From Leptotrichia sp. oral taxon 221 (GTDB taxonomy: Bacteria > Fusobacteriota > Fusobacteriia > Fusobacteriales > Leptotrichiaceae): a stretch of DNA of 64,000 nucleotides. The stretch lies in the NCBI RefSeq assembly GCF_018128245.1, contig NZ_CP072378.1, positions 1,550,001 through 1,614,000 of the forward strand, given 5' to 3'. Both the position numbers and the translations under genes were made by a program. The notes under the pieces were generated by a model. The model did not search any database. It was given only the letters and a program-made list of their open reading frames with translations, and was not told the origin of the DNA. Positions 1 to 64,000 of this stretch are shown here, in pieces. Positions within the stretch are counted from its first letter, which is position 1, and the number at the start of each line of letters is the position of its first letter.

Positions 1-2724
1 TAAGTAAAGTTGTTTTTGCTCACTGCTCAATGTTACAATCATATTCGATTCCATTTTTTCAGGCAACTCTGTCAACACTTCTTTTTTAGTTCTTCTTAAA
101 AGAAATGGCGCAATAATTTCTCTTAAATTAGTAACTTTCGCAGAATTAGGATTTACCAGCGCTTCCTTGTAAGTTTTTTTAAATTTCGTAAGATTATCCA
201 AATATCCTGGCAACACAAAATCAAATATCGACCACAATTCCAAAATATTATTTTCAACAGGTGTCCCTGTCAATGCAAAATTAACTTTACTATTTAATTT
301 CATAACCGCTTTTTTTATTTGCGAAGTAGCCGTTTTTATATTTTGTGCCTCATCTAAAACTACTATTTCAAATTTTTTGTTTTTATACTCATCAATATCA
401 TTTCTCAATGCCTGATAAGTCGTAATTAACAATCCTTTTTTCTTTTTCTCAATCAATTCTTTTCTATGAGCAGCCGTTCCTTCAACCAAAATCGGTTTTA
501 TCCCAGAAAATTTAATAATTTCCTCTTTCCAGTTATAAAGCAACGAACTTGGAACAATTATCAATGCAAAAAAATCTTTTTTCACACGATAAATTTCATT
601 CAACAACGAAATTGTCTGCAATGTTTTTCCCAATCCCATATCATCCGCTAAAACTCCACCAAATCCAACATCATACATATTTTTCAACCAGTTGAATCCT
701 AATTTTTGATACGGAAATAATTTTACGTTAATATTAGTTGGTTCCTGTTCCTTACGATTCTTAATTTTATGAAACAATTCTTTAAATTCATCCAATTTCT
801 CTAATTCATCTTGTACCGTTCTAGAAACCTGTGCCAATTGCAACGCCTTAATCTTAGAAATTTTATTTTCTCCCAATTTTATATTCGAAATCGAATCCAC
901 AATTCCTAGCAATTCTTCAACACTTTTATTTGCTATTTTTACAAGCTCTCCACTTGAAAGAGTCACATATTTTCTCTCATTTTTAATAGCTTCTATCACA
1001 TTCTCAATCTCAATTGGATCTATTCCTTCCACCTCAAAATTAATATTTAACATATCACTTTGAGCCTTTTTTACTTCAATGTTCACATGAATATCCTTAG
1101 CCTTTTTTATATTCGTATCCAAATGAATTTTCACTTTATCACGATATTTTTTATCAATAATTTCTGAAAGTTTTCCAAGTGCCTCATAATCCATTATAGA
1201 AGTATCCTCGTTAATTTCCTCTTCATAATCCTCAGTTTCTTTAAACGTCAATTCCTTAATAAGCGTTTTCAATTCTTCAAATACTTCAACATTTTTTCTT
1301 GGAATAAAATATTTCCCATTTTTTTCTATCGATTGAACGATATTTGATAAACTAATTCTCAATAATTGCCTATTTTCCATTTCTTGAACATAAACATCTA
1401 CAGTCCCAGATTTATCAACATATTCAGCAATATTAATATTTTCATTTTCCAAAATTTCTTTTAATTTTTGATTTGTTTCATCTGGAAGTTGATTCAAGCC
1501 TATCAAATTCATTCCCGACAATTTTCTCAATAATTTTTCTTCATTTTCAGCCATTTTAAAAATTTTCGTCGTATCATTTGCAAATGTGAAAAATCCACCA
1601 AAAGAAGTCATTCTTCTAATTTTTCTCAATTTAATTTTCCCATTTTCCAACAAAAATATCGGCTCATAATTATTCAAAATTTGTCTACGTTCTCCTAAAA
1701 AGAGAATATTTCTACCATCTTTCATAGCCAACAATAGCTTATTCAACAGCATTTCATACACTTTTAAACCTTTTTTATCCTTGATTCCATTATCGACAAC
1801 ACTACTAATCTCTTTATGATATTCATAAATTGCCTCAATAATTTTTTTGTCACTTTCATTAAAATAACAATTTACAGGATTATATTTAATTTTTGTACTA
1901 ATACTGTACTCGCTTTCCTCAATTACCGCATTCACAAATTTCAAAATATCTTTTATATAATATGTTTTTGAAAAACCTGTTTTCAATCTCAATACATATC
2001 CAGGATTATAGTCATCATCATATCCATAACCATATTTATAATCACTATAACTCCCTTCATCAATCTCAACTTCAAGTCTTAATTCCTGCATTTCTTCTTT
2101 TTCAGTTTTTCCAAGCTCTTTTTGATTCATTCTAATTTCATCAATTCTATCAATCAAATTGTCTAAATTATATTCTTTTTCCTCATCTTCAAGCTCAAAA
2201 TCCTTTTCAGAAATTTCTTTTTGAACAGATTTTCCTTCTTTTTCAATTTCTTTCTCTTCAGCTTTTTTTAAAGTCAAACTTTCTTTTTTATCCTTAACTT
2301 CTTTACTTGCTTTTTTCTCTACTTTTTTAGGCTCTTCAATGATCTTATCATTTTTGTTATCCTCTTCAAATTCATCTTCAAACAACATTTCAGCCTCATT
2401 CGTTCCAATAATCTCAGACACTTTCTTCGATTTATCAGACATAAATCCCAACGCAATTATATGCTTACATAAATTTTTCTTACTTTTTTGAAAAAACATA
2501 CAATCACAATCAGCTTCCAAAAATTCCACTTTTTCTTGATCAAATGTCAAAGAAGTCTTATAAACATGATTTTCCTTATACTCACCTTCGACTGTCATCA
2601 CATTTCCATCAGCAAAAAGTGCTGTTAAATTCCCCAATCTCTTATCATAGTATTCTTTTCCAATCGTATAAATGCTTGGCGTGATTTTCTTTTTGATCTC
2701 TCCTAATATACTTTTTTGTAACAT
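1..2724 (-). CDS. SNF2-family DEAD/DEAH helicase with SWIM zinc finger (3' end beyond window)
   Basis: The reading frame is open from the ATG at 2724 to the window edge, giving 908 residues with the C-terminal helicase lobe missing. An N-terminal SWIM zinc-binding motif is visible (CxC at residues 73/75, C86, H88). A long charged linker follows, rich in Lys and Glu. The first helicase lobe has Walker A (DDMGLGKT, near residue 695), DEAQ (near 790) and motif III (LTGTPVEN, near 815). This is the layout of bacterial SNF2 ATPases, which use ATP to move on double-stranded DNA; the precise role of the bacterial proteins is poorly defined. An AGGGAGGAAA ribosome site supports the start. It may be co-transcribed with the GNAT and lepB genes just upstream. 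Confidence 0.93.
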   Translation of the reverse strand, partial: MLQKSILGEIKKKITPSIYTIGKEYYDKRLGNLTALFADGNVMTVEGEYKENHVYKTSLTFDQEKVEFLEADCDCMFFQKSKKNLCKHIIALGFMSDKSKKVSEIIGTNEAEMLFEDEFEEDNKNDKIIEEPKKVEKKASKEVKDKKESLTLKKAEEKEIEKEGKSVQKEISEKDFELEDEEKEYNLDNLIDRIDEIRMNQKELGKTEKEEMQELRLEVEIDEGSYSDYKYGYGYDDDYNPGYVLRLKTGFSKTYYIKDILKFVNAVIEESEYSISTKIKYNPVNCYFNESDKKIIEAIYEYHKEISSVVDNGIKDKKGLKVYEMLLNKLLLAMKDGRNILFLGERRQILNNYEPIFLLENGKIKLRKIRRMTSFGGFFTFANDTTKIFKMAENEEKLLRKLSGMNLIGLNQLPDETNQKLKEILENENINIAEYVDKSGTVDVYVQEMENRQLLRISLSNIVQSIEKNGKYFIPRKNVEVFEELKTLIKELTFKETEDYEEEINEDTSIMDYEALGKLSEIIDKKYRDKVKIHLDTNIKKAKDIHVNIEVKKAQSDMLNINFEVEGIDPIEIENVIEAIKNERKYVTLSSGELVKIANKSVEELLGIVDSISNIKLGENKISKIKALQLAQVSRTVQDELEKLDEFKELFHKIKNRKEQEPTNINVKLFPYQKLGFNWLKNMYDVGFGGVLADDMGLGKTLQTISLLNEIYRVKKDFFALIIVPSSLLYNWKEEIIKFSGIKPILVEGTAAHRKELIEKKKKGLLITTYQALRNDIDEYKNKKFEIVVLDEAQNIKTATSQIKKAVMKLNSKVNFALTGTPVENNILELWSIFDFVLPGYLDNLTKFKKTYKEALVNPNSAKVTNLREIIAPFLLRRTKKEVLTELPEKMESNMIVTLSSEQKQLYL

Positions 2725-2746
2725 TTTCCTCCCTCTCAGTTTCACA

Positions 2747-3319
2747 TCATTTCTTTAAACTCTTTACCATTATAAGAGCATCCTCATTTAATCCATAATA
2801 ATTCTTTCTAACCGAAATTTCCTCAAAATTATTTTTTTCATACAATTTTATTGCATTCAAATTTTTTTGATTTACTTCTAAAAATATTTTCATTTCTTCT
2901 TTGTCTCGATCTTTATATTTTTTATCAGATAATATCATTTCTAAAGATTTTTCAAGAAGCTCATTCCCAAATCCTTTTCCTTGATATTGACCATCAATTG
3001 CTATTTCAAATAAATCTAGACTATATATTGTATCATAAAATACAATATATCCAAAAGAAATATTTTCATTTTTTCCCATTTTTTCAGTTATTTTTTTAAT
3101 TTCATAATTTTTTTCATCTGATTTGTCTCTAATATTAAATAAGCAGTATAAATCATACTGCTTACTTAAAAAGATTTCTTTAAAATAATTTTCATTAACT
3201 TTATTGTGAAAATTATTATTGTGAATTGTTGTCATTTCTTGTAATATTCTCATTAAATCAATATTTTCAATTTCTTTTGTTTTTTCTATTTCTAATTTTA
3301 ACATTTTATCTTTATCCAT
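2747..3319 (-). CDS. GNAT-family N-acetyltransferase
   Basis: A 190-residue protein with the acetyl-CoA pyrophosphate-binding loop of the GNAT fold (IDGQYQGKGFGNELLEKS, near residues 110-127, fitting Q/RxxGxG) followed by a helix. The C-terminal stretch (EVNQKNLNAIKLYEKNNFEE) is the usual RimI-like beta5-alpha4 signature. The substrate cannot be read from the sequence. The N-terminal 60 residues are unusually rich in Lys and Glu. Its ATG shares one base with the lepB stop codon (TAATG), so translation is probably coupled to lepB. It could acetylate a protein N terminus or a small amine. Confidence 0.85.
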   Translation of the reverse strand: MDKDKMLKLEIEKTKEIENIDLMRILQEMTTIHNNNFHNKVNENYFKEIFLSKQYDLYCLFNIRDKSDEKNYEIKKITEKMGKNENISFGYIVFYDTIYSLDLFEIAIDGQYQGKGFGNELLEKSLEMILSDKKYKDRDKEEMKIFLEVNQKNLNAIKLYEKNNFEEISVRKNYYGLNEDALIMVKSLKK

Positions 3320-4764
3320 TACAATAATCCTATTCTATTCAATGGCCACCATCTAACTAATAATTCACCTTTAATTCTAGATCTTGAAACATTACCAAAA
3401 TATCTCGAATCAAAACTATTTCCTGTGTTATCTCCCATAGCCATATAATAATCTTTATCCAATGTAATTGTTTCTCCATTTAAAAGTTTTGTAAATAACG
3501 CATCATCATATTTGAAATCCATAATTGGCATTACCATTTCATTTCTACCTTCAACTTTCAATGTAAAAGTATAGTACGTATTTGTTTTTGGATCATCTTC
3601 TTTATAAGGACCGTCATTTACACCAATTATATCTTTATACCCTTTTTGCGTTCCTATCAATTGCAAAAACTCTTTCCCTGTTAAATTTTTAAATTCAGTT
3701 CCATTAGCAAAATCATCCCATCTAGTATAAACTACAAATGTATTATCAGCTGCATATCCAGACATTTTATTAATAGCAATAACTTTATCTAATTTAACTT
3801 TATCACCTTTTTTAGGAATATAAATCTTATTATTATTCAATACTCCTTCTTGATTATAAGGTCTATTCAAAATTTCTTCAACTTTATCATTAATCAAAAT
3901 TCTTTTATTAACAATTTGCAAAGTGTCTCCAGGTCCTCCAACCAATCTTTTCGTATACATCACAGTATTAGCCATTGGTTCTTTAAATGCAATAATTTGC
4001 CCAATTTTCGGTGCTGTAAATCTATATTTTATCATATTTGCAAACACTCTATCTTTTATCAAAATTGTTGGCTCCATAGATCCTGATGGAATAACATAGT
4101 TCCCAATATAAAACACTTGAATTAATCCTACCAAAATCACAGCTAACAACGAATTACTAATTCTCGTAACCGCTTTTCCAAAAGAACTTCTTCTAACTTT
4201 CGTAATCTCAATTTTATCTTCCATCGAAATTGAATTATCTAATAAATACTCATCTTCACTTTTCGCATCGGCAATTTCCTTTAAAATCGTTTTTTCATCA
4301 ATTTTCTCTTCAGCTGGTTTTCTAAACAAATAAACTAATATCAACGATAAAACCACATTTATTGCCAAATAAACATAATATTTTGGATCTAGAATATTAA
4401 ACATCAATCTTCCAAGAAGCATCATAACTAAGTTCCCTAAAAAAATCCACTCATGCTCTTTCTTCATTACATAAAACACTAAATTTAAAATAAATATTCC
4501 GTAAACTCCCCATATTTTTATCGCTATCGTTCGATCATAAGTTTTATCAACTAAAACAAAAAATAAGGCAGTAACAACCAATGCAACTAATGTCAGAATA
4601 TTTCCCAATGTTATACTTTTCCCATTACTTTGCAATGGAAACTTTTTCAAAACGTCATCTTCTTTTTTTCTAATAAATCCTATTACTTTTTTCTCTCTCA
4701 CAAAGAAATACAAAAGAAATATCGAAGTTATCAGATAAAAAATAACCCATAATAATATTTTCAT
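3319..4764 (-). CDS. lepB: Signal peptidase I, long form
   Basis: Cleaves signal peptides from exported proteins at the outer face of the inner membrane. The catalytic serine is in PSGSMEPT (near residue 230) and the general-base lysine in YTKRLVGGPGD (near 272). The C-terminal box MGDNTGNSFDSRYFG is also present. At 481 residues it is much longer than the usual 170-330. The extra length is an N-terminal region with several hydrophobic segments (about residues 1-20, 50-75, 83-100, 105-150), then a charged cytoplasmic stretch and another membrane segment just before the catalytic serine. The SD is GAGAGGG. The downstream GNAT gene overlaps it by one base. Confidence 0.95.
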   Translation of the reverse strand: MKILLWVIFYLITSIFLLYFFVREKKVIGFIRKKEDDVLKKFPLQSNGKSITLGNILTLVALVVTALFFVLVDKTYDRTIAIKIWGVYGIFILNLVFYVMKKEHEWIFLGNLVMMLLGRLMFNILDPKYYVYLAINVVLSLILVYLFRKPAEEKIDEKTILKEIADAKSEDEYLLDNSISMEDKIEITKVRRSSFGKAVTRISNSLLAVILVGLIQVFYIGNYVIPSGSMEPTILIKDRVFANMIKYRFTAPKIGQIIAFKEPMANTVMYTKRLVGGPGDTLQIVNKRILINDKVEEILNRPYNQEGVLNNNKIYIPKKGDKVKLDKVIAINKMSGYAADNTFVVYTRWDDFANGTEFKNLTGKEFLQLIGTQKGYKDIIGVNDGPYKEDDPKTNTYYTFTLKVEGRNEMVMPIMDFKYDDALFTKLLNGETITLDKDYYMAMGDNTGNSFDSRYFGNVSRSRIKGELLVRWWPLNRIGLL

Positions 4765-4913
4765 CTTATTTAATCCCTCTCTAATTTTTTATAAATCTAA
4801 TCATTATTTCGAAACTCATTTTTTATTTTAAAACATATCTAGCTTTAATAACTCATAATTTAGAATTTAAAAACACATTTTTGTGCTTACAAATAACTAA
4901 ATCCATAAAACAT

Positions 4914-4938
4914 AAAAAAGCTAGCAAACGCTAGCTTT
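4914..4938 (-). terminator. Rho-independent terminator of rplS
   Basis: A perfect 9-bp stem (AAAGCTAGC / GCTAGCTTT) with a 4-nt loop, followed on the minus strand by a run of T. It starts four bases after the rplS stop codon, so rplS is probably transcribed alone. Confidence 0.9.
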
Positions 4939-4941
4939 GAG

Positions 4942-5292
4942 CTACTTTCTAATTTCTTTAATTCTAGCAGCTTTTCCTGATAAGTTTCTTAAGTAATACA
5001 ATCTTGATCTTCTTACTTTACCAATTCTCTTAACTTCGATTTTTTCGATTAATGGAGAATTTAAAGGTATTATTCTTTCAACACCAATTCCTGAAGATAC
5101 TTTTCTTACTGTGAAGTTTTTTGCAACACTTCCACCAGATACTCTAATTACTACACCTTCAAAAACCTGTATTCTTTCTTTGTTCCCCTCTTTTACTTTA
5201 TAGTGAACAGCTATTGTGTCCCCAGCTTTAAAATGAGGTACATCAGATTTCAAATAATCTTTTTCTACTAATTCGATTAATTTCTCTTTCAA
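4942..5292 (-). CDS. rplS: 50S ribosomal protein L19
   Basis: Small basic protein of the large subunit at the interface with 30S. Family signatures are visible: [31 protein letters not shown] and the tail [17 protein letters not shown] chose the TTG at 5292 because the GGGAG Shine-Dalgarno lies 8 nt before it and this gives 116 residues, the usual L19 length. A GTG at 5301 would extend it by three residues but would abut that SD directly. It is a single-gene unit bounded by its own terminator. Confidence 0.93.
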
Positions 5293-5334
5293 GAAATTCA
5301 CTCCCTTCTTCTCTAGACATTCATTTTACCTATA

Positions 5335-5348
5335 CCAACACTAGTTGG
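5335..5348 (-). promoter_or_regulatory. Hairpin in rplS leader, possible autoregulatory site
   Basis: A 5-bp stem CCAAC/GTTGG with a 4-nt loop lies about 45 nt upstream of the rplS start. Several bacteria use leader structures to control L19 synthesis, but I cannot match this one to a described class. Confidence 0.25.
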
Positions 5349-5513
5349 CAGCAACAATAAAAGCGGAATATCCTTTTTTTACTTTATATATTTTATCATA
5401 TCTATTTTATTTTTACAAGAATTTTTTTCAAAAAAATATTTTCTTTTTTATCACTTCACAAAAAGAATAAAAGAAAAAAATATGAATACTAATTATCAAT
5501 TTATTCTTCTTTT

Positions 5514-6707
5514 TTATCCTTCAAATTTTTGAAAAAATCTTTTTATTTTATCCTTAAATGACTTACCTTCTTTATAATTTTTACTTCCTAAAGTATCATC
5601 AAATTCTTTTAAAATATTTTTTTGTTTTTCAGTCAAATTAGTAGGAACTTCTACTTTTACTTGTATTATTTCTGAACCTCTTCTATCACTAGAAGGTTGT
5701 TTTATTCCTTTATCTCTCAATCTAAATATTGTTCCTGATTGTGTTCCTTCAGGTATTTTTATCTTAGTTTTTCCTTCAAGAGTTGGTACTTCCACTTCTC
5801 CACCTAAAATAGCCGTCGTCATCTTAACTGGCACTTCACAGTGAATATCGAATCCATCTCTTCTAAAAATATCATGTTTTTTAACTGTTATAAATATATA
5901 TAAATCTCCGAAAATACCGTTGTTTCCACCTGCATTTCCTCCATCTCTGACAACTAATCTTTGTCCTGTTTCAACTCCTGAAGGAATTCTTACTTTTCTA
6001 GTAACAGTTTCTTTTTCAAGACCTGTTCCATGACAAGTACTACAAGCTTTTTCTGGTATTTTTCCTGTTCCATGACATTCATCACATTCTTGTGTTACAA
6101 CTTGCACTCCAAAAATACTTCTTTGTTGAGTTCTAATATGTCCAGAACCATTACATTTTGGACAAGTTTTCATGTTATGACCTGGCTCAGCTCCCGAACC
6201 GTGACAAGTGTGACATTTTCCTTCTCTCTTATATTTAATTTCTTTTTCTACACCTTTTGCAATTTCTTCAAGCGTTAACTCAAGATTATATCTCAAGTCT
6301 TCTCCTTCTTTTACTCTTGGACCTTGGCTACGACCTCTTCCACCGCCACCAAAGAAACTTCCGAAACTTCCAAAAATATCTCCCAAATCTTCAAAATCAA
6401 AGCCTTGTGCATTTCCACTAAATCCGTTAAAGCCTCCACCGAAGCCACCAGCTCCACCAGCACCATTTTCAAATGCCGCATGTCCATATTGATCATAAGC
6501 TGCTTTTTTTTGTGCATCTGACAAAATTTCATAAGCCTCATTTATTTCTTTAAATTTTTCTTCCGCATCCTTTTTTTCAGCATCTGACGAATTAGCAAAT
6601 TTATCTGGGTGATATTTCATCGCCGCTTTTCTATACGCCTTTTTTATATCTGATTCACTTGCATTTTTTGCTACTCCAAGCACTTCATAATAATCTCTTT
6701 TTGCCAT
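5514..6707 (-). CDS. dnaJ: Chaperone protein DnaJ (Hsp40)
   Basis: Co-chaperone that binds unfolded proteins and stimulates DnaK ATPase. The 397 residues contain, in order, the J domain with HPD at residues 33-35, a Gly/Phe-rich linker (about 75-130), four CxxCxGxG zinc-binding repeats (about 160-230) and the C-terminal substrate-binding domains. The SD is AGGAGG. It is separated from dnaK by about 1 kb containing mazEF and a terminator, so it probably has its own promoter. Confidence 0.97.
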
Positions 6708-6782
6708 TTCCCACTTACACCTCCTTTTTTTCAGAGATGTACTCCTTTCTTTCGCATTATTTTGCTTTTATTTCAATGTTTC

Positions 6783-6807
6783 AAAAAAGAGTTTCTCTCT
6801 TTTTTTG
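6783..6807 (-). terminator. Terminator after mazF
   Basis: Inverted repeat AAAAAAGAG/CTCTTTTTT with a 5-nt loop in the gap between mazF and dnaJ. It would end mazEF transcription before dnaJ and isolates the toxin-antitoxin pair. Confidence 0.6.
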
Positions 6808-6824
6808 TTTATTTTCTGAAATAT

Positions 6825-7160
6825 CTAATTATTTTCAATATCAATTTCAGAAAAAATTATATCTATAACATTCTGTAAAATATCTTTCGGTAATTTTTCA
6901 ACAATTTTATAATCTCTAGCCTCTATATCTAAAGATCTAAGATGTTCACATAAGATGATTCCTGTAGTAACTGTCCGAGTATCTAACTTTATATGAAGTG
7001 GAAAATTATCTATTGAATTTGTAATTGGACAGACAAAAACAAGTTTTGAAACTCTATTAAAAGTATTATTACTCACAACAATAGCTGGACGATATCCTGC
7101 TTGTTCGTGTCCCTTTTGTGGATTAAAATTTATTTTTATTATATCTCCTTGTTTTACCAT
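6825..7160 (-). CDS. mazF: MazF/PemK-type mRNA interferase toxin
   Basis: A 111-residue protein beginning VKQGDIIKINFNPQKGHEQA and containing GYRPAIVVSNNTFN and a downstream CPITNS motif, the hallmarks of the MazF/PemK endoribonuclease fold. The family cleaves mRNA at short specific sequences and is held inactive by its antitoxin. Its start overlaps the end of mazE by 7 nt, indicating coupled translation. The cleavage specificity cannot be read from the sequence. Confidence 0.93.
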   Translation of the reverse strand: MVKQGDIIKINFNPQKGHEQAGYRPAIVVSNNTFNRVSKLVFVCPITNSIDNFPLHIKLDTRTVTTGIILCEHLRSLDIEARDYKIVEKLPKDILQNVIDIIFSEIDIENN

Positions 7161-7402
7161 ATTTCCTTACCTTGTGGCTCTCCCCAATCAATTTCTTGTT
7201 TTTCGTAACTTCCATCATAATTAGCAAACAATTCTTTTATTGTTTTCCTTTTTTCTTTTTCAACTTTTTGGATTTTTAAATTTCCCTTTTCAATAATCAT
7301 CTCCAATTCATCATCTTTTTTCCATTTTAACAATTCTAAAACATTTTTGGGAATTCTTATTCCTTGACCATTTCCCCATTTTGAAATTTTGATAAGTAAC
7401 AT
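7154..7402 (-). CDS. mazE: MazE-type antitoxin (AbrB/SpoVT-like N terminus)
   Basis: 82 residues. The N-terminal part (SKWGNGQGIRIPKNVLELL) is the swapped-hairpin AbrB-like DNA-binding fold typical of MazE. The acidic, probably flexible C-terminal part (YDGSYEKQEIDWGEPQGKEIW) would wrap the toxin. The SD is AGGAGG, 9 nt before the ATG. A palindrome just upstream is the likely autoregulatory site. Confidence 0.92.
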   Translation of the reverse strand: MLLIKISKWGNGQGIRIPKNVLELLKWKKDDELEMIIEKGNLKIQKVEKEKRKTIKELFANYDGSYEKQEIDWGEPQGKEIW

Positions 7403-7423
7403 CTCGAAAAACCTCCTACATTC

Positions 7424-7444
7424 AGTATATACATAGTATATACT
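7424..7444 (-). promoter_or_regulatory. Palindromic operator in the mazEF promoter
   Basis: Perfect 9-bp inverted repeat (AGTATATAC / GTATATACT) with a 3-nt centre, about 20 nt upstream of mazE. It contains a TATACT -10-like hexamer, so a bound repressor would block transcription. MazE-type antitoxins usually repress their own operon at such sites. Confidence 0.6.
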
Positions 7445-7583
7445 ATTTTATGTGAAAAAACAATAATATTTTACATTTTTATATCTTTTAATTACATTTT
7501 ATTATACTATCTATACTTACAAAAAAGAAAATTATTTTAAAACTTTACATTTTTTGAATACCTAAAATACTACTAAAACAAAG

Positions 7584-7601
7584 GAGAACCCGAAAGTTCT
7601 C
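7584..7601 (-). terminator. Possible terminator downstream of dnaK
   Basis: Stem GAGAAC/GTTCTC with a 6-nt loop followed on the minus strand by a T-rich stretch, about 140 nt beyond the dnaK stop. It would separate the hrcA-grpE-dnaK transcript from mazEF. Confidence 0.5.
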
Positions 7602-7606
7602 TTCTG

Positions 7607-7726
7607 TTATTTATTTTTTCTATCGTTTTTTATATGTTTAAAATCGTTTTTATCTTTTAAATATCGTTTAAGATTTTCGAGTATTATTTCATCTCTATCA
7701 TCACTTACTATAAATATTTTATAAAA
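7607..7726 (-). other. Short open stretch after dnaK, possible gene remnant
   Basis: Between dnaK and mazE there is an open frame of 39 codons with a plausible protein-like composition (for example DEIILENLKRYLKD), but it has no start codon or ribosome site. It may be the tail of a gene lost when mazEF arrived, or chance. I see no other gene in 7445-7740. Confidence 0.2.
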
Positions 7727-7740
7727 TTACTTATTTGCAA

Positions 7741-9588
<1,848 letters not shown>

Positions 9589-9666
9589 TCAATTTATTTA
9601 ATTTTTTTATAAAAGTATTATTTTAAATCCATTTTTTTGAATTTTCAAATTATAACTTTTACAAAA

Positions 9667-10245
9667 TTACTTTTTATTAACTGTTACCATCGCTGGTCTA
9701 ATAACTTTCCCTTTCAATTTATATCCTTTTTGAAACACTTTCACAATAACATCATTGTCTAAATTTTCCACATTTTCAGTCATCATCGCTTGATGTTCAT
9801 AAGGATTAAATTTCACACCTTCCGCTGCTTCCAATTCTTCAACACCTTCTTCAGTCAAAAGATTTCTCAGATTTCTCAAAATCATATTAACTCCTTCAAC
9901 CAATGCGTCAAAGTTTTTAGTTTCAGCAGAAGCTTGTTCAGCTCTTTCTAAATTATCAATATTATCTAATAATTTTGTAATAATTCCTTCAGAAGCATAT
10001 TTTTTCATTTCAGCAACTTCATTTTCTTTTCTTTTTGTGAAGTTTTGAAATTCAGCTAATTTTCTTGTATAAGAACTCTTCCATTCTTCCAAATCCTTTT
10101 CAAGTTTTGCGATTACTTCGCAAGGATTTTCTTCTTTAACTTCCTCTTTTGCAGTAGAATCAGCATTTTCTTTTGTTTCATTTGCTTCATTTTCTGCATT
10201 TAATTTATCTTTTACTTCTTCGTTTTCATTTTTTTTCTCTGACAT
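9667..10245 (-). CDS. grpE: Nucleotide exchange factor GrpE
   Basis: Releases ADP from DnaK. The 192 residues have a long acidic coiled-coil N-terminal region (about residues 1-60), the central helix with YTRKLAEFQNFTKRKENEV, and the C-terminal beta wing ending KVFQKGYKLKGKVIRPAMVTV, the family signature. It starts three bases after the hrcA stop, so the two are translated together. Confidence 0.96.
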   Translation of the reverse strand: MSEKKNENEEVKDKLNAENEANETKENADSTAKEEVKEENPCEVIAKLEKDLEEWKSSYTRKLAEFQNFTKRKENEVAEMKKYASEGIITKLLDNIDNLERAEQASAETKNFDALVEGVNMILRNLRNLLTEEGVEELEAAEGVKFNPYEHQAMMTENVENLDNDVIVKVFQKGYKLKGKVIRPAMVTVNKK

Positions 10246-10248
10246 CGT

Positions 10249-11271
10249 CTACCTCACTTCTCCTTTATTATTTTTTTCTAAAAGTTGTTTCACTTCCTCT
10301 GAAACATATTCTACCAAACCAACTGTTCTAGAATATTCCATCCGTTTCGGACCTATTACCCCCATAACACCTTTAGCATTTCCCAATGTGTAAACCGAAA
10401 ATACAAACGAGAAATCTTCCAAGCCAGGTATATTCAAATCTTCTCCAAAGATAACATTCACTTCACCATCTTTATATTGCTCTCTTTGAATAAATTGTGA
10501 AAATACTGCTCTTAAATCTTTTGGATTATTAAACAATTTCACTCGATCAATTATTTTCATCACATCTGAGACATTGCCTTCTAATAAATTCGAACCCCCT
10601 TCAAAAAATAATTTCCCTTCATCTACACCTTTATCTTCCTGAAAACCTTCTGGTACGAATAACTCCGTATTTGTGAAGAATTCTCCTAAATCAGATAGTG
10701 TAAATACTTCTTTTTCTCTGATTTTTTCATTCAAAAACCTATTAATATTTTCAACCCCTTCTTCATTCAAAGGCGTTTCCAGATACACACTCAAGTTTTT
10801 TGTTAAATATGAATCCATAACTATTACAGCAAGAATAGTCGTATCATTAATATGAACTAACTTTACTTTCTTAATTCCTTCCTGCTTTATAGCTGGCTCC
10901 AACACAACTCCTGCATACTGACTAATTTTCGACAGTAGCCTCGATGTCTCTTCAAATATCATATCTATTTGGTTCATTCGTTTATTATACGCTTGTAAAA
11001 CTTTTGCTTTTTCCTCTTGAGAAATATCTCGTATTTTAATAAGTTCCTCCACATATAATCTGTAACCTTCACTTGTAGGAATTCTTCCAGAAGATGTATG
11101 TGTTTTGCTAATCAAACCTTTATCTTCCAAATCAGCCATTGTATTTCTAATTGTAGCTGAAGAAACTCCGATATTGTACTTTTTCTCTAAAGTTCTTGAC
11201 CCTACACTTTCACCAAATTCGAGATAATGTTTGATTATAGCTTTTAAAATCAACTGTTCTCTTTCATTCAT
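10249..11271 (-). CDS. hrcA: Heat-inducible transcription repressor HrcA
   Basis: Represses class I heat-shock genes by binding CIRCE. The N-terminal winged helix is seen in EREQLILKAIIKHYLEFGES and SSATIRNTMADLEDKGLI, followed by the GAF-like HrcA domain and the C-terminal EYVSEEVKQLL. I chose the ATG at 11271 (340 residues) because it has a GGAAGGG SD 8 nt upstream. The frame stays open to a GTG at 11301, but that would lie inside the CIRCE element. Confidence 0.96.
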   Translation of the reverse strand: MNEREQLILKAIIKHYLEFGESVGSRTLEKKYNIGVSSATIRNTMADLEDKGLISKTHTSSGRIPTSEGYRLYVEELIKIRDISQEEKAKVLQAYNKRMNQIDMIFEETSRLLSKISQYAGVVLEPAIKQEGIKKVKLVHINDTTILAVIVMDSYLTKNLSVYLETPLNEEGVENINRFLNEKIREKEVFTLSDLGEFFTNTELFVPEGFQEDKGVDEGKLFFEGGSNLLEGNVSDVMKIIDRVKLFNNPKDLRAVFSQFIQREQYKDGEVNVIFGEDLNIPGLEDFSFVFSVYTLGNAKGVMGVIGPKRMEYSRTVGLVEYVSEEVKQLLEKNNKGEVR

Positions 11272-11294
11272 CTCTGTATCCCTTCCTTTTTTTG

Positions 11295-11321
11295 TTAGCA
11301 CTCACTAACTCATAGTGCTAA
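11295..11321 (-). promoter_or_regulatory. CIRCE operator (HrcA-binding site)
   Basis: On the plus strand, TTAGCACTC, a 9-nt spacer, then TAGTGCTAA: the CIRCE inverted repeat with a single mismatch to the consensus GAGTGCTAA arm. It lies between the hrcA promoter and start codon, so HrcA should repress its own operon, hrcA-grpE-dnaK. Confidence 0.95.
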
Positions 11322-11331
11322 TTACAGATAT

Positions 11332-11360
11332 ACTATACTACATTTTGAAAAATTTGTCAA
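11332..11360 (-). promoter_or_regulatory. Promoter of hrcA-grpE-dnaK
   Basis: TTGACA (11355-11360) and TATAGT (11332-11337) with a 17-nt spacer, immediately upstream of CIRCE. This is a vegetative sigma-70-type promoter. Confidence 0.9.
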
Positions 11361-11535
11361 CACTTTTTTAAAATTTTTTTAAATTTTTTACAAAAAAACT
11401 AATCATCTTCAAAAACCTTTAAAAATCAACATCCTAAACAACTCTTAAATTTTATTTTTTTTAAAATTAGTAATTTTTATATAATTTTTTATTTATTTTA
11501 ATTTTATACTTCATAATTTAAATACTCACCAAACA

Positions 11536-11567
11536 AAAAAGGATAAGCAAAACCTACCCTTTTTTAA
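11536..11567 (-). terminator. Terminator of gpmI
   Basis: Imperfect stem between AAAAAAGG and CCTTTTTT, with an inner GTAGG/CTTA pairing, ending in T-rich sequence on the minus strand 25 nt beyond the gpmI stop. Confidence 0.65.
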
Positions 11568-11590
11568 AACTATTCAATTTTAATTATTTA

Positions 11591-13126
11591 TTATTTAACA
11601 ATTAAAGTTTCTCCAGTCATTTCAGCAGGTTTTTCAATACCTAATAAATCTAACATTGTTGGTGTTAAATCAGCTAATTTACCGTCTGTTCTTAACTTAA
11701 CGTCTTTCAAGTCATTTGAAATTAAGATGAATGGAACTGGGTTTACAGTATGAGCTGTATGAGGTGCTCCAGTTTCAGGATTTACTAATAAATCAGCATT
11801 TCCATGGTCTGCTGTAATTAATACTGCTCCATCTAATTCCAATACTTTGTTAACAATTTGTCCTGTACAGTTATCTACTGCTTGACAAGCTGCCATTACT
11901 GCTTCTACATTTCCTGTATGTCCAACCATGTCAGGATTTGCGAAGTTTAATATAACTGTGTCAACTTTACCAGTGTTTAATTCTTCGATTAATCTTTCTT
12001 TTACTTTATAAGCACTCATTTCAGGTTGTAAATCATAAGTTGCAACTTTTGGTGAGTCAGATAACAATCTGATTTCTCCTGGATAAGGTTCTTCTTTACC
12101 ACCATTGAAGAAGAATGTAACGTGTGCATATTTTTCAGTTTCAGCTGTTCTTACTTGAGTTAATCCTGCTTTTGAAACTACTTCTCCAAATCCATTTACG
12201 ATTTCTTCAGGTGGATATGCTACTGGTGAAGCAAATGTAATATCATATTGAGCCATTGTAACGAAATTAACTTTAGGATAAACTTTTCTTGTAAATCCTG
12301 TAAATTCAGGGTCAACAAATGTTCTAGTTAATTGTCTAGCTCTATCAGGTCTAAAGTTTGCGAAGATTACACCGTCTCCATCTTTAATTAATCCATTGTC
12401 TTTTGAACCAATTTTTGCTGGTTTTACAAATTCATCTGTAATTCCTTCTGCATAAGAATTTTTGATAGCTTCTTCAGCTGTAGCTGCTACATTTCCTTCT
12501 CCTAAAGTCAATGCATTGTAAGCTAATTCTACTCTATCCCAGTTATTATCTCTATCCATTGCGTAGTATCTTCCAACTATTGTTGCAATTTTACCAGCAC
12601 CTAAATCATCTAATGCTTTTTGTAATTGTGCTAAGTATTCCACTCCACTTTCAGGCGCAGTGTCTCTTCCATCCATAATTGCATGAATGTAAATTTCAGT
12701 TAATCCTTTTTTCTTAGCCATGTCAACTAATCCGATTAAATGGTCAATGTGGCAGTGAACTCCACCATCTGAAGTCAATCCAGTGATATGTAATGCTTTT
12801 CCATTAGCTTTTGTTGTTTCCATAACATCTGACAATACTTTATTTTCTAAAATTGTTCCTTCTTTAATTGCTTTAGAAATTTTTGGTAACATTTGATAAA
12901 CTATTCTTCCAGCACCAATATTTGTATGTCCAACTTCTGAGTTCCCAAATTGCCCTTCTGGTAATCCTACAAACTCTCCGTCTGCTCTTAATTCAGTGAA
13001 TGGGTATTCTTTAACGTATTTGTTAAAATTTATTGGATTAGCCAATTTTACTCCATCAACTTCGTCATTGTGGTGGTTCATTCCCCAACCGTCTAAAATT
13101 ATTAAAACTACTGGTCTTTTTTTCAT
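11591..13126 (-). CDS. gpmI: 2,3-bisphosphoglycerate-independent phosphoglycerate mutase
   Basis: Interconverts 3- and 2-phosphoglycerate in glycolysis using two metal ions. Alkaline-phosphatase-fold motifs are visible: VLIILDGWGMN at the N terminus, the nucleophilic serine in GNSEVGHTNIGAGR, and ADHGNAD and PHTAHTVNPVPF near the C terminus. I start it at the ATG at 13126, which has a GGAAGGA SD and gives 511 residues, the usual family length. The frame stays open to an earlier ATG at 13144 that overlaps this SD. Confidence 0.97.
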   Translation of the reverse strand: MKKRPVVLIILDGWGMNHHNDEVDGVKLANPINFNKYVKEYPFTELRADGEFVGLPEGQFGNSEVGHTNIGAGRIVYQMLPKISKAIKEGTILENKVLSDVMETTKANGKALHITGLTSDGGVHCHIDHLIGLVDMAKKKGLTEIYIHAIMDGRDTAPESGVEYLAQLQKALDDLGAGKIATIVGRYYAMDRDNNWDRVELAYNALTLGEGNVAATAEEAIKNSYAEGITDEFVKPAKIGSKDNGLIKDGDGVIFANFRPDRARQLTRTFVDPEFTGFTRKVYPKVNFVTMAQYDITFASPVAYPPEEIVNGFGEVVSKAGLTQVRTAETEKYAHVTFFFNGGKEEPYPGEIRLLSDSPKVATYDLQPEMSAYKVKERLIEELNTGKVDTVILNFANPDMVGHTGNVEAVMAACQAVDNCTGQIVNKVLELDGAVLITADHGNADLLVNPETGAPHTAHTVNPVPFILISNDLKDVKLRTDGKLADLTPTMLDLLGIEKPAEMTGETLIVK

Positions 13127-13241
13127 TCTAGTTCTTCCTTCCATTTATATTATTAATTACCTGTACATTATACAAATTTTTTAATAATTTATCAAGAAAT
13201 TTTATACTTTTTTAAAAAAATATTTCAAAAATGTTTGTCTA

Positions 13242-13269
13242 TTGACTAAAAATAAAATCAATGTATAAT
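13242..13269 (+). promoter_or_regulatory. Promoter of nagB-nagA
   Basis: TTGACT (13242-13247) and TATAAT (13264-13269) with a 16-nt spacer. Two copies of TTGGAAAT follow, around 13274 and 13296, between the promoter and the gene. They could be regulator contacts. Confidence 0.75.
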
Positions 13270-13338
13270 TAAAATTGGAAATGTTTACTTTCTTTTTGGA
13301 AATAAACGACTATCTTGTCTAAGAAAGGAAATTTAATT

Positions 13339-14169
13339 ATGAGAGTTATTATTTTAAAAAATAGCAACGAAACAGCAAAATGGAGCGCTTATCGAATTGC
13401 AAAAGAAATGTTAAAATTCAAGCCAACTCCTGAAAAACCTTTTGTTTTAGGTCTACCTACTGGCTCTACACCTTTAAAAACATACAAAGAATTAATCAAT
13501 TTATATAACGAAGGAATTATTTCATTTGAAAATGTTATTACATTTAATATGGATGAATATGTAGGTTTATCGCCTGATAACGAACAAAGTTATCACTACT
13601 TTATGCACGAACATTTTTTCAAATTCATCAATATTAAACCAGAAAATATTAATATTCCAAATGGAATGGCAACTGATTTAGAAGCCGAATGTCAAAGATA
13701 CGAAGATAAAATAAAATCAGTTGGAGGAATAACTCTGTTTTTAAGCGGAGTTGGAGAAGACGGACACATTGCCTTTAACGAACCAGGATCTTCGCTAAGT
13801 TCACGAACTCGTAGTAAAGAACTTACACATGACACAATTTTAGCAAATTCTAGATTTTTTGACCATGATGTTGAAAAAGTTCCAAAATTAGCTTTAACCG
13901 TTGGAGTTGGAACACTTTTAGATTCGAAAGAAATTTTGACTATCATTAACGGATACAAAAAATCACAAGCCGCTTATTACGGAATTGAAGGAAGTGTTAC
14001 TCAAATGTGGACTATTTCTGCATTACAACTACATCGAAAAGCTCTTTTAATCGTTGACGAAGACGCCGTTTCTGATTTAAAAGTAAAAACTTATAGATAT
14101 TTTAAAGATATTGAATCAAAAAATATTGATTTAGAAAAAATGAAAGAAGAATTATTGACTTTTAAATAA
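13339..14169 (+). CDS. nagB: Glucosamine-6-phosphate deaminase
   Basis: Converts glucosamine 6-phosphate to fructose 6-phosphate and ammonia. Family motifs: GLPTGSTPLKTYKELI (phosphate binding), FNMDEYVGL with the catalytic aspartate, and LSGVGEDGHIAFNEPGSS. The ATG at 13339 has an AGAAAGGA SD; an in-frame TTG 24 nt upstream lacks one. The product has 276 residues, slightly longer than typical. It forms an operon with nagA 26 nt downstream, which together recover amino sugars for glycolysis. Confidence 0.97.
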   Translation: MRVIILKNSNETAKWSAYRIAKEMLKFKPTPEKPFVLGLPTGSTPLKTYKELINLYNEGIISFENVITFNMDEYVGLSPDNEQSYHYFMHEHFFKFINIKPENINIPNGMATDLEAECQRYEDKIKSVGGITLFLSGVGEDGHIAFNEPGSSLSSRTRSKELTHDTILANSRFFDHDVEKVPKLALTVGVGTLLDSKEILTIINGYKKSQAAYYGIEGSVTQMWTISALQLHRKALLIVDEDAVSDLKVKTYRYFKDIESKNIDLEKMKEELLTFK

Positions 14170-14195
14170 AATTAATAATATGAGAGGAAAATAAA

Positions 14196-15344
14196 ATGAT
14201 TATAAAAAATGCAATAATTTTTGATGGAGAAAAATTTATAGACAAAAATACTGTTCTCATCGAAGATAAAACTATAAAAAAAATTTTAAATGAAAATGAA
14301 TTATCACAAAAAGAAATTTCTGACAATGAAATCATAGACATTCAAGGAATGGTTTTGTCACCAGGATTTATTGATTTGCAGTTAAACGGATGTGGCGGTG
14401 TATTATTCAATGATGATACGTCTGAAAACGCATTAAAAATTATGAATGAAACTAACAAAAAATTTGGTTGTACATCATTTTTACCAACATTAATCACTTC
14501 TCCTGATAATAAAATTCTTAACGCTCTAGAAGTTTTGAAAAATATCGATAATCCAGAAAAAATCGGTGTTTTGGGACTTCACATTGAAGGGCCTTACATA
14601 AGTGTTGAAAAAAAAGGAATTCATAGACCTGAATACATTAGAATTTTGTCAGATGAAATTATACAAAAAATTGCAGATTCTGGAAAAGAAATCACTCGAT
14701 TAATTACGATTGCACCAGAAAAAGCGAAAATTGAACATTTGAAAACTTTGAGAAAAGCTGGAATCAAAATAAATATGGGACATTCAAATGCTACTTATGA
14801 CCAATGTCTTGAAAAAAAAGAATACTACGATGGAGGAACACACTTATATAATGCAATGAGTCCACTAGAATCGAGAAATCCTGGACTTGTCGGTTTCCTA
14901 TTTAACGATAATGAATTAAGTGCTGGAATAATTGTGGATGGTTTTCACTCAGAATTTTCTGCTGTCGAAATTGCAAAAAAAATAATGAAAAATCGATTGT
15001 ATCTAATTACTGATGCTGTAAGCCCTGCTGGAACAACTGGCATGAAAGAATTTATGTTTGAAGGAAATCGTGTTTTATATCAAAATGGTAAATGTATTTC
15101 TCCCGAAGGAACACTTGGCGGATCAGCTCTTGTAATGATTGACGGAGTTAAAAATTTAGTTCAAAAAGTCAATCAACCTTTAGAAGAAGCATTAAGAATG
15201 GCAACTTCCTATCCAGCAAAATTTATTTCTGTAGAAGAAAGATACGGATACATAAAAGAAGGATTTATCGCCGATTTAACATATTTTGATGATAATTTTA
15301 AAATTAAAGGAACTATTTCAAAAGGAAATCTACAAACTTACTAA
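14196..15344 (+). CDS. nagA: N-acetylglucosamine-6-phosphate deacetylase
   Basis: Removes acetate from N-acetylglucosamine 6-phosphate to give the NagB substrate. It belongs to the amidohydrolase superfamily. Metal and active-site motifs seen: GFIDLQLNGCGG, LHIEGPYIS, MGHSNATYDQ, HLYNAMSPL and LITDAVSPAGT with the catalytic aspartate. The length of 382 residues is standard. The SD is GAGAGGA. It is co-transcribed with nagB. Confidence 0.97.
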   Translation: MIIKNAIIFDGEKFIDKNTVLIEDKTIKKILNENELSQKEISDNEIIDIQGMVLSPGFIDLQLNGCGGVLFNDDTSENALKIMNETNKKFGCTSFLPTLITSPDNKILNALEVLKNIDNPEKIGVLGLHIEGPYISVEKKGIHRPEYIRILSDEIIQKIADSGKEITRLITIAPEKAKIEHLKTLRKAGIKINMGHSNATYDQCLEKKEYYDGGTHLYNAMSPLESRNPGLVGFLFNDNELSAGIIVDGFHSEFSAVEIAKKIMKNRLYLITDAVSPAGTTGMKEFMFEGNRVLYQNGKCISPEGTLGGSALVMIDGVKNLVQKVNQPLEEALRMATSYPAKFISVEERYGYIKEGFIADLTYFDDNFKIKGTISKGNLQTY

Positions 15345-15408
15345 AATTATCAAAAAATTGTATTTTTACCTTTCATTTAAACAAAAAAATATGATATAAT
15401 TACTTTGA

Positions 15409-15429
15409 GAAACAAAATAATTTTGTTTC
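15409..15429 (+). promoter_or_regulatory. Perfect palindrome in the leader of the Crp/Fnr gene
   Basis: Arms GAAACAAAAT and ATTTTGTTTC around a single central A, placed between a TATAAT hexamer (15395-15400) and the ribosome site. The position suits an operator, possibly for autoregulation by the Crp/Fnr protein it precedes. The same AAACAAAAT core recurs in a dyad upstream of the acyl-CoA dehydrogenase gene at 25251-25286. Confidence 0.5.
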
Positions 15430-15451
15430 CTTTTGAATGAAAGGAGAAAAA

Positions 15452-16114
15452 ATGAAGATAAATAACTTCTATCGTTTATTAAAAAATATCGGTATTTTTC
15501 GAACATTTAATGAGAAACAAATTGAGAATATTTTTAGTAAAATTCATTATCAAATAAAAGATTATCCTAAAAATGAATTAGTTTTTTTTCGAGGTGACAC
15601 TATTAATCATATAATTATTATTTTGGAAGGACTTTGCAAAGGAGAAATGCAAAAGCTGAATGGCGATTCAATTGTGATTGATTACATTCCTTCACAGCAA
15701 ATTGTCGCTCCTGCCTTTATTTTTGGCGATGTAAGCACTTTCCCCGTTGATTTAATCACTGTTGAAAAAACAAAATTGCTTTTTTTAGACAAAAATGATT
15801 TTTTAGAACTTTTACAAACTGATAAAACCCTTTTAATAAATTTTATCAACGAAATTTCCAACAAAGGACAATTACTATCAAAAAGAATTTGGTTTAATTT
15901 TACAAACAAAACTATCACAGAAAAAATTATTAGCTATGTCAAACAAAATCAAAAAAATGGAATTATCACTTTTTATCCAAATATTTCTGAACTTGCAAAA
16001 AAATTTGAAATTACACGACCTTCTTTATCTCGTGAAATTTCTTCACTTTGTAATAAAGGATTTTTGACGAAAATTAGTAATAATCAGTATCGTGTTGATT
16101 TATCTGTGATATAA
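15452..16114 (+). CDS. Crp/Fnr-family transcriptional regulator
   Basis: 220 residues. The N-terminal half is a cyclic-nucleotide-binding-type beta barrel (NELVFFRGDTINHIIIILEG). The C-terminal half is a winged helix (NISELAKKFEITRPSLSREI) with the recognition helix near residues 190-205. There is no N-terminal Cys cluster like that of FNR, so an iron-sulphur oxygen sensor is unlikely, and the ligand is unknown. I start it at the ATG at 15452, which has an AAAGGAG SD; an ATG 15 nt upstream precedes that SD. It may regulate the adjacent nag genes or msrB, but no site shows this. Confidence 0.88.
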   Translation: MKINNFYRLLKNIGIFRTFNEKQIENIFSKIHYQIKDYPKNELVFFRGDTINHIIIILEGLCKGEMQKLNGDSIVIDYIPSQQIVAPAFIFGDVSTFPVDLITVEKTKLLFLDKNDFLELLQTDKTLLINFINEISNKGQLLSKRIWFNFTNKTITEKIISYVKQNQKNGIITFYPNISELAKKFEITRPSLSREISSLCNKGFLTKISNNQYRVDLSVI

Positions 16115-16210
16115 AAAAAGTTCATATAAATTTACAATATTGTTTATATAAAATCAGTTATACTAAGTTAAATATTACTTAACAAAATTTACCAAATTTT
16201 AGGAGGATTT

Positions 16211-16669
16211 ATGAAAAAAGATTATGAAAAAAAATACACTACCGAAGAACTAAAAGAAAAATTAACACCTGAACAATTTGAAGTGACACAAAACGAAGGA
16301 ACTGAAGCACCCTTCAAAAACGAATATTGGGATAATACAGAAAAAGGACTTTACGTAGACATTGTTTCTGGCGAACCTCTATTCACTTCAATGCAAAAAT
16401 TTGAATCAAGTTGTGGATGGCCAAGTTTTGACGCTACAATTAATCAAGAAAATATGATTTATAAAGAAGATAACAAACTTTCTAGAACTCGTACTGAAGT
16501 TAGAACAAAAAGAAGCGATATTCATTTAGGTCATATTTTCAACGACGGACCAACTGAAACAGGAATGAGATTTTGTATGAATTCTGCTGCCTTGAGATTT
16601 ATTCCATTTGAAGATTTGGAAAAAGAAGGGTATTCAGACTATATTTATTTATTTGAAAATGAAAAATAA
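16211..16669 (+). CDS. msrB: Peptide-methionine (R)-S-oxide reductase
   Basis: Repairs oxidised methionine (R form) in proteins. The SelR domain spans nearly all of the 152 residues. The catalytic cysteine is in MRFCMNSAALRF (near residue 128), the probable recycling cysteine in SSCGWPSF (near 67), and the HLGHIFNDGP substrate motif is present. The two CxxC zinc-binding pairs found in many MsrB proteins are absent, so this is the zinc-free type. No MsrA domain is fused to it. The SD is AGGAGG. Confidence 0.96.
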   Translation: MKKDYEKKYTTEELKEKLTPEQFEVTQNEGTEAPFKNEYWDNTEKGLYVDIVSGEPLFTSMQKFESSCGWPSFDATINQENMIYKEDNKLSRTRTEVRTKRSDIHLGHIFNDGPTETGMRFCMNSAALRFIPFEDLEKEGYSDYIYLFENEK

Positions 16670-16705
16670 TTTTTGATTTTTAAAAACAAACATATTTTTA
16701 AATTT

Positions 16706-16752
16706 AAGAGTAAAATTTTTAAAGTTCAATTTAAAATTTCTACTCTTTTTTT
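16706..16752 (+). terminator. Terminator of msrB
   Basis: Stem AGAGTA-AATTTT / AAATTT-TACTCT with about 20 nt between the arms, followed by seven T. Confidence 0.8.
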
Positions 16753-16800
16753 ATATAAATTTTTACATAAAAAAAATCCAATCTACCGTTCTAACTTAAT

Positions 16801-16925
16801 TTTTGGTTGCCTGTAAATGTTACAGGTGGTAGTTATTTTCACAAAACAGCACAGAATCCGTGCAAAGCTAATGCCGCCGTGATTGACCTGAATCTCTTTT
16901 GTAAAGTGATAACCCCATTAAAAAA
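16801..16925 (+). ncRNA. Candidate structured RNA (cobalamin-riboswitch-like layout, unassigned)
   Basis: A GC-richer island in AT-rich DNA. It has an outer pairing of GGTT (near 16804) with AACC (near 16915), a perfect hairpin CCTGTAA-ATG-TTACAGG, and a second hairpin GCAC-AGAATCC-GTGC. These are followed by unpaired-looking AAAGC and GCCGCCGTGATTG. The order of GGTTGCC, the AATCC loop and GCCGCCGTGA resembles a degenerate cobalamin riboswitch, but the GGGAA core and the B12 box are not recognisable. A short AGAAATTTCT-TTTTA hairpin follows near 16970. The next gene on this strand is 410 nt away. Confidence 0.35.
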
Positions 16926-17333
16926 AGAGTAAAGCCCAAAAATTATATTGTTAGTATCGAATAGACCAGAAATTTCTTTTTATATATGTTTATTTCTTTA
17001 TCTAACCTTCTGTATTATATCCTTTATATCCAAAATTGTCAAACATTTATTTTCTAATTTTTTATAAATTTTCATTTGTAATAATAGTTCTTAAAACAAC
17101 TCTTTAAAAAACAAGCCTTTTTTGGTATAATTAATTTATTGAAAAACAAAATTTTATGTACTTATAAATTTTCAAAAACTTTAGTAGAAATAAATAAAAT
17201 CTGGTAAAACTTGATTTTTTATATAAACAAAAAATGAGTTGTTATTCATTATTTATGGAAATGACTTTTTAAATAAAAATAAAAATCAAAACATAATTAA
17301 CTTACCAAAATTAAAAAGAAAGGAATCTGAACT
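16926..17333 (+). other. AT-rich intergenic region before the YoaK-type gene
   Basis: No coding frame or RNA gene is recognised. A TATAAT hexamer near 17126 could serve a transcript for the downstream membrane protein, but no good -35 element is at the right distance. Confidence 0.4.
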
Positions 17334-18038
17334 ATGAAAAAAATTTTTAACGGAAATAAGCAGCCGTCTGATACTTTTAGATTAACTTTTCTACTAAGTA
17401 TCGTCGGAGGTCTTCTTGATGCTTATACATTTTTAGTACGTGGAAAAGTCCTTGCCAATGCTCAAACAGGAAACATTGTTTATCTGGCTATTTATTTAGG
17501 AGAAAGAAATATTAAAAAAGCTATTTTTTATTTATTTCCTATCCTAGCTTTTGGTGCTGGAATCTTCATTTCAGAAGTTATAAGAGGAAAATTAGCACCT
17601 AAAAATATTGAAAACGAAAATTATTTCCATTGGCGTCAAATTGGAGTATTTATTGAAATTATCATTTTACTTATTGTCGGATTTATCTCTAAAGGAAAAT
17701 GGGATCTTTATGTGAATATTATTGTTTCATTTATCGCCGCAATTCAGTACCAAACATTCAAAAAATCAAATGGAGTTGTCATGGCAACAACAATGTGTAC
17801 TGGGAATTTTAGATCTTCAATGGAACATTTGTATATTTATACAAACACTAAAAACAAAAAGAGTCTACATTTCTTCCTAAAATATATCGGTATGATTCTT
17901 TCATTCATTTTAGGAGGTCTTTTATGTGTTTTTCTAGTTAATTTCTTGAACACAATTAATCAATCAGAAAAAGCTGTTTTAGCAGCAATTCCAATTTTAC
18001 TTTTAGTTTCTTATTTGATGACAAAAAAGAAAATTTAA
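17334..18038 (+). CDS. YoaK-family (DUF1275) membrane protein
   Basis: A 234-residue integral membrane protein with about six hydrophobic segments. Family motifs are visible: LLSIVGGLLDAYTFLVRGKV, ANAQTGNIVYLAI and the central ATTMCTGNFRSSMEHLY. DUF1275 proteins are of unknown function; a transport role is only a guess. The SD is AAAGGAA. It is a single gene with a hairpin terminator after it. Confidence 0.85.
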   Translation: MKKIFNGNKQPSDTFRLTFLLSIVGGLLDAYTFLVRGKVLANAQTGNIVYLAIYLGERNIKKAIFYLFPILAFGAGIFISEVIRGKLAPKNIENENYFHWRQIGVFIEIIILLIVGFISKGKWDLYVNIIVSFIAAIQYQTFKKSNGVVMATTMCTGNFRSSMEHLYIYTNTKNKKSLHFFLKYIGMILSFILGGLLCVFLVNFLNTINQSEKAVLAAIPILLLVSYLMTKKKI

Positions 18039-18051
18039 AATTATATATAAA

Positions 18052-18100
18052 AAGAGAACGTCAATAATTTGTATAGTTTATATAAATTATTAACGTTCTT
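18052..18100. terminator. Bidirectional hairpin between convergent genes
   Basis: Arms GAACGTcAATAATTT (18056-18070) and AAATTATTaACGTTC (18084-18098), 14 of 15 paired. The minus-strand side ends in TTTTTATA. It lies 15 nt beyond the YoaK-type gene and faces the convergent HAD gene. Confidence 0.6.
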
Positions 18101-18152
18101 ATATAACGAGAAAATATTTTCTACTCTCTATTCCGATAAAATTACGGACACT

Positions 18153-18250
18153 TTCGAATATGTAAAAATTTTTGTGTAAACAAAATAGCAAAGTATTGAA
18201 TTTACTGAATTCATCTATTAATTTACACAAAATTATAGACATTCTCACAC
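18153..18250. repeat. Inverted-repeat element, possible miniature transposon or IS remnant
   Basis: Imperfect inverted repeats of about 25 bp (TGTAAAAATTTTTGTGTAAA at 18161-18180; TTTACACAAAATTATAGACA at 18222-18241) flank about 40 bp of non-coding DNA. The TTTACACAAAAT core recalls IS256-family ends. No transposase frame is present. Confidence 0.4.
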
Positions 18251-18314
18251 TTCAAAAATAAAAATTAAACTCAACATTTTCTTTTAATACATCTTTTTAT
18301 TATATCAAACAATC

Positions 18315-18959
18315 TTATTTAATTTCCAAAATATCCGTCAACTTTTCTACAATATACGTAGCTCCAGCCTCTCTTAAATCCTCCTCTGAACCAAATCCAT
18401 AAAGTACTCCAATACTATTTATCCCATTTTTATTAGCTCCAATAATATCAAACTTCGTATCACCAACCATAAAAATTTCGTATTCGTCAGTATTTTCTAT
18501 TTCATTATCTAAAATATATCGAATTATATCAACTTTTTCAGAAAAAGTTCCATCAGCGCTAGATCCTACAACTTTCTCAAAATATTTATCCAATCCAATA
18601 TTTTTTATTATTTCTTTTGCATGTTTATCGTCCTTCGAAGTCGCTACAAACAATTTACATTTACACGATTCACTTAATGTTTTAATCGTCTCTTCCACTC
18701 CTTCGTAAACCTCTATTTCAAACATTCCCTTTTCCGAGTAATATTCCCTAAATACCTCAACCGCCTTTTGAATATCTTTCCCTTCAAAATACAATCCAAA
18801 TGAGTCATGCAAAGGAGGACCAATAAACGACTTTAAAATCTCTTTCGATGGCGTCAAAACACCCATTTTCTCAAACGCATAATCAAAAGAATTCAAAATC
18901 CCTCTACTCGAATTTATAATCGTCCCATCTAAATCTACCAAAAATATTTTCTCTTTCAT
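18315..18959 (-). CDS. HAD-superfamily hydrolase (phosphoglycolate phosphatase-like)
   Basis: 214 residues. Motif I is LVDLDGTIINSS at the N terminus, motif II the VATSK threonine (near residue 105), motif III the lysine of FSEKVDII, and motif IV MVGDTKFDIIGA. An alpha-helical cap lies between motifs I and II, as in Gph, PpaX and pyrophosphatase PpaX-like enzymes. The natural substrate cannot be fixed from sequence; pyrophosphate, phosphoglycolate or a nucleotide are possible. It lies 28 nt downstream of the membrane-protein gene at 18988, so the two may form an operon. Confidence 0.88.
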   Translation of the reverse strand: MKEKIFLVDLDGTIINSSRGILNSFDYAFEKMGVLTPSKEILKSFIGPPLHDSFGLYFEGKDIQKAVEVFREYYSEKGMFEIEVYEGVEETIKTLSESCKCKLFVATSKDDKHAKEIIKNIGLDKYFEKVVGSSADGTFSEKVDIIRYILDNEIENTDEYEIFMVGDTKFDIIGANKNGINSIGVLYGFGSEEDLREAGATYIVEKLTDILEIK

Positions 18960-18987
18960 ATCCTCATCTCCCTCTTTTTTACATTTT

Positions 18988-19731
18988 CTATTTTCCCAAA
19001 ATTGTATAAAAATTATAATCTTTATCTTTAAGTTTTCCCAAAAGAATATCCGGCTTCAAATTACAAACAAAATTTCCTTTTATTACTATCGCTGTAAAAA
19101 AAACCGTCGGATAATCTTTTTTATCTTTTTCCACGTAATCACCTATTGAAACTACTGTTATTTCATCCCCATCCTGATTTTTTAGTATTACCTCAGCCTT
19201 TTGCAAATCATCTATTTCACCAATTTTACCATCTAATAATAATTTCTCAAACCTAGTTTCTTCTAAAATCCAATTTTTTAATAACTCAGTATCTTTAACT
19301 TTTTGATCTTTAAAATAAAAAACTTTTGTATTATAAATCTTCTTACGAATTAAACCAATTCTAACTATATTTAGAAATAAGTTATTTGAAAAAAAATTAA
19401 AATAGAATATTATTACAACTATCAATAAAATACTTTTCTTCAACAGAGATTTTCTTTTCTCTACATTACCTGCCAAATAAATTTTTCTTCTTTTTTCATC
19501 TCGCTCCATAGCTTTTATCTTTAATTTTATAGAATAATATGGAAAATATGCTAACATCACTAAATAAAATACCGTATGACTTACAACATTATTTCCATAA
19601 TATTTTTCAATAAGAAAATTTATTCCCAATATCAAAATTCCTATGATTCTCATTCTTGTTTCATAATCTTTTTCTTTAGCTAGTTCTTTCCATTCCTTCT
19701 CTGTATAAGAAAAAATTTTATTTTTCTTCAT
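18988..19731 (-). CDS. Hypothetical membrane protein
   Basis: 247 residues, not recognised. Predicted membrane segments lie around residues 28-40, 50-66 and 98-118. A highly basic cytoplasmic stretch (KAMERDEKRRKIYLAGNVEK) lies between the second and third. A soluble C-terminal domain of about 120 residues follows. The SD is AGAGGA. No family signature is visible. The base composition matches its neighbours. Confidence 0.65.
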   Translation of the reverse strand: MKKNKIFSYTEKEWKELAKEKDYETRMRIIGILILGINFLIEKYYGNNVVSHTVFYLVMLAYFPYYSIKLKIKAMERDEKRRKIYLAGNVEKRKSLLKKSILLIVVIIFYFNFFSNNLFLNIVRIGLIRKKIYNTKVFYFKDQKVKDTELLKNWILEETRFEKLLLDGKIGEIDDLQKAEVILKNQDGDEITVVSIGDYVEKDKKDYPTVFFTAIVIKGNFVCNLKPDILLGKLKDKDYNFYTILGK

Positions 19732-19870
19732 TTTTTTCCTCTTTCATTAGATAAATTTTAAAATACAATTCTATAATCGCTGAAACTATAAAAATTACTG
19801 TATTTATAATTATTTTTATAAAAAAAAAGAAAGTTTAAAACTCTCATTTACAACAACTTATTTTTAAAAG

Positions 19871-19947
19871 TGGTGCCTAGAAGAAGATTCGAACTTCCGA
19901 CCCTGCGGGTATGAACCGCATGCTCTAGCCAACTGAGCTATCTAGGC
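19871..19947 (-). tRNA. tRNA-Met (CAT), elongator
   Basis: A 77-nt cloverleaf with encoded CCA. Anticodon loop TTCATAC, acceptor GCCTAGA/TCTAGGC, T arm GTTCGAATC. The loop sequence matches elongator Met rather than lysidine-modified Ile. Confidence 0.93.
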
Positions 19948-19952
19948 ATATT

Positions 19953-20029
<77 letters not shown>

Positions 20030-20046
20030 ACATTTATAATTTTGTA

Positions 20047-20133
20047 TGGTGCCTCGGGCCGGACTTGAACCGGCACGGAATTGCTTCCACAGGATTTTAA
20101 GTCCTGTGCGTCTACCGATTTCGCCACCAAGGC
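20047..20133 (-). tRNA. tRNA-Leu (TAA)
   Basis: 87-nt class II tRNA with a long variable arm, anticodon loop CTTAAAA and encoded CCA. It is identical to the two Leu copies in the array at 61.9 and 62.7 kb. It is first in the Leu-fMet-Met operon. Confidence 0.96.
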
Positions 20134-20162
20134 ATACATTAACTTTATTAACTACATAGATG

Positions 20163-20191
20163 ATTATACACTATTATTTTATTTTTGTCAA
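20163..20191 (-). promoter_or_regulatory. Promoter of the Leu-fMet-Met tRNA operon
   Basis: TTGACA (20186-20191) and TATAAT (20163-20168) separated by 17 nt: a full-consensus vegetative promoter about 30 nt before the first tRNA. Confidence 0.92.
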
Positions 20192-20549
20192 CAACTTTTT
20201 TTATTTTTTTTTGAGGATGAATTATAAGAGTAGTAGAGGGGCTACGGAGGGGCTACGCTACCTAAAATATAACAAAAATTAGGTAAAATTAATTCTGTAA
20301 TTGATAAAAATAAAAAATATTCAAAAATGATATAAAAAAATATAGATTCAAACTATTATAAATAAAGGCGTAATGTACATTTAGAATTGCAGGCAACCGA
20401 CAGGCAACCGCCTTTTAAAAAAGCATGAGTAAGTGTTATTTAAGTGAAAGTATGAGGAAAAAGAAAAAAAATTATATTAAGAGATAAGAGAAGGAAAATA
20501 ACAAGAAAGCTAGTAAAGATAATACATTGAGTTGGTAATAATATAAAAA
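20192..20549. other. Non-coding region with short tandem repeats
   Basis: No supported gene. It holds two copies of AGGGGCTACG (20236-20260) and two copies of CAGGCAACCG (20390-20410). The second pair lies in the loop of a hairpin AAAGGCG (20364-20370) / CGCCTTT (20409-20415). The GGTTGCCTGT word of that loop also occurs at 16804 in the structured RNA candidate. Confidence 0.4.
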
Positions 20550-20578
20550 AAGACCTAGAGCCGTATACCCTAGGTCTT
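20550..20578. terminator. Strong hairpin before a small ORF
   Basis: Perfect 9-bp stem AAGACCTAG/CTAGGTCTT with an 11-nt loop. On the minus strand it is followed by seven T, the form of a rho-independent terminator, but no minus-strand gene lies just upstream. The loop word CCGTATA is complementary to TATACGG at 20632-20638, inside the small ORF that follows. Confidence 0.5.
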
Positions 20579-20589
20579 AAAAGGAGTTT

Positions 20590-20655
20590 ATGAAGAAAAA
20601 AGTTTTCACTTTTTCTATTGGTCAAGATTATTATACGGTATATCTATTAGAATAA
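20590..20655 (+). CDS. Possible 21-residue small protein or leader peptide
   Basis: ATG preceded by a good AAGGAG site at 4-nt spacing, then 21 codons (begins MKKKVFTFSIGQDYY) and TAA. It is basic at the start and aromatic-rich. No family is recognised, and a frame this short can arise by chance. The hairpin just upstream could regulate it. Confidence 0.3.
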   Translation: MKKKVFTFSIGQDYYTVYLLE

Positions 20656-21030
20656 ATTATTATTTTAGTATTTTTTATCTTTGTTAGTGAAAAAAGTTAA
20701 CGAAATTATAAAAATAAGATTAAAAATATAAAAAATTCTAGAAGATTTATTAGTTAAAGAAAAATTTTCAAAAATTTTTTAAAAAATGGTTCTCAAAAAA
20801 GAAAAAAAATGTTAAAATTATACGTTGAAGTTTTTATAAGGTAAATTTGATAAATTGATAGTTAATAAAGACTCAATTATTGTTAATTTCTTTGAAAAAT
20901 GTTGAAGATATAATGAGAATTTACAAAAGGTCTGTTTTATTTTCTTATCGAATTTTCAAATAAATCTAGTAAGTAAGATTTTCAATGTAAATGTAAATTA
21001 TGAAGTAAGAATAAAAAGAAAAGAGGGAAA
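20656..21030 (+). other. AT-rich region upstream of the carboxypeptidase gene
   Basis: No gene seen. It probably holds the promoter of the carboxypeptidase-murI-ruvA run, but no element matches the consensus well enough to call. Confidence 0.35.
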
Positions 21031-22230
21031 ATGAAAAAAAATAGAAAAAAAATATTTATAACAGCAATGTTTCTGGCAATGTCTGCGTTTTCATTCGCGG
21101 AAGGAGAGGATTATTCAGATTATAAAGCGTTATTAATTGGAGATGAGAATGGGAATATTATAAAAGAAGATAATGCAAATTCAGTTAGACCTTTGGCGTC
21201 AATAACAAAAGTTATGACATCGATTTTAACATTTGATAAATTGAAAAATGGGCAAATTTCATATGATGATCAGGTTACAGTTTCGAATAAGGCTTCTAAA
21301 ATACCTTATGGGATTCAATTAAAAGCAGGTAAACAGTACTCTGTAAGAGATTTATTAAAAGCAACAATCGTAAAATCTTCAAATTCAGCAGCATATGCAT
21401 TGGCTGAATATGTTGGGGGGGATGTGAATAGTTTTGTTGGACAAATGAACTCGAAAGCAAGACAATTTGGATTAAATTCGTTGAGATATTGTTCGCCTAA
21501 TGGGTTGCCACCTAGTTATACAGGTTCTTGTATGGATCAAGGAAATGCGAAAGATTTGTATAAATTAGCAACTATAACAGTAAAAGACTATAGTGAATTT
21601 TTGGATTTTTCTAAAAATTCAGTTGCGTATATTAGTAATGGAGATACAAAACTTACATCTACAAATACACTTTTAGGGAAAGTTACAGGATTAGATGGAT
21701 TGAAAACAGGATATCATGATGCAGCGGGATCAAATATTATTTTGACAGCTGATAGAGGCGGAGATAGAGTAATTGCTGTTATTTTGGGATCGAATAAATC
21801 TAAAGATAGAAATGCGATTGGAATGAGAGAAATTAATAACTATTACGCAAACGGATATGGAAGAAAAAATAATAACAATACCAATAAAAATGCAAATAAC
21901 AATACAAATAATAATACAAACAATCCAGAAAAGAAAAGTGGAATCCAAGACTTTTTGGGTTCTTTATTCGGAAATAATCACAAAGATGGACCTAGAAAAA
22001 TTAGAGTTGTAAGTAAAAGAGATGTTGTTGCCGTCGTTAAAATAGGAAATGAAAAATATAATTTATATCCGACACAAGATATTGAAATAACAGCTACAGA
22101 AAAACCTAATTTGACTTATAGTGTTACTTTACAAGATGGAGTAAATAGAGATAGTAGAGGAAAAGTTGTAGGGAAATACACTGCTACAGATGGGAAAATC
22201 GAAGTTAGTGGAGATTTAATAATGAGATAA
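21031..22230 (+). CDS. D-alanyl-D-alanine carboxypeptidase (peptidase S11, PBP5-like)
   Basis: Periplasmic enzyme that trims the terminal D-Ala from peptidoglycan stem peptides. The signal peptide (residues 1-23, ending SAFSFA) is followed by the three penicillin-binding motifs: SxxK in LASITKVM (near residue 53), SxN in SSNSAAYA (near 116) and KTG in GLKTGYHDAAG (near 228). The C-terminal domain begins after a low-complexity Asn/Thr linker (about residues 285-307) that probably spaces it from the catalytic domain. 399 residues. The murI and ruvA genes follow on the same strand. Confidence 0.94.
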   Translation: MKKNRKKIFITAMFLAMSAFSFAEGEDYSDYKALLIGDENGNIIKEDNANSVRPLASITKVMTSILTFDKLKNGQISYDDQVTVSNKASKIPYGIQLKAGKQYSVRDLLKATIVKSSNSAAYALAEYVGGDVNSFVGQMNSKARQFGLNSLRYCSPNGLPPSYTGSCMDQGNAKDLYKLATITVKDYSEFLDFSKNSVAYISNGDTKLTSTNTLLGKVTGLDGLKTGYHDAAGSNIILTADRGGDRVIAVILGSNKSKDRNAIGMREINNYYANGYGRKNNNNTNKNANNNTNNNTNNPEKKSGIQDFLGSLFGNNHKDGPRKIRVVSKRDVVAVVKIGNEKYNLYPTQDIEITATEKPNLTYSVTLQDGVNRDSRGKVVGKYTATDGKIEVSGDLIMR

Positions 22231-22257
22231 AATATTTTTAAAGAAAGGCAAAAAGAT

Positions 22258-23043
22258 ATGTCTATAGGAGTTTTTGATTCAGGAGTAGGTGGCTTAACAG
22301 TTTTAAAAGAAATTAGAAAAGTATTACCAAATGAGAAAATTTATTATTTAGGTGATACGGCTAGAGTTCCTTATGGTGAAAAGACAAAAGATTTAATAAT
22401 AAGATATTCAAAACAGATAGTGGAGTTTTTGCTTGAAAAAAAAGTGAGTGCAATAGTGGTGGCTTGTAATACAGCTACTTCTCTTGCATTAGATGAACTT
22501 AACGATACTTTTAAAACGCCAATTATAGGAGTGATTGATGCAGGAGTAAAAACAGCTTTATACACTACAAAAAATAAAAAAATTGGAGTTATCGGTACTA
22601 AAGCGACAATAAATTCTAAAAAATATGAAGAAGAAATAAAGAAAAAAGATAATGAGATAGAAGTTTTTTCAAAAGCGTGTCCGTTATTTGTTCCAGCTGT
22701 GGAAGAAGGAATTTTAGAAGGGAAATTAATGAACCAAATTGTGAAAACTTATTTAGATGAGTTTGATGGAAAAATAGATTCATTGATTTTAGGATGTACA
22801 CATTATCCATTGCTAAAAGATGTAATTTCTAAAATTTATCCTGAAATAAATATTGTCGATCCAGCGAAAGAAACTGCTTTAGATTTGGAAAAAATTCTAG
22901 AAGAAAATAATTTATTGGAAAATGACGCGGAAAAAGGTAATGAAGTGGAATATTATGTTACTGATGGAGAAGATAAATTTAAAGAAGTTGGAACAATGTT
23001 TTTAGGAAAAAATATAAAAAAGGTAAATTTGATTAAGTTGTAG
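22258..23043 (+). CDS. murI: Glutamate racemase
   Basis: Makes D-glutamate for peptidoglycan. The two catalytic cysteines are seen in VVACNTATS (near residue 72) and LGCTHYPLL (near 181). The N-terminal IGVFDSGVGGLTVLKEI and YLGDTARVPYGEK are family signatures. 261 residues is typical. It lies 27 nt after the carboxypeptidase and 10 nt before ruvA, so it is probably co-transcribed with both. Confidence 0.97.
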   Translation: MSIGVFDSGVGGLTVLKEIRKVLPNEKIYYLGDTARVPYGEKTKDLIIRYSKQIVEFLLEKKVSAIVVACNTATSLALDELNDTFKTPIIGVIDAGVKTALYTTKNKKIGVIGTKATINSKKYEEEIKKKDNEIEVFSKACPLFVPAVEEGILEGKLMNQIVKTYLDEFDGKIDSLILGCTHYPLLKDVISKIYPEINIVDPAKETALDLEKILEENNLLENDAEKGNEVEYYVTDGEDKFKEVGTMFLGKNIKKVNLIKL

Positions 23044-23053
23044 AAAGGCAAAA

Positions 23054-23707
23054 ATGTTTGAGTATATATTTGGAGAATTAAAAGTAAAAAAAGTAGATTA
23101 TATTGCATTGGATATCAATGGGTTAGCTTATAAAATATACATTTCTTTAAAAACTTTTGAAAAACTAGAAGAAATTGGACAAAAAGAAAAAGTTTACATT
23201 CATACAAATGTGAAAGAAGATGATATTTCATTTTATGGATTTAAGACTGAAAATGAGAGAGAATTATTTAAAGCATTGATAAGTATAAGTGGTGTAGGAC
23301 CTAAATTAGCAATTGCAATATTATCAACATTTAATACAAGAGAAGTAATTGATATCGTGACTGGCGATGAAGCTAAAATATTTACAAGAGTTCCTGGATT
23401 AGGAGTGAAAAAGGCACAAAAAATAATTTTAGATTTGAAAGATAAAGTTAAAAAATTAAATATAATTGAAATTGACAACGAAAATAGCAGTATTGCAAAT
23501 GGTAAATTAATAATTTCAACAACAGAATCTGTTAATAATACAAAATTAATTTTAATGAAGGAAGACTTGAAATTAGCATTGGAATCATTGGGTTATTTGA
23601 ATGCAGATGTTTCAAAATGGATTTCTGATGAGGAATTATCTGAAATTAATGATTTAGGAGAATCAATAAAAATTATTTTACAAAAAATACAAGAGAAAAA
23701 AAAATAA
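23054..23707 (+). CDS. ruvA: Holliday junction helicase subunit RuvA
   Basis: Binds four-way junctions and loads RuvB. The N-terminal OB fold (YIFGELKVKKVDYIALDING), the helix-hairpin-helix motifs (ISGVGPKLAIAIL and VPGLGVKKAQKIILDLKDK) and the C-terminal RuvB-binding helices (DLKLALESLGY) are present. 217 residues, slightly longer than the usual 190-205. No ruvB is adjacent. Confidence 0.95.
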   Translation: MFEYIFGELKVKKVDYIALDINGLAYKIYISLKTFEKLEEIGQKEKVYIHTNVKEDDISFYGFKTENERELFKALISISGVGPKLAIAILSTFNTREVIDIVTGDEAKIFTRVPGLGVKKAQKIILDLKDKVKKLNIIEIDNENSSIANGKLIISTTESVNNTKLILMKEDLKLALESLGYLNADVSKWISDEELSEINDLGESIKIILQKIQEKKK

Positions 23708-23728
23708 TAATCTCTTTAAATATTTTAA

Positions 23729-23776
23729 GGGGCTATCTCAAAATAATTAAAATTTTAAGACAGCCCCATATTTTTT
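23729..23776. terminator. Bidirectional terminator between ruvA and the acyl-CoA dehydrogenase gene
   Basis: Stem GGGGCTaTCT / AGAcAGCCCC with about 19 nt between the arms. T-rich sequence follows on the plus strand. It serves two convergent genes. Confidence 0.85.
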
Positions 23777-25226
23777 ACTCATTATATTCAAAATCTATTA
23801 TATCTTTTCTTATATCTCTCATCAAAAATTTTATCACATTATCTGATTCAGATTGAAGCAGAAGAAACAATCTTGCCAATATTTTTCCAACAAAAACTTT
23901 TTTAACTTGATCTATCTCATTTAGTGTATGATTTTTTAAGAATTTTATTAACTCATTGGATTCATTGATAATATTATTTATAAAAGTGTTCTCAAATTTC
24001 TTGAACCTTTTATCAGAAAGAAATCTTTCATAAATTGTGGAATTTTTATTTATTCGTATTCCATCTTTCTTTTCAGAAGTTGTAGCTCTAGAAAATTGAT
24101 CATAAATTTCTGCATAAAGCATATCATTTGGGCCTTCAAAAATTGTAAACGGTCTAAAATCAATAGCTACATTACTTATTGGATGTCCAGTTTCAAAACC
24201 TTTTGCTCCTAAAAGTTTTTGAGCGATTTGAGCTGCTTTATAAGTATATTCTGTAGCAAGTGTTTTTAGAATATTTGCTTCCATCAATTTATCGGCAACA
24301 GATTTTTCTGGTGAAATATTATTGCAAGTATAATTGTACATAATTTTTGATATTTCATACGTATTTTTTATTTCATTCAATTCATTTTGAACAAAATCTA
24401 TTTCTTTTCTAGCAAAGTTTATTATATTCTTTATAATAAACTCCATAATTCCATGCGTCATTCCTACTAGCTGTAAACGGCTTCTTATGAAAATATTTTG
24501 AAATTCTCTGAGACAATTTGCTTTGTTTTCTGAAAGTTTAATAATATTTTTTGCAGGAATATCGGCATCAATGTGATTTACTGCATATCTTACAGCTTTT
24601 AAACCTTCTGAATTTAAAACATCATAAGTTATATACTCTCTAGGAACTAATATCAAACTAATTATTTTAGAAATTTTTTCATTCTTTTTTTCTTTAGCGG
24701 CAACTAGTAAAAAATCACTTTGTGAGTTTCCTTGCCAATATTTATCAGCCTTAACATGAATTGTATTTTCATCTATATACTCATAATATGACTGCATTTC
24801 CTTTGCTATTGCAGATCCAGATGTGTTAGGCTCTGTAATTCCAAGACCTCCACCTTCTCCATTGAATATCATTTCTAGGCCCTTTTCAATTTGCTCTTGA
24901 TTTCCATATTCAACAAGTGGCTGTAATACCAAGGCTCCTTCAATTCCTGTTCTTAGTGTAATCGGAACACCATAATTTCCAGCTATTCTAAGTACTTCCT
25001 GAATTTCAAACTGATTATTTTTTCTTCCTCCAAATTTTTCTGGAAGAAATGGTAATAAAAGTCCACACTTTTTAATATTTTTCCACTTCTCCTCTGATAA
25101 ATATTTCATCAAATTTATTTTTTCTATATTTCCATTCGAAAAAACTTCATTAAATGCTTTTTTTATATTTGACAAAAATTCTTCTGTATTCATTTTTAAC
25201 AAATTTTCATTTATAAATTTATTCAT
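23775..25226 (-). CDS. Acyl-CoA dehydrogenase family protein
   Basis: FAD-dependent alpha,beta-desaturation of acyl thioesters is the family reaction. Visible signatures: GGGLGITEPNTSGSAI (FAD/substrate loop), DKYWQGNSQSDFLLVAA, LLGAKGFETGHPISN and IFEGPNDMLYAEIYDQF, which holds the catalytic-base region. 483 residues is longer than classic 380-residue enzymes, with an extra C-terminal helical tail of about 90 residues. It stands alone with no electron-transfer flavoprotein or thiolase nearby, so its electron acceptor and substrate are unknown. The SD is AGGAGG. A dyad at 25251-25286 lies in its promoter region. Confidence 0.85.
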   Translation of the reverse strand: MNKFINENLLKMNTEEFLSNIKKAFNEVFSNGNIEKINLMKYLSEEKWKNIKKCGLLLPFLPEKFGGRKNNQFEIQEVLRIAGNYGVPITLRTGIEGALVLQPLVEYGNQEQIEKGLEMIFNGEGGGLGITEPNTSGSAIAKEMQSYYEYIDENTIHVKADKYWQGNSQSDFLLVAAKEKKNEKISKIISLILVPREYITYDVLNSEGLKAVRYAVNHIDADIPAKNIIKLSENKANCLREFQNIFIRSRLQLVGMTHGIMEFIIKNIINFARKEIDFVQNELNEIKNTYEISKIMYNYTCNNISPEKSVADKLMEANILKTLATEYTYKAAQIAQKLLGAKGFETGHPISNVAIDFRPFTIFEGPNDMLYAEIYDQFSRATTSEKKDGIRINKNSTIYERFLSDKRFKKFENTFINNIINESNELIKFLKNHTLNEIDQVKKVFVGKILARLFLLLQSESDNVIKFLMRDIRKDIIDFEYNE

Positions 25227-25250
25227 ATTTTTCCTCCTATTAGTTCTTTA

Positions 25251-25286
25251 TAAACAAAATACTTTGATTATAAAATATTTTGTTTA
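25251..25286 (-). promoter_or_regulatory. Dyad upstream of the acyl-CoA dehydrogenase gene
   Basis: Perfect 11-bp arms TAAACAAAATA (25251-25261) and TATTTTGTTTA (25276-25286), 14 nt apart, 25-60 nt before the start codon. It suits a repressor operator or an activator site. The AAACAAAAT core matches the palindrome ahead of the Crp/Fnr gene. Confidence 0.5.
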
Positions 25287-25459
25287 TATAACATGTGTTA
25301 TTATAGCATAATAGAGAAAAAATAACAATTTATATAATATTATATCTTGTCAAAAATTTAAAAAATTTATAATTTTTTTGAAACACTTCTTGAAACATAG
25401 AAATTATCAAATAAATTTATTTTAAAATCAAATTCAGATTTTTAATTTATTTATTCTTA

Positions 25460-27265
25460 CTATTTCTCAATTTTTTCTAATTCTTCTTCCAATTTATCCA
25501 ACAAACTATCCAATTGTTTAGAAACTGCTTCAATAGTAGATTTTTCAGCTAAATCCACTCCTGCTTTCTTCAATTGATTCATCGGAAAATCACTACCACC
25601 TGAACTCAATAATTCAATATATTTTTTAAGTGCTTCTTTTCTCACATTTTCATCTTCATTTTTTATAACTTTATCATACAAAATTGCCGAAGATGCGAAA
25701 CAAGTTGCGTATTGATACACATAAAATGGTGAATTAAAGAAATGTGGTACCCTTGCCCAAAAAATATTCAATAATTCATCTTTTTCAATTCCATCGCCAT
25801 AATAAGCATCAAACAAATCTTCTGTTATCTTACTCAAAACGTCAGCTGTTATAGGTTGTCCTGTTTCTGCTAATTTATGTGCTTGATATTCATAATCAGC
25901 CAATAGTGCTTGAAAATAGAATGTTCCTGTAATATTTCCAATTTCTTGCTCTAATAAAGCGATTTTCTCGGCAGAATCACTCGTTTTTTCCAACATATAA
26001 TCTAGCAATAATCTCTCATTAAATGTCGATGCAACTTCTGCTACAAAAATTGTATAATCTGACATTGAAAATGGTTGATTTTCTTGGGAATAAAGCGTAT
26101 GTAATGTGTGTCCCAACTCATGTGCCAACGTAAACACACTATCCAGCGTCTTATTATAATTCAAAAGCATATATGGATGAACCCCGTAAACTCCTGCTGA
26201 ATAAGCTCCTGGTCTTTTTCCTTTTGTCTCAAATACATCTAACCAACCTTCAGATATCGCCTTTTCCATTTTAGAAACATAATCTGCCCCTAAAGGTTTA
26301 ACTGAATTCAAAACAATATTTTTCGCATCATTGTACTCATATTCCTTATCAAATTCAATTAAATTTATCGAACCATCATAATTGTGATATTCTTTCAATC
26401 CTAATACTTTCTTTCTCAAATTTATATATCTTTTCAATGGTGCAGTATTTTCTTTTGCAGTATTAATCAAATTCAAATAAATACTCTCAGGAATATTATC
26501 CTCTTCCAAAGCACTCAATAAAAATGAATCATATTTATAAGCCTTCGTTTTCGCAATATTTTTTTGCAAAATTGAATTATACACAGCCGCAATTGTATTT
26601 TTTCTTCTATTGTAAACACCATAATGACTTTCAAACATTAATTTTCTATCTTCTTGATTTCTATTCACATGAACTTGTTTTCCATAATTAGCAGCTGTTG
26701 CTTCGATTTTCTCTCCCGACGACAATTCTACTTCTGGCCATTGAACATCACTAACTGTAATTTCTGAATAAATTGTTCTTGGAGTTGAAAAATATGAGCT
26801 AAAATACGAAAGTAATTTACTTTTTTCCTCATCCAAAACATGACTTTGCAATCTAAATAAATTTTCCAATCCAAATCTATAATCTGAAAACTCCTCTTTT
26901 TGAATCCATTTTTCAATATTTTCTCTATTTTCGATTAATTCAGAATTAACCCACGAAAGCCCTGTCGATATTTCTGCAAACAAAAATTGTATCTTTTGTA
27001 AATTTTCTGTTGCCTCTTTATCCAACAAATTCAAATCTCGTGCCAATTGCGGATATCTATACAATTTATACGAAATTTTATCCAATTCCTCTTGCTTCTT
27101 CAAAAATTTCAATAAATTTTCTTCCTTCCCAAAATTCCCTTTATATCCAACCAACTCTTTCTCAATTTCCTTCATTTTCTCAAAATCTTCATTCCATTTT
27201 TCATAATTTTCATAAATATCATTCAAATTCCATTTATACTCTTTTGCAATATCTTTTCTTTCCAT
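25460..27265 (-). CDS. pepF: Oligoendopeptidase F (M3 family)
   Basis: Cytoplasmic zinc metallopeptidase that cuts short peptides. The zinc motif HELGH is in FTLAHELGHTLHTLYS (near residue 385), with the third ligand in the following helix (FVAEVASTFNERLLLDYML). 601 residues fits PepF. The ATG at 27265 is preceded by an in-frame TTG. No strong SD is close to either; the nearest AAAGGAG is about 45 nt upstream. Confidence 0.95.
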   Translation of the reverse strand: MERKDIAKEYKWNLNDIYENYEKWNEDFEKMKEIEKELVGYKGNFGKEENLLKFLKKQEELDKISYKLYRYPQLARDLNLLDKEATENLQKIQFLFAEISTGLSWVNSELIENRENIEKWIQKEEFSDYRFGLENLFRLQSHVLDEEKSKLLSYFSSYFSTPRTIYSEITVSDVQWPEVELSSGEKIEATAANYGKQVHVNRNQEDRKLMFESHYGVYNRRKNTIAAVYNSILQKNIAKTKAYKYDSFLLSALEEDNIPESIYLNLINTAKENTAPLKRYINLRKKVLGLKEYHNYDGSINLIEFDKEYEYNDAKNIVLNSVKPLGADYVSKMEKAISEGWLDVFETKGKRPGAYSAGVYGVHPYMLLNYNKTLDSVFTLAHELGHTLHTLYSQENQPFSMSDYTIFVAEVASTFNERLLLDYMLEKTSDSAEKIALLEQEIGNITGTFYFQALLADYEYQAHKLAETGQPITADVLSKITEDLFDAYYGDGIEKDELLNIFWARVPHFFNSPFYVYQYATCFASSAILYDKVIKNEDENVRKEALKKYIELLSSGGSDFPMNQLKKAGVDLAEKSTIEAVSKQLDSLLDKLEEELEKIEK

Positions 27266-27398
27266 CAATTTTTACAAAACTTTTCACAAATCTTTTGATT
27301 CTGTTATTCAGTTTTTCTCCTTTCCCATTTTTGCTATTTCATTTTTTATTCTTTTTATCATTTTTACTATTTTCACCATCAATATTTATTTGTTTTCA

Positions 27399-27584
27399 TT
27401 AATCTCTATCCGAAAATTTCACAATTAAAAAATATATAATCGCTAACGGAATAATCCATCCCGCCACAGACATAAACGCATAAAACGCCACCTTCAATAA
27501 CGCAATTATCGCAACAACTGCTACTGCAAATCCTATCGCTTTTAAAATCAATTCTAAATTACTTTTTGGTGTTACATCTTTCAT
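27399..27584 (-). CDS. Small hypothetical membrane protein
   Basis: 61 residues with two predicted membrane helices (about residues 17-36 and 38-55) and a charged C terminus ending KFSDRD. An AAAGGAG site lies 8 nt before the ATG, which supports translation. No family is recognised. It lies 123 nt downstream of the YlmH-like gene on the same strand. Confidence 0.65.
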   Translation of the reverse strand: MKDVTPKSNLELILKAIGFAVAVVAIIALLKVAFYAFMSVAGWIIPLAIIYFLIVKFSDRD

Positions 27585-27706
27585 ATTTCCTACTCCTTTT
27601 CTTGATTCTTAATCTTTATTTCCTATTAAAATATTCCAAATTTATCCAATCAAAATCATATTCCCCTCATCTTGATTCTATATTTTAACTCTCTGAGCTA
27701 CTTCTA

Positions 27707-28504
27707 CTAAATATATTTTTTCACCAACAATCTTTCCTTCCCCTTCTTCGTTTCTCCTTTGTCTGAAAATAACTTATACTTTCCAAATCCTCTAATCGTA
27801 ATTAAACTACCAATCTCAATCATTTTAGATTTATCCTTTTCCTCCGCATAATCAATCAAAACTTTTCCTCTTTCAATCGGCTCCACAACCTTATTTCTGG
27901 ATAAATTCGTTATCGCTGAAACAATACTATCAAGCCTCTTCGATGGCACTGTAATCAATTTATCATCATAATTATAGCTTGGTAACTCTTCAATTTTTTC
28001 AACTTCCACAATTTCAATTTCACACGGAGCTCTCCCGATCTGCTTCAACTCCACCAAAATTATATCCACAATCTTGCTAGAAACAGGAATATAACCAATC
28101 CCATTTTCAAGAATCAAATCTCCCATCAATTCCCGCTTTATATTAAGTCCCATCAAGCTTCCAAGAAAATCTTTATGCTGATATTCCTTAAATTTTGAAT
28201 TTATTGATATTTTTAACAATTTACATGGAAAATCCAAAAGCTCAGTATTTTCAACATCTTCAGTCATAAAGCTATCTGGCACAAACGCAATTTGTCTCCT
28301 ATCGCTATCCTCAAAAATTCCATTAGTAATTACATTTAATCCATTCATCTTCTTCTGAAATTTCTTCCAAAAATTTGGCGTATAAAATTCCTCAGTAAAA
28401 CTTATTATTTCATACTCACTAGCCATTTCATATGCATTAAAAATCTTACTTGCCAAATGCTCTGATTCTTTCGGAAATTGCTTCAAAAACATTTCTTTTT
28501 TCAT
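27707..28504 (-). CDS. YlmH-like S4-domain RNA-binding protein
   Basis: 265 residues. The C-terminal S4 domain is clear: SKRLDSIVSAITNLSRNKVV, IERGKVLIDY and GSLITIRGFGKYKLF. The central YlmH domain contains RRQIAFVPDSF, LMGLNIKRELMGDLI and GYIPVSSKIVDIILVEL. YlmH proteins bind large ribosomal subunits and have been linked to rescue of stalled nascent chains; a role in cell division was proposed earlier. The ATG at 28504 follows AAGGAGGGG; an in-frame GTG 18 nt upstream precedes that SD. Confidence 0.85.
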   Translation of the reverse strand: MKKEMFLKQFPKESEHLASKIFNAYEMASEYEIISFTEEFYTPNFWKKFQKKMNGLNVITNGIFEDSDRRQIAFVPDSFMTEDVENTELLDFPCKLLKISINSKFKEYQHKDFLGSLMGLNIKRELMGDLILENGIGYIPVSSKIVDIILVELKQIGRAPCEIEIVEVEKIEELPSYNYDDKLITVPSKRLDSIVSAITNLSRNKVVEPIERGKVLIDYAEEKDKSKMIEIGSLITIRGFGKYKLFSDKGETKKGKERLLVKKYI

Positions 28505-28561
28505 TTTCCCCTCCTTTTTCACATTTTTTATTTAATTAATTCCATCAAATTATAAATTCCA

Positions 28562-28969
28562 CTAAATTTCATTCACAACCTTCAAATTATCAAAATCAAC
28601 ATTTTTATCTTTTTCTTCATTCCTTCTAACTCGCTCAAATTCCTCATATTCCTTAATCAATTTCCCCAATTTCCCAATAACATAAGCTACCACTCCAATA
28701 TCATCTCCAAATCCTAAAACTGGTATAATGTCAGGCACAGCATCAAGTGTCGTAATCACATACACAATTGCTCCAACAATTTTCAACTTATCAGCCGTAG
28801 AAATCTCAAATTCTCCCTTCAAATTTGCTCTCATCATTCTAACCAACAAAGCAAATTTATTCCCAATTTCTCCTAAATTCCCTTTTAAATTATTTGCCTT
28901 TTTCAATTGTTCCAACGTAATTTTTGTTTTTTTATAACCTTCATAAAATTTTTTTGCCTTTCTTATCAT
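28562..28969 (-). CDS. DUF1232 (YkvA-like) protein
   Basis: 135 residues. The DUF1232 signature VYVITTLDAVPDIIPVLGFGDDIGVVAYVI is split here into VYVITTLDAVPDIIP and LGFGDDIGVVAYVI, around residues 72-103. This stretch forms a hydrophobic hairpin, so membrane association is likely. The function of the family is unknown. The SD is GGAGG. It lies 57 nt upstream of the YlmH-like gene on the same strand. Confidence 0.85.
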   Translation of the reverse strand: MIRKAKKFYEGYKKTKITLEQLKKANNLKGNLGEIGNKFALLVRMMRANLKGEFEISTADKLKIVGAIVYVITTLDAVPDIIPVLGFGDDIGVVAYVIGKLGKLIKEYEEFERVRRNEEKDKNVDFDNLKVVNEI

Positions 28970-29207
28970 CTCAAAACTCCTCCCAAAATATCATTTTCAA
29001 CATTTCCATAATCTTGAAATCAATCGTATTTTATCACATAAAATTCATTTTTTCTATATGAAAATCTTGTTAAAATGTAGTCAAAAATAAAAAATATACC
29101 TGTTTGTAAAGATTCTAATCACTCTACTAAACAAGCATATTTCCATATTTATATTTCAAAACAATTCTACAAAAATTTTATTTAACAAATCATTAATAAC
29201 TTTTCTA

Positions 29208-29795
29208 CTACTTTTGATTTTCGATTTGAGGCGGATTTCCTTCTGGTCTTCTAGGTCCTCTTTTTCCAATTCTATCTAAAATTTCTACTAATTCTTCTCT
29301 TTCATTAGCTGTTAATTTTCCTGTCTTCAATTTTGTTTTTAATTCTTCTACTCTTTTTTCTCTTTTTTCAAATTCTGCCTTCATTTTTGTTTCATCTGGT
29401 TTTATTGGATTCCCATTCGCATCTTTCGGTGGTTCTTTATCAAATTTTCTTTCAGGTTTTTTCCCATCTTTTGGTGGTTTGCAGTCCTTATGCGGTCTAC
29501 CTTTTCTACTTAAAATCTCAATTATTTCTTCTGATTCGCTTGATGTCAAATTTCCTGTCTTCAATTTTGTTTTCAAATCTTCTATTCTTTTTGCTCTTTG
29601 TTCAAATTCTGCCTTCATTTTTGTTTCATCTGGTTTTATTGGATTTCCATTCGCATCTTTCGGTGGTTCTGGACATTGCTCATTTTGTACTGGAATTTTA
29701 TTTTTACTCTCCTTCAACGTTGTCGTCCCTGCAAATACTGATAATGACGCTAATAAAGCCATTCCCATAATTCCTTTTTTACTAATATTTTTCAT
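29208..29795 (-). CDS. Secreted or periplasmic repeat protein
   Basis: 195 residues with a signal peptide (residues 1-23, ending ASLSVFA). The mature part holds two copies of a module of about 58 residues. Each starts PPKDANGNPIKPDETKMKAE and continues with a Lys/Glu coiled-coil-like helix and a short ELVEILDRIG-type end. The copies are joined by a Lys/Pro-rich linker. The DANGNPIKPDET segment could be a calcium- or metal-binding loop, but this is only a guess. The ATG at 29795 follows GGAGG. Confidence 0.7.
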   Translation of the reverse strand: MKNISKKGIMGMALLASLSVFAGTTTLKESKNKIPVQNEQCPEPPKDANGNPIKPDETKMKAEFEQRAKRIEDLKTKLKTGNLTSSESEEIIEILSRKGRPHKDCKPPKDGKKPERKFDKEPPKDANGNPIKPDETKMKAEFEKREKRVEELKTKLKTGKLTANEREELVEILDRIGKRGPRRPEGNPPQIENQK

Positions 29796-29829
29796 AATTT
29801 TTTCCTCCATATTCTTCTGATACTACAAA

Positions 29830-30170
29830 TTAAATTTCATAGTATATCTTCTTTTATTTTTTAGCGTTCCTCTCGAACAAATATATAGTACCATTTAATT
29901 TTGACAAAATTATGTTTTAATTATGAAATTTTTGTGTTTTTTTATATTTTTTTTGATAATATGATCATAAAATATATTTTAATTACGATTATTTTTTAAT
30001 TATTGAAACTATTGAAATAATTTAACCAAAAATATTTTTTATCTAAAAAATTAATAAAAAACTAGAAAATCCAATCTTAATTTTACCATTTATTTAAATT
30101 TCGTAATACAAGTTTTCTTTTGGATTGATTGTTAATCTAGAAAATAGTTTATTAGCACATTTCTTACCAA
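29830..30170. other. AT-rich intergenic region
   Basis: Between the secreted repeat protein and the rpsI terminator I see no coding frame, RNA gene or clear promoter. Confidence 0.4.
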
Positions 30171-30205
30171 AATAAAAACCCTCGGAAACATTGATTTCCA
30201 AGGGT
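30171..30205 (-). terminator. Terminator of rplM-rpsI
   Basis: Stem ACCCTcGGAAA / TTTCCaAGGGT (one mismatch) with a 6-nt loop, followed by TTTTATTTT on the minus strand. Confidence 0.9.
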
Positions 30206-30221
30206 ATATAAAATAATACAA

Positions 30222-30620
30222 TTATCTTTTTGAAAATTGAGGACTTCTTCTGGCTTTCTTTTTCCCATATTTTTTTCTTTCAACCATTCTTGAATCCCTA
30301 GTTAAGAATCCTGCTTCTTTTAAAGCTCCTCTTAATTCAGCATCAGCTTCTAATAATGCTCTTGAAACACCGTGTCTAATAGCTCCTGCTTGACCTGTAT
30401 TTCCTCCACCGTTTACATTAACTCTTACTCCATATTTATTTAAAGTTTCTGTTAATTCTAAAGGTTGTTCAACTATTTTAGCTAATAATTCTCTTCCACC
30501 AAAATAATCTCTCATTTCTTTTCCATTTATTACTACTCCAGTTTCACCTGGGATTAATCTTACTCTTGCTACTGAAGTTTTTCTTCTTCCAGTTCCTAAA
30601 TATTGAATTCTTTCTGCCAC
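30222..30620 (-). CDS. rpsI: 30S ribosomal protein S9
   Basis: Small-subunit protein whose C-terminal tail contacts P-site tRNA. It begins [20 protein letters not shown] and ends [18 protein letters not shown], both diagnostic, with [20 protein letters not shown] in between. The GTG start at 30620 has a GGAGG SD at 9 nt. 132 residues. It forms an operon with rplM, 13 nt upstream. Confidence 0.98.
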
Positions 30621-30633
30621 GAAATCTTACCTC

Positions 30634-31068
30634 CTATAACTCTATTCTTTCTGGTTTTTGAGCTGCATGTGTATGCTCATTTCCAACATAAATTTTTAAT
30701 CTACCGATCATTTGGCTACCTAATTTATTTTTAGGTAACATTCTTTCAACAGCTTTTCTGATTACTTCAGTAGGTTGTTTTGCTAACATTTCTTCTAATG
30801 ATCTAGTTTTTAATCCTCCTGGATATCCACTATGTCTGTAGTATTTTTTAGCTAATAATTTGTTACCAGTAACTGCGATTTTTTCAGCGTTTGTTACTAC
30901 AACAAAATCTCCACCGTCAACATGTGGTGTGTAACTAACTTTATGTTTACCCATTAATTTAACAGCGATTTCAGCCGCTAATTTTCCTAATATTTTTCCT
31001 TCTGCATCTATTTCATACCAGTTTCTTACAACTTCTTCTTTTTTTTGCATTACAGTGTATCTATTCAC
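30634..31068 (-). CDS. rplM: 50S ribosomal protein L13
   Basis: Early-assembly large-subunit protein. Signatures: WYEIDAEGKILGKLAAEIA, GDFVVVTNAEKIAVTGNK, and RMLPKNKLGSQMIGRLKIY with YVGNEHTHAAQKPE. 144 residues. The GTG start has an AGGAGG SD at 8 nt. First gene of rplM-rpsI. Confidence 0.98.
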   Translation of the reverse strand: MNRYTVMQKKEEVVRNWYEIDAEGKILGKLAAEIAVKLMGKHKVSYTPHVDGGDFVVVTNAEKIAVTGNKLLAKKYYRHSGYPGGLKTRSLEEMLAKQPTEVIRKAVERMLPKNKLGSQMIGRLKIYVGNEHTHAAQKPERIEL

Positions 31069-31115
31069 TATTTTATCCTCCTAAATTTATTTCTTTTATC
31101 TTTTCGGATAACGGT

Positions 31116-31130
31116 CCTTTGTGGGAAAGG
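31116..31130 (-). promoter_or_regulatory. Leader hairpin of rplM
   Basis: CCTTT-GTGGG-AAAGG hairpin in the roughly 70-nt leader between promoter and GTG. L13 operons in other bacteria carry autoregulatory leaders, but I cannot confirm a match to that class. Confidence 0.35.
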
Positions 31131-31145
31131 CTCTCATATTAGTTA

Positions 31146-31174
31146 ATTATATATTATTTTCTCGTAGTTGTCAA
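31146..31174 (-). promoter_or_regulatory. Promoter of rplM-rpsI
   Basis: TTGACA (31169-31174) and TATAAT (31146-31151) with a 17-nt spacer, a full-consensus promoter. A perfect 18-bp palindrome (31171-31188, arms TCAAGTAA and TTACTTGA) overlaps the -35 box. Confidence 0.93.
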
Positions 31175-31239
31175 GTAAAATTACTTGATACATTATATTT
31201 TTTTAATCGAAGTGTATCATGTAATTGATTACTTCACTA

Positions 31240-31293
31240 AAAAACATAGTAAAAACAATAACTTAAAGTTAAGAAATATCGTTTTTACTATGT
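31240..31293 (-). terminator. Terminator of the pdh-lpdA-lplA operon
   Basis: Perfect 13-bp arms ACATAGTAAAAAC (31244-31256) and GTTTTTACTATGT (31281-31293), followed by T6 on the minus strand, 15 nt after lplA. Confidence 0.88.
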
Positions 31294-31307
31294 AAAATTT
31301 AAAAATC

Positions 31308-32300
31308 TTATTCCACAATTGCTTCCACAACTTCATCTAAAGTAAATTTCGAAAAATACTCACCAATATTTACTTCTTTTAAACGTTCTCTTATCGCTTC
31401 TGGCGTATATTTCGCTCCCACTAAAAGATTTTCCAATTCTGTTAAATCCTCATTCATTCCAAAGAAATCTCCATAAAATTTAATACTTTTTATCTTCGAA
31501 TTTTCAACATCTGCAAATATTTGAATTCGTCCATTTTTAAATCTTTCTCCTCGAGTTATATTAAATTCTGGCGACTCTCCGTAATTCCATTCCCAGCTTC
31601 TTTTAATTTCAGCTCTTTTTGCAATATAATCCAACTCTTCCTTACTAAAAACATATTCTTTCATATCTGGATACTGTTTTTTCATATATTCCATAATTTT
31701 ATCACCAAATTCTTCAACTGTAATCGGAGTTTTCAAATGAGGCAATATATTTGTAACTCTACTTCTAACAGATTTTACACCTTTTGACTCAATTTTGTCT
31801 TTAGAAACTTTCAAAGCATTTCCCAAAGCACTAAAATCAACGTTAAATAAAAGACAACCATGATGCATCACTCTATCTTTTATGTAAGCCTGTGCATTTC
31901 CACAAAACTTTTGCCCATCAATTTCCAAATCATTTCTTCCAGTAAACTCAGCTTTTACGCCTAATTCTGCCAATGTTTCAATTATTGGTTTTGAAAATTC
32001 TTTAAAATTGAATCCTTCTTGATTTTTATCTCTGTTAGAAATAATCGTATAATTCAAATTATTCAAATCGTGATAAACTGCTCCTCCACCAGAAATTCTA
32101 CGAATTACATGAATCCCTTTTTCTCTTGTATATTCCGTATTAATTTCCTCAATCGTATTCTGATACTTCCCAACAATTATCGAAGGCTCATTTATCCACA
32201 ACAAAAATATTTCGTCTTCATCCCTTAAATTTTTGAAGCAATATTCTTCTAAAGCAATATTAAATGCGGTATCATGAGTTTTACTAATGTAATAAATCAT
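31308..32300 (-). CDS. lplA: Lipoate-protein ligase A
   Basis: Activates lipoate with ATP and attaches it to a lipoyl-domain lysine. Motifs: WINEPSIIVGKYQNTIEEIN, RRISGGGAVYHDLNNLNYTI (lipoyl-AMP loop) and GRNDLEIDGQKFCGNAQ. The C-terminal accessory domain follows from about residue 245. 330 residues. It is the last gene of the pyruvate dehydrogenase operon, 21 nt after lpdA, so its target is most likely the lipoyl domain fused to LpdA. The operon therefore depends on scavenged lipoate. Confidence 0.96.
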   Translation of the reverse strand: MIYYISKTHDTAFNIALEEYCFKNLRDEDEIFLLWINEPSIIVGKYQNTIEEINTEYTREKGIHVIRRISGGGAVYHDLNNLNYTIISNRDKNQEGFNFKEFSKPIIETLAELGVKAEFTGRNDLEIDGQKFCGNAQAYIKDRVMHHGCLLFNVDFSALGNALKVSKDKIESKGVKSVRSRVTNILPHLKTPITVEEFGDKIMEYMKKQYPDMKEYVFSKEELDYIAKRAEIKRSWEWNYGESPEFNITRGERFKNGRIQIFADVENSKIKSIKFYGDFFGMNEDLTELENLLVGAKYTPEAIRERLKEVNIGEYFSKFTLDEVVEAIVE

Positions 32301-32321
32301 AGTAACTAGTCCTCTTTCATT

Positions 32322-34094
32322 CTATTTTTTCTTTTTAGGTAAATGAACAGCTTCTCCTAAAACATCTGCACATGCTTCAAACAATGCTTCTGAATAAGTA
32401 GGGTGTCCGTGTATTGTCTTAATTACTTCATCAACTGTAATTTCCATTTTCATTAATGTTGCAGCTTCGTTAATGATTTCAGCAGCTGAAGGCCCTACAA
32501 TATGAACTCCTAAAATTTCTCCATATTTTTTATCAGCAATAACTTTTACAAATCCAGCAGATTCCCCTGATGCCAACGCTCTTCCATTTCCTACAAATGC
32601 AAATTTTCCTACACTTATATCGTATTTTTCTTTAGCTTGTTCTTCTGTCAATCCAACCATTGCTACTTCTGGTACAGTATAAATTGCTGATGGTATAGTA
32701 TAAATTGAAGCTGAAGAATTTGTTTCTAATCTTGTTGCTCTGTGGTTTCCTTGAATTGCATTTTCTGCTGCAATTTCTCCCATTCTAAATGCCGCATGAG
32801 CCAACATTCTAGTTCCATTAATATCTCCAGGCGCATAAATACCTTTAACGCTAGTTTCCATATATTTATCCACTTTAACTTTACCATTTTCCAATTCTAA
32901 GTCAATTTCTCCAATTCCTTCTAAATCAGGCACTCTTCCAATTGACAACAATGCTTTTTCAGCCACAATATCATCTTTTCCATCAACTTTAATTGTTAAT
33001 GTATCTCCATTATCAACAATTTCCTTAATTGCAGTTGAAGTCAAGATTTTCATTCCTTTTTTCTCTAATTCTTTTCTCAATGTTTCAGAAGATTCCCTAT
33101 CCACACCAGGAATAATTCTATCCATCATTTCCACAACAGTTACTTCTGAACCAAATGAATTAAACACTTGTCCCAACTCAATTCCAACTACTCCTCCACC
33201 AATTACAGCTAATGATTTAGGAATTTGTTGAATATCTAAAATATCATCACTTGTCAATACTTTTGGACTGTCAATTCCTGGAATATTGATTCTTCCTACT
33301 TTTGAACCACCTGCTAAAATGATTTTATCAGTTCTCAATACTGTTTCACCTTTATCATTTGTAACAACAACATCTTTATCAACATTTATTTTTCCAATAC
33401 CGTTATAGATTTTAACATCATTACTCTTCAATAATCCTTGAACTCCATTTGTCAATGTTTTTACGATATCATTTTTCAATTTAACAACTTTTGGCATATC
33501 GATTGTGAATTTATCGTTTTCCAAGATAATTCCTCTTTTTCCTGCCATTTCGATTCCTTCGATAATTTCAGCATTTTTCAAGAATGTTTTCGTAGGAATA
33601 CATCCTTTATTCAAACAAGTTCCTCCAAAGTGAACTTTTTCCACAATCGCTACTTTTCCACCTAATTGTGCTGCTTTAATTGCCGCTACATATCCTGCAG
33701 GTCCTCCACCGATTACAACTACATCAAATTCATCGTCACCTTTTGGTGCTTTTGGTTCATTTGAAGTTGAAGCTGCTGGTTGAGCTGCTGCCACTGATTC
33801 TGTTGCTTTTGGTTCTGGTGCCGCTTGAGGTGCTGCTCCTGTTGGTGCTTCTTCTCCTTCAGCTCCAATATATCCAATAACTTCTGTAACTGGCACAGTT
33901 TCTCCATCCTGTTTTAACACTTTAATTAAGTATCCTGAAGCCTCTGCCTCCAATTCCATACTTGTTTTATCAGTCATTATTTCAAGTAAGATTTCTCCCT
34001 CTTCTACTTTTTCCCCTTCTTTTTTGTTCCATTTCACGATTTGCCCTTCTGTCATATCTATTCCAGCTTTAGGCATAATTACTTCTACTGCCAT
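32322..34094 (-). CDS. lpdA: Dihydrolipoyl dehydrogenase (E3) with N-terminal lipoyl domain
   Basis: Reoxidises dihydrolipoamide with NAD+. Residues 1-78 are a biotinyl/lipoyl domain with the modification lysine in IMTDKTSMELEAEA (near residue 44). An Ala/Pro/Thr-rich linker follows (about 79-118). The flavoprotein has the FAD motif VVIGGGPAGYVAA, the redox disulphide GGTCLNKGCIPTK, the NAD loop AVIGGGVVGIELGQ and the C-terminal HGHPTYSE with the catalytic His. 590 residues. No lipoyl domain is on the E2 encoded upstream, so this one probably serves the whole complex. Confidence 0.97.
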   Translation of the reverse strand: MAVEVIMPKAGIDMTEGQIVKWNKKEGEKVEEGEILLEIMTDKTSMELEAEASGYLIKVLKQDGETVPVTEVIGYIGAEGEEAPTGAAPQAAPEPKATESVAAAQPAASTSNEPKAPKGDDEFDVVVIGGGPAGYVAAIKAAQLGGKVAIVEKVHFGGTCLNKGCIPTKTFLKNAEIIEGIEMAGKRGIILENDKFTIDMPKVVKLKNDIVKTLTNGVQGLLKSNDVKIYNGIGKINVDKDVVVTNDKGETVLRTDKIILAGGSKVGRINIPGIDSPKVLTSDDILDIQQIPKSLAVIGGGVVGIELGQVFNSFGSEVTVVEMMDRIIPGVDRESSETLRKELEKKGMKILTSTAIKEIVDNGDTLTIKVDGKDDIVAEKALLSIGRVPDLEGIGEIDLELENGKVKVDKYMETSVKGIYAPGDINGTRMLAHAAFRMGEIAAENAIQGNHRATRLETNSSASIYTIPSAIYTVPEVAMVGLTEEQAKEKYDISVGKFAFVGNGRALASGESAGFVKVIADKKYGEILGVHIVGPSAAEIINEAATLMKMEITVDEVIKTIHGHPTYSEALFEACADVLGEAVHLPKKKK

Positions 34095-34146
34095 TTATTT
34101 CACTTCCTTTATTTTATTTAATGGTATTTATAGTATTTCAAATTTT

Positions 34147-35181
34147 CTAAATTAACATTGCCAATGGATTTTCCAATAATTTCTTCAAATCTTGCATAAA
34201 TTTAGCTCCAGCAAGTCCATCCACAACTCTATGGTCAATTGTTAAACACATTGTCATTATTGGTCTAATTACAATCTCTCCATCTACAACTACTGGTTTT
34301 TCAACTGTCGCAGCAACTCCTAAAATTGCTGAATTTGGTTGATTTATAATCGGATTGAAACTTTGCGTTCCAAACATTCCCAAATTACTAATTGTAAACG
34401 TACTTCCACTTTGTTCAGAAGGACTCAATTTCATTGCCAACGCCTTTTTAATAATATCTTTAGACGCAACTACCAATTCACTCAATGACATTTTATCAGC
34501 ACCTTTAATTACAGGCACCAAAAGTCCATCGTCCATTCCAACAGCAATTGATAAATTTACATAATTATGTAATGTAAGTTGTGTTCCATCTGCAGACAAT
34601 TCAGAATTTACATATTTGTGTTTCATTAATGTTTTAACTACAGCAAACGAAATTAAATCTGTTACAGTTATCTTTTTACCTGTATTTTCCATAATTGTAT
34701 CCATAACTTTTTTTCTCAATGAAATTAATTCTGTCATATCAACTTCATAATTTAATGTAAATGTAGGTGCCGTAAAGTAACTGTCTGACATTCTTTTTGC
34801 AATTACTTTTCTCATTGGCGACATTGGAATAACTTCAATATCAGCTTCTTCCACTTGTTCTTTTTCAGCCAATATCGCTTTTTCATGTCTTGCCAATTCT
34901 TCAGTTTCTTTCGGTTTAGCAATGATATTCAAAATATCTTCTTTCATTATCTTCCCGTTATGTCCGCTACCTTCTACTGTACTCAAATCAATATTGTATT
35001 CTTGTGCTATTTTACTAGCCAACGGAGTAATTCTCACTTTTTTCTCAAAATTAAATTCTTCCACATCTTCTTTATGAATTCTACCTTTAGCTCCACTGCC
35101 TCTAACATTTAACAAATCTATTCCCATCATTTTAGCTAAATCTCTCGCAGCGGGTGTAGCTCTCAATTTGCTATTTTCCAT
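34147..35181 (-). CDS. pdhC: Pyruvate dehydrogenase E2, dihydrolipoamide acetyltransferase, lacking a lipoyl domain
   Basis: Transfers acetyl from lipoamide to CoA and forms the complex core. The protein opens directly with two tandem peripheral-subunit-binding domains: RATPAARDLAKMMGIDL (residues 8-24 onward) and RITPLASKIAQEYNIDL (about 50-66 onward). The catalytic domain follows, with MSPMRKVIAKRMSDSY and the active-site TIDHRVVDGLAGAKF. No lipoyl domain with a DK motif is present, which is unusual for E2. The ATG at 35181 (344 residues) sits better relative to GAAGG than the in-frame GTG 12 nt upstream. Confidence 0.94.
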   Translation of the reverse strand: MENSKLRATPAARDLAKMMGIDLLNVRGSGAKGRIHKEDVEEFNFEKKVRITPLASKIAQEYNIDLSTVEGSGHNGKIMKEDILNIIAKPKETEELARHEKAILAEKEQVEEADIEVIPMSPMRKVIAKRMSDSYFTAPTFTLNYEVDMTELISLRKKVMDTIMENTGKKITVTDLISFAVVKTLMKHKYVNSELSADGTQLTLHNYVNLSIAVGMDDGLLVPVIKGADKMSLSELVVASKDIIKKALAMKLSPSEQSGSTFTISNLGMFGTQSFNPIINQPNSAILGVAATVEKPVVVDGEIVIRPIMTMCLTIDHRVVDGLAGAKFMQDLKKLLENPLAMLI

Positions 35182-35199
35182 CTTATATTTCACCTTCTA

Positions 35200-36192
35200 C
35201 TATTGTTTATTTTTTACTTTTCTAATTGCCTCAACAATTTTTTCAACACTCGGAACCATCGCTGTTTCTAAAGTATGATTATATGGCATAGGCACGTCTT
35301 CTCCAGCCAATCTCACAATTGGATGATCCAAATAATCAAATGCATCACTTTCTGAAATAATTGCTGAAATTTCCCCAATAAATCCACTTGTTTTATGAGC
35401 ATCATTCACTAAAATAACTCTTCCTGTTTTCTTAACTGAATCCAAAATTATTTCTTTATCTAATGGTATCAATGTTCTAGGATCCACCACTTCCACGCTA
35501 ATTCCTTCTTCAGCCACTATTTCTGCTGCCTTCAATACTCTTTCAAGCATTCTTCCGTAACTTACTATTGTAATATCCGTACCTTCTCTTTTTATTTCTC
35601 CCTTTCCTAAAGGAATAACAAATTCAGGATCTGTTGGAACTTCACCTTTCATATTATATTGCGCCTTATATTCCAAGAAAATTACTGGATTATTATCTCT
35701 AATGGCTGCTTTCAATAACCCTTTCACATCTGCAGGTGTTCCAGGTGCAACTACTTTCACTCCAGGAATATGCGTAAACCAAGCCTCCAATGATTGCGAA
35801 TGTTGTGCTGCTGAACCTACTCCACTTCCTGCCGCACATCTAAATGTCACTGGTACTCTTCCTTTTCCACCAAACATATATCTAGTTTTAGCCGCCTGAT
35901 TTACAATATTATCCATCATATACACGATAAAATCCATAAATGTTACGTCTACAATTGGTCTTAAACCTGTCATTGCCGCTCCAATAGCTGCTCCTGAGAT
36001 TGCTGATTCTGAAATAGGCATATCCTTAATTCTCTCTTCTCCAAATTCTTCCAACATTCCTACCGAAGTACCAAAATCTCCTCCGAATATTCCAACATCT
36101 TCTCCCATAAGAAATACATTTTCATCTCTTCTCATTTCTTCTGACATTGCTGTAATTATTGCCTCTTTTACAGACATTAATTTTGTCTCCAT
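35200..36192 (-). CDS. pdhB: Pyruvate dehydrogenase E1 component, beta subunit
   Basis: With PdhA, decarboxylates pyruvate using thiamine diphosphate. Signatures: VFLMGEDVGIFGGDFGTS, GLRPIVDVTFMDFIVYMMD, the GSAAQHSQSLEAWFTHIPG loop and SVEVVDPRTLIPLDKE. The ATG at 36192 follows GGGAGG and gives 330 residues; the frame is open for 17 codons further upstream without an SD. It lies 18 nt before the E2 start and 158 nt after pdhA. Confidence 0.96.
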   Translation of the reverse strand: METKLMSVKEAIITAMSEEMRRDENVFLMGEDVGIFGGDFGTSVGMLEEFGEERIKDMPISESAISGAAIGAAMTGLRPIVDVTFMDFIVYMMDNIVNQAAKTRYMFGGKGRVPVTFRCAAGSGVGSAAQHSQSLEAWFTHIPGVKVVAPGTPADVKGLLKAAIRDNNPVIFLEYKAQYNMKGEVPTDPEFVIPLGKGEIKREGTDITIVSYGRMLERVLKAAEIVAEEGISVEVVDPRTLIPLDKEIILDSVKKTGRVILVNDAHKTSGFIGEISAIISESDAFDYLDHPIVRLAGEDVPMPYNHTLETAMVPSVEKIVEAIRKVKNKQ

Positions 36193-36349
36193 ATTTATTT
36201 TTTCCTCCCAGTTTTTATCTCTTCTTTTTAAAATTTCTAACACTATTTTCCTAATTTAACCCTCTTAGAATTTTTTCAAAATTTATATTTTTTAAATCAA
36301 TATCTTTTTACTAAATTTCCAAAAATTCTTTTAGTAATAAACACTTTAA

Positions 36350-37318
36350 TTAATCTGCAAAAATATCCTCAAATGCTGATTCAAGAGTTGGTTCTGGACT
36401 GTTTTTCGCAAAATCAACTGCTTCTTCAATTTTTTGTTTCGAATTTTCTTCCAATTTAGTTAATTCTTCCTCAGTAGCAATCCCTTCTTCAATCAATCTA
36501 TTTTTAAACTTAATAATAGGATCTTTTGCCTTCCAAGAATCCACTTCTTCTTTTGTTCTATATTTTCCAGGATCTGAACTCGAGTGCCCAAACCATCTAT
36601 ATGTCACACTTTCAATTAAAACAGGACCTTTTCCTGCTCTTACATCATCCACTGCTTTTCTAAATGTTTCATAAACTGCCAAAACATCGTTTCCATCTTC
36701 AATAAAATATCCAGGAATTCCATAAGCTGCTGCTCTTTGATAAATATGTTCTACATTTGTAACTTTTCTAATATCTGTACTTATTCCATATCCATTATTA
36801 ATTGAATAAAAAATAATTGGTACATTCCAAACTGATGCCAAGTTCATTGCTTCATGAAAACTTCCTTCATTTGTAGCTCCATCTCCAAAACAACACATTA
36901 CGATTTTTCCAGTATTTTTAACTTTTTGAGTATAAGCTGCTCCTACTGCCATTCCATGTCCTCCACCAACAATTCCGTTAGCTCCTAAATTTCCACTTTC
37001 TAAATCGGCAATATGCATTGAACCACCTTTACCTTTACAAGTTCCTGTAGCTTTCCCCATAATTTCAGCCATCATTCCATTCAAGTCAATCCCTTTTGCA
37101 ATAACTTGCCCATGTCCTCTATGGTTAGATGTTATAAAATCATCAGGATTTAACGCCGCAATCGCTCCAACATTTGCCGCTTCCTCTCCAACTGACAAAT
37201 GTGTCATTCCTGGAACCATCCCTCTTTTTACAAGTTGATTCACCTTCAAATCAAAGTTTCTAATATCTAACATTGATTCATACATACTTAATAATTTATC
37301 TTTAGATATATTTTCCAT
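36350..37318 (-). CDS. pdhA: Pyruvate dehydrogenase E1 component, alpha subunit
   Basis: Binds thiamine diphosphate through CCFGDGATNEGSFHEAMNLA, continuing to the closing NN in FYSINNGYG. The phosphorylation-loop-like YRWFGHSSSDPGKYR is also present. 322 residues from the ATG at 37318, which follows GGAGG; an ATG 12 nt upstream overlaps that SD. First gene of pdhA-pdhB-pdhC-lpdA-lplA. About 105 non-coding bases separate it from pdhB. The complex links glycolysis (see gpmI) to acetyl-CoA. Confidence 0.96.
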   Translation of the reverse strand: MENISKDKLLSMYESMLDIRNFDLKVNQLVKRGMVPGMTHLSVGEEAANVGAIAALNPDDFITSNHRGHGQVIAKGIDLNGMMAEIMGKATGTCKGKGGSMHIADLESGNLGANGIVGGGHGMAVGAAYTQKVKNTGKIVMCCFGDGATNEGSFHEAMNLASVWNVPIIFYSINNGYGISTDIRKVTNVEHIYQRAAAYGIPGYFIEDGNDVLAVYETFRKAVDDVRAGKGPVLIESVTYRWFGHSSSDPGKYRTKEEVDSWKAKDPIIKFKNRLIEEGIATEEELTKLEENSKQKIEEAVDFAKNSPEPTLESAFEDIFAD

Positions 37319-37374
37319 TTTTTCCTCCATTTATGGTTTTATTCTTTTATATACAAATTTTTACATTTATTACT

Positions 37375-37403
37375 ATGTTACCATATGAATTTAAGAAAAA
37401 CAA
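37375..37403 (-). promoter_or_regulatory. Possible promoter of the pdh operon
   Basis: TTGTTT (37398-37403) and TAACAT (37375-37380) with a 17-nt spacer, about 55 nt before pdhA. The hexamers are imperfect. The remaining divergent region to bioY (37404-37652) shows no gene. Confidence 0.45.
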
Positions 37404-37652
37404 TAGTATTTCTCAAGTTATTTATTTAATTTGCAAAAATATAACTCTTATTAGTTTATAAAGGTTACAATTTTCTAGTAATTTCAATATTAAATAACAT
37501 TTCCTAATAAATCATATATATTATTTATGATTCATCAACTGATTTATTTATATTGACTTTATAAAACTTAATTTAAAACAAGTTTTTATAAAAAATCAAA
37601 AAATTATACATTTAAAATATTTATAGAATAACATCTTCAAAAAATCATTTAT

Positions 37653-37702
37653 TTGACTTTTAAAATAACGGGTGTTATAATTATTAATAAAAATAATTAT
37701 AA
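37653..37702 (+). promoter_or_regulatory. bioY promoter with overlapping perfect dyad operator
   Basis: TTGACT (37653-37658) and TATAAT (37676-37681) with a 17-nt spacer. The arms TTATAATTATT (37675-37685) and AATAATTATAA (37692-37702), 6 nt apart, cover the -10 box and the start site. This is where a repressor would act. It does not match the classical BirA operator. Confidence 0.75.
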
Positions 37703-37717
37703 AAATGGAGGTTTGCT

Positions 37718-38284
37718 ATGAAACAAAATACATTAATTAGCAACATTGTAAAAATTGAAACAAAAGAAAAAGAACTTTTAAAAAATATTCTTTTAGTATT
37801 AAGTGGTGTTATATTCTTGTCAGTAATGTCTCAAGTTGTAATCCCGCTTCCATTCACTCCAGTACCAATCTCACTTGGAACATTTGGAGTAACATTAATG
37901 GCGTTACTATACGGTAGAAAATTAGGAACAGCAACTATACTTTCATATGTTATAGCTGGTAGCTTAGGAGCTCCAATTTTTGCTGGTTTTAAAGCAGGTT
38001 CAATATTTTCACCAACTGGTGGATATATCTTAGGATACATCGTATCTACAATCGTTTTAGGATATTTATCTGATAAAGGTGTTACAAAATCTTACTTGAA
38101 AACAATTCTTTCATTAATGCTTTCAAGCACTATCATTTTGACATTAGGTGCTTTCGTATTATCATTATTTATGCCTGGAAAAAATGCATTTATAATAGGT
38201 GTGTTGCCTTTCCTTCCTGGAGATGCAATAAAATCAACAGCTGTAACACTTTTACTTCCATCACTATGGAAATTTATAAAATAA
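37718..38284 (+). CDS. bioY: Biotin transporter BioY
   Basis: Substrate-binding membrane component for biotin uptake, working alone or with an ECF energy module. 188 residues, about six membrane helices. Family motifs: PLPFTPVPISLGTFGVTLMA, GAPIFAGFKAGSIFSPTGGY and the C-terminal GVLPFLPGDAIKS. The SD is GGAGG. No bioMN or ECF ATPase genes are adjacent. A single-gene unit with its own promoter and terminator. Confidence 0.96.
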   Translation: MKQNTLISNIVKIETKEKELLKNILLVLSGVIFLSVMSQVVIPLPFTPVPISLGTFGVTLMALLYGRKLGTATILSYVIAGSLGAPIFAGFKAGSIFSPTGGYILGYIVSTIVLGYLSDKGVTKSYLKTILSLMLSSTIILTLGAFVLSLFMPGKNAFIIGVLPFLPGDAIKSTAVTLLLPSLWKFIK

Positions 38285-38323
38285 AATTTAAATTTTTAGA
38301 ATTTTAATGTTCTTAAACTTTAG

Positions 38324-38369
38324 AGAAAACCATTCTTGAATTAAATTTACTGATTGGTTTTCTTTTTTT
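38324..38369 (+). terminator. Terminator of bioY
   Basis: Arms AGAAAACCA (38324-38332) and TGGTTTTCT (38355-38363), followed by a T run, 40 nt after bioY. Confidence 0.85.
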
Positions 38370-38484
38370 ATTATTCAAAATCTTTATTATTCAAAATTAG
38401 TCAATCTTTTCTCATTTAAATTTTACTCCTGAAAAGTTATTAATTAATTTGAAAACGATTTATAAATAATGTTAAGTAAAAATA

Positions 38485-38597
38485 GTGAACTACTCCCGCT
38501 TTTAGAAGTGGGAGCTTCTTGGGAAGTACCTGCTTTTGCTAGCCAAATATATTTACCAAGCTCTTCGGACAGTCCCTGCCCTGTTTTTTTTATTTTC
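38485..38597 (-). ncRNA. Presumed right end and omega-RNA scaffold of the TnpB element
   Basis: Immediately 3' of tnpB on the same strand is a non-coding segment of about 110 nt. It ends with the hairpin CTCCCACTTC-TAAAAG-CGGGAG followed by TAGTTCAC. In IS200/IS605 elements the right end is transcribed as the 3' part of the RNA that guides TnpB, and flanking DNA supplies the guide. If the end is at 38485, the guide would be read from about 38484 down to 38465. Boundaries are inferred. Confidence 0.6.
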
Positions 38598-39695
38598 CTA
38601 ATATTTCAACATCAATTTTCCAATGTTTTTTATATTCACTGCAGCATTGTAATCTCTATCAATTTCAATTCCACAGCACTCACATTTATAACTTCTTTCT
38701 GATAATTTCAGTTCCTCTTTAACATTTCCACATTTACTGCAAGTTTTCGATGACGGAAACCATTTATCTATCTTCAAAAATTGTTTCCCTAAAAACATCA
38801 GTTTATACTCAAGCATTCTCAAAAACATTCCCCACCCATTATCTCCTACACTTTTCCCAAAATTTAATGCCTGGCTCATCCCTTTCATATTCAAATCCTC
38901 AACAACCACAACATTATACGTTTCAGACAATTCTTTTGATAATTTATGCAAAAAATCTCTTCGGCAATTTTTGATATACTCATGCAATCTTGATATTTTC
39001 TCTTTTTGTCTATACCAATTCTTAGAAAATTTCACTTTTCTTGATAATGATTTTTGTAATTTTTTCAATTTTTTCTCCAATATCCTAAAATATCTTGGAT
39101 AATCAGCTCTTTGGTTTTCAGAACTGACAAATAATTCAGACATTGAAAAATCAAGTCCAATTACTTTATCATTACTTGGATTTTTTTGAATTTCTTTTTC
39201 AAATTCTGTCAAAACAGAAACATAATAATTTCCATTGCTATTTGTCAATGTTACTGACTTTATCTTGTAATCCTTTGGTATTTCTCTATGATATTTCAAT
39301 TTTACTTTTTTCAATTTTGGCAAAATCAAATATTCACCTTTCTCAATTCGTATCGAATTATTCACACAATTTGTTGTATAACTTTTAACACTATTCTTTT
39401 TAGATTTGAACCTTGGAAACTTTGCTCTCTTCTGAAAAAAGTTCATAAATGATCGTCTCACATTCAATTGAGCATTTGAAAGTGCCAAACTGTCCACTTC
39501 TTTCAAAAATTGATTTTCACTCTTCAAACTGGCAGGTGTAATTATTTTATTTTTTCCAGTTTCTTCATAAAATTTATTCGCAGTGTACAAAATTGTATTG
39601 TAAACAAAACGAACACATCCAAAAGTCTTATTTATCAATAATTCTTGTTCCTTATTTGGATAAATTCTGTATTTGAATGCTAAATTATATTTCAT
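38598..39695 (-). CDS. tnpB: TnpB, RNA-guided endonuclease of IS200/IS605-type elements
   Basis: 365 residues, apparently intact. The N-terminal helix-turn-helix region begins KYRIYPNKEQELLINKTFGC. The RuvC-like catalytic residues are in place: D in VIGLDFSMSELFV (near residue 176), E in VVVVEDLNMKGMSQ (near 265) and D in EIDRDYNAAVNI (near 348). The zinc finger has CSKCG and CECCG. TnpB cuts DNA matched by its omega-RNA and so helps retain the element. No TnpA transposase lies nearby, so movement would need one in trans. The SD is AAAGGAGG. Confidence 0.95.
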   Translation of the reverse strand: MKYNLAFKYRIYPNKEQELLINKTFGCVRFVYNTILYTANKFYEETGKNKIITPASLKSENQFLKEVDSLALSNAQLNVRRSFMNFFQKRAKFPRFKSKKNSVKSYTTNCVNNSIRIEKGEYLILPKLKKVKLKYHREIPKDYKIKSVTLTNSNGNYYVSVLTEFEKEIQKNPSNDKVIGLDFSMSELFVSSENQRADYPRYFRILEKKLKKLQKSLSRKVKFSKNWYRQKEKISRLHEYIKNCRRDFLHKLSKELSETYNVVVVEDLNMKGMSQALNFGKSVGDNGWGMFLRMLEYKLMFLGKQFLKIDKWFPSSKTCSKCGNVKEELKLSERSYKCECCGIEIDRDYNAAVNIKNIGKLMLKY

Positions 39696-39835
39696 GAAAT
39701 TACACCTCCTTTTGATTTTGAATATATTTTTAATTATTTCTTTAGAGATTTTATCATTAATGATTTCTCTTCGATATTTTATACAAAAATTGTATCATAA
39801 GAGTATCCTTTTTTCAATTTTTTTACAAAAAAAGC

Positions 39836-39872
39836 AATTCATCTACCACTTATAGAAGTCGGAGACTTCTTG
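39836..39872 (-). repeat. Orphan TnpB right-end-like copy, diverged
   Basis: On the minus strand this begins CAAGAAG, then CTCCGACTTCTATAAG and ends GGTAGATGAAT. It aligns without gaps to the right end at 38485-38521 with several substitutions. It lies about 140 nt upstream of tnpB, in the same orientation. Confidence 0.5.
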
Positions 39873-39930
39873 CTATCTTTTTGTTAAATAAAAAAATTTC
39901 ATAATGAAAATCTTTGTAAAGAAAAAATAC

Positions 39931-39959
39931 TTGACACCACTTCGAAAATTGTGTATAAT
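39931..39959 (+). promoter_or_regulatory. Promoter of rpsP
   Basis: TTGACA (39931-39936) and TATAAT (39954-39959), 17-nt spacer: full consensus. The leader to rpsP is about 110 nt. Confidence 0.92.
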
Positions 39960-40073
39960 AACCACATATTAAATTAACAATATAATTTTAGTAAATTTTT
40001 AGAATAAATTTGTTATTCATAAATTTCACTACAATAAAATATAATTTAAGATATTAAACGGAGGTAAATTTAA

Positions 40074-40343
40074 ATGTTAAAATTAAGATTAACTAGATTA
40101 GGTAGAAAAAAAGTTCCTTTTTATAGAATAGCTGCTATGGAAGCATTATCAAAAAGAGACGGTAAAGCAGTTGCTTACTTAGGAACATACAATCCTTTAG
40201 CTGAAGAAGGAAACCAAGTAGTTTTAAAAGAAGAAGAAATTTTAAAATTCTTATCAAATGGTGCTCAACCAACAGAAACTGTTAAAAGTATTTTAACAAA
40301 AGCTGGAGTATGGGCTAAATTCCAAGAAACTAAAAAGAAATAG
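40074..40343 (+). CDS. rpsP: 30S ribosomal protein S16
   Basis: Small-subunit assembly protein, 89 residues. It begins LKLRLTRLGRKKVPFYRIAA, followed by YLGTYNPLAEEGNQVVLKEE and FLSNGAQPTETVKSIL, all family signatures. The SD is GGAGG. It is transcribed alone with its own promoter and terminator, not with rimM-trmD as in many bacteria. Confidence 0.98.
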   Translation: MLKLRLTRLGRKKVPFYRIAAMEALSKRDGKAVAYLGTYNPLAEEGNQVVLKEEEILKFLSNGAQPTETVKSILTKAGVWAKFQETKKK

Positions 40344-40352
40344 CCAATATTT

Positions 40353-40381
40353 AAGAGAGCGTATATATAAGCGCTCTTTTT
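40353..40381 (+). terminator. Terminator of rpsP
   Basis: Stem AAGAGaGC/GCgCTCTT with an AT loop, then a T run, 10 nt after rpsP. Confidence 0.88.
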
Positions 40382-40415
40382 TTATAAATTCAATTATCTA
40401 GAAAGGTATTCTCAA

Positions 40416-41696
40416 ATGGACATTAATACTATCTTAAATGAACTTTTTAATTTTCGTACAAAAAAACGAAGAGAAAATATCGATGATTTAAAAGAAATTT
40501 ACGCTTTGTTAGGATTTCCTTGTCAAAATTCTAAAATCATACATGTTGCAGGTACAAACGGAAAAGGTTCAACTGTAACTTTTATTGAAAATATTTTATT
40601 TGCAAATGGATTTCGTGTAGGAAAATTTACTTCTCCACACATTCAAAAATTTAACGAGCGTATTATTTTTAATAAACAAATGATTTCAGACGACGAAATA
40701 ATCAAATATTATCAAATTGCTTTAGAAAAAATAAAAAAATATAGTTCAAAAAAAGAAAATCCCCACCCACTTAATTTTTTTGAAATAACTTTTTTCATTT
40801 GCCTACTATTTTTCAATGAAAAAAATCCTGATTTTATTGTAATAGAAACAGGGTTAGGTGGTCGAATGGATGCTACAAACTTGATTAATTCTGACATAGC
40901 TGCAATTACAAATATTAGTTTAGAACATACAAATATTCTAGGAAATTCTTTGAAAGAAATTGCTTTTGAAAAGGCAGGAATTATTAAAAAGAATGAACTT
41001 TGTTTATTTTCACAAAATTTACCTGAATTAATAGATGCGATTAACGAAAGAACTGAAAACAGCATTAATTTAATCGAAAAATATCATAATATGAAAGTTA
41101 TTTTAGATAAAAAAAATTACAAGACAATAGTTACACTGAATAATTCTACATTTGAAATTCCTCTTTTTGGAAAATTTCAAGCTAATAATTTTTTAATTGC
41201 ATACGAAATCGCAAAAATTTATAATATTGAAGACAAAATTATTCAAAAGGGACTCGATGATATGAAATGGATAGCACGATTTGAGTTTTTCTCAAAAAAT
41301 CCGCCAGTAATACTAGACGCTGCTCATAATGAAGATTCAATAAAAACTCTTTTGGAAAATTTGAATGAACTTTATAAAAAAAATGAAGTTATTTTCATAA
41401 CATCGGTTCTCGAAACAAAAGATTTTAAAAAAATTTTTGAAAAATTAGAAACAACAACAAATAAAATTTTTATAACTTCATTGAGTGGAATCACTTATGG
41501 ACTTAATTCAGAGGAAATAAAATCTCGAATGATAAAAGAAAATATTCCAATACATAACATCACTTTTGAAAATGATATAAAAATCGCATACAACAAGACT
41601 TTAGAATTAGTCAATCAAAAAAATACTTCGTATAAAGCAATTGTAATTTGCGGATCTTTTTACGAAATTGCAAAATTTAAAAATTTGATTGGATAA
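40416..41696 (+). CDS. folC: Folylpolyglutamate synthase / dihydrofolate synthase
   Basis: Adds glutamate to folates using ATP. Mur-ligase-fold motifs: IIHVAGTNGKGSTVTFIENI (P-loop), FTSPHIQKFNERI (folate contact), FIVIETGLGGRMDATN, ITNISLEHTNILGN and VILDAAHNEDSIKTLL. 426 residues. The SD is GAAAGG. No other folate genes are adjacent. Confidence 0.96.
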   Translation: MDINTILNELFNFRTKKRRENIDDLKEIYALLGFPCQNSKIIHVAGTNGKGSTVTFIENILFANGFRVGKFTSPHIQKFNERIIFNKQMISDDEIIKYYQIALEKIKKYSSKKENPHPLNFFEITFFICLLFFNEKNPDFIVIETGLGGRMDATNLINSDIAAITNISLEHTNILGNSLKEIAFEKAGIIKKNELCLFSQNLPELIDAINERTENSINLIEKYHNMKVILDKKNYKTIVTLNNSTFEIPLFGKFQANNFLIAYEIAKIYNIEDKIIQKGLDDMKWIARFEFFSKNPPVILDAAHNEDSIKTLLENLNELYKKNEVIFITSVLETKDFKKIFEKLETTTNKIFITSLSGITYGLNSEEIKSRMIKENIPIHNITFENDIKIAYNKTLELVNQKNTSYKAIVICGSFYEIAKFKNLIG

Positions 41697-41713
41697 AATT
41701 ATCTATTACTAGA

Positions 41714-41734
41714 AAAGAGGCTGATCCTCTTTTT
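41714..41734 (+). terminator. Terminator of folC
   Basis: Perfect stem AAAGAGG/CCTCTTT, loop CTGAT, then TT, 18 nt after folC. Confidence 0.85.
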
Positions 41735-41800
41735 AAATTATTAAATATTATTAGTAAATAGTTTAAAAAATATGAATTTAATTTTCTTATAAATAAAAGA

Positions 41801-41836
41801 AAATATGAAATCCTCAATTACGAGAATTTCATATTT
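41801..41836. terminator. Bidirectional terminator between folC and the DUF4240 gene
   Basis: Arms AAATATGAAATCCTC (41801-41815) and GAGAATTTCATATTT (41822-41836), 14 of 15 paired, flanked by T-rich sequence on both strands. It probably ends the convergent DUF2278-DUF4240 transcript. Confidence 0.75.
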
Positions 41837-41910
41837 TTTATTTTACGCTATTTTATGCTACTTGTTTTATTTATATTAGTCTTTTAGCTATCATTCCTTA
41901 CAACTTCTAC

Positions 41911-42516
41911 TTAGGCGTCCAACTCCGAATCTCCGATGTATAATCTTCCAAACAATTTTGGACATTCTTTTTTCATAGAGTTAGGAACTTTCTTATTCCA
42001 ACTAAATTTAAGTTTTGGATAATCTTCATCTTGATAATTTAATTTTTCTTTATACTCATCAAATACTTCCAAATATTTTTCAAATGCTTCCTCAAAATCT
42101 TCCAATGAATTTTTTATTCTAAAAGCATCTATAGCTACAAAGAAAAAATCTTCATTTTCATATAGATCACTTGCAAATCCATCTTCTTCAGGTGTTTTTA
42201 CATATTTAATAAGATCGTCTGGATTCTTTAAAATTTCTTCATATACATCTTTTCCTTGTGAAATGAGCCATAATCTAAAGAAATCAAAGAATTCTTCACT
42301 GTCTTCACCATTAATCAAATACGATGCACACCACAATTTTTCATTATAGCTTTCAAGCATCAATTCATCTATAATAATTCCAAAACTAAAAATTGTTTCA
42401 TCTGTTTCTTTGGATAATTTTTCTGTTAAATAATTTAACATTTCTGATCCATTTTTCGTATTATTTTGAGCCTCCGAAACATAATTCCAAAAGCTCTCTC
42501 TTGTCATATTCAACAT
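41911..42516 (-). CDS. DUF4240 domain protein
   Basis: 201 residues. The family pattern is visible: TRESFWNYVSEAQNN at the N terminus, IIDELMLESYNEKLWCASYL (near residue 50) and FFDFFRLWLISQGKDVYEEI (near 75). DUF4240 proteins are cytoplasmic, acidic and of unknown function, often found near immunity-like or WGR/SMI-like genes. The SD is GGAG at 8 nt. It lies 18 nt downstream of the DUF2278 gene, so the two form a small operon. Confidence 0.85.
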   Translation of the reverse strand: MLNMTRESFWNYVSEAQNNTKNGSEMLNYLTEKLSKETDETIFSFGIIIDELMLESYNEKLWCASYLINGEDSEEFFDFFRLWLISQGKDVYEEILKNPDDLIKYVKTPEEDGFASDLYENEDFFFVAIDAFRIKNSLEDFEEAFEKYLEVFDEYKEKLNYQDEDYPKLKFSWNKKVPNSMKKECPKLFGRLYIGDSELDA

Positions 42517-42534
42517 AGCTATTACTCCTCTTTT

Positions 42535-43113
42535 CTATAAAGCTTTTCCATTTCTATCAGTTCTCAATGTTTGAGTTCTAAAAGCAATAAACAATGCCTT
42601 CCATTTTTTCACTTTTCTGTCGAAAAAAAATATTGCTCCGTCTGAAAATGGACTGTCTTTTAATTTATGTTTCCCTCTACTCCCTTGATTTAAATGAATA
42701 TCATGTATTCCTTTATTATTTGAATATAGCTTACCAAATACAAATATTTCAAATCTTTCGTTTAGCATCATTTTACAAATATTTTCTTCAATTAATTCTG
42801 TTAAGAAAATCTCTTTTTCACTAAAACCTTTCATTAACTTCAACTTCTCATGAGGAAATAATTTCATCTTAGAATAATCTAAACACAAGCCTTTTCTAGC
42901 TTCTGTCACACCTTCTTTCTGCAATAGCATTTCTTTCAAAATCTTCCTATTGTAAGTATATTCCTCCTCATAACAGACACGTAAATCCGAAGATTTAACT
43001 ACGCCATTTTGCTCTAAAATACTTCCTATATTAATTGCCAAATCATATTGTTTACCTTCAGCATCTGCGATGATATGATAATGAGAATTTTTCTGATTTT
43101 TATAAATTTTGTT
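42535..43113 (-). CDS. DUF2278 (YukJ-like) protein, second exon
   Basis: 192 codons that carry most of a DUF2278 protein: KNSHYHIIADAEGKQYDLAI at the start and GIHDIHLNQGSRGKHKL with DGAIFFFDRKVKKWKALFIA at the end. The family's usual N terminus (Y-x-V-x-x-G-K-V-I-D) is missing here and is found 500 nt upstream at 43609-43665, separated by a group I intron. A GTG at 43116 is in frame but has no ribosome site and lies in the intron's last bases. Spliced, the protein would have about 211 residues. Function unknown. Confidence 0.85.
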   Translation of the reverse strand, partial: NKIYKNQKNSHYHIIADAEGKQYDLAINIGSILEQNGVVKSSDLRVCYEEEYTYNRKILKEMLLQKEGVTEARKGLCLDYSKMKLFPHEKLKLMKGFSEKEIFLTELIEENICKMMLNERFEIFVFGKLYSNNKGIHDIHLNQGSRGKHKLKDSPFSDGAIFFFDRKVKKWKALFIAFRTQTLRTDRNGKAL

Positions 43114-43608
43114 CACATAAGCTCGCTACTTCTTATGCAGTTCTTTATTAAGCTTTTCTTCACTATAATTAGAGAAAAATTTAACTTCAAACTTCTTGCT
43201 ATTTCTAACAAGCACAGACTATATCTTATCCTACAGCATTATCCGTTTAGGTCTACCCACTTCCACCAACTTTGGTGTACTTCCAAAAAGGAATAGTCGT
43301 TGAACTTTACTTTTCAGTCTTAGCTGCTGGTTGTCCATTATTTTAGCACTTAGGATTTAACCTTATGCCATCTAGTTTATTTTTTCTGCTTTCGCCACTT
43401 TCACACTTACATCTATATTCTTAATTTATTAAACAGAATAGATATTATGTTGTAGTCAAACTAACTTTAGGATTTTCCAGCAATTCAAGTAGTTTTTTAT
43501 AGTTTTATAACTATTTTCACACACATTTCTGTATGCGTTGACTAATTTTTATGATTTTATTTTTATTTCTAATTTTATTCTTAAAAATGTGAAAATCATT
43601 ATTTTTTA
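43114..43608 (-). ncRNA. Group I intron (subgroup IA type) inside the DUF2278 gene
   Basis: All core elements occur in order on the minus strand. P: AATTGCTGGAAA (43485-43474). Q: CCAGCAGCTAAG (43330-43319); P and Q pair as P4 (GCTGG/CCAGC). R: GTTCAACGACTA (43305-43294). S: AAGATATAGTC (43227-43217); R and S pair as P7 (GACTA/TAGTC). P3 is CTACTT/GGGTAG and P8 CCTA/TAGG. Two hairpins after R (TTCC/GGAA and CACCAA/TTGGTG) match the P7.1/P7.2 extension of subgroup IA. The 3' end is placed at the G of 43114; the 5' end is within a few bases of 43608. There is no endonuclease gene inside. Confidence 0.9.
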
Positions 43609-43665
43609 ATCAAAATCATACCATTTATCTATCACTTTTCCTCTAAAAAACACATATTTTTCCAT
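43609..43665 (-). CDS. DUF2278 protein, first exon
   Basis: An ATG at 43665 opens 19 codons (MEKYVFFRGKVIDKWYDFD) ending at an in-frame TAA that lies in the intron. FFRGKVIDKW fits the conserved N terminus of DUF2278 proteins. Joining its last codon (GAT) to AAC at 43113 restores one reading frame. AAGG stands 11 nt before the ATG and a TATAAT hexamer lies about 30 nt further upstream. Confidence 0.75.
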
Positions 43666-43847
43666 ATCTTTAAATCCTTATTCATCCCTCTCCCCATTAT
43701 AATTATAGCACATTTTTCACATTATTATATATTTTTTTATTTATTTTTCTAACAAAATAAAATTTTAATTACAAAACAAGGTATCTCTCAAAAAATGATT
43801 CATCTAAATTTAACATTTCTTAAAAAATACCCTCTTAATTAATTCCA

Positions 43848-43885
43848 GTGAACTACTCCCACTTTTAGAAGCTGAAGACTTCTTG
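43848..43885 (-). repeat. Orphan TnpB right-end-like copy
   Basis: On the minus strand it starts CAAGAAGTCTTCAGCTTCT and ends AAAAGTGGGAGTAGTTCAC. The last 19 bases differ from the TnpB right end at 38485 by one base. There is no tnpB beside it. It lies about 180 nt upstream of the first DUF2278 exon. Confidence 0.6.
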
Positions 43886-43954
43886 TAACATTTTTATTAA
43901 AATAGAAAATAATTTTATTTCCACTTTAATTTTAAATTTCTTCCACTAAATAAC

Positions 43955-44845
43955 TTATTTTTTCTTAATTTTGTATCCCATTTCATCTAAAAATTGTTTA
44001 TTTTTTCTCCATTTTTTCTTAACTTTTACCCACAATTTCAAATTCACTTTCAAATCAATCAAAGCTTCAATTTCTCGTCTCGCTTCAATTCCAATTTTCT
44101 TCAACAAAGCACCGTCTTTTCCAATGATAATCCCTTTTTGACTATCTCTTTCAACATAAATATTCACATCATATTTTCTAATATTCGGCTTCGTCTCAAC
44201 ATTTATAATCTCGACAGCAACACTGTGAGGAATCTCATCTTTCGTATGATGCAATATTTTTTCCCTAATTGTCTCAACAACAATTTTATTAACAGGCAAA
44301 TCTGTATAATAATCTTCTGGATAAAACCACACATCATTCGACAAATAAGGCTCTGCAACTTCAAAAATTTTGTGAATACCTATCGCATATTCTGCAGTCA
44401 AAGTTATGATATTTTCGTAATCGCCCAATTTTTCTTTGATTTCCAACTTTTTCTCTTCAATCTCTTCATCTGATAATTTGTCAATTTTATTAATTATCAC
44501 AATTACAGGTGTATTCGCTTCTTTAATATGCTCACTCACAAAAATATCTCCAGTTGAAATTTCCACACTTCCGTCAAGCATAAACATTATCAAATCCACA
44601 TCATTTAACGTTTCTAACGCAACTTCTGTCATATGCTCACCTAACAAATGCTTCGGCTTATGAATTCCAGGCGTATCAACAAAAATATACTGATTATCTT
44701 GAATATTTACAATCCCTCTAATTTGGTCTCTTGTAGTCCCAGCTTTATCTGAAACTATCGCAACTTTCTCTTTTACCAATTTATTCATCAATGTTGATTT
44801 TCCCACATTTGGACGACCAACAATCGCTATAAATCCTGATTTCAT
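43955..44845 (-). CDS. era: GTPase Era
   Basis: Essential GTPase that binds 16S rRNA during 30S maturation. G motifs: AIVGRPNVGKSTLMNKL (G1), GTTRDQIRG (G2), FVDTPGIHKPKH (G3), IINKIDKLS (G4) and LTAEYAIG (G5). The C-terminal KH domain contains QKGIIIGKDGALLKKIGIEA. The ATG at 44845 follows GGAGG and gives 297 residues; an upstream ATG at 44860 precedes that SD. Confidence 0.97.
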   Translation of the reverse strand: MKSGFIAIVGRPNVGKSTLMNKLVKEKVAIVSDKAGTTRDQIRGIVNIQDNQYIFVDTPGIHKPKHLLGEHMTEVALETLNDVDLIMFMLDGSVEISTGDIFVSEHIKEANTPVIVIINKIDKLSDEEIEEKKLEIKEKLGDYENIITLTAEYAIGIHKIFEVAEPYLSNDVWFYPEDYYTDLPVNKIVVETIREKILHHTKDEIPHSVAVEIINVETKPNIRKYDVNIYVERDSQKGIIIGKDGALLKKIGIEARREIEALIDLKVNLKLWVKVKKKWRKNKQFLDEMGYKIKKK

Positions 44846-45005
44846 CTTTCCTCCTTCCATTTTATTTTTCTATTTTATTCTATTAATTTCAAAGAGCCAT
44901 TTCATAATTCAAAAATAATCTCTATCATATTTTTCTTTACAGAAATAGCTTTCACCTTAATTTATAATTTCTAAAACAATTTAAACAACAATTTGAACCA
45001 AGATA

Positions 45006-45344
45006 TTAATTTTTCTTAACAAATTCCGATTTTAGTTTCATCGCTCCAAATCCATCAATTTTACATTCAATATTGTGAATTCCGTCATCTATCAATCTAA
45101 TATTTTTTACTTTAGTACCTCTCTTCAAATCACTTGACGCACCTTTTACTTTTAAATCTTTAATTATTGTAACACTATCTCCATTTTGCAAAACATTTCC
45201 ATTTGAATCTTTTACAACATTTTCCTCATTTTCACTATTACTTTCTTCTAATGTCTATTCATGAAAACATTCTGGGCAAATTAACATATTCCCGTCCTCA
45301 TACGTATATTCTGATCCACATTTTGGGCATTTTGGTAAACTCAT
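45006..45344 (-). pseudogene. PhnA/YjdM-like zinc-ribbon protein gene with in-frame stop
   Basis: A gene of 112 sense codons starts at the ATG at 45344 with an AAGGAAG SD. It encodes the zinc ribbon [20 protein letters not shown] and LICPECFHE, then TAG (45255-45257) where the family has Trp. The same frame continues with a spacer and the conserved C-terminal domain ([20 protein letters not shown] and [14 protein letters not shown]). A TGG-to-TAG change, or a sequencing error, explains it. The family was named for phosphonate use, but its function is unclear. No phosphonate genes are near. Confidence 0.85.
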
Positions 45345-45439
45345 TTGTTACTTCCTTTCAATTTTTATATTTATTTTCAATATTTAGTACAATTATAACA
45401 TTTTTTATTTATTTTTTCTATTTAAAAAATGTTTTTTCA

Positions 45440-45468
45440 TTGCAAAAAAATCGTATCTAGTATATAAT
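45440..45468 (+). promoter_or_regulatory. Promoter of gltS
   Basis: TTGCAA (45440-45445) and TATAAT (45463-45468), 17-nt spacer, about 38 nt before the start codon. Confidence 0.75.
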
Positions 45469-45506
45469 ATTATTATGTTATCTAAAAAGAAAGGAAAATT
45501 TTATTT

Positions 45507-46736
45507 ATGATTAAAATTGAAATGGACATGATTCAAACTATTGGTTTGGCAGTCATTTTGTTGCTTATTGGTATGAAATTACGAAAACATATTAAATTTT
45601 TTGAAAAATATTGTATCCCAGCTCCTGTTATTGGTGGATTTTTATTTTCAATAATTTCACTTATCTTTAAGGAAACAAATATACTTACTATTACATTTGA
45701 TACAACTTTACAAACATTTTTTATGGTAATGTTTTTTACGAGTGTTGGATTTAATGCGAGTTTAAAAACATTGAAAAAAGGAGGAAAACAGGTTGGTATA
45801 TTCTTACTTATTGCTGGAGGGCTATGTTTTTCTCAAAATATTGTAGCTATTGTAGTTTCAAAAATTATTGGTTTCCCACCTTTATTGGGATTGATGACAG
45901 GATCTACTCCTATGACTGGAGGACACGGAACTTCAGCGTCAATTGCACCTATTATTGAAGCGATTGGACCTCAATATGCTGGAGCTAAAACTATAGCAAT
46001 TTCAGCTGCAACTTTTGGGCTTATTGTTGGTTCTATGATGGGAGGCCCTATTGCAGATAGACTTATTAGTAAACATAAATTATTACCTGTAGATTGGAAG
46101 AAAAACGAAAAACATTTGGAAGATTCAGATATTGATGAAGAAGTTCTAAAAAAACAACGACCATTTTTAGACGGGGAAAGATTTTCAATGGCATTCTTCT
46201 ACATCTTGGTTTCAATGGGAATTGGTTCATATTTATCAATTATAATAACAGCACTTTTACCAGCTTTAAAATTCCCAATATACATTGGACCTATGATAAT
46301 CGCTGCTATTCTTAGAAATATATCTGATCAATCGAAAAAACTAAATGCACCAATAAAAGAAATTAGTGTTTTAGAAGATGTTACTCTAAGTTTATTTTTA
46401 GCAATGGCACTTATGTCACTAAAATTATGGGAATTAATTAATTTAGCAGGACCGTTATTAATTTTATTAATTGCACAAATTATTTTAATTTATTTCTATC
46501 TTAATTTCATTACCTTTAAAGCAATGGGATCAAATTACGACGCTGCTGTCATGGTTTCAGGACATTGTGGATTTGGTTTGGGAGCCACTCCAAATGGAAT
46601 TTCAAATATGAAAGCCGTTACAGAAAAATATATTTTCTCTAAAATGGCATTCTTCGTAGTTCCAGTAGTAGGAGCTTTATTTATCGATTTTGTTAATACT
46701 TGTATTATCACTTCGTTTATTATGTTTTTTAAATAA
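45507..46736 (+). CDS. gltS: Sodium/glutamate symporter
   Basis: Inner-membrane Na+-coupled glutamate carrier of the ESS family, 409 residues with about ten hydrophobic helices. Signatures: YCIPAPVIGGFLFSIIS, the pore loop LMTGSTPMTGGHGTSASIAP (near residue 135) and the second loop MVSGHCGFGLGATPNGISNM (near 355). Its own promoter and terminator are visible, so it is a single transcription unit. A good SD (AAAGGA) lies somewhat far from the ATG. Confidence 0.96.
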   Translation: MIKIEMDMIQTIGLAVILLLIGMKLRKHIKFFEKYCIPAPVIGGFLFSIISLIFKETNILTITFDTTLQTFFMVMFFTSVGFNASLKTLKKGGKQVGIFLLIAGGLCFSQNIVAIVVSKIIGFPPLLGLMTGSTPMTGGHGTSASIAPIIEAIGPQYAGAKTIAISAATFGLIVGSMMGGPIADRLISKHKLLPVDWKKNEKHLEDSDIDEEVLKKQRPFLDGERFSMAFFYILVSMGIGSYLSIIITALLPALKFPIYIGPMIIAAILRNISDQSKKLNAPIKEISVLEDVTLSLFLAMALMSLKLWELINLAGPLLILLIAQIILIYFYLNFITFKAMGSNYDAAVMVSGHCGFGLGATPNGISNMKAVTEKYIFSKMAFFVVPVVGALFIDFVNTCIITSFIMFFK

Positions 46737-46752
46737 TAGTTTTTGATTTAAG

Positions 46753-46789
46753 CGCCTTTTTAAGATATTGTTCTTGAAAGGTGTTTTTT
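46753..46789 (+). terminator. Terminator of gltS
   Basis: Arms CGCCTTTTTAAG and CTTGAAAGGTG with wobble, followed by T6. It abuts the left end of an IS remnant. Confidence 0.75.
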
Positions 46790-47121
46790 GGCTCTATAAT
46801 ATATATGGGGATGAAAAAAGAAATAAAAAAATAGCATAAATAACAAATTTATAGTATTATGTTTTTGCCAAAAAGACATAAGAAAGGAATTTGTATTTAT
46901 GAAAAATAATTTTACCACATTCAGACCTGAAATAAAAGATGTAAAAATAAAAAAAGTGGAACTTATCTGTGACACCTACCATGTATATGGAATAAGAGTA
47001 TGATACAAACCATATCCTGATAAATATTTTAAAGGACAGGAAATCATCAACCATAAGGAAATTTCTTCTCTGTCATAAAGATAGTATAAAAAAGGTTGGA
47101 ATGGATATGTTCATGCAGTTA
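46790..47121 (+). mobile_element. ISL3-family IS remnant A (left end only)
   Basis: It begins with GGCTCTATAATATATATGGG, related to the inverse of the right end at 48913 (GGCTCTTTGTCAAGTGTGGG). It carries a decayed frame with several stops and ends in a segment (AGTATAAAAAAGGTTGGAAT, 47088-47107) shared with remnant B. Sequence beyond about 47121 is unrelated to the transposase. Confidence 0.6.
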
Positions 47122-47320
47122 TTGTAAATGCACTTGTCTTTAAATAAGTTTCTTCTACAGGAGATGATATCCCTGCCATTCTATGAAAATCTTCTGTGTC
47201 TTCCTGCTCAATTACATCAATAATATCATCTATTGTTATTATTCCAAGAAGCCTATTTTCAATATCCACCACCGGCAAAATAATCAGATCATATTTTTTC
47301 TTATTTCATATGAAATAAAT
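47112..47320 (-). pseudogene. mgtE: Fragment of a magnesium transporter MgtE gene
   Basis: About 60 codons encode part of a CBS domain and the link to the membrane part: ILPVVDIENRLLGIITIDDI, then EQEDTEDFHRMAGISSPVEE. These are typical of MgtE. Neither the N-terminal domain nor the membrane domain is present. The fragment ends where the IS remnant begins, so a rearrangement probably cut the gene. Confidence 0.75.
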
Positions 47321-47340
47321 ATTCATTCTCACTGATTTTC

Positions 47341-48165
47341 CTATTTTTTTAAATTTTTTTCAAGAACAGAATAAAGCTGATCCAGACGCCATTGTTCCTC
47401 ATAATCCATCTTTGGATTCTCAAAATAATATTTTTCAATAACCGGTAAAAATACCTCTGCAATTTCTTTACTGTTCATCCATAAATTCATTTGTTCATTA
47501 AATTCAGGATTGGAAGAAAAAGAATACGAATAGTAAGTATAGCTTTCAGTATAGGAGTACATCATTTCTTCAAAATGCCACAATACATTTATATTTTCAC
47601 TTGCTTTTTTCCACATTTCAATATCAAACAGATGCTCTGTTTTCAGTCCTCCCAGATTAAACATAGTCATATAAACTGAAAAATTTTCTATTCTTGCTGT
47701 TTTAGGCTCAGTTTTAAGCACTTCAAACATAAACTCATTCGAAAATCTGTACATGAAATCAAGTTCCTCATCACTCCAGATTTTCTTCTCAAAGTGGCAT
47801 TTATCAAGAATAAGTGAAGTGTCCAGCCTTATTTCTGCATATTTTACTATAAACTCAAGTATTTTTGGAAGAAAATGTTTTATCTCAAGTCCTGTTTCAT
47901 CTAGATTTACAGCATCCAGATACTCCCACATTAACTCCCTTGATAATTCTCTGACTGGTGTCTTTATAAGTTTTTCTACATTTTCTTCACTTACACAGCA
48001 AGGTGTACACACAGTCAGTTTTCCATTTAAATCATGAGTAAAAATTTTATATGCTTCTTCCAGCATTTTTTTCATATTTTCACTTATCAATTTATCATCA
48101 AGTTCACCATTTATTGCCATCATAATTTCTTCAGACGGTCTAGTTTTTATCTTAAATTTTTTCAT
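47341..48165 (-). CDS. Hypothetical protein between two IS remnants
   Basis: 274 residues, not recognised. It is acidic and probably soluble and helical. Trp, Tyr and Glu are frequent, for example HFEEMMYSYTESYTYYSYSF near residue 205, and there is a Cys pair CTPCC near residue 53. The ATG at 48165 follows AGGAG. An apparent 79-codon upstream extension runs antisense through the IS remnant and is not credible. It sits with an mgtE fragment between two ISL3 remnants, so it may have been acquired. Confidence 0.6.
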   Translation of the reverse strand: MKKFKIKTRPSEEIMMAINGELDDKLISENMKKMLEEAYKIFTHDLNGKLTVCTPCCVSEENVEKLIKTPVRELSRELMWEYLDAVNLDETGLEIKHFLPKILEFIVKYAEIRLDTSLILDKCHFEKKIWSDEELDFMYRFSNEFMFEVLKTEPKTARIENFSVYMTMFNLGGLKTEHLFDIEMWKKASENINVLWHFEEMMYSYTESYTYYSYSFSSNPEFNEQMNLWMNSKEIAEVFLPVIEKYYFENPKMDYEEQWRLDQLYSVLEKNLKK

Positions 48166-48286
48166 CAGAATTTTTCTCCTGCTAGAAATATATTTATTAT
48201 AACATATTTTAGGCATTTCTCTTATTATTTTTAAAAAATTTCCAATAGAAAAAACTATATTTATGAGTGAAATTTTAATACATAAA

Positions 48287-48913
48287 GGCTCTATAATATA
48301 AAAGACAGTATAAAAAAGGTTGGAATGTACATGTTCATGCAGTTCAGGAATACAGTATACTCCTGTCTTCCACATGCTGATATTGTAGCAGACAAATATC
48401 ATGTCATAAGGCAGGCAAACTGGAGGATAGGGGATGTGAGGATAAGATTATTCAATTCAGACATAAAATACAAGGAATATAAGAAATATTGGAAACTGAT
48501 AGCAAAGAATCCAAATAGTACGTTCAGTCCTTTGGCTAAAGAAACTGAAGAACCTTTTCAGAGATATTTTCAAGGGCTTATGATCTTAGGACAAAATTTT
48601 TCAGTATATTTGAAATAAAGGATGTCACTATATTCAGTTATGAACTGAATGACCTAATATGAGAACTGAAGGAATCTGGAATAAAGGAATGTATTAAGTT
48701 AGGGGAAACATTATCAAACTGGGAAGAAGAAATAAATAATATCCAAAAATATAATATAAATAATGGATTTGTTGAAGGGAAAAATAACAAAATAAAAGTA
48801 ATAAAAAGGCTATCTTATGGGATAAAAAAATTCGACAACCTTAGAAAGCTTATTCAGCTTAGAATCTTTTAAGGTTACCGAACTTTTTCCACCCCCACAC
48901 TTGACAAAGAGCC
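48287..48913 (+). mobile_element. ISL3-family IS remnant B (internally deleted)
   Basis: It starts with the left-end word GGCTCTATAATATA, jumps to the middle of the transposase (DMFMQFRNTVYSCLPHADIV, then VADKYHVIRQANWRIGDVR) and continues, broken by stops, to NGFVEGKNNKIKVIKRLSYG, which is the conserved ISL3 C terminus. The right inverted repeat (CCCACACTTGACAAAGAGCC) ends at 48913. The transposase is not functional. Confidence 0.8.
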
Positions 48914-48928
48914 AATTATTATACTAAA

Positions 48929-48980
48929 AAATGTGAATTTACTTCTCATGAATAATCTTCACAATTATAAATTCACATTT
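48929..48980 (-). terminator. Terminator of the GH10-like protein gene
   Basis: Arms AAATGTGAATTTA (48929-48941) and TAAATTCACATTT (48968-48980), followed by T on the minus strand. Confidence 0.75.
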
Positions 48981-49024
48981 CACATTTCAATTTTTATTCT
49001 CTTATCCGTGTTAGCACTTTATTT

Positions 49025-50293
49025 TTAGTTCATTCCTACAATATTTTCATTAGGAACACTGCTGTAAGGACCATTTTTTAAACTATTTGTTACATTTTTT
49101 GGATTTGTTAATAATGATTTATAGCTAAAAAAGATACTTCCTTTTACTTGTGCATAATTTCTGTTGAAATTAATTTGGTTTACTAATTCTTTTGCATTTT
49201 GCCATTCATTTACTTTGTACGCTGCTTGTCCAATATATAATTTTGTACCAGAATCTGCTGCATATTTACTCCACCATTTTACTAATGTGTTGTATTCTGC
49301 TGCTTTAAATCCTTGATTCCAATAAATTTGTGGTGCTACATAATCTAGCCAACCTTTATCCATCCATAACAATATATCTGCATACAAGTCATCATAATTT
49401 TGAACACCTGCTGTTGTACTAGAACCTTTTACTGGATCTGTTGAAGCATTTCTCCAAACACCAAATGGACTTATTCCAAATTCTACATTAGGATTAACTT
49501 TTTTAATAGATTTATGTAATTTTTCTATTAAATTATTTACATTATTTCTTCTCCAGTCACCTATACTAGCGAATTTAGAACCATATTTTTGATATTGCGC
49601 ACTATCTGGATATTCTTGACCTTTAACTTTGTATGGATAAAAATAGTCATCCATATGCACTCCGTCAATATCATAATTTTTAACAACTTCAACAATACTA
49701 TCCACAACATAATTATTAACTTCTGGTATACCAGGATTCAAATAAACATGCCCTCCATAAATAACTGTCCAATCTGGTCTCTTTTTCCCAATATTGTCAC
49801 TTGAAAGTTTTTCTCTTCCACCTGTTGCTGTCAATCTATACGGATTAAACCAAGCATGAAATTGAATTCCTCTTTTATGTGCTTCCTCCACCATAAATTT
49901 CAAAGGATCATATCCAGGATCTTTTCCTTGAGTTCCTGTTAAATACTCAGACCAAGGTGAATATTTTGAAGGATAAAAAGCATCCCCCGCAGGTTTTACT
50001 TGAACGAAAACTGCATTCATATTCCATTTTTTTACATTATCCAAAATAGTAATAAAATCCCTTTTTTGTTGTTCTACACTAAGCCCTTTTTTTGAAGGCC
50101 AGTCAATGTTACTAACACTTGCTACCCAAACACCTCTTAACTCTTGTTGATTAGCAACATCTGAATTTCTGTTGCTTGTAGCATTACCTCCACCGATATT
50201 TCTAGCTCCTGTAATTATACTTTGAGCATTTAATGTCGTAGCAGCTGATATAACCAATAGAGATACTGCCAATTTTTTTAACAATGATTTCAC
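49025..50293 (-). CDS. Glycoside hydrolase family 10-like (GHL10/YngK) secreted protein
   Basis: 422 residues with a signal peptide (about residues 1-23, ending AATTLNA). The GHL10 barrel begins LRGVWVASVSNIDWPSKKGL and contains AVFVQVKPAGDAFYPSKYSP, FHAWFNPYRLTA, YDIDGVHMDDYFYP and APQIYWNQGF. Such proteins act outside the cell or in the periplasm on polysaccharide, possibly denuded peptidoglycan, as reported for related DigH enzymes. The GTG start has an AAAGGAG SD. A single gene with a terminator. Confidence 0.9.
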   Translation of the reverse strand: MKSLLKKLAVSLLVISAATTLNAQSIITGARNIGGGNATSNRNSDVANQQELRGVWVASVSNIDWPSKKGLSVEQQKRDFITILDNVKKWNMNAVFVQVKPAGDAFYPSKYSPWSEYLTGTQGKDPGYDPLKFMVEEAHKRGIQFHAWFNPYRLTATGGREKLSSDNIGKKRPDWTVIYGGHVYLNPGIPEVNNYVVDSIVEVVKNYDIDGVHMDDYFYPYKVKGQEYPDSAQYQKYGSKFASIGDWRRNNVNNLIEKLHKSIKKVNPNVEFGISPFGVWRNASTDPVKGSSTTAGVQNYDDLYADILLWMDKGWLDYVAPQIYWNQGFKAAEYNTLVKWWSKYAADSGTKLYIGQAAYKVNEWQNAKELVNQINFNRNYAQVKGSIFFSYKSLLTNPKNVTNSLKNGPYSSVPNENIVGMN

Positions 50294-50443
50294 TAAAATC
50301 TCCTTTCTAAAAAAACATTTTCTATCTTCATTTTAATACATTTTTTGCAATTTTTCAAATTTATTTTCAAATTTTTTTAAATCTTTTTCCTTTTACAAAA
50401 ACAAGAAGAAATTAGTTACTCTTATTTATAGAAATTTTTTTCA

Positions 50444-51175
50444 TTAAATAATATCAAAATCAATCAAAATTGGCAAATGATCCGATAACATTGTTTTTAT
50501 AACCTTCACATCATTTATTTTTATATTCTCTGAATGGAGCACAAAATCCAATTCCTTTTTAGGCGACCAACTAGGAAAAGTCGGCTTTTTCTCTAAATTC
50601 GCACTTTTCAGTTTCCCAGCTTTCATAAACAATTCTATCTCTTCAGTCCCCCACAAAGTATTAAAATCTCCAGCAACAATCATTGGTTTTTCACATTTTT
50701 CAATTAAACTAAACAATTGCACAAATTGTTTCATTCGAGTTTTTCCACCCAACGCCAAATGAACTAAGAAAATTACAATTCCATTAGTTTCAATTTCAAT
50801 TATTAATTTTTTCATTCCATTATCTAAATAATGAAATTTATGATTTACTATTTCTTTATTTGATAATAATGCATTTCCTTGTTTTCGCACCATTGGAAAT
50901 TTCATATATCTCGAATTTTCTTCGTATTTATACTGATAAATAAAATTTTTGTCTGTCATTTCACTCAAAATCTCGGCTTGATTTTTTGATTTCATACGAA
51001 ATGACCCTAAATCGACTTCCACCAAACCAACTATATCTGGCTTTTGTCTTTTAATAAATTTTCCTATTCGATCTATTTGTTTTTCAGAACGACCCAAATA
51101 ACCTCTAATATGTTTAAATCTCTTTATTAAATACTTCCCCGTTCCATATCTTATGTTATACAAAAGAAATTTCAT
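50444..51175 (-). CDS. Endonuclease/exonuclease/phosphatase-fold protein
   Basis: 243 residues with the metal-dependent EEP fold: LLYNIRYGTG (Asn), GLVEVDLGSF (catalytic Glu), MIVAGDFNTLWG (Asp and Asn) and the terminal LSDHLPILIDF (Asp-His). No signal peptide. The substrate may be nucleic acid, an inositol phosphate or a phospholipid; sequence alone does not tell. It starts 6 nt after the O-methyltransferase stop, so the two are co-transcribed. Confidence 0.88.
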   Translation of the reverse strand: MKFLLYNIRYGTGKYLIKRFKHIRGYLGRSEKQIDRIGKFIKRQKPDIVGLVEVDLGSFRMKSKNQAEILSEMTDKNFIYQYKYEENSRYMKFPMVRKQGNALLSNKEIVNHKFHYLDNGMKKLIIEIETNGIVIFLVHLALGGKTRMKQFVQLFSLIEKCEKPMIVAGDFNTLWGTEEIELFMKAGKLKSANLEKKPTFPSWSPKKELDFVLHSENIKINDVKVIKTMLSDHLPILIDFDII

Positions 51176-51180
51176 TTTAA

Positions 51181-51825
51181 CTACTTCCTAACTAATCCTA
51201 CTCCATCTCCAAACGGTAATAAGATAAAATTATATTCTTTATTCAATTTTTGAATAAATTCTCTCAATCTTCTAACAATCGTTTTAAATCTTTTCGGAAC
51301 ATTTTCATCACTTTCGGCAACTAATCCTCTAAACATCAAATTATCTATAAAAATTACTCCATTTTCATTCAATAATCCATAACTCATTTCAAAAAATTTT
51401 AAATATTGACCTTTTGAAGCATCGATAAAAATAAAATCATATTTTTTAGACTGATCTAATTTAGGAATCTCCTCCAACGCATCACCTAAAATCATTTCAT
51501 TTTTATCTAGTAATCCCAACTTCTCAAAATTCTCTTTCGCTATTTTGTGTCTCTTTTCATCTATCTCAATAGTCGTTAATTTTCCGCCATTTTTATTCGC
51601 AATTCTAGCCAAAAATAATCCCGAATAACCAGTTGCAGTCCCTATTTCCAAAATATTTTTTGCATTAATATTATTCGCATTATAAATCATGAAATTCAAG
51701 ACATCTCTTGTTATAATCGGAACCTTATCCTCCAAACTCTCACGCTCTATTTTTTCAACAATCTCATCATCAATCTCAAATAATTCCTGTGCATACTTCG
51801 ATGATTCTAAAAAATTTTCTATCAT
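51181..51825 (-). CDS. O-methyltransferase family 3 (TrmR/YrrM-like)
   Basis: 214 residues with a class I SAM fold: NILEIGTATGYSGLFLARIA (motif I, near residue 60), TIEIDEKRHKIAKENF, YDFIFIDASKGQYLKFFEM and GVIFIDNLMFRGLVAES. Close bacterial relatives methylate hydroxyuridine in the tRNA wobble position (TrmR); catechol-type substrates are known for other members. I favour tRNA modification but only by family resemblance. Confidence 0.85.
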   Translation of the reverse strand: MIENFLESSKYAQELFEIDDEIVEKIERESLEDKVPIITRDVLNFMIYNANNINAKNILEIGTATGYSGLFLARIANKNGGKLTTIEIDEKRHKIAKENFEKLGLLDKNEMILGDALEEIPKLDQSKKYDFIFIDASKGQYLKFFEMSYGLLNENGVIFIDNLMFRGLVAESDENVPKRFKTIVRRLREFIQKLNKEYNFILLPFGDGVGLVRK

Positions 51826-51895
51826 TTTTCTCTCTTTTCTATTTTTTCTACCATTTTTTACAAAATCTCTAATTTTTATTTTTAATTACAATTTT

Positions 51896-52933
51896 TTAAA
51901 TCATTTCTCCCATTTTAAACATCGGAAGCATAACTGCAAAAATCACAAAACCAATTATCAATCCAATAACTATTATCGACAATGGCTCAAATAATTTTAA
52001 AAATAATTTCACTTTTTCAGTCACTTTCTCATAATAAATCGTATTCAAATTTGAAAAAGCAGTTTCCACATTTCCAGTTTTTTCACCAATACTCAAAAAA
52101 TTAATATATTCTCTATCAAAAAAATAAAGATTTTTAAAAGCCTGTTGAATCGAAATCCCTTTTTCCACCTTTTTTATTATTTTTTTTACCTCTGCATTCA
52201 ACATCAAACTTTTTGAATTTGAAGTCAATTTTAAAGATTGCAACAAAGGAACATTAGCACTACTCAACATATACATATTTCTCGTAAAATTCAAAATACA
52301 AATATCTTTATACAATTTATCCACAATTTTAATCTTCAAGAGCAATTTTTCAATATTATAATTATTCCTTTTATAAATAAAATTTGCCCCAAAGACAATC
52401 ACTCCTGCTACAACTAATAAAAGTAGCCCATGTTTATTTACAATTTCACTCAGATTCACAACTAACTGTGTCAATCTAGGCAACTGCTGCCCTATATCCG
52501 AATAAATTAAAACAAATTTTGGAACTACTAATTTTAATAAAATTATTACAATAATAAAAGCTGTCCCCATTACTGTCAACGGATACACGCTCAAATTTCT
52601 TATTTCTTTTTTTATCTTTTGATTAAATTCATATTTTTCAGATAAATTTTTGAATATTATTTCCAAATTCCCTGTTTCTTCTCCAATTTTAATCATCTCT
52701 AAAAATTCTCTATTGTCAGTAATTCTCTTAAACGCTACTTGCAAAGAAACTCCTTTTTCAATTTGAAATTTTGTTTTCAAAATCTTATTTTTAAAATTTT
52801 CTTTATAATTTCCTGAAATTATTTCCAATGCATTAACCAAACTTATTTTACCTTTTAAGAGATAATACATCCCCTTTGTAAAAGAAAAATAATCTTTTTC
52901 TTTTATTTTTTCCTCATTTTTAAAAACTCTCAT
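51896..52933 (-). CDS. Type II secretion / type IV pilus inner-membrane platform protein (GspF/PilC)
   Basis: 345 residues with two repeated T2SSF domains (about residues 12-135 and 205-330), each ending in membrane helices. Repeated signatures are LEMIKIGEETGNLEIIFKNL and INFLSIGEKTGNVETAFSNL. It anchors the pseudopilus or pilus in the inner membrane. It is separated from the pilin-to-secretin cluster at 55-61 kb by two kinase genes on the same strand, and probably belongs to the same machine. No ATPase gene is next to it. Confidence 0.92.
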   Translation of the reverse strand: MRVFKNEEKIKEKDYFSFTKGMYYLLKGKISLVNALEIISGNYKENFKNKILKTKFQIEKGVSLQVAFKRITDNREFLEMIKIGEETGNLEIIFKNLSEKYEFNQKIKKEIRNLSVYPLTVMGTAFIIVIILLKLVVPKFVLIYSDIGQQLPRLTQLVVNLSEIVNKHGLLLLVVAGVIVFGANFIYKRNNYNIEKLLLKIKIVDKLYKDICILNFTRNMYMLSSANVPLLQSLKLTSNSKSLMLNAEVKKIIKKVEKGISIQQAFKNLYFFDREYINFLSIGEKTGNVETAFSNLNTIYYEKVTEKVKLFLKLFEPLSIIVIGLIIGFVIFAVMLPMFKMGEMI

Positions 52934-52965
52934 AATCCCCCCAGATATAATTGTTTTATTTTTTA

Positions 52966-53846
52966 TTATTTTTGTACTAACGCTATTTTCCCTAAAGCAA
53001 TAGATCCAACAAATCCTGCTTCATCTCCAAGTCCAGGATAAACGATATAATTATCAATATCTTTTAATATCGCATCTTTTTGAACATAACCATTTAAAAA
53101 CTCCTGAACATATTTTCTTATGAATGGGAACATTTGTTTTTGTTTCATTACTCCACCACCCATAATTATTTTTGTGGTGATAAAATCAAAATATAGTTAA
53201 CCAATGCTTGAGCCAAATAATATGCTTCCATTTCCCAAACTTCTGTTCTATCTGCTAATTCAATTCCTTTTTTATTCCATCTAGCTTCAATTGCCGGTCC
53301 AGCTGCCATTCCTTCTAAACAATCTTTATGAAACGGACATCTTCCTTCAAATTTATCATCTTTGTGTCTTTTAATAAAAATATGTCCCATTTCAGGATGA
53401 GTTAATCCTTGAACCATTCTTCCATTTACTACTGCTCCAGCACCAATTCCAGTTCCAACTGTGATATACATTACATTTTTTAAACCTTCTCCAGCTCCCC
53501 ACCAAGCTTCTGCCAATGCTGCACCATTTACATCTGTGTCAAATTCCATAGGTACATCAAAATGTTTTTTCAATTCACCTATCATATTGAAATCACTCCA
53601 ATAAGGTTTTGGTGTTTTTGTAATATAACCATAAGTTTCTGAACCTTTTACTGGATCAATTGGTCCAAAGCTTCCAACACCCATTACATCAAATTCTTTA
53701 TCACTAAAATATTCAATAACCTTTCTCATTGTTTCATCTGGAGTTGTTGTTGGAATGCTTATTCTCTCAATAACTTCTCCATTTTCTTTTCCTAATCCAC
53801 AAATAAATTTAGTTCCTCCAGCTTCAATTGCCGCAATTACTGTCAT
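52966..53846 (-). pseudogene. ROK-family sugar kinase (fructokinase-like), frameshifted
   Basis: The first frame (from ATG 53846) has the ROK features AAIEAGGTKFICGLG, FDTDVNGAALAEAWWGAGEG, ITVGTGIGAGAVVNGRM and the zinc motif H-x(n)-CPFHKDCLEG. It stops at TAA (53166-53168) just after a run of five A. One more A would restore the frame into IIMGGGVMKQKQMFPFI and the rest of the C-terminal domain (to 52966). Joined length would be about 292 residues, typical of these kinases. It is a pseudogene, a slippage-dependent gene or a sequencing error. Confidence 0.85.
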
Positions 53847-53918
53847 AAACTTCACTTCCTTTTTTATATTTTAATTCCTCAATCCCCCTTAATTGTTGAA
53901 CTTAAAAATATTTATAAT

Positions 53919-54905
53919 TTATTTTAATTCATTATGATAAAATTCCAAAATTTCTTCTTTAGTTGCTGTTGCTGTACCAATCTTAGCTACAACTATTCCT
54001 GATGCCATATTTGCAATTACTCCAGCTTCATATAAACTTGCACCTGCCGAAAGTGAAAGCAACAACGTCGAGATAAACGTATCTCCAGCTCCTGTCACAT
54101 CAAAAACTTCCCTTGCCACAGTGGGAACCCTTTCATAATTCCCATCATACAACGAAAATCCTTCCTCACTTCTTGTTAAAACTACACAATCCAGTTGCAA
54201 ATCTTTTTTTAACTGTTTCATCGCATTAGCAACTTCTTCTTCGCTATTAAACTTATTCAGTCCAAAATAGTCCAATATTTCCTTTCTATTAGGCGTCATT
54301 GTCGTAACTCCAACATAATTTTTAAAATTATGCGGCTTAGGATCTACAACTATTTTTTTATTATGTTCTTTAGCTATTTTTATTATACTTTCAGAAACAT
54401 ATTTTGTTAAAACTCCTTTATTGTAATCTGACAATAAAATTGCATCAATTTCATCAATATCTCTTTCGACTTTTTTAATCAATGCTTCTTGAATTTCTTT
54501 AGAAATATTCGTATCTTTTTCCCAATCTAATCTTAATAATTGTTGTCCTTGAGATAAAACACGACTTTTTATAATTGTTGGTCTAGAATCATCCACAACA
54601 ATTCCATCTGATTCTATTCCCTTCGCCTCTAATTCACTAGTAAACTTCTTCCCGTTATCATCTTCGCCTATAACACCATAAACTCGCACTTGCCCTTCCA
54701 AACTCTTCAAGTTATTAGCAACGTTCGAAGCTCCCCCTAATACAAATCTCTCTTCCTCAATATTCACAACTGGCACTGGAGCTTCTGGTGATATCCGATT
54801 CACTTTTCCAATCAAATATTCATCCAACATCATATCTCCAATAACCGCTATTTTAATTTTATTAAACTTTTTTAGTATTTCTTCAAGCCTTTGAATTGAT
54901 ATCAT
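53919..54905 (-). CDS. rfaE1: D-glycero-beta-D-manno-heptose-7-phosphate kinase
   Basis: PfkB/ribokinase-fold enzyme that phosphorylates heptose 7-phosphate for ADP-heptose, the precursor of the lipopolysaccharide core. Signatures: AVIGDMMLDEYLIGKVNRIS, PEAPVPVVNIEEERFVLGGA and the catalytic FDVTGAGDTFISTLLL (Asp near residue 265). 328 residues, equal to the first domain of HldE; the adenylyltransferase domain is absent. The SD is GAGAGGA. It supports a double-membrane cell with heptose-containing glycolipid. Confidence 0.92.
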   Translation of the reverse strand: MISIQRLEEILKKFNKIKIAVIGDMMLDEYLIGKVNRISPEAPVPVVNIEEERFVLGGASNVANNLKSLEGQVRVYGVIGEDDNGKKFTSELEAKGIESDGIVVDDSRPTIIKSRVLSQGQQLLRLDWEKDTNISKEIQEALIKKVERDIDEIDAILLSDYNKGVLTKYVSESIIKIAKEHNKKIVVDPKPHNFKNYVGVTTMTPNRKEILDYFGLNKFNSEEEVANAMKQLKKDLQLDCVVLTRSEEGFSLYDGNYERVPTVAREVFDVTGAGDTFISTLLLSLSAGASLYEAGVIANMASGIVVAKIGTATATKEEILEFYHNELK

Positions 54906-55038
54906 ATTTTTCCTCTCTCAAAATCATTTTTCTTTATTATTATACTATACAATTTCAATTATTTCATTAATTTTTTTATTTTCTTTACTAAAATTTTAAA
55001 GTAAAAAACTTAGTCTAAAAATAGTATCACATCAATTA

Positions 55039-56268
55039 TCATTTTATCTCTTGAATAATTGCTTCAATTTCAATATAAATATCTCTCATCTCCTTATTTT
55101 TTCTTTGATATTTAAATAATGGACCTATTATTGGAATACTCGACAATATCGGTATTTTTCTAACTGTCTCTTTTCCTACATTTTGCTTCAATCCTCCAAT
55201 AAACGTAGATCCCCCATTATTTAAAGTAATAGTCGTCCGAGTTTGATTTTTCTGTTTCGCCCCCGAAGATTCATTATAACTTGAAGTTAATTTAAAATTA
55301 CTAATTTCTGTATCCATTTTCAAAATAATTTTCTTTTCTCCATTCACATTTTTTATCTCAGGCAAAATTTTAAAAACTATTCCTGCTTCGGAAAATATCG
55401 GCTCAACGTAATCTTCATTATTTTTCGTAATTTTTTTCTCTCCAATAATTACTTCCTCAGTTACCCGTAATTCTCCTTCTTCCTTCTCCATTATCATCAA
55501 CGTCGGCATCGCCTCAATTTTTATATCCCCATTTTCTTTCAACAAATTAAAATCAATCCCTAAAAAATTTCCTCCCATCGAAAAAATCGAACTAATCGAA
55601 ACCTCTCCATTTAAAAATTTCCCAATCAAATTTTTTCTATTCGGATTAGCATTTTCAGGATTTATCGACCAGTCAATTCCAAGTCTCTCAAATAAATTAG
55701 AACTTGTATCAATTATCGTTCCTTTAATAATAACCTGTTCTTTTGCCCTATCCAAAGATTTAATAATCCTTTCCAATTCCAAAAATTTCTTCTCATCTCC
55801 ATTCAAAATAATTTTATTATCAATCCCGATCATTTTAAAATCTTCAAACCCATCCAAAGCTTCTGAAATTTCCTTCGCATCTCCATAATCCAAATAAATT
55901 TCCTTTATTTTTTTTGTTACTACAGGTGTTACCACCTTTTCAATAACAGTTTTTTGCACAGAATTATTTTCAGATTTTGATATTTCTCCATTTTTTTGAT
56001 TTGTACTAGATGATTTTTTTTGATTTTTATTATTCTGATTACTTTGATTATTTTGACTATCTTTACTCTCTTTATTTTTCAAATTTTGCAATTCCGTCTG
56101 CAATTTTTTTAACTTTTCCTTTTCAATATCTTCTCGATAGATAAAAATTTTTCCCATCCTATCTTTATCTTTTTTATCCACATAATTATTAACACTACTC
56201 GAAAAAGCAACATTACAAACAAAAAAACACAAAATTATTAACAAATTCTTATATTTCCTTTTTTTCAT
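55039..56268 (-). CDS. Secretin-family outer-membrane protein (GspD/PilQ-like)
   Basis: 409 residues with a signal peptide (about residues 1-23). A Ser/Asn/Gln/Lys-rich low-complexity region follows (about 60-105), then an N1-like domain and the C-terminal secretin domain with TTITLNNGGSTFIGGLKQ and RKIPILSSIPIIGPLFKY, the family hallmark. It is short for a secretin, with few periplasmic N domains. It forms the outer-membrane channel for pilus or pseudopilus. Last gene of the cluster that starts with the pilin at 61109. Confidence 0.92.
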   Translation of the reverse strand: MKKRKYKNLLIILCFFVCNVAFSSSVNNYVDKKDKDRMGKIFIYREDIEKEKLKKLQTELQNLKNKESKDSQNNQSNQNNKNQKKSSSTNQKNGEISKSENNSVQKTVIEKVVTPVVTKKIKEIYLDYGDAKEISEALDGFEDFKMIGIDNKIILNGDEKKFLELERIIKSLDRAKEQVIIKGTIIDTSSNLFERLGIDWSINPENANPNRKNLIGKFLNGEVSISSIFSMGGNFLGIDFNLLKENGDIKIEAMPTLMIMEKEEGELRVTEEVIIGEKKITKNNEDYVEPIFSEAGIVFKILPEIKNVNGEKKIILKMDTEISNFKLTSSYNESSGAKQKNQTRTTITLNNGGSTFIGGLKQNVGKETVRKIPILSSIPIIGPLFKYQRKNKEMRDIYIEIEAIIQEIK

Positions 56269-56330
56269 TCCCTCTCCCTTTTTACTTCTCTCAACTCAAT
56301 TCTCTAAAATTTATAATTTTTATCCATTCT

Positions 56331-56852
56331 CTATTTCGCTGTATTTTCAATATATCCCAATGAAATCTTATACGCTTCCTGTGTCAATTCAATATAACTC
56401 CGTGTCGTATCAATATATTTTTTACTCTTATTCACAAAATACAAAAATTTCCCAAAATCATTCAAACTCCCACTCAACGTAAAATGAATATATTTCAGAC
56501 TATACCCTTTCCTATCCCACAATTTCTCTGATTTCGAAATTTCTTTCAGTTTCAAACCGCTTTCATTCGAAAAAATATACACCATTTTCTTAAATTGTGA
56601 TTCATTTTTTATCGAAAGAATTCCAAATCTATCTATTAACATTTTTATTTTTTCATAATCATTTTCCATTTTCTCTTTATTTCTTGCCTTTTCAACAAAA
56701 ATCTCATCTATTTTATCCTCTAAATTTTTCTTATTTTCAACTATCAATTTCCCATCTTTTAAAGTTTCCTTATACTTCGAATATTTATCATTCAGCCCAA
56801 AAGCGCCTAATAAAACCAAAACTAAAAACACCAAATTTTTTAAATTCCCCAT
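56331..56852 (-). CDS. PilO/GspM-like assembly protein
   Basis: 173 residues: a short cytoplasmic N terminus, one membrane helix (about residues 4-20), a coiled coil (about 30-75) and a ferredoxin-like periplasmic domain with FTLSGSLNDFGKFLYFVNKS. This layout is that of PilO. The assignment rests on architecture and position, as the primary sequence is poorly conserved. I use the ATG at 56852 with GGGAG; the frame stays open to a GTG at 56882. Confidence 0.7.
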   Translation of the reverse strand: MGNLKNLVFLVLVLLGAFGLNDKYSKYKETLKDGKLIVENKKNLEDKIDEIFVEKARNKEKMENDYEKIKMLIDRFGILSIKNESQFKKMVYIFSNESGLKLKEISKSEKLWDRKGYSLKYIHFTLSGSLNDFGKFLYFVNKSKKYIDTTRSYIELTQEAYKISLGYIENTAK

Positions 56853-56887
56853 AATTTCTCCCAATTTCTCACTTAATTCCACATCTT

Positions 56888-58147
56888 CTAATTATCATTT
56901 TTCTTATCTATCATCGTATATTCGAACACAATTTCCTCATCATTATCCTTCAAATACCCCAATTCTGTACTCGAATATTTCCTCTCCAAATTATTCTCAA
57001 ATTTCTCAAAATTTTCAAATTTATTAACCGTTCCCTGAACAATCCATTTGTTATCGCTATAATTAATTTTCGTATAATCCACGCCATTCCTACTATTTTC
57101 AATCAAAAATTTTATAAAACTGTAATACTCTTTTCTTGTAATATTAGAATCTACCTCTTCCAATAGAGATAATTCTTTTGAATAATCAGGCAATTTCTCA
57201 TTTTTCTTACTCAAATATTCCTTCTCCAACTTTTTCGTTTCATTCTTCAATCGCTCATTCTTAGCTTTTTCCCTTTCCAACGGTATCAAATTTTGCAAAA
57301 AAATATACCCCGCTCCTATCAGTAAAATTACAGCTACATCTTTAACTTCAAATTTCTTTAAATTTTTATCATCAAAAAACTTCTCTTTTTTCAGAAAATT
57401 AGGCTCCTCATACAATTCTGTCCCTAAAAATATCTCTTTTAAATTATCCTCACTCAAACCAACTGTTTTCATGTCACTAAAATCATACTCTTCTAAATTC
57501 TCTAAATCATCAATTTTTAAATCGATCTCTTCAAACTCACTAATTTTCGAGTCTTCAATCACAAACCTTAAACTTTTTCTCTCTCCAATCGTTAAAATCT
57601 CAGTATCTTCATTTTTATTATAATTATAAATTGAAGCTACATCCACTTTTATATCCAGTAATTTCTTTTTTTCCTGCTTAAATACATTTTTAAATTCCTC
57701 GATTTTCTTCTTCTCAATACCAAAAGTTACATACTTGTCCTCAATGTGATTCAGAAAAAATTTTTTCTTCAAATATTTCATTTCTTTCATTTTCCAAAGA
57801 ATTTTTTCCTTTAAAATTTCCCATCTAAAATTTTCCTTAAAACTAATTTTCACCAATTTCTGAGTTCCATTTTTTTCAATATTTCCTTCAACATTTTCTT
57901 CAATTTCATCATCAAAATTTTCTATATTTTTAATATTATTATCTCTATAATCCGTTTCCATTCCTTCTATTTTAAAATACGAAAAATGCAAAATCAAAGA
58001 AATTTCCACTTCTTCACTCAAACTATATTCATCTAAACTCTCCAAAACCGAACTCAAATCTTGATTTTCATAAAAATAAATTTTCTCTTCTATAAATAAA
58101 TATATCTTTTCCTCACTTCTAATATATATTTTAATTTGTTCCCTCAC
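56888..58147 (-). CDS. GspL-like protein (PilM- and PilN-like parts in one chain)
   Basis: 419 residues. The N-terminal part of about 240 residues is acidic and cytoplasmic, in the place of the actin-like PilM domain, though no clear ATP motif is visible. One membrane helix follows (DVAVILLIGAGYIFLQNLIP, near residues 263-282), then a coiled coil and a PilN-like periplasmic domain (WIVQGTVNKFENFEKFENNL). This is the architecture of GspL. The GTG start follows GGGGAG. It lies directly before the PilO-like gene. Confidence 0.65.
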   Translation of the reverse strand: MREQIKIYIRSEEKIYLFIEEKIYFYENQDLSSVLESLDEYSLSEEVEISLILHFSYFKIEGMETDYRDNNIKNIENFDDEIEENVEGNIEKNGTQKLVKISFKENFRWEILKEKILWKMKEMKYLKKKFFLNHIEDKYVTFGIEKKKIEEFKNVFKQEKKKLLDIKVDVASIYNYNKNEDTEILTIGERKSLRFVIEDSKISEFEEIDLKIDDLENLEEYDFSDMKTVGLSEDNLKEIFLGTELYEEPNFLKKEKFFDDKNLKKFEVKDVAVILLIGAGYIFLQNLIPLEREKAKNERLKNETKKLEKEYLSKKNEKLPDYSKELSLLEEVDSNITRKEYYSFIKFLIENSRNGVDYTKINYSDNKWIVQGTVNKFENFEKFENNLERKYSSTELGYLKDNDEEIVFEYTMIDKKNDN

Positions 58148-58247
58148 ATTCTCTCCCCATTTATAACTTTTACATCAAAACTACTACAAAAAATCTCCAA
58201 AACCTAACTATCTTCACTCAACTAATTTCTAAAAAATAAAATATTTT

Positions 58248-58793
58248 CTATAAAAATTTACTCTCTATTCTTATTATCTCAATTTCTTTCAAACTCTTTC
58301 GCCTAAAAGAAATTTTCTCCTCATACTCAATTTCCTCGCCCAAAACTTTTCTTGAATAAATAATTTTTAAATTTCTGTAAACCTCGTTTTCCTTCAATGG
58401 AATCACGTATTTATTCCCATCTTCATCCATCACTTCTTTGATTCTATATCCTCCAACACTTTCAAAACCAGAACTCAAATAAATCAACTTCTTTATCTCT
58501 ATTTTACCTAAATTATCAATTCCTATATTTGAATCAAAATACTTTTCTCTAGTTTCCAAATTTACATTTTCATTATTAAAATAAATCCCTTTTTTCAGAA
58601 TTCTCTCTAAATTTTCCTCTTCCTTTTGAATCAAAAAACTTTTAGAAACTTTTCTCTCACTCTTCACCAACGAATTTATCTTAACCTTTTCCCTTACAAA
58701 ATACATAAAATTAAAAGAAAATACTGTTATTATTGACAACACAATCAACACATAAATTAAACTTACTCCCCTATTTTTCTCAGACTCTTTCAT
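58248..58793 (-). CDS. Prepilin-like minor protein (PilX/GspK type)
   Basis: 181 residues. A short basic leader ends in Gly, followed by a hydrophobic helix: NRG then VSLIYVLIVLSIITVFSFNF. The fifth mature residue is Tyr, not Glu, as in GspK-type tip pseudopilins. The C-terminal part is soluble and rich in Lys and Glu. The identification rests on the leader and position. Confidence 0.65.
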   Translation of the reverse strand: MKESEKNRGVSLIYVLIVLSIITVFSFNFMYFVREKVKINSLVKSERKVSKSFLIQKEEENLERILKKGIYFNNENVNLETREKYFDSNIGIDNLGKIEIKKLIYLSSGFESVGGYRIKEVMDEDGNKYVIPLKENEVYRNLKIIYSRKVLGEEIEYEEKISFRRKSLKEIEIIRIESKFL

Positions 58794-58910
58794 TTTCCTA
58801 CCTTCTCAAATAACTATAATTTTCTATCAAAACCAAAATCTCTAAATTCTCTAAATATCAAAATTCCAAAATTTCTATTCTATAAAACTTTAATAAAAAT
58901 TTCAAAAAAA

Positions 58911-59411
58911 TCAAACACTCAAAATTATAATCTCACTTTTCCCCAAATATTTACTCTTTATAGCTAAAATACCACCAATCTTCTCAAAATTTATATCTTC
59001 GTACTCACCAATCAAAGATCTATTACCGAAATTAGGAAATCCACTTACCTCAGAAATATACAATTTTTTATTAACAATCTCCAACTTATAAAATATTCTA
59101 TTCTTCCAATAAATTATTTGATTACCTCTAACAAATAAATTTGTTTTCTCACCACTATAATCGAATTCCTCCAAATCTCTATCTTCGAGCTCTACCTTCA
59201 CTTTCTCCAATGCAAAATAAATATTCTCATCCATTTTCTGACTATTCTTTTTCACATTCTCAATTATAGCAACTCTCTTTAAAAATACCGCAATAACCGA
59301 CACTAAAACAGAAAATATCAACATACTAATCAAAACTTCCACCAACAAATATCCCTTTTGTTTTATCACATTTTTTATATCTCTGCTTTTTCCCATTCTC
59401 TCGCAACTCAC
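58911..59411 (-). CDS. Prepilin-type protein (minor pilin, PilW/GspJ-like)
   Basis: 166 residues with a leader of about 19 residues ending KQKG, then YLLVEVLISMLIFSVLVSVI with Glu at mature position 5, the class III signal cut by prepilin peptidase. The GTG at 59411 has AAGGGG 9 nt upstream; an ATG at 59396 is an alternative with a poorer site. A soluble beta-rich C-terminal domain ends IKSKYLGKSEIIILSV. Confidence 0.75.
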   Translation of the reverse strand: MSCERMGKSRDIKNVIKQKGYLLVEVLISMLIFSVLVSVIAVFLKRVAIIENVKKNSQKMDENIYFALEKVKVELEDRDLEEFDYSGEKTNLFVRGNQIIYWKNRIFYKLEIVNKKLYISEVSGFPNFGNRSLIGEYEDINFEKIGGILAIKSKYLGKSEIIILSV

Positions 59412-59586
59412 TCTACTTTTCCCCTTTTTATCCCCATCTTCTTCAGCCCTTTATCTCACAACTTCTTTATTCTTTATTTATTTCTCATACTTCTTATAAA
59501 TTTTTTCATCCTACTCTAACTCAATATTCCTTTTTCTCAATTTTACCACTCTCTAAATAAAACAATCTCTCACTCTTTCATCTACA

Positions 59587-60009
59587 TTACGAAATTTTTG
59601 GAAAATAATACCTCTTTATCCCGTCAACCTCAATCTCAAAAATATATTCCTTCTCATTATTTTCATTAACATAATAATATTCCGTCGAAGATATCTTCAC
59701 TTTTTTATTCTTTTCAAATAAATCATTTCCTAAAATTCTATATTTATCATCAATCATAAATCTACTATAAAATTCCTGCATCCCTTTGATATCATACTGT
59801 CCTTGAAAATTAAATATTCTCAAATAATCAACACCTCTCAATAATTCCAACATATTTTCACTTTGCAAGTTACTCTTTTTTTCATCATCTGATTTCACAT
59901 TCACTCTAAATGTCTTCAAAAAAATATTCGCTATTGGAAACAAAACACTTACAATAAAAAACATCGAAAGCAAACTCTCTATAAGCATTTCTCCACTATT
60001 CTTTCCCAA
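59587..60009 (-). CDS. Prepilin-type protein (minor pilin, PilV/GspI-like)
   Basis: 140 residues with a very short leader MGKNSG, then EMLIESLLSMFFIVSVLFPI. Glu is at mature position 5, but the first mature residue is Glu instead of the usual Phe or Met. The TTG start is supported by GAGGGGG 7-9 nt upstream. Position between prepilin peptidase and other minor pilins supports the call. The 242 bases to the peptidase gene show no other gene. Confidence 0.7.
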   Translation of the reverse strand: MGKNSGEMLIESLLSMFFIVSVLFPIANIFLKTFRVNVKSDDEKKSNLQSENMLELLRGVDYLRIFNFQGQYDIKGMQEFYSRFMIDDKYRILGNDLFEKNKKVKISSTEYYYVNENNEKEYIFEIEVDGIKRYYFPKIS

Positions 60010-60251
60010 ACTTCTTCCCCCTCAATAATAACCAGTCTATTCAAATCAATAATAATCAACCTATTCAAATATTTTTAAATAATTAATATATTCTTTATTA
60101 TCTTTTTTACAATTTTAAAACAATTTTTCTAGAATTTTCAAATAATTTTTTAAAAACTAGCATCTTTTATTTACAAAAATATTTTTCACTATTTGATTTT
60201 TTCTACTATCTCTTAAAACTATCATCTATTCCCCATTTTTTTACTTATCCA

Positions 60252-60707
60252 TCACATAAAAAACTTTTCAAATAACAAATAATTCAAAATAATATACGGA
60301 GCAAATGGCACATACTCTCCTCTTTTCCCTCTCATCCTCCAATAAACCAACACCAAAACCACAATAGCTGCCGACAAAAAATATAAATTCTGATAAAAAA
60401 ATAACACTTGTCTAAAATCTCTATACTTCAACAACCCACCTATGACAATCATTAATTTTACATCTCCAAATCCAATCAATTCCTTTTTAAAATAGTCCTC
60501 AACTATATATAAAATCAATAACGGCATCGAAAACGCACACCATCCCAAATACACCTTTTCAAAATTATTTCTCTCAATACCAAGCAAAATCCCAATAACT
60601 AATAAGATTACTAAATCTCTATCCTTAATAATTTTCTCTCTAAAATCTATAAAACATATCCTTACTAAAACAACATATTTTATCAATCCTAAACAAAACC
60701 CTAACAT
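60252..60707 (-). CDS. Prepilin peptidase, A24 domain only
   Basis: 151 residues, membrane-embedded aspartic peptidase. The two catalytic aspartates are in RICFIDFREKIIKD (near residue 21) and ELIGFGDVKLMIVI (GxGD, near 82). The N-terminal cytoplasmic methyltransferase domain with CxxC pairs found in PilD/GspO is absent, so mature pilins may not be N-methylated by it. Its ATG directly follows the TAG of the pilin gene. Confidence 0.9.
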   Translation of the reverse strand: MLGFCLGLIKYVVLVRICFIDFREKIIKDRDLVILLVIGILLGIERNNFEKVYLGWCAFSMPLLILYIVEDYFKKELIGFGDVKLMIVIGGLLKYRDFRQVLFFYQNLYFLSAAIVVLVLVYWRMRGKRGEYVPFAPYIILNYLLFEKFFM

Positions 60708-61109
60708 CTATTTTCTTATCTCTTCTCCAGGAAAAGCCTTACTACTACTATTAATCTTCGCATAAACCTCCCCTTTATCATAAATAACAACTCCTTCAAT
60801 ATTTCCTATCTTAAAATTACCATTATTTTGTAGTCCAATTCCTAATCTATTCAAATTATCATATTCTTTCAAAACATCTTGCAAATTTTTAGGTAAATCA
60901 CCACCATTATCAACACTCCAAGAAGTCGAACTATTATTCAAATCTGCAACCGCGCCAACAACCTTACTTCTATTAGCCTTATTCAAATATTTCCCAACTT
61001 GCGGTATCGCAATCGCCGAAATTATAGTAATAATCGCAACTACTAAAATAACTTCAATCAAAGTAAATCCCTTGTTCTTTCTTTTAATTCCTTTTTTCAA
61101 ATAACCCAT
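60708..61109 (-). CDS. Major type IV pilin / major pseudopilin (PilA/GspG-like)
   Basis: 133 residues. The basic leader ends KNKG, then FTLIEVILVVAIITIISAIA, a canonical class III signal with Glu at position 5. The mature globular part of about 95 residues contains DLNNSSTSWSVDNGGDLPKN and lacks a Cys pair. SD GAGGTG. It is the first gene of the cluster and is followed immediately by its peptidase. Confidence 0.93.
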   Translation of the reverse strand: MGYLKKGIKRKNKGFTLIEVILVVAIITIISAIAIPQVGKYLNKANRSKVVGAVADLNNSSTSWSVDNGGDLPKNLQDVLKEYDNLNRLGIGLQNNGNFKIGNIEGVVIYDKGEVYAKINSSSKAFPGEEIRK

Positions 61110-61345
61110 TCCCTTTCACCTCTTTTTAATTTATTTTTAATATTTATACTATATTTTTTTAAAAATGTCAAATATTTTTTTTATTTTTCTATATTTTGAA
61201 AATAAAAAAATAAATTTTTCCCAGTAATAATCACACTTTTGAATATTTCCTATAATTTAAAGAAATTTTTATATACGAATGAAAAATGAGAAAAGTAAGA
61301 AAAGATCTATTAAGTGAGTTTAATAAAAAATAAATTTTTTCTCTG

Positions 61346-61378
61346 TAAACAAAAAAAAGAAGATATTATATCTTCTTC
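61346..61378 (-). terminator. Terminator of the 14-tRNA operon
   Basis: Stem AGAAGATAT/ATATCTTCT, followed by eight T on the minus strand, about 80 nt after the last tRNA. The rest of 61110-61458 shows no gene. Confidence 0.88.
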
Positions 61379-61458
61379 CATTGTCTTTATCTTAACTTTT
61401 TATTTATTTACTTTCATAGTTTTTAATAAAATTATTAATTTAAATTCTGAATTTTAAA

Positions 61459-61533
61459 TGGTACGGCCTAGGGGGATCGAACCCCTGTTGCCAGGATGAA
61501 AACCTGGAGTCCTAACCACTAGACGAAGGCCGC
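61459..61533 (-). tRNA. tRNA-Glu (TTC), copy 2
   Basis: 75 nt, anticodon loop TTTTCAT, encoded CCA. The acceptor stem starts with a G-T pair. Last tRNA of the operon. Confidence 0.96.
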
Positions 61534-61545
61534 AGAACTCTTTCT

Positions 61546-61622
61546 TGGTGGATCCAGCTGGACTTGAACCAGCGACCGCTCGGTTATGAGCCGAGTGCTC
61601 TAACCAGCTGAGCTATGGATCC
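61546..61622 (-). tRNA. tRNA-Ile2 (CAT), copy 2
   Basis: 77 nt, anticodon loop CTCATAA, acceptor GGATCCA/TGGATCC, encoded CCA. The loop and stem fit the lysidine-modified Ile tRNA that reads ATA better than Met. Confidence 0.88.
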
Positions 61623-61626
61623 TTAA

Positions 61627-61703
61627 TGGCGTACCTGAAGAGATTCGAACTCCTGGCCCACGGCTTAGAAGGCCGTTGCTCTATCCAACTGAGCTACAGG
61701 TAC
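61627..61703 (-). tRNA. tRNA-Arg (TCT), copy 2
   Basis: 77 nt, anticodon loop CTTCTAA, discriminator G, encoded CCA. Confidence 0.96.
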
Positions 61704-61729
61704 ACATCATTATTTTTTCTTTATTAAAA

Positions 61730-61805
61730 TGGTGAGCCATACTGGGATCGAACCAGTGACACCTTGATTAAAAGTCAAGTGCTCTACCGACTGAGCTAAT
61801 GGCTC
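61730..61805 (-). tRNA. tRNA-Lys (TTT), copy 2
   Basis: 76 nt, anticodon loop CTTTTAA, encoded CCA. Confidence 0.96.
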
Positions 61806-61811
61806 TCAATT

Positions 61812-61887
61812 TGGAGCGGGAGACGAGGGTCGAACTCGCGACATTCAGCTTGGAAGGCTGACGCTCTACCAACTGAGCTACTCCCGC
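61812..61887 (-). tRNA. tRNA-Gly (TCC), copy 2
   Basis: 76 nt, anticodon loop CTTCCAA, discriminator T, encoded CCA. Confidence 0.96.
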
Positions 61888-61899
61888 ATATCTTTTTTG

Positions 61900-61986
61900 T
61901 GGTGCCTCGGGCCGGACTTGAACCGGCACGGAATTGCTTCCACAGGATTTTAAGTCCTGTGCGTCTACCGATTTCGCCACCAAGGC
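61900..61986 (-). tRNA. tRNA-Leu (TAA), copy 2
   Basis: 87-nt class II tRNA, anticodon loop CTTAAAA, encoded CCA; identical to the copies at 20047 and 62660. Confidence 0.96.
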
Positions 61987-62004
61987 ATATTAATACTTTT
62001 TAAA

Positions 62005-62080
62005 TGGTGCCCAGACGCGGAATCGAACCACGGACACAGGGATTTTCAGTCCCTTGCTCTACCGACTGAGCTATCTGGGC
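62005..62080 (-). tRNA. tRNA-Phe (GAA)
   Basis: 76 nt, anticodon loop CTGAAAA, encoded CCA. It lies between the two copies of the duplicated block. Confidence 0.96.
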
Positions 62081-62084
62081 AAAA

Positions 62085-62171
62085 TGGCGGGTGAACTGGG
62101 ATTCGAACCCAGACATCTTGCGATTTCGCCGGTTTTCAAGACCGGTCCCTTAGCCGTTCGGACATCCACCC
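62085..62171 (-). tRNA. tRNA-Ser (TGA)
   Basis: 87-nt class II tRNA, anticodon loop CTTGAAA, discriminator G, encoded CCA. It lies between the two copies of the duplicated block. Confidence 0.96.
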
Positions 62172-62217
62172 ATACTAAAAGCAAATAATTATTATTAATT
62201 TAAATTCTAAATTTTAA

Positions 62218-62292
62218 TGGTACGGCCTAGGGGGATCGAACCCCTGTTGCCAGGATGAAAACCTGGAGTCCTAACCACTAGACGAAGGCCGC
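62218..62292 (-). tRNA. tRNA-Glu (TTC), copy 1
   Basis: 75 nt, anticodon loop TTTTCAT, encoded CCA; identical to copy 2. Confidence 0.96.
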
Positions 62293-62304
62293 AAAACTCT
62301 TTCT

Positions 62305-62381
62305 TGGTGGATCCAGCTGGACTTGAACCAGCGACCGCTCGGTTATGAGCCGAGTGCTCTAACCAGCTGAGCTATGGATCC
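62305..62381 (-). tRNA. tRNA-Ile2 (CAT), copy 1
   Basis: 77 nt, anticodon loop CTCATAA, encoded CCA; identical to copy 2. Ile2 is favoured over Met. Confidence 0.88.
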
Positions 62382-62385
62382 TTAA

Positions 62386-62462
62386 TGGCGTACCTGAAGA
62401 GATTCGAACTCCTGGCCCACGGCTTAGAAGGCCGTTGCTCTATCCAACTGAGCTACAGGTAC
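62386..62462 (-). tRNA. tRNA-Arg (TCT), copy 1
   Basis: 77 nt, anticodon loop CTTCTAA, encoded CCA. Confidence 0.96.
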
Positions 62463-62489
62463 ACATCATTATTTTTTTCTTTATTAAAA

Positions 62490-62565
62490 TGGTGAGCCAT
62501 ACTGGGATCGAACCAGTGACACCTTGATTAAAAGTCAAGTGCTCTACCGACTGAGCTAATGGCTC
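62490..62565 (-). tRNA. tRNA-Lys (TTT), copy 1
   Basis: 76 nt, anticodon loop CTTTTAA, encoded CCA. Confidence 0.96.
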
Positions 62566-62571
62566 TCAATT

Positions 62572-62647
62572 TGGAGCGGGAGACGAGGGTCGAACTCGCG
62601 ACATTCAGCTTGGAAGGCTGACGCTCTACCAACTGAGCTACTCCCGC
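62572..62647 (-). tRNA. tRNA-Gly (TCC), copy 1
   Basis: 76 nt, anticodon loop CTTCCAA, encoded CCA. Confidence 0.96.
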
Positions 62648-62659
62648 ATATCTTTTTTG

Positions 62660-62746
62660 TGGTGCCTCGGGCCGGACTTGAACCGGCACGGAATTGCTTC
62701 CACAGGATTTTAAGTCCTGTGCGTCTACCGATTTCGCCACCAAGGC
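62660..62746 (-). tRNA. tRNA-Leu (TAA), copy 1
   Basis: 87-nt class II tRNA, anticodon loop CTTAAAA, encoded CCA. First tRNA of the operon. Confidence 0.96.
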
Positions 62747-62787
62747 ATAATTGTTACCTCTCTTATGTTTTTCACAACTACTCAATT

Positions 62788-62816
62788 AGTATATCATAGC
62801 CTTTTATTTTTGTCAA
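62788..62816 (-). promoter_or_regulatory. Promoter of the 14-tRNA operon
   Basis: TTGACA (62811-62816) and TATACT (62788-62793), 17-nt spacer, about 40 nt before the first tRNA. Confidence 0.9.
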
Positions 62817-62849
62817 CACTTTTTTTATTTTTTTTATTTATTTTTTTCA

Positions 62850-62889
62850 ATCCCCTTTAATTCATTAGTTTTTTAGAATCAAAGGGGAT
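62850..62889. terminator. Hairpin after the acyltransferase fusion gene
   Basis: Arms ATCCCCTTT (62850-62858) and AAAGGGGAT (62881-62889) with a 22-nt loop, 15 nt after the stop of the fusion gene. No T run follows on the minus strand, so termination may be weak or factor-dependent. Confidence 0.5.
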
Positions 62890-62904
62890 CAAATTATGTG
62901 CTTT

Positions 62905-64000
62905 TTATTCGCTTTCAACATATTTTGTTATTATTTCTTTTGCTTTTTCAGCTATTTCTTCATATGAACCTTCTGGTTTGATTATATCTAGGACTGCTAC
63001 TTTTATTTTTTTAGGTTTAGGAAATTTCATATATCTTGAATATGCTTCAAATCCTCCTTTTATTCCTAAACATTGTACATCTATCCCTAATTCTTTAGAA
63101 ATAATTGCGAATACTTTTTTAAATTCAGCAACTTTTCCATCTTTTGTTCTTGCACCTTCTGGGAAAATTAACACATTTTTTCCACTTTTTAAATATCCTA
63201 CAATTTCCTCTACACTTTTTCTGATGTTTTTATTTATATCAATCAAAATTACATTTCCATTACTTACTAATAATTTTAGAGGAAATTTTTTGAAATACCA
63301 GTCTATTGCTAAAAATATTGTGTTATAAAGGATTGATTTTGGTAGCAAACTTCCTAAAATTAATGGATCAATGAAACTTTGGTGGTTTGAAACATAAATT
63401 TTTGGTTTAGGATCTAATTTTTCTCTTCCATTTCTTTGGATTCTAAAATATACTTTTATTATTACATCTAAAAATACTTTTAAAAATTTTGTAATCCAAC
63501 GATTTTTGTCATCTTTTATGGGTTTGGCTTCTTCGATTATTTGTTTCCAATTTATTTCATTATTTTCAATTTTCACTGCTTTTTCATTAATATATTCTGA
63601 TAAAAGTTTTAAATTAGGCATTTCAGCGAATTTTTCTTCATCTAATTGCAATCCAAAATTATTTTCGATATAGGCAAAAAATTCAACTATATCTAGTGAA
63701 TCCATACCAATTTCTAATTCTAGATTTTCTTCTGGTTGAGGTTCAATTCCTTTCGCTTTTTTCACATATTCTTTTAAAATTTTATATACTTCATTGTCTG
63801 GTTCTGTTACTTTTGCTTTTTTTACAACATTTTGTTCGTATAAATTTGGAAGCATGAATCTTCGTAATTTACCGACTCTTGTTTTTGGTAATTCTTCTTC
63901 AAAAACTTTATAATCTAACACTTTTTCATAATTGTGAGCAGATAAATTATAATCTTCAACTATATTTTTTATATAAGTTTTTACGTTATTGATATTTCTT
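62905..64000 (-). CDS. Acyl-ligase C terminus / acyl carrier / PlsC acyltransferase fusion (5' end beyond window)
   Basis: The frame is open to the window edge, so the N terminus is missing; the GTG at 63921 is internal. In order: the end of an AMP-forming acyl-ligase domain (FEEELPKTRVGKLRRFML), an acyl carrier domain with the phosphopantetheine serine in LEIGMDSLDIVEFF, and a PlsC domain with YVSNHQSFIDPLIL (HxxxxD) and VLIFPEGARTKDG. This would activate a fatty acid, hold it on the carrier and pass it to a lysophospholipid or glycerol phosphate, like Aas but with its own carrier. The membrane is the likely site. Confidence 0.88.
   Translation of the reverse strand, partial: RNINNVKTYIKNIVEDYNLSAHNYEKVLDYKVFEEELPKTRVGKLRRFMLPNLYEQNVVKKAKVTEPDNEVYKILKEYVKKAKGIEPQPEENLELEIGMDSLDIVEFFAYIENNFGLQLDEEKFAEMPNLKLLSEYINEKAVKIENNEINWKQIIEEAKPIKDDKNRWITKFLKVFLDVIIKVYFRIQRNGREKLDPKPKIYVSNHQSFIDPLILGSLLPKSILYNTIFLAIDWYFKKFPLKLLVSNGNVILIDINKNIRKSVEEIVGYLKSGKNVLIFPEGARTKDGKVAEFKKVFAIISKELGIDVQCLGIKGGFEAYSRYMKFPKPKKIKVAVLDIIKPEGSYEEIAEKAKEIITKYVESE

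Follow-up and report, generated by a model that had tools for sequence, protein, structure and literature searches.

Does the DUF2278 gene of Leptotrichia sp. oral taxon 221 contain a group I intron that splices itself out, and where would such an intron have come from? The window, that is, the whole analysed stretch of 64,000 nt (positions 1,550,001 to 1,614,000 of contig NZ_CP072378.1), carries this gene in two pieces on its minus strand (Table 1). The intervening sequence (43093-43608, hereafter the window intron) is very probably a self-splicing intron of group IA2 that belongs to the group A IStron lineage and has lost its transposon part. IStrons, composed of a group I intron and an IS605-type transposon, are known from Fusobacteria through reports of 2007 and 2014 (PMC1924603 and PMC4227781, excerpts), and the excerpts of the later report already describe both ORF-less IStrons and ORF-less introns next to the pentamer TTGAT. 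The window intron is no isolated oddity: it belongs with the IStron-related introns of Fusobacteria treated in these excerpts (PMC4227781, PMC1924603), a point missed by an earlier note on this DNA.

Judged from its sequence, the locus appears to add one more bacterial protein gene that depends on RNA splicing, and its intron joins a set of bare introns with close relatives that are still part of TnpB-type elements. Two questions are thereby made testable: whether ORF-less introns gave rise to IStrons or are what is left of them, and whether a host gene's need for splicing can let an intron outlive its transposon. A 2024 Science paper reportedly deals with IStron introns and guide RNAs. The locus also holds a warning for annotation, as the intron lies 1.6 bits below the Rfam threshold and a gene finder is expected to call the gene truncated.

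Table 1. Features of the DUF2278 locus (window coordinates)
Feature	Position	Strand	Remarks
Era-like GTPase gene	43955-44860	minus	named by eye; other flank of the DUF2278 locus
Exon 1 of DUF2278 gene	43609-43665	minus	19 codons, MEKYVFFRGKVIDKWYDFD; last pentamer TTGAT at 43609-43613
Group IA2-type intron	43093-43608	minus	516 nt, TAAAAAAT...AAAATCAG
Internal guide sequence GTCAA	43538-43542	minus	pairs with exon TTGAT; stem UUGAUUAA/UUAGUCAA
Catalytic core	43215-43492	minus	P3 5' strand (43492-43487) to S box
P box	43486-43474	minus	
Q box	43334-43323	minus	
R box	43305-43294	minus	
P7 pairing	43298-43294 with 43221-43217	minus	
P7.1	43293-43281	minus	
P7.2	43277-43264	minus	
S box	43227-43215	minus	
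Intron 3' terminus TCAG	43093-43096	minus	terminal G, as in group A IStrons
Exon 2 of DUF2278 gene	42535-43092	minus	185 codons and stop
DUF4240 gene	41911-42516	minus	downstream of DUF2278 gene

The predicted spliced gene and its boundaries

A search for DUF2278 in 60 genomes, the host genome included, gave matches in 18: the host itself, a partial match at a contig end (G001, outside the counts that follow) and 16 complete orthologues, 14 of which were aligned and two (G008 and G023) read directly. None of the 16 complete orthologues has an insertion at the intron site. Across the junction they show WYDFDKRAHYHI or near variants with identical spacing, and the pentamer TTGAT itself is present there in nine of them. 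An intron ending at 43093 joins WYDFD to KNSHYHI, gap-free against all 16, whereas an end at 43114 would insert seven residues (NKIYKNQ) and is ruled out by the alignment. The reading frame cannot choose between the two boundaries, because the 21-nt difference preserves it, and both choices give the same Pfam score for the spliced product (DUF2278, PF10042; 113.5 bits, cut-off 25). We place the 3' splice site at 43093 because of the orthologue alignment and the TCAG terminus that excerpts of PMC4227781 give for group A IStrons; the sequence GTGAAC near 43114 is shared with the IStrons because at that place their IS part follows. The earlier note had set the intron at 43114-43608 (about 495 nt). 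Its 5' end stands, its 3' end is 21 nt off according to the orthologues (43093, 516 nt), and its claim that removal of the intron joins both parts in one frame is unaffected by this frame-neutral shift.

The 19-codon stretch proposed on the 5' side of the intron is indeed exon 1. It is conserved in the comparison with homologues that had been suggested as a check, 18 of its 19 residues being identical to those of the orthologue in G025, and the compared part of the DUF2278 protein is 52% identical. Without splicing, exon 1 would run into a stop at codon 20; exon 2 is open through all 185 codons. A relative of the downstream DUF4240 gene was found by tblastn at 12 of the 16 orthologue loci. DUF2278 itself gave no sequence-related solved structure at E 0.01, and the word was not found in the literature searched. 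A promoter scan gave 12 sites against 9.6 expected.

Core structure and covariation

The P, Q, R and S boxes, the core pairings and the P7.1 and P7.2 hairpins that had been proposed from the letters alone are all present, with their coordinates checked, and helices P2 to P9.2 form. P7.1 and P7.2 hairpins are a mark of subgroup IA. In P1 there is a U-G pair at the 5' splice site, and the helix is lengthened by UAA/UUA. No sense ORF of at least 60 aa is confined to 43093-43608, so there is no homing-endonuclease ORF.

The covariance search that had been suggested gave a divided answer. The Intron_gpI model (RF00028) matched 43542-43195 in an 801-base search with E 3.7e-11, but with 48.4 bits against a gathering score of 50. 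A default Rfam scan of the window does not list the intron because its score is just under 50 bits, and it was absent from both first-look RF00028 listings, that of the host genome and that of the 60 genomes. The score is not unusual, since the Leptotrichia matches listed span 42.4 to 72.1 bits, with one exception at 36.5.

For covariation, 16 introns of the TTGAT class were aligned and 84 pairs (P2 to P9.2) were drawn by hand on the window intron, which is therefore paired at 84 of 84 by construction; its 15 relatives retain 80 to 83. Overall 97.8% of the 1344 cells (84 pairs in 16 introns) are paired, and pairing falls to 31-42% when the partners are slid by one to three columns. Changes on both sides were seen in 27 of the 84 pairs, compared with 11.9 in shuffles (0/500), and the covariation score was 0.232 compared with 0.133 (0/500). 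Another of the five pair measures, the number of further pair types, was weakly above the shuffles (53 against 48.6, 16/500). The assignment of a group I intron to the DUF2278 gene, made in the earlier note, is thus backed by covariation as well as by the guide, the uninterrupted orthologues and the conservation of the exon.

The window intron could nevertheless be dead, either because the DUF2278 gene is a split pseudogene or because only exon 2 is translated, from a GTG at 43116. This GTG lies inside the intron, in keeping with the false GTG start that gene finders had been predicted to report. Decay of the intron would accord with its private changes, at 12 of the 240 columns that are invariant in the other 15 introns; the same measure gives 8 of 236 for the second ORF-less TTGAT copy of the host genome (near 1524 k), 8 of 236 for the copy in G017 and 1 of 229 for site 1 of G026. 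It would also accord with a short 3' tail: RNAfold finds no stem in the last 18 nt, where by eye a four-pair stem AUUU/AAAU remains, and all seven ORF-less TTGAT sisters have a stem at that place, two of them weak (-3.1 and -3.4 kcal/mol). However, three pair types unique to the window intron (columns 78-85, 459-470 and 460-469) have changed on both sides with pairing kept. Exon 1 has moreover kept residues that would be dispensable for a product starting at 43116, and by eye that GTG has no evident Shine-Dalgarno sequence. We consider a dead intron quite improbable.

An IStron-type intron without a transposon

The window intron, as an intron that probably still splices, stands directly after TTGAT and ends in TCAG, in agreement with the group A rules (insertion after TTGAT, ATTAT or TTTAT; TCAG terminus). 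By these two features and its guide for the 5' exon, all read from sequence, it belongs to the group A IStron lineage. Neither ORF A nor ORF B (TnpA, TnpB) is found within 43093-43608, and its ends lack the subterminal palindromes of the TTGAT IStrons in the alignment. An active IStron is ruled out by the missing ORFs and end hairpins, and for the same reason we file the element as an intron of the IStron lineage and not as an IStron. It might still be mobile without being autonomous, relying on an IS605-type TnpA in trans, given that its 5' target and 3' end are those of IStrons and that the host genome has two TnpA genes. Against this, the end hairpins of the TTGAT IStrons are absent from the window intron, and the hairpin in its P1 loop is A+T-rich and unrelated to these; we regard trans-mobility as highly improbable.

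As a resident intron of probable IStron descent, the window intron has several known counterparts. By description in excerpts of PMC4227781, an ORF-less intron of Fusobacterium periodonticum and its relatives share with it group IA2, a position next to TTGAT, the lack of an IS part and closeness to the intron part of FnISt1, but the 3' end of the F. periodonticum intron is reported there as unlike IStron termini, whereas the window intron ends in TCAG. The published TTGAT-target IStron with a TCAG end agrees by description in intron class, target and end rule, and differs in being up to 1857 nt long with an ORF B of TnpB type, the window intron having no ORF and no end hairpins of the IStron type. 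BcISt1 of emetic Bacillus cereus strains is, in the excerpts of PMC4227781, an IStron that has lost both ORFs and is vertically inherited; it is ORF-less like the window intron, but belongs to group B, is of IS607 type, has a target ending in GG and has kept its inverted-repeat stem-loop. Homologous intron cores were found on a Clostridioides difficile plasmid (L208, CP103805), also after TTGAT and followed by an annotated tnpB, and on an Enterococcus faecium plasmid (L209, NZ_LR135261), followed by annotated tnpA and tnpB. In the literature on Leptotrichia and group I introns, PMC4227781 alone looks relevant as judged from the listing, and no group I intron in cobK/cbiJ appeared among the matches listed.

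Distribution of related copies

The family set comprises 50 distinct copies from nine genomes, after removal of a duplicate locus (L204). Outside it are further RF00028 matches, mostly in G029, some in G024 and one each in G009, G016 and G039, together with intron fragments at about 209 k and 1432 k of the host chromosome. Targets were scanned with five pentamers allowed, the candidate closest to the P box being chosen, and in all 50 copies TAA follows directly on TTGAT (16 copies) or TTTAT (34). A pattern search detected the guide expected for the class (GTCA[AG] or GTAAG) in 48 copies, and direct reading gave GTCAA and GTCAG for the remaining two. No TTGAT-type copy was found by pattern at eight loci in Fusobacteriaceae, Sebaldella-like genomes and two fragments of the host genome. 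When the window intron was searched against 33 family genomes, 17 matches were obtained at E 1e-60, namely the 16 TTGAT-class copies and one TTTAT copy.

The copies fall into 41 elements of 1755-1996 nt, with the 3' limit set by the pattern GAGAGGTTCAG or GGGAGGTTCAG and with ORFs that are not all intact, and nine ORF-less copies of 498-648 nt. A frame test of the flanks, passed with at least 10 codons to an upstream start and 20 open codons downstream, was passed by 43 of 50 copies in sense and 11 of 50 in antisense, and by all 16 of the TTGAT class; the excess is modest because 1289 of 2450 mismatched flank pairings (52.6%) pass as well.

Phylogeny of the ORF-less introns

An unrooted maximum-likelihood tree was built from 52 cores, the 50 copies and the C. 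difficile and E. faecium elements. One branch sets eight ORF-less TTGAT introns apart from the other 44 (SH-aLRT 92.6, UFBoot 97). Branching within the group is partly weak, and the window intron is its longest tip branch; the ninth ORF-less copy (G027, after TTTAT) is placed elsewhere. The eight introns occupy four places: the DUF2278 gene, a MarR-type gene of the same genome and two sites in cbiJ/cobK.

In three Leptotrichia genomes cbiJ/cobK is split by two ORF-less introns (L078:2280-4222 in G024, L071 in G026, L072 in G027). In G024 the three exon pieces align one after another with the Pfam profile (2-65, 66-185 and 186-219), leaving no gap or overlap, and the gene is assigned in G026 and G027 because the flanks match. 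G024 also has a TTTAT-type IStron downstream of the last matched cbiJ exon piece. The second copy of the host genome (L065:1563-2060, G000:C1, ~1524 k) is a 498-nt intron in phase in a gene for a MarR-type regulator, of which the first exon piece was matched and the second had no MarR-family match (its best match was PX, E 0.041).

It could be argued that the ORF-less introns were never IStrons but form an old lineage of their own, of plain group I introns, and that IStrons arose when such an intron joined an IS605-type element. The 2014 survey, in the excerpts of PMC4227781, reads the F. periodonticum TTGAT intron in this way, and the ORF-less copies do group apart and lack IStron-type end hairpins. 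Yet their target TTGAT is of transposon type and they end in TCAG as well, and the two reference elements, L208 with tnpB and L209 with tnpA and tnpB, lie across the branch in a tree that is unrooted. An IStron-like stretch is moreover retained in the tails of the 1524 k copy (GAACGACAATCTTTAAAAC) and of cbiJ site 1, where IStrons of G029 have GAACGACAACCTCTAAAAC, and because of these stretches we favour loss from an IStron and consider an ancestral plain intron rather unlikely.

Under loss from an IStron, an ancestral copy would have inserted after TTGAT in the DUF2278 gene, and its transposon genes and end hairpins would then have been lost or eroded. The ribozyme would have been retained, its guide GTCAA pairing with the same TTGAT, and guanosine-initiated splicing would join ...TTGAT to AAAAATTCT... 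and so yield one DUF2278 protein of 204 residues. Judged from the sequence, the window intron is probably spliced in the cell, its transposon part would once have been present and then lost, and the need for an intact DUF2278 protein would maintain the intron. The transposon part may have been lost a single time, with the bare intron spreading later, or at each site independently. A more far-reaching proposal, and in our view a doubtful one, is that a single loss of the transposon gave rise to all eight ORF-less introns, and that this lineage then reached four sites, three genes and two genera without IStron-type end hairpins. If true, an IStron would have returned to intron-only life and spread by RNA-level reverse splicing at guide-recognised TTGAT or by trans-mobilisation.

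Minor features of the window

A TnpB gene at 38598-39695 is part of an IS605-type element present at least nine times in the genome, in copies about 92-93% alike; the copy near 955 k also carries TnpA. As a partner of the window intron it is ruled out, since it belongs to this separate multi-copy family. Upstream of the DUF2278 gene, at 43848-43883, is a solitary IS605-type right-end palindrome (AGAAGTCTTC..GGGAGTAGTTCAC), and its motif recurs behind the TnpB gene at 38485-38497 (0.02 chance matches expected in the window). The window further contains a 6S RNA match at 16771-16975 (49.9 bits) and, at 61459-62746, a tRNA array that contains the ordered series Glu-Met-Arg-Lys-Gly-Leu twice.
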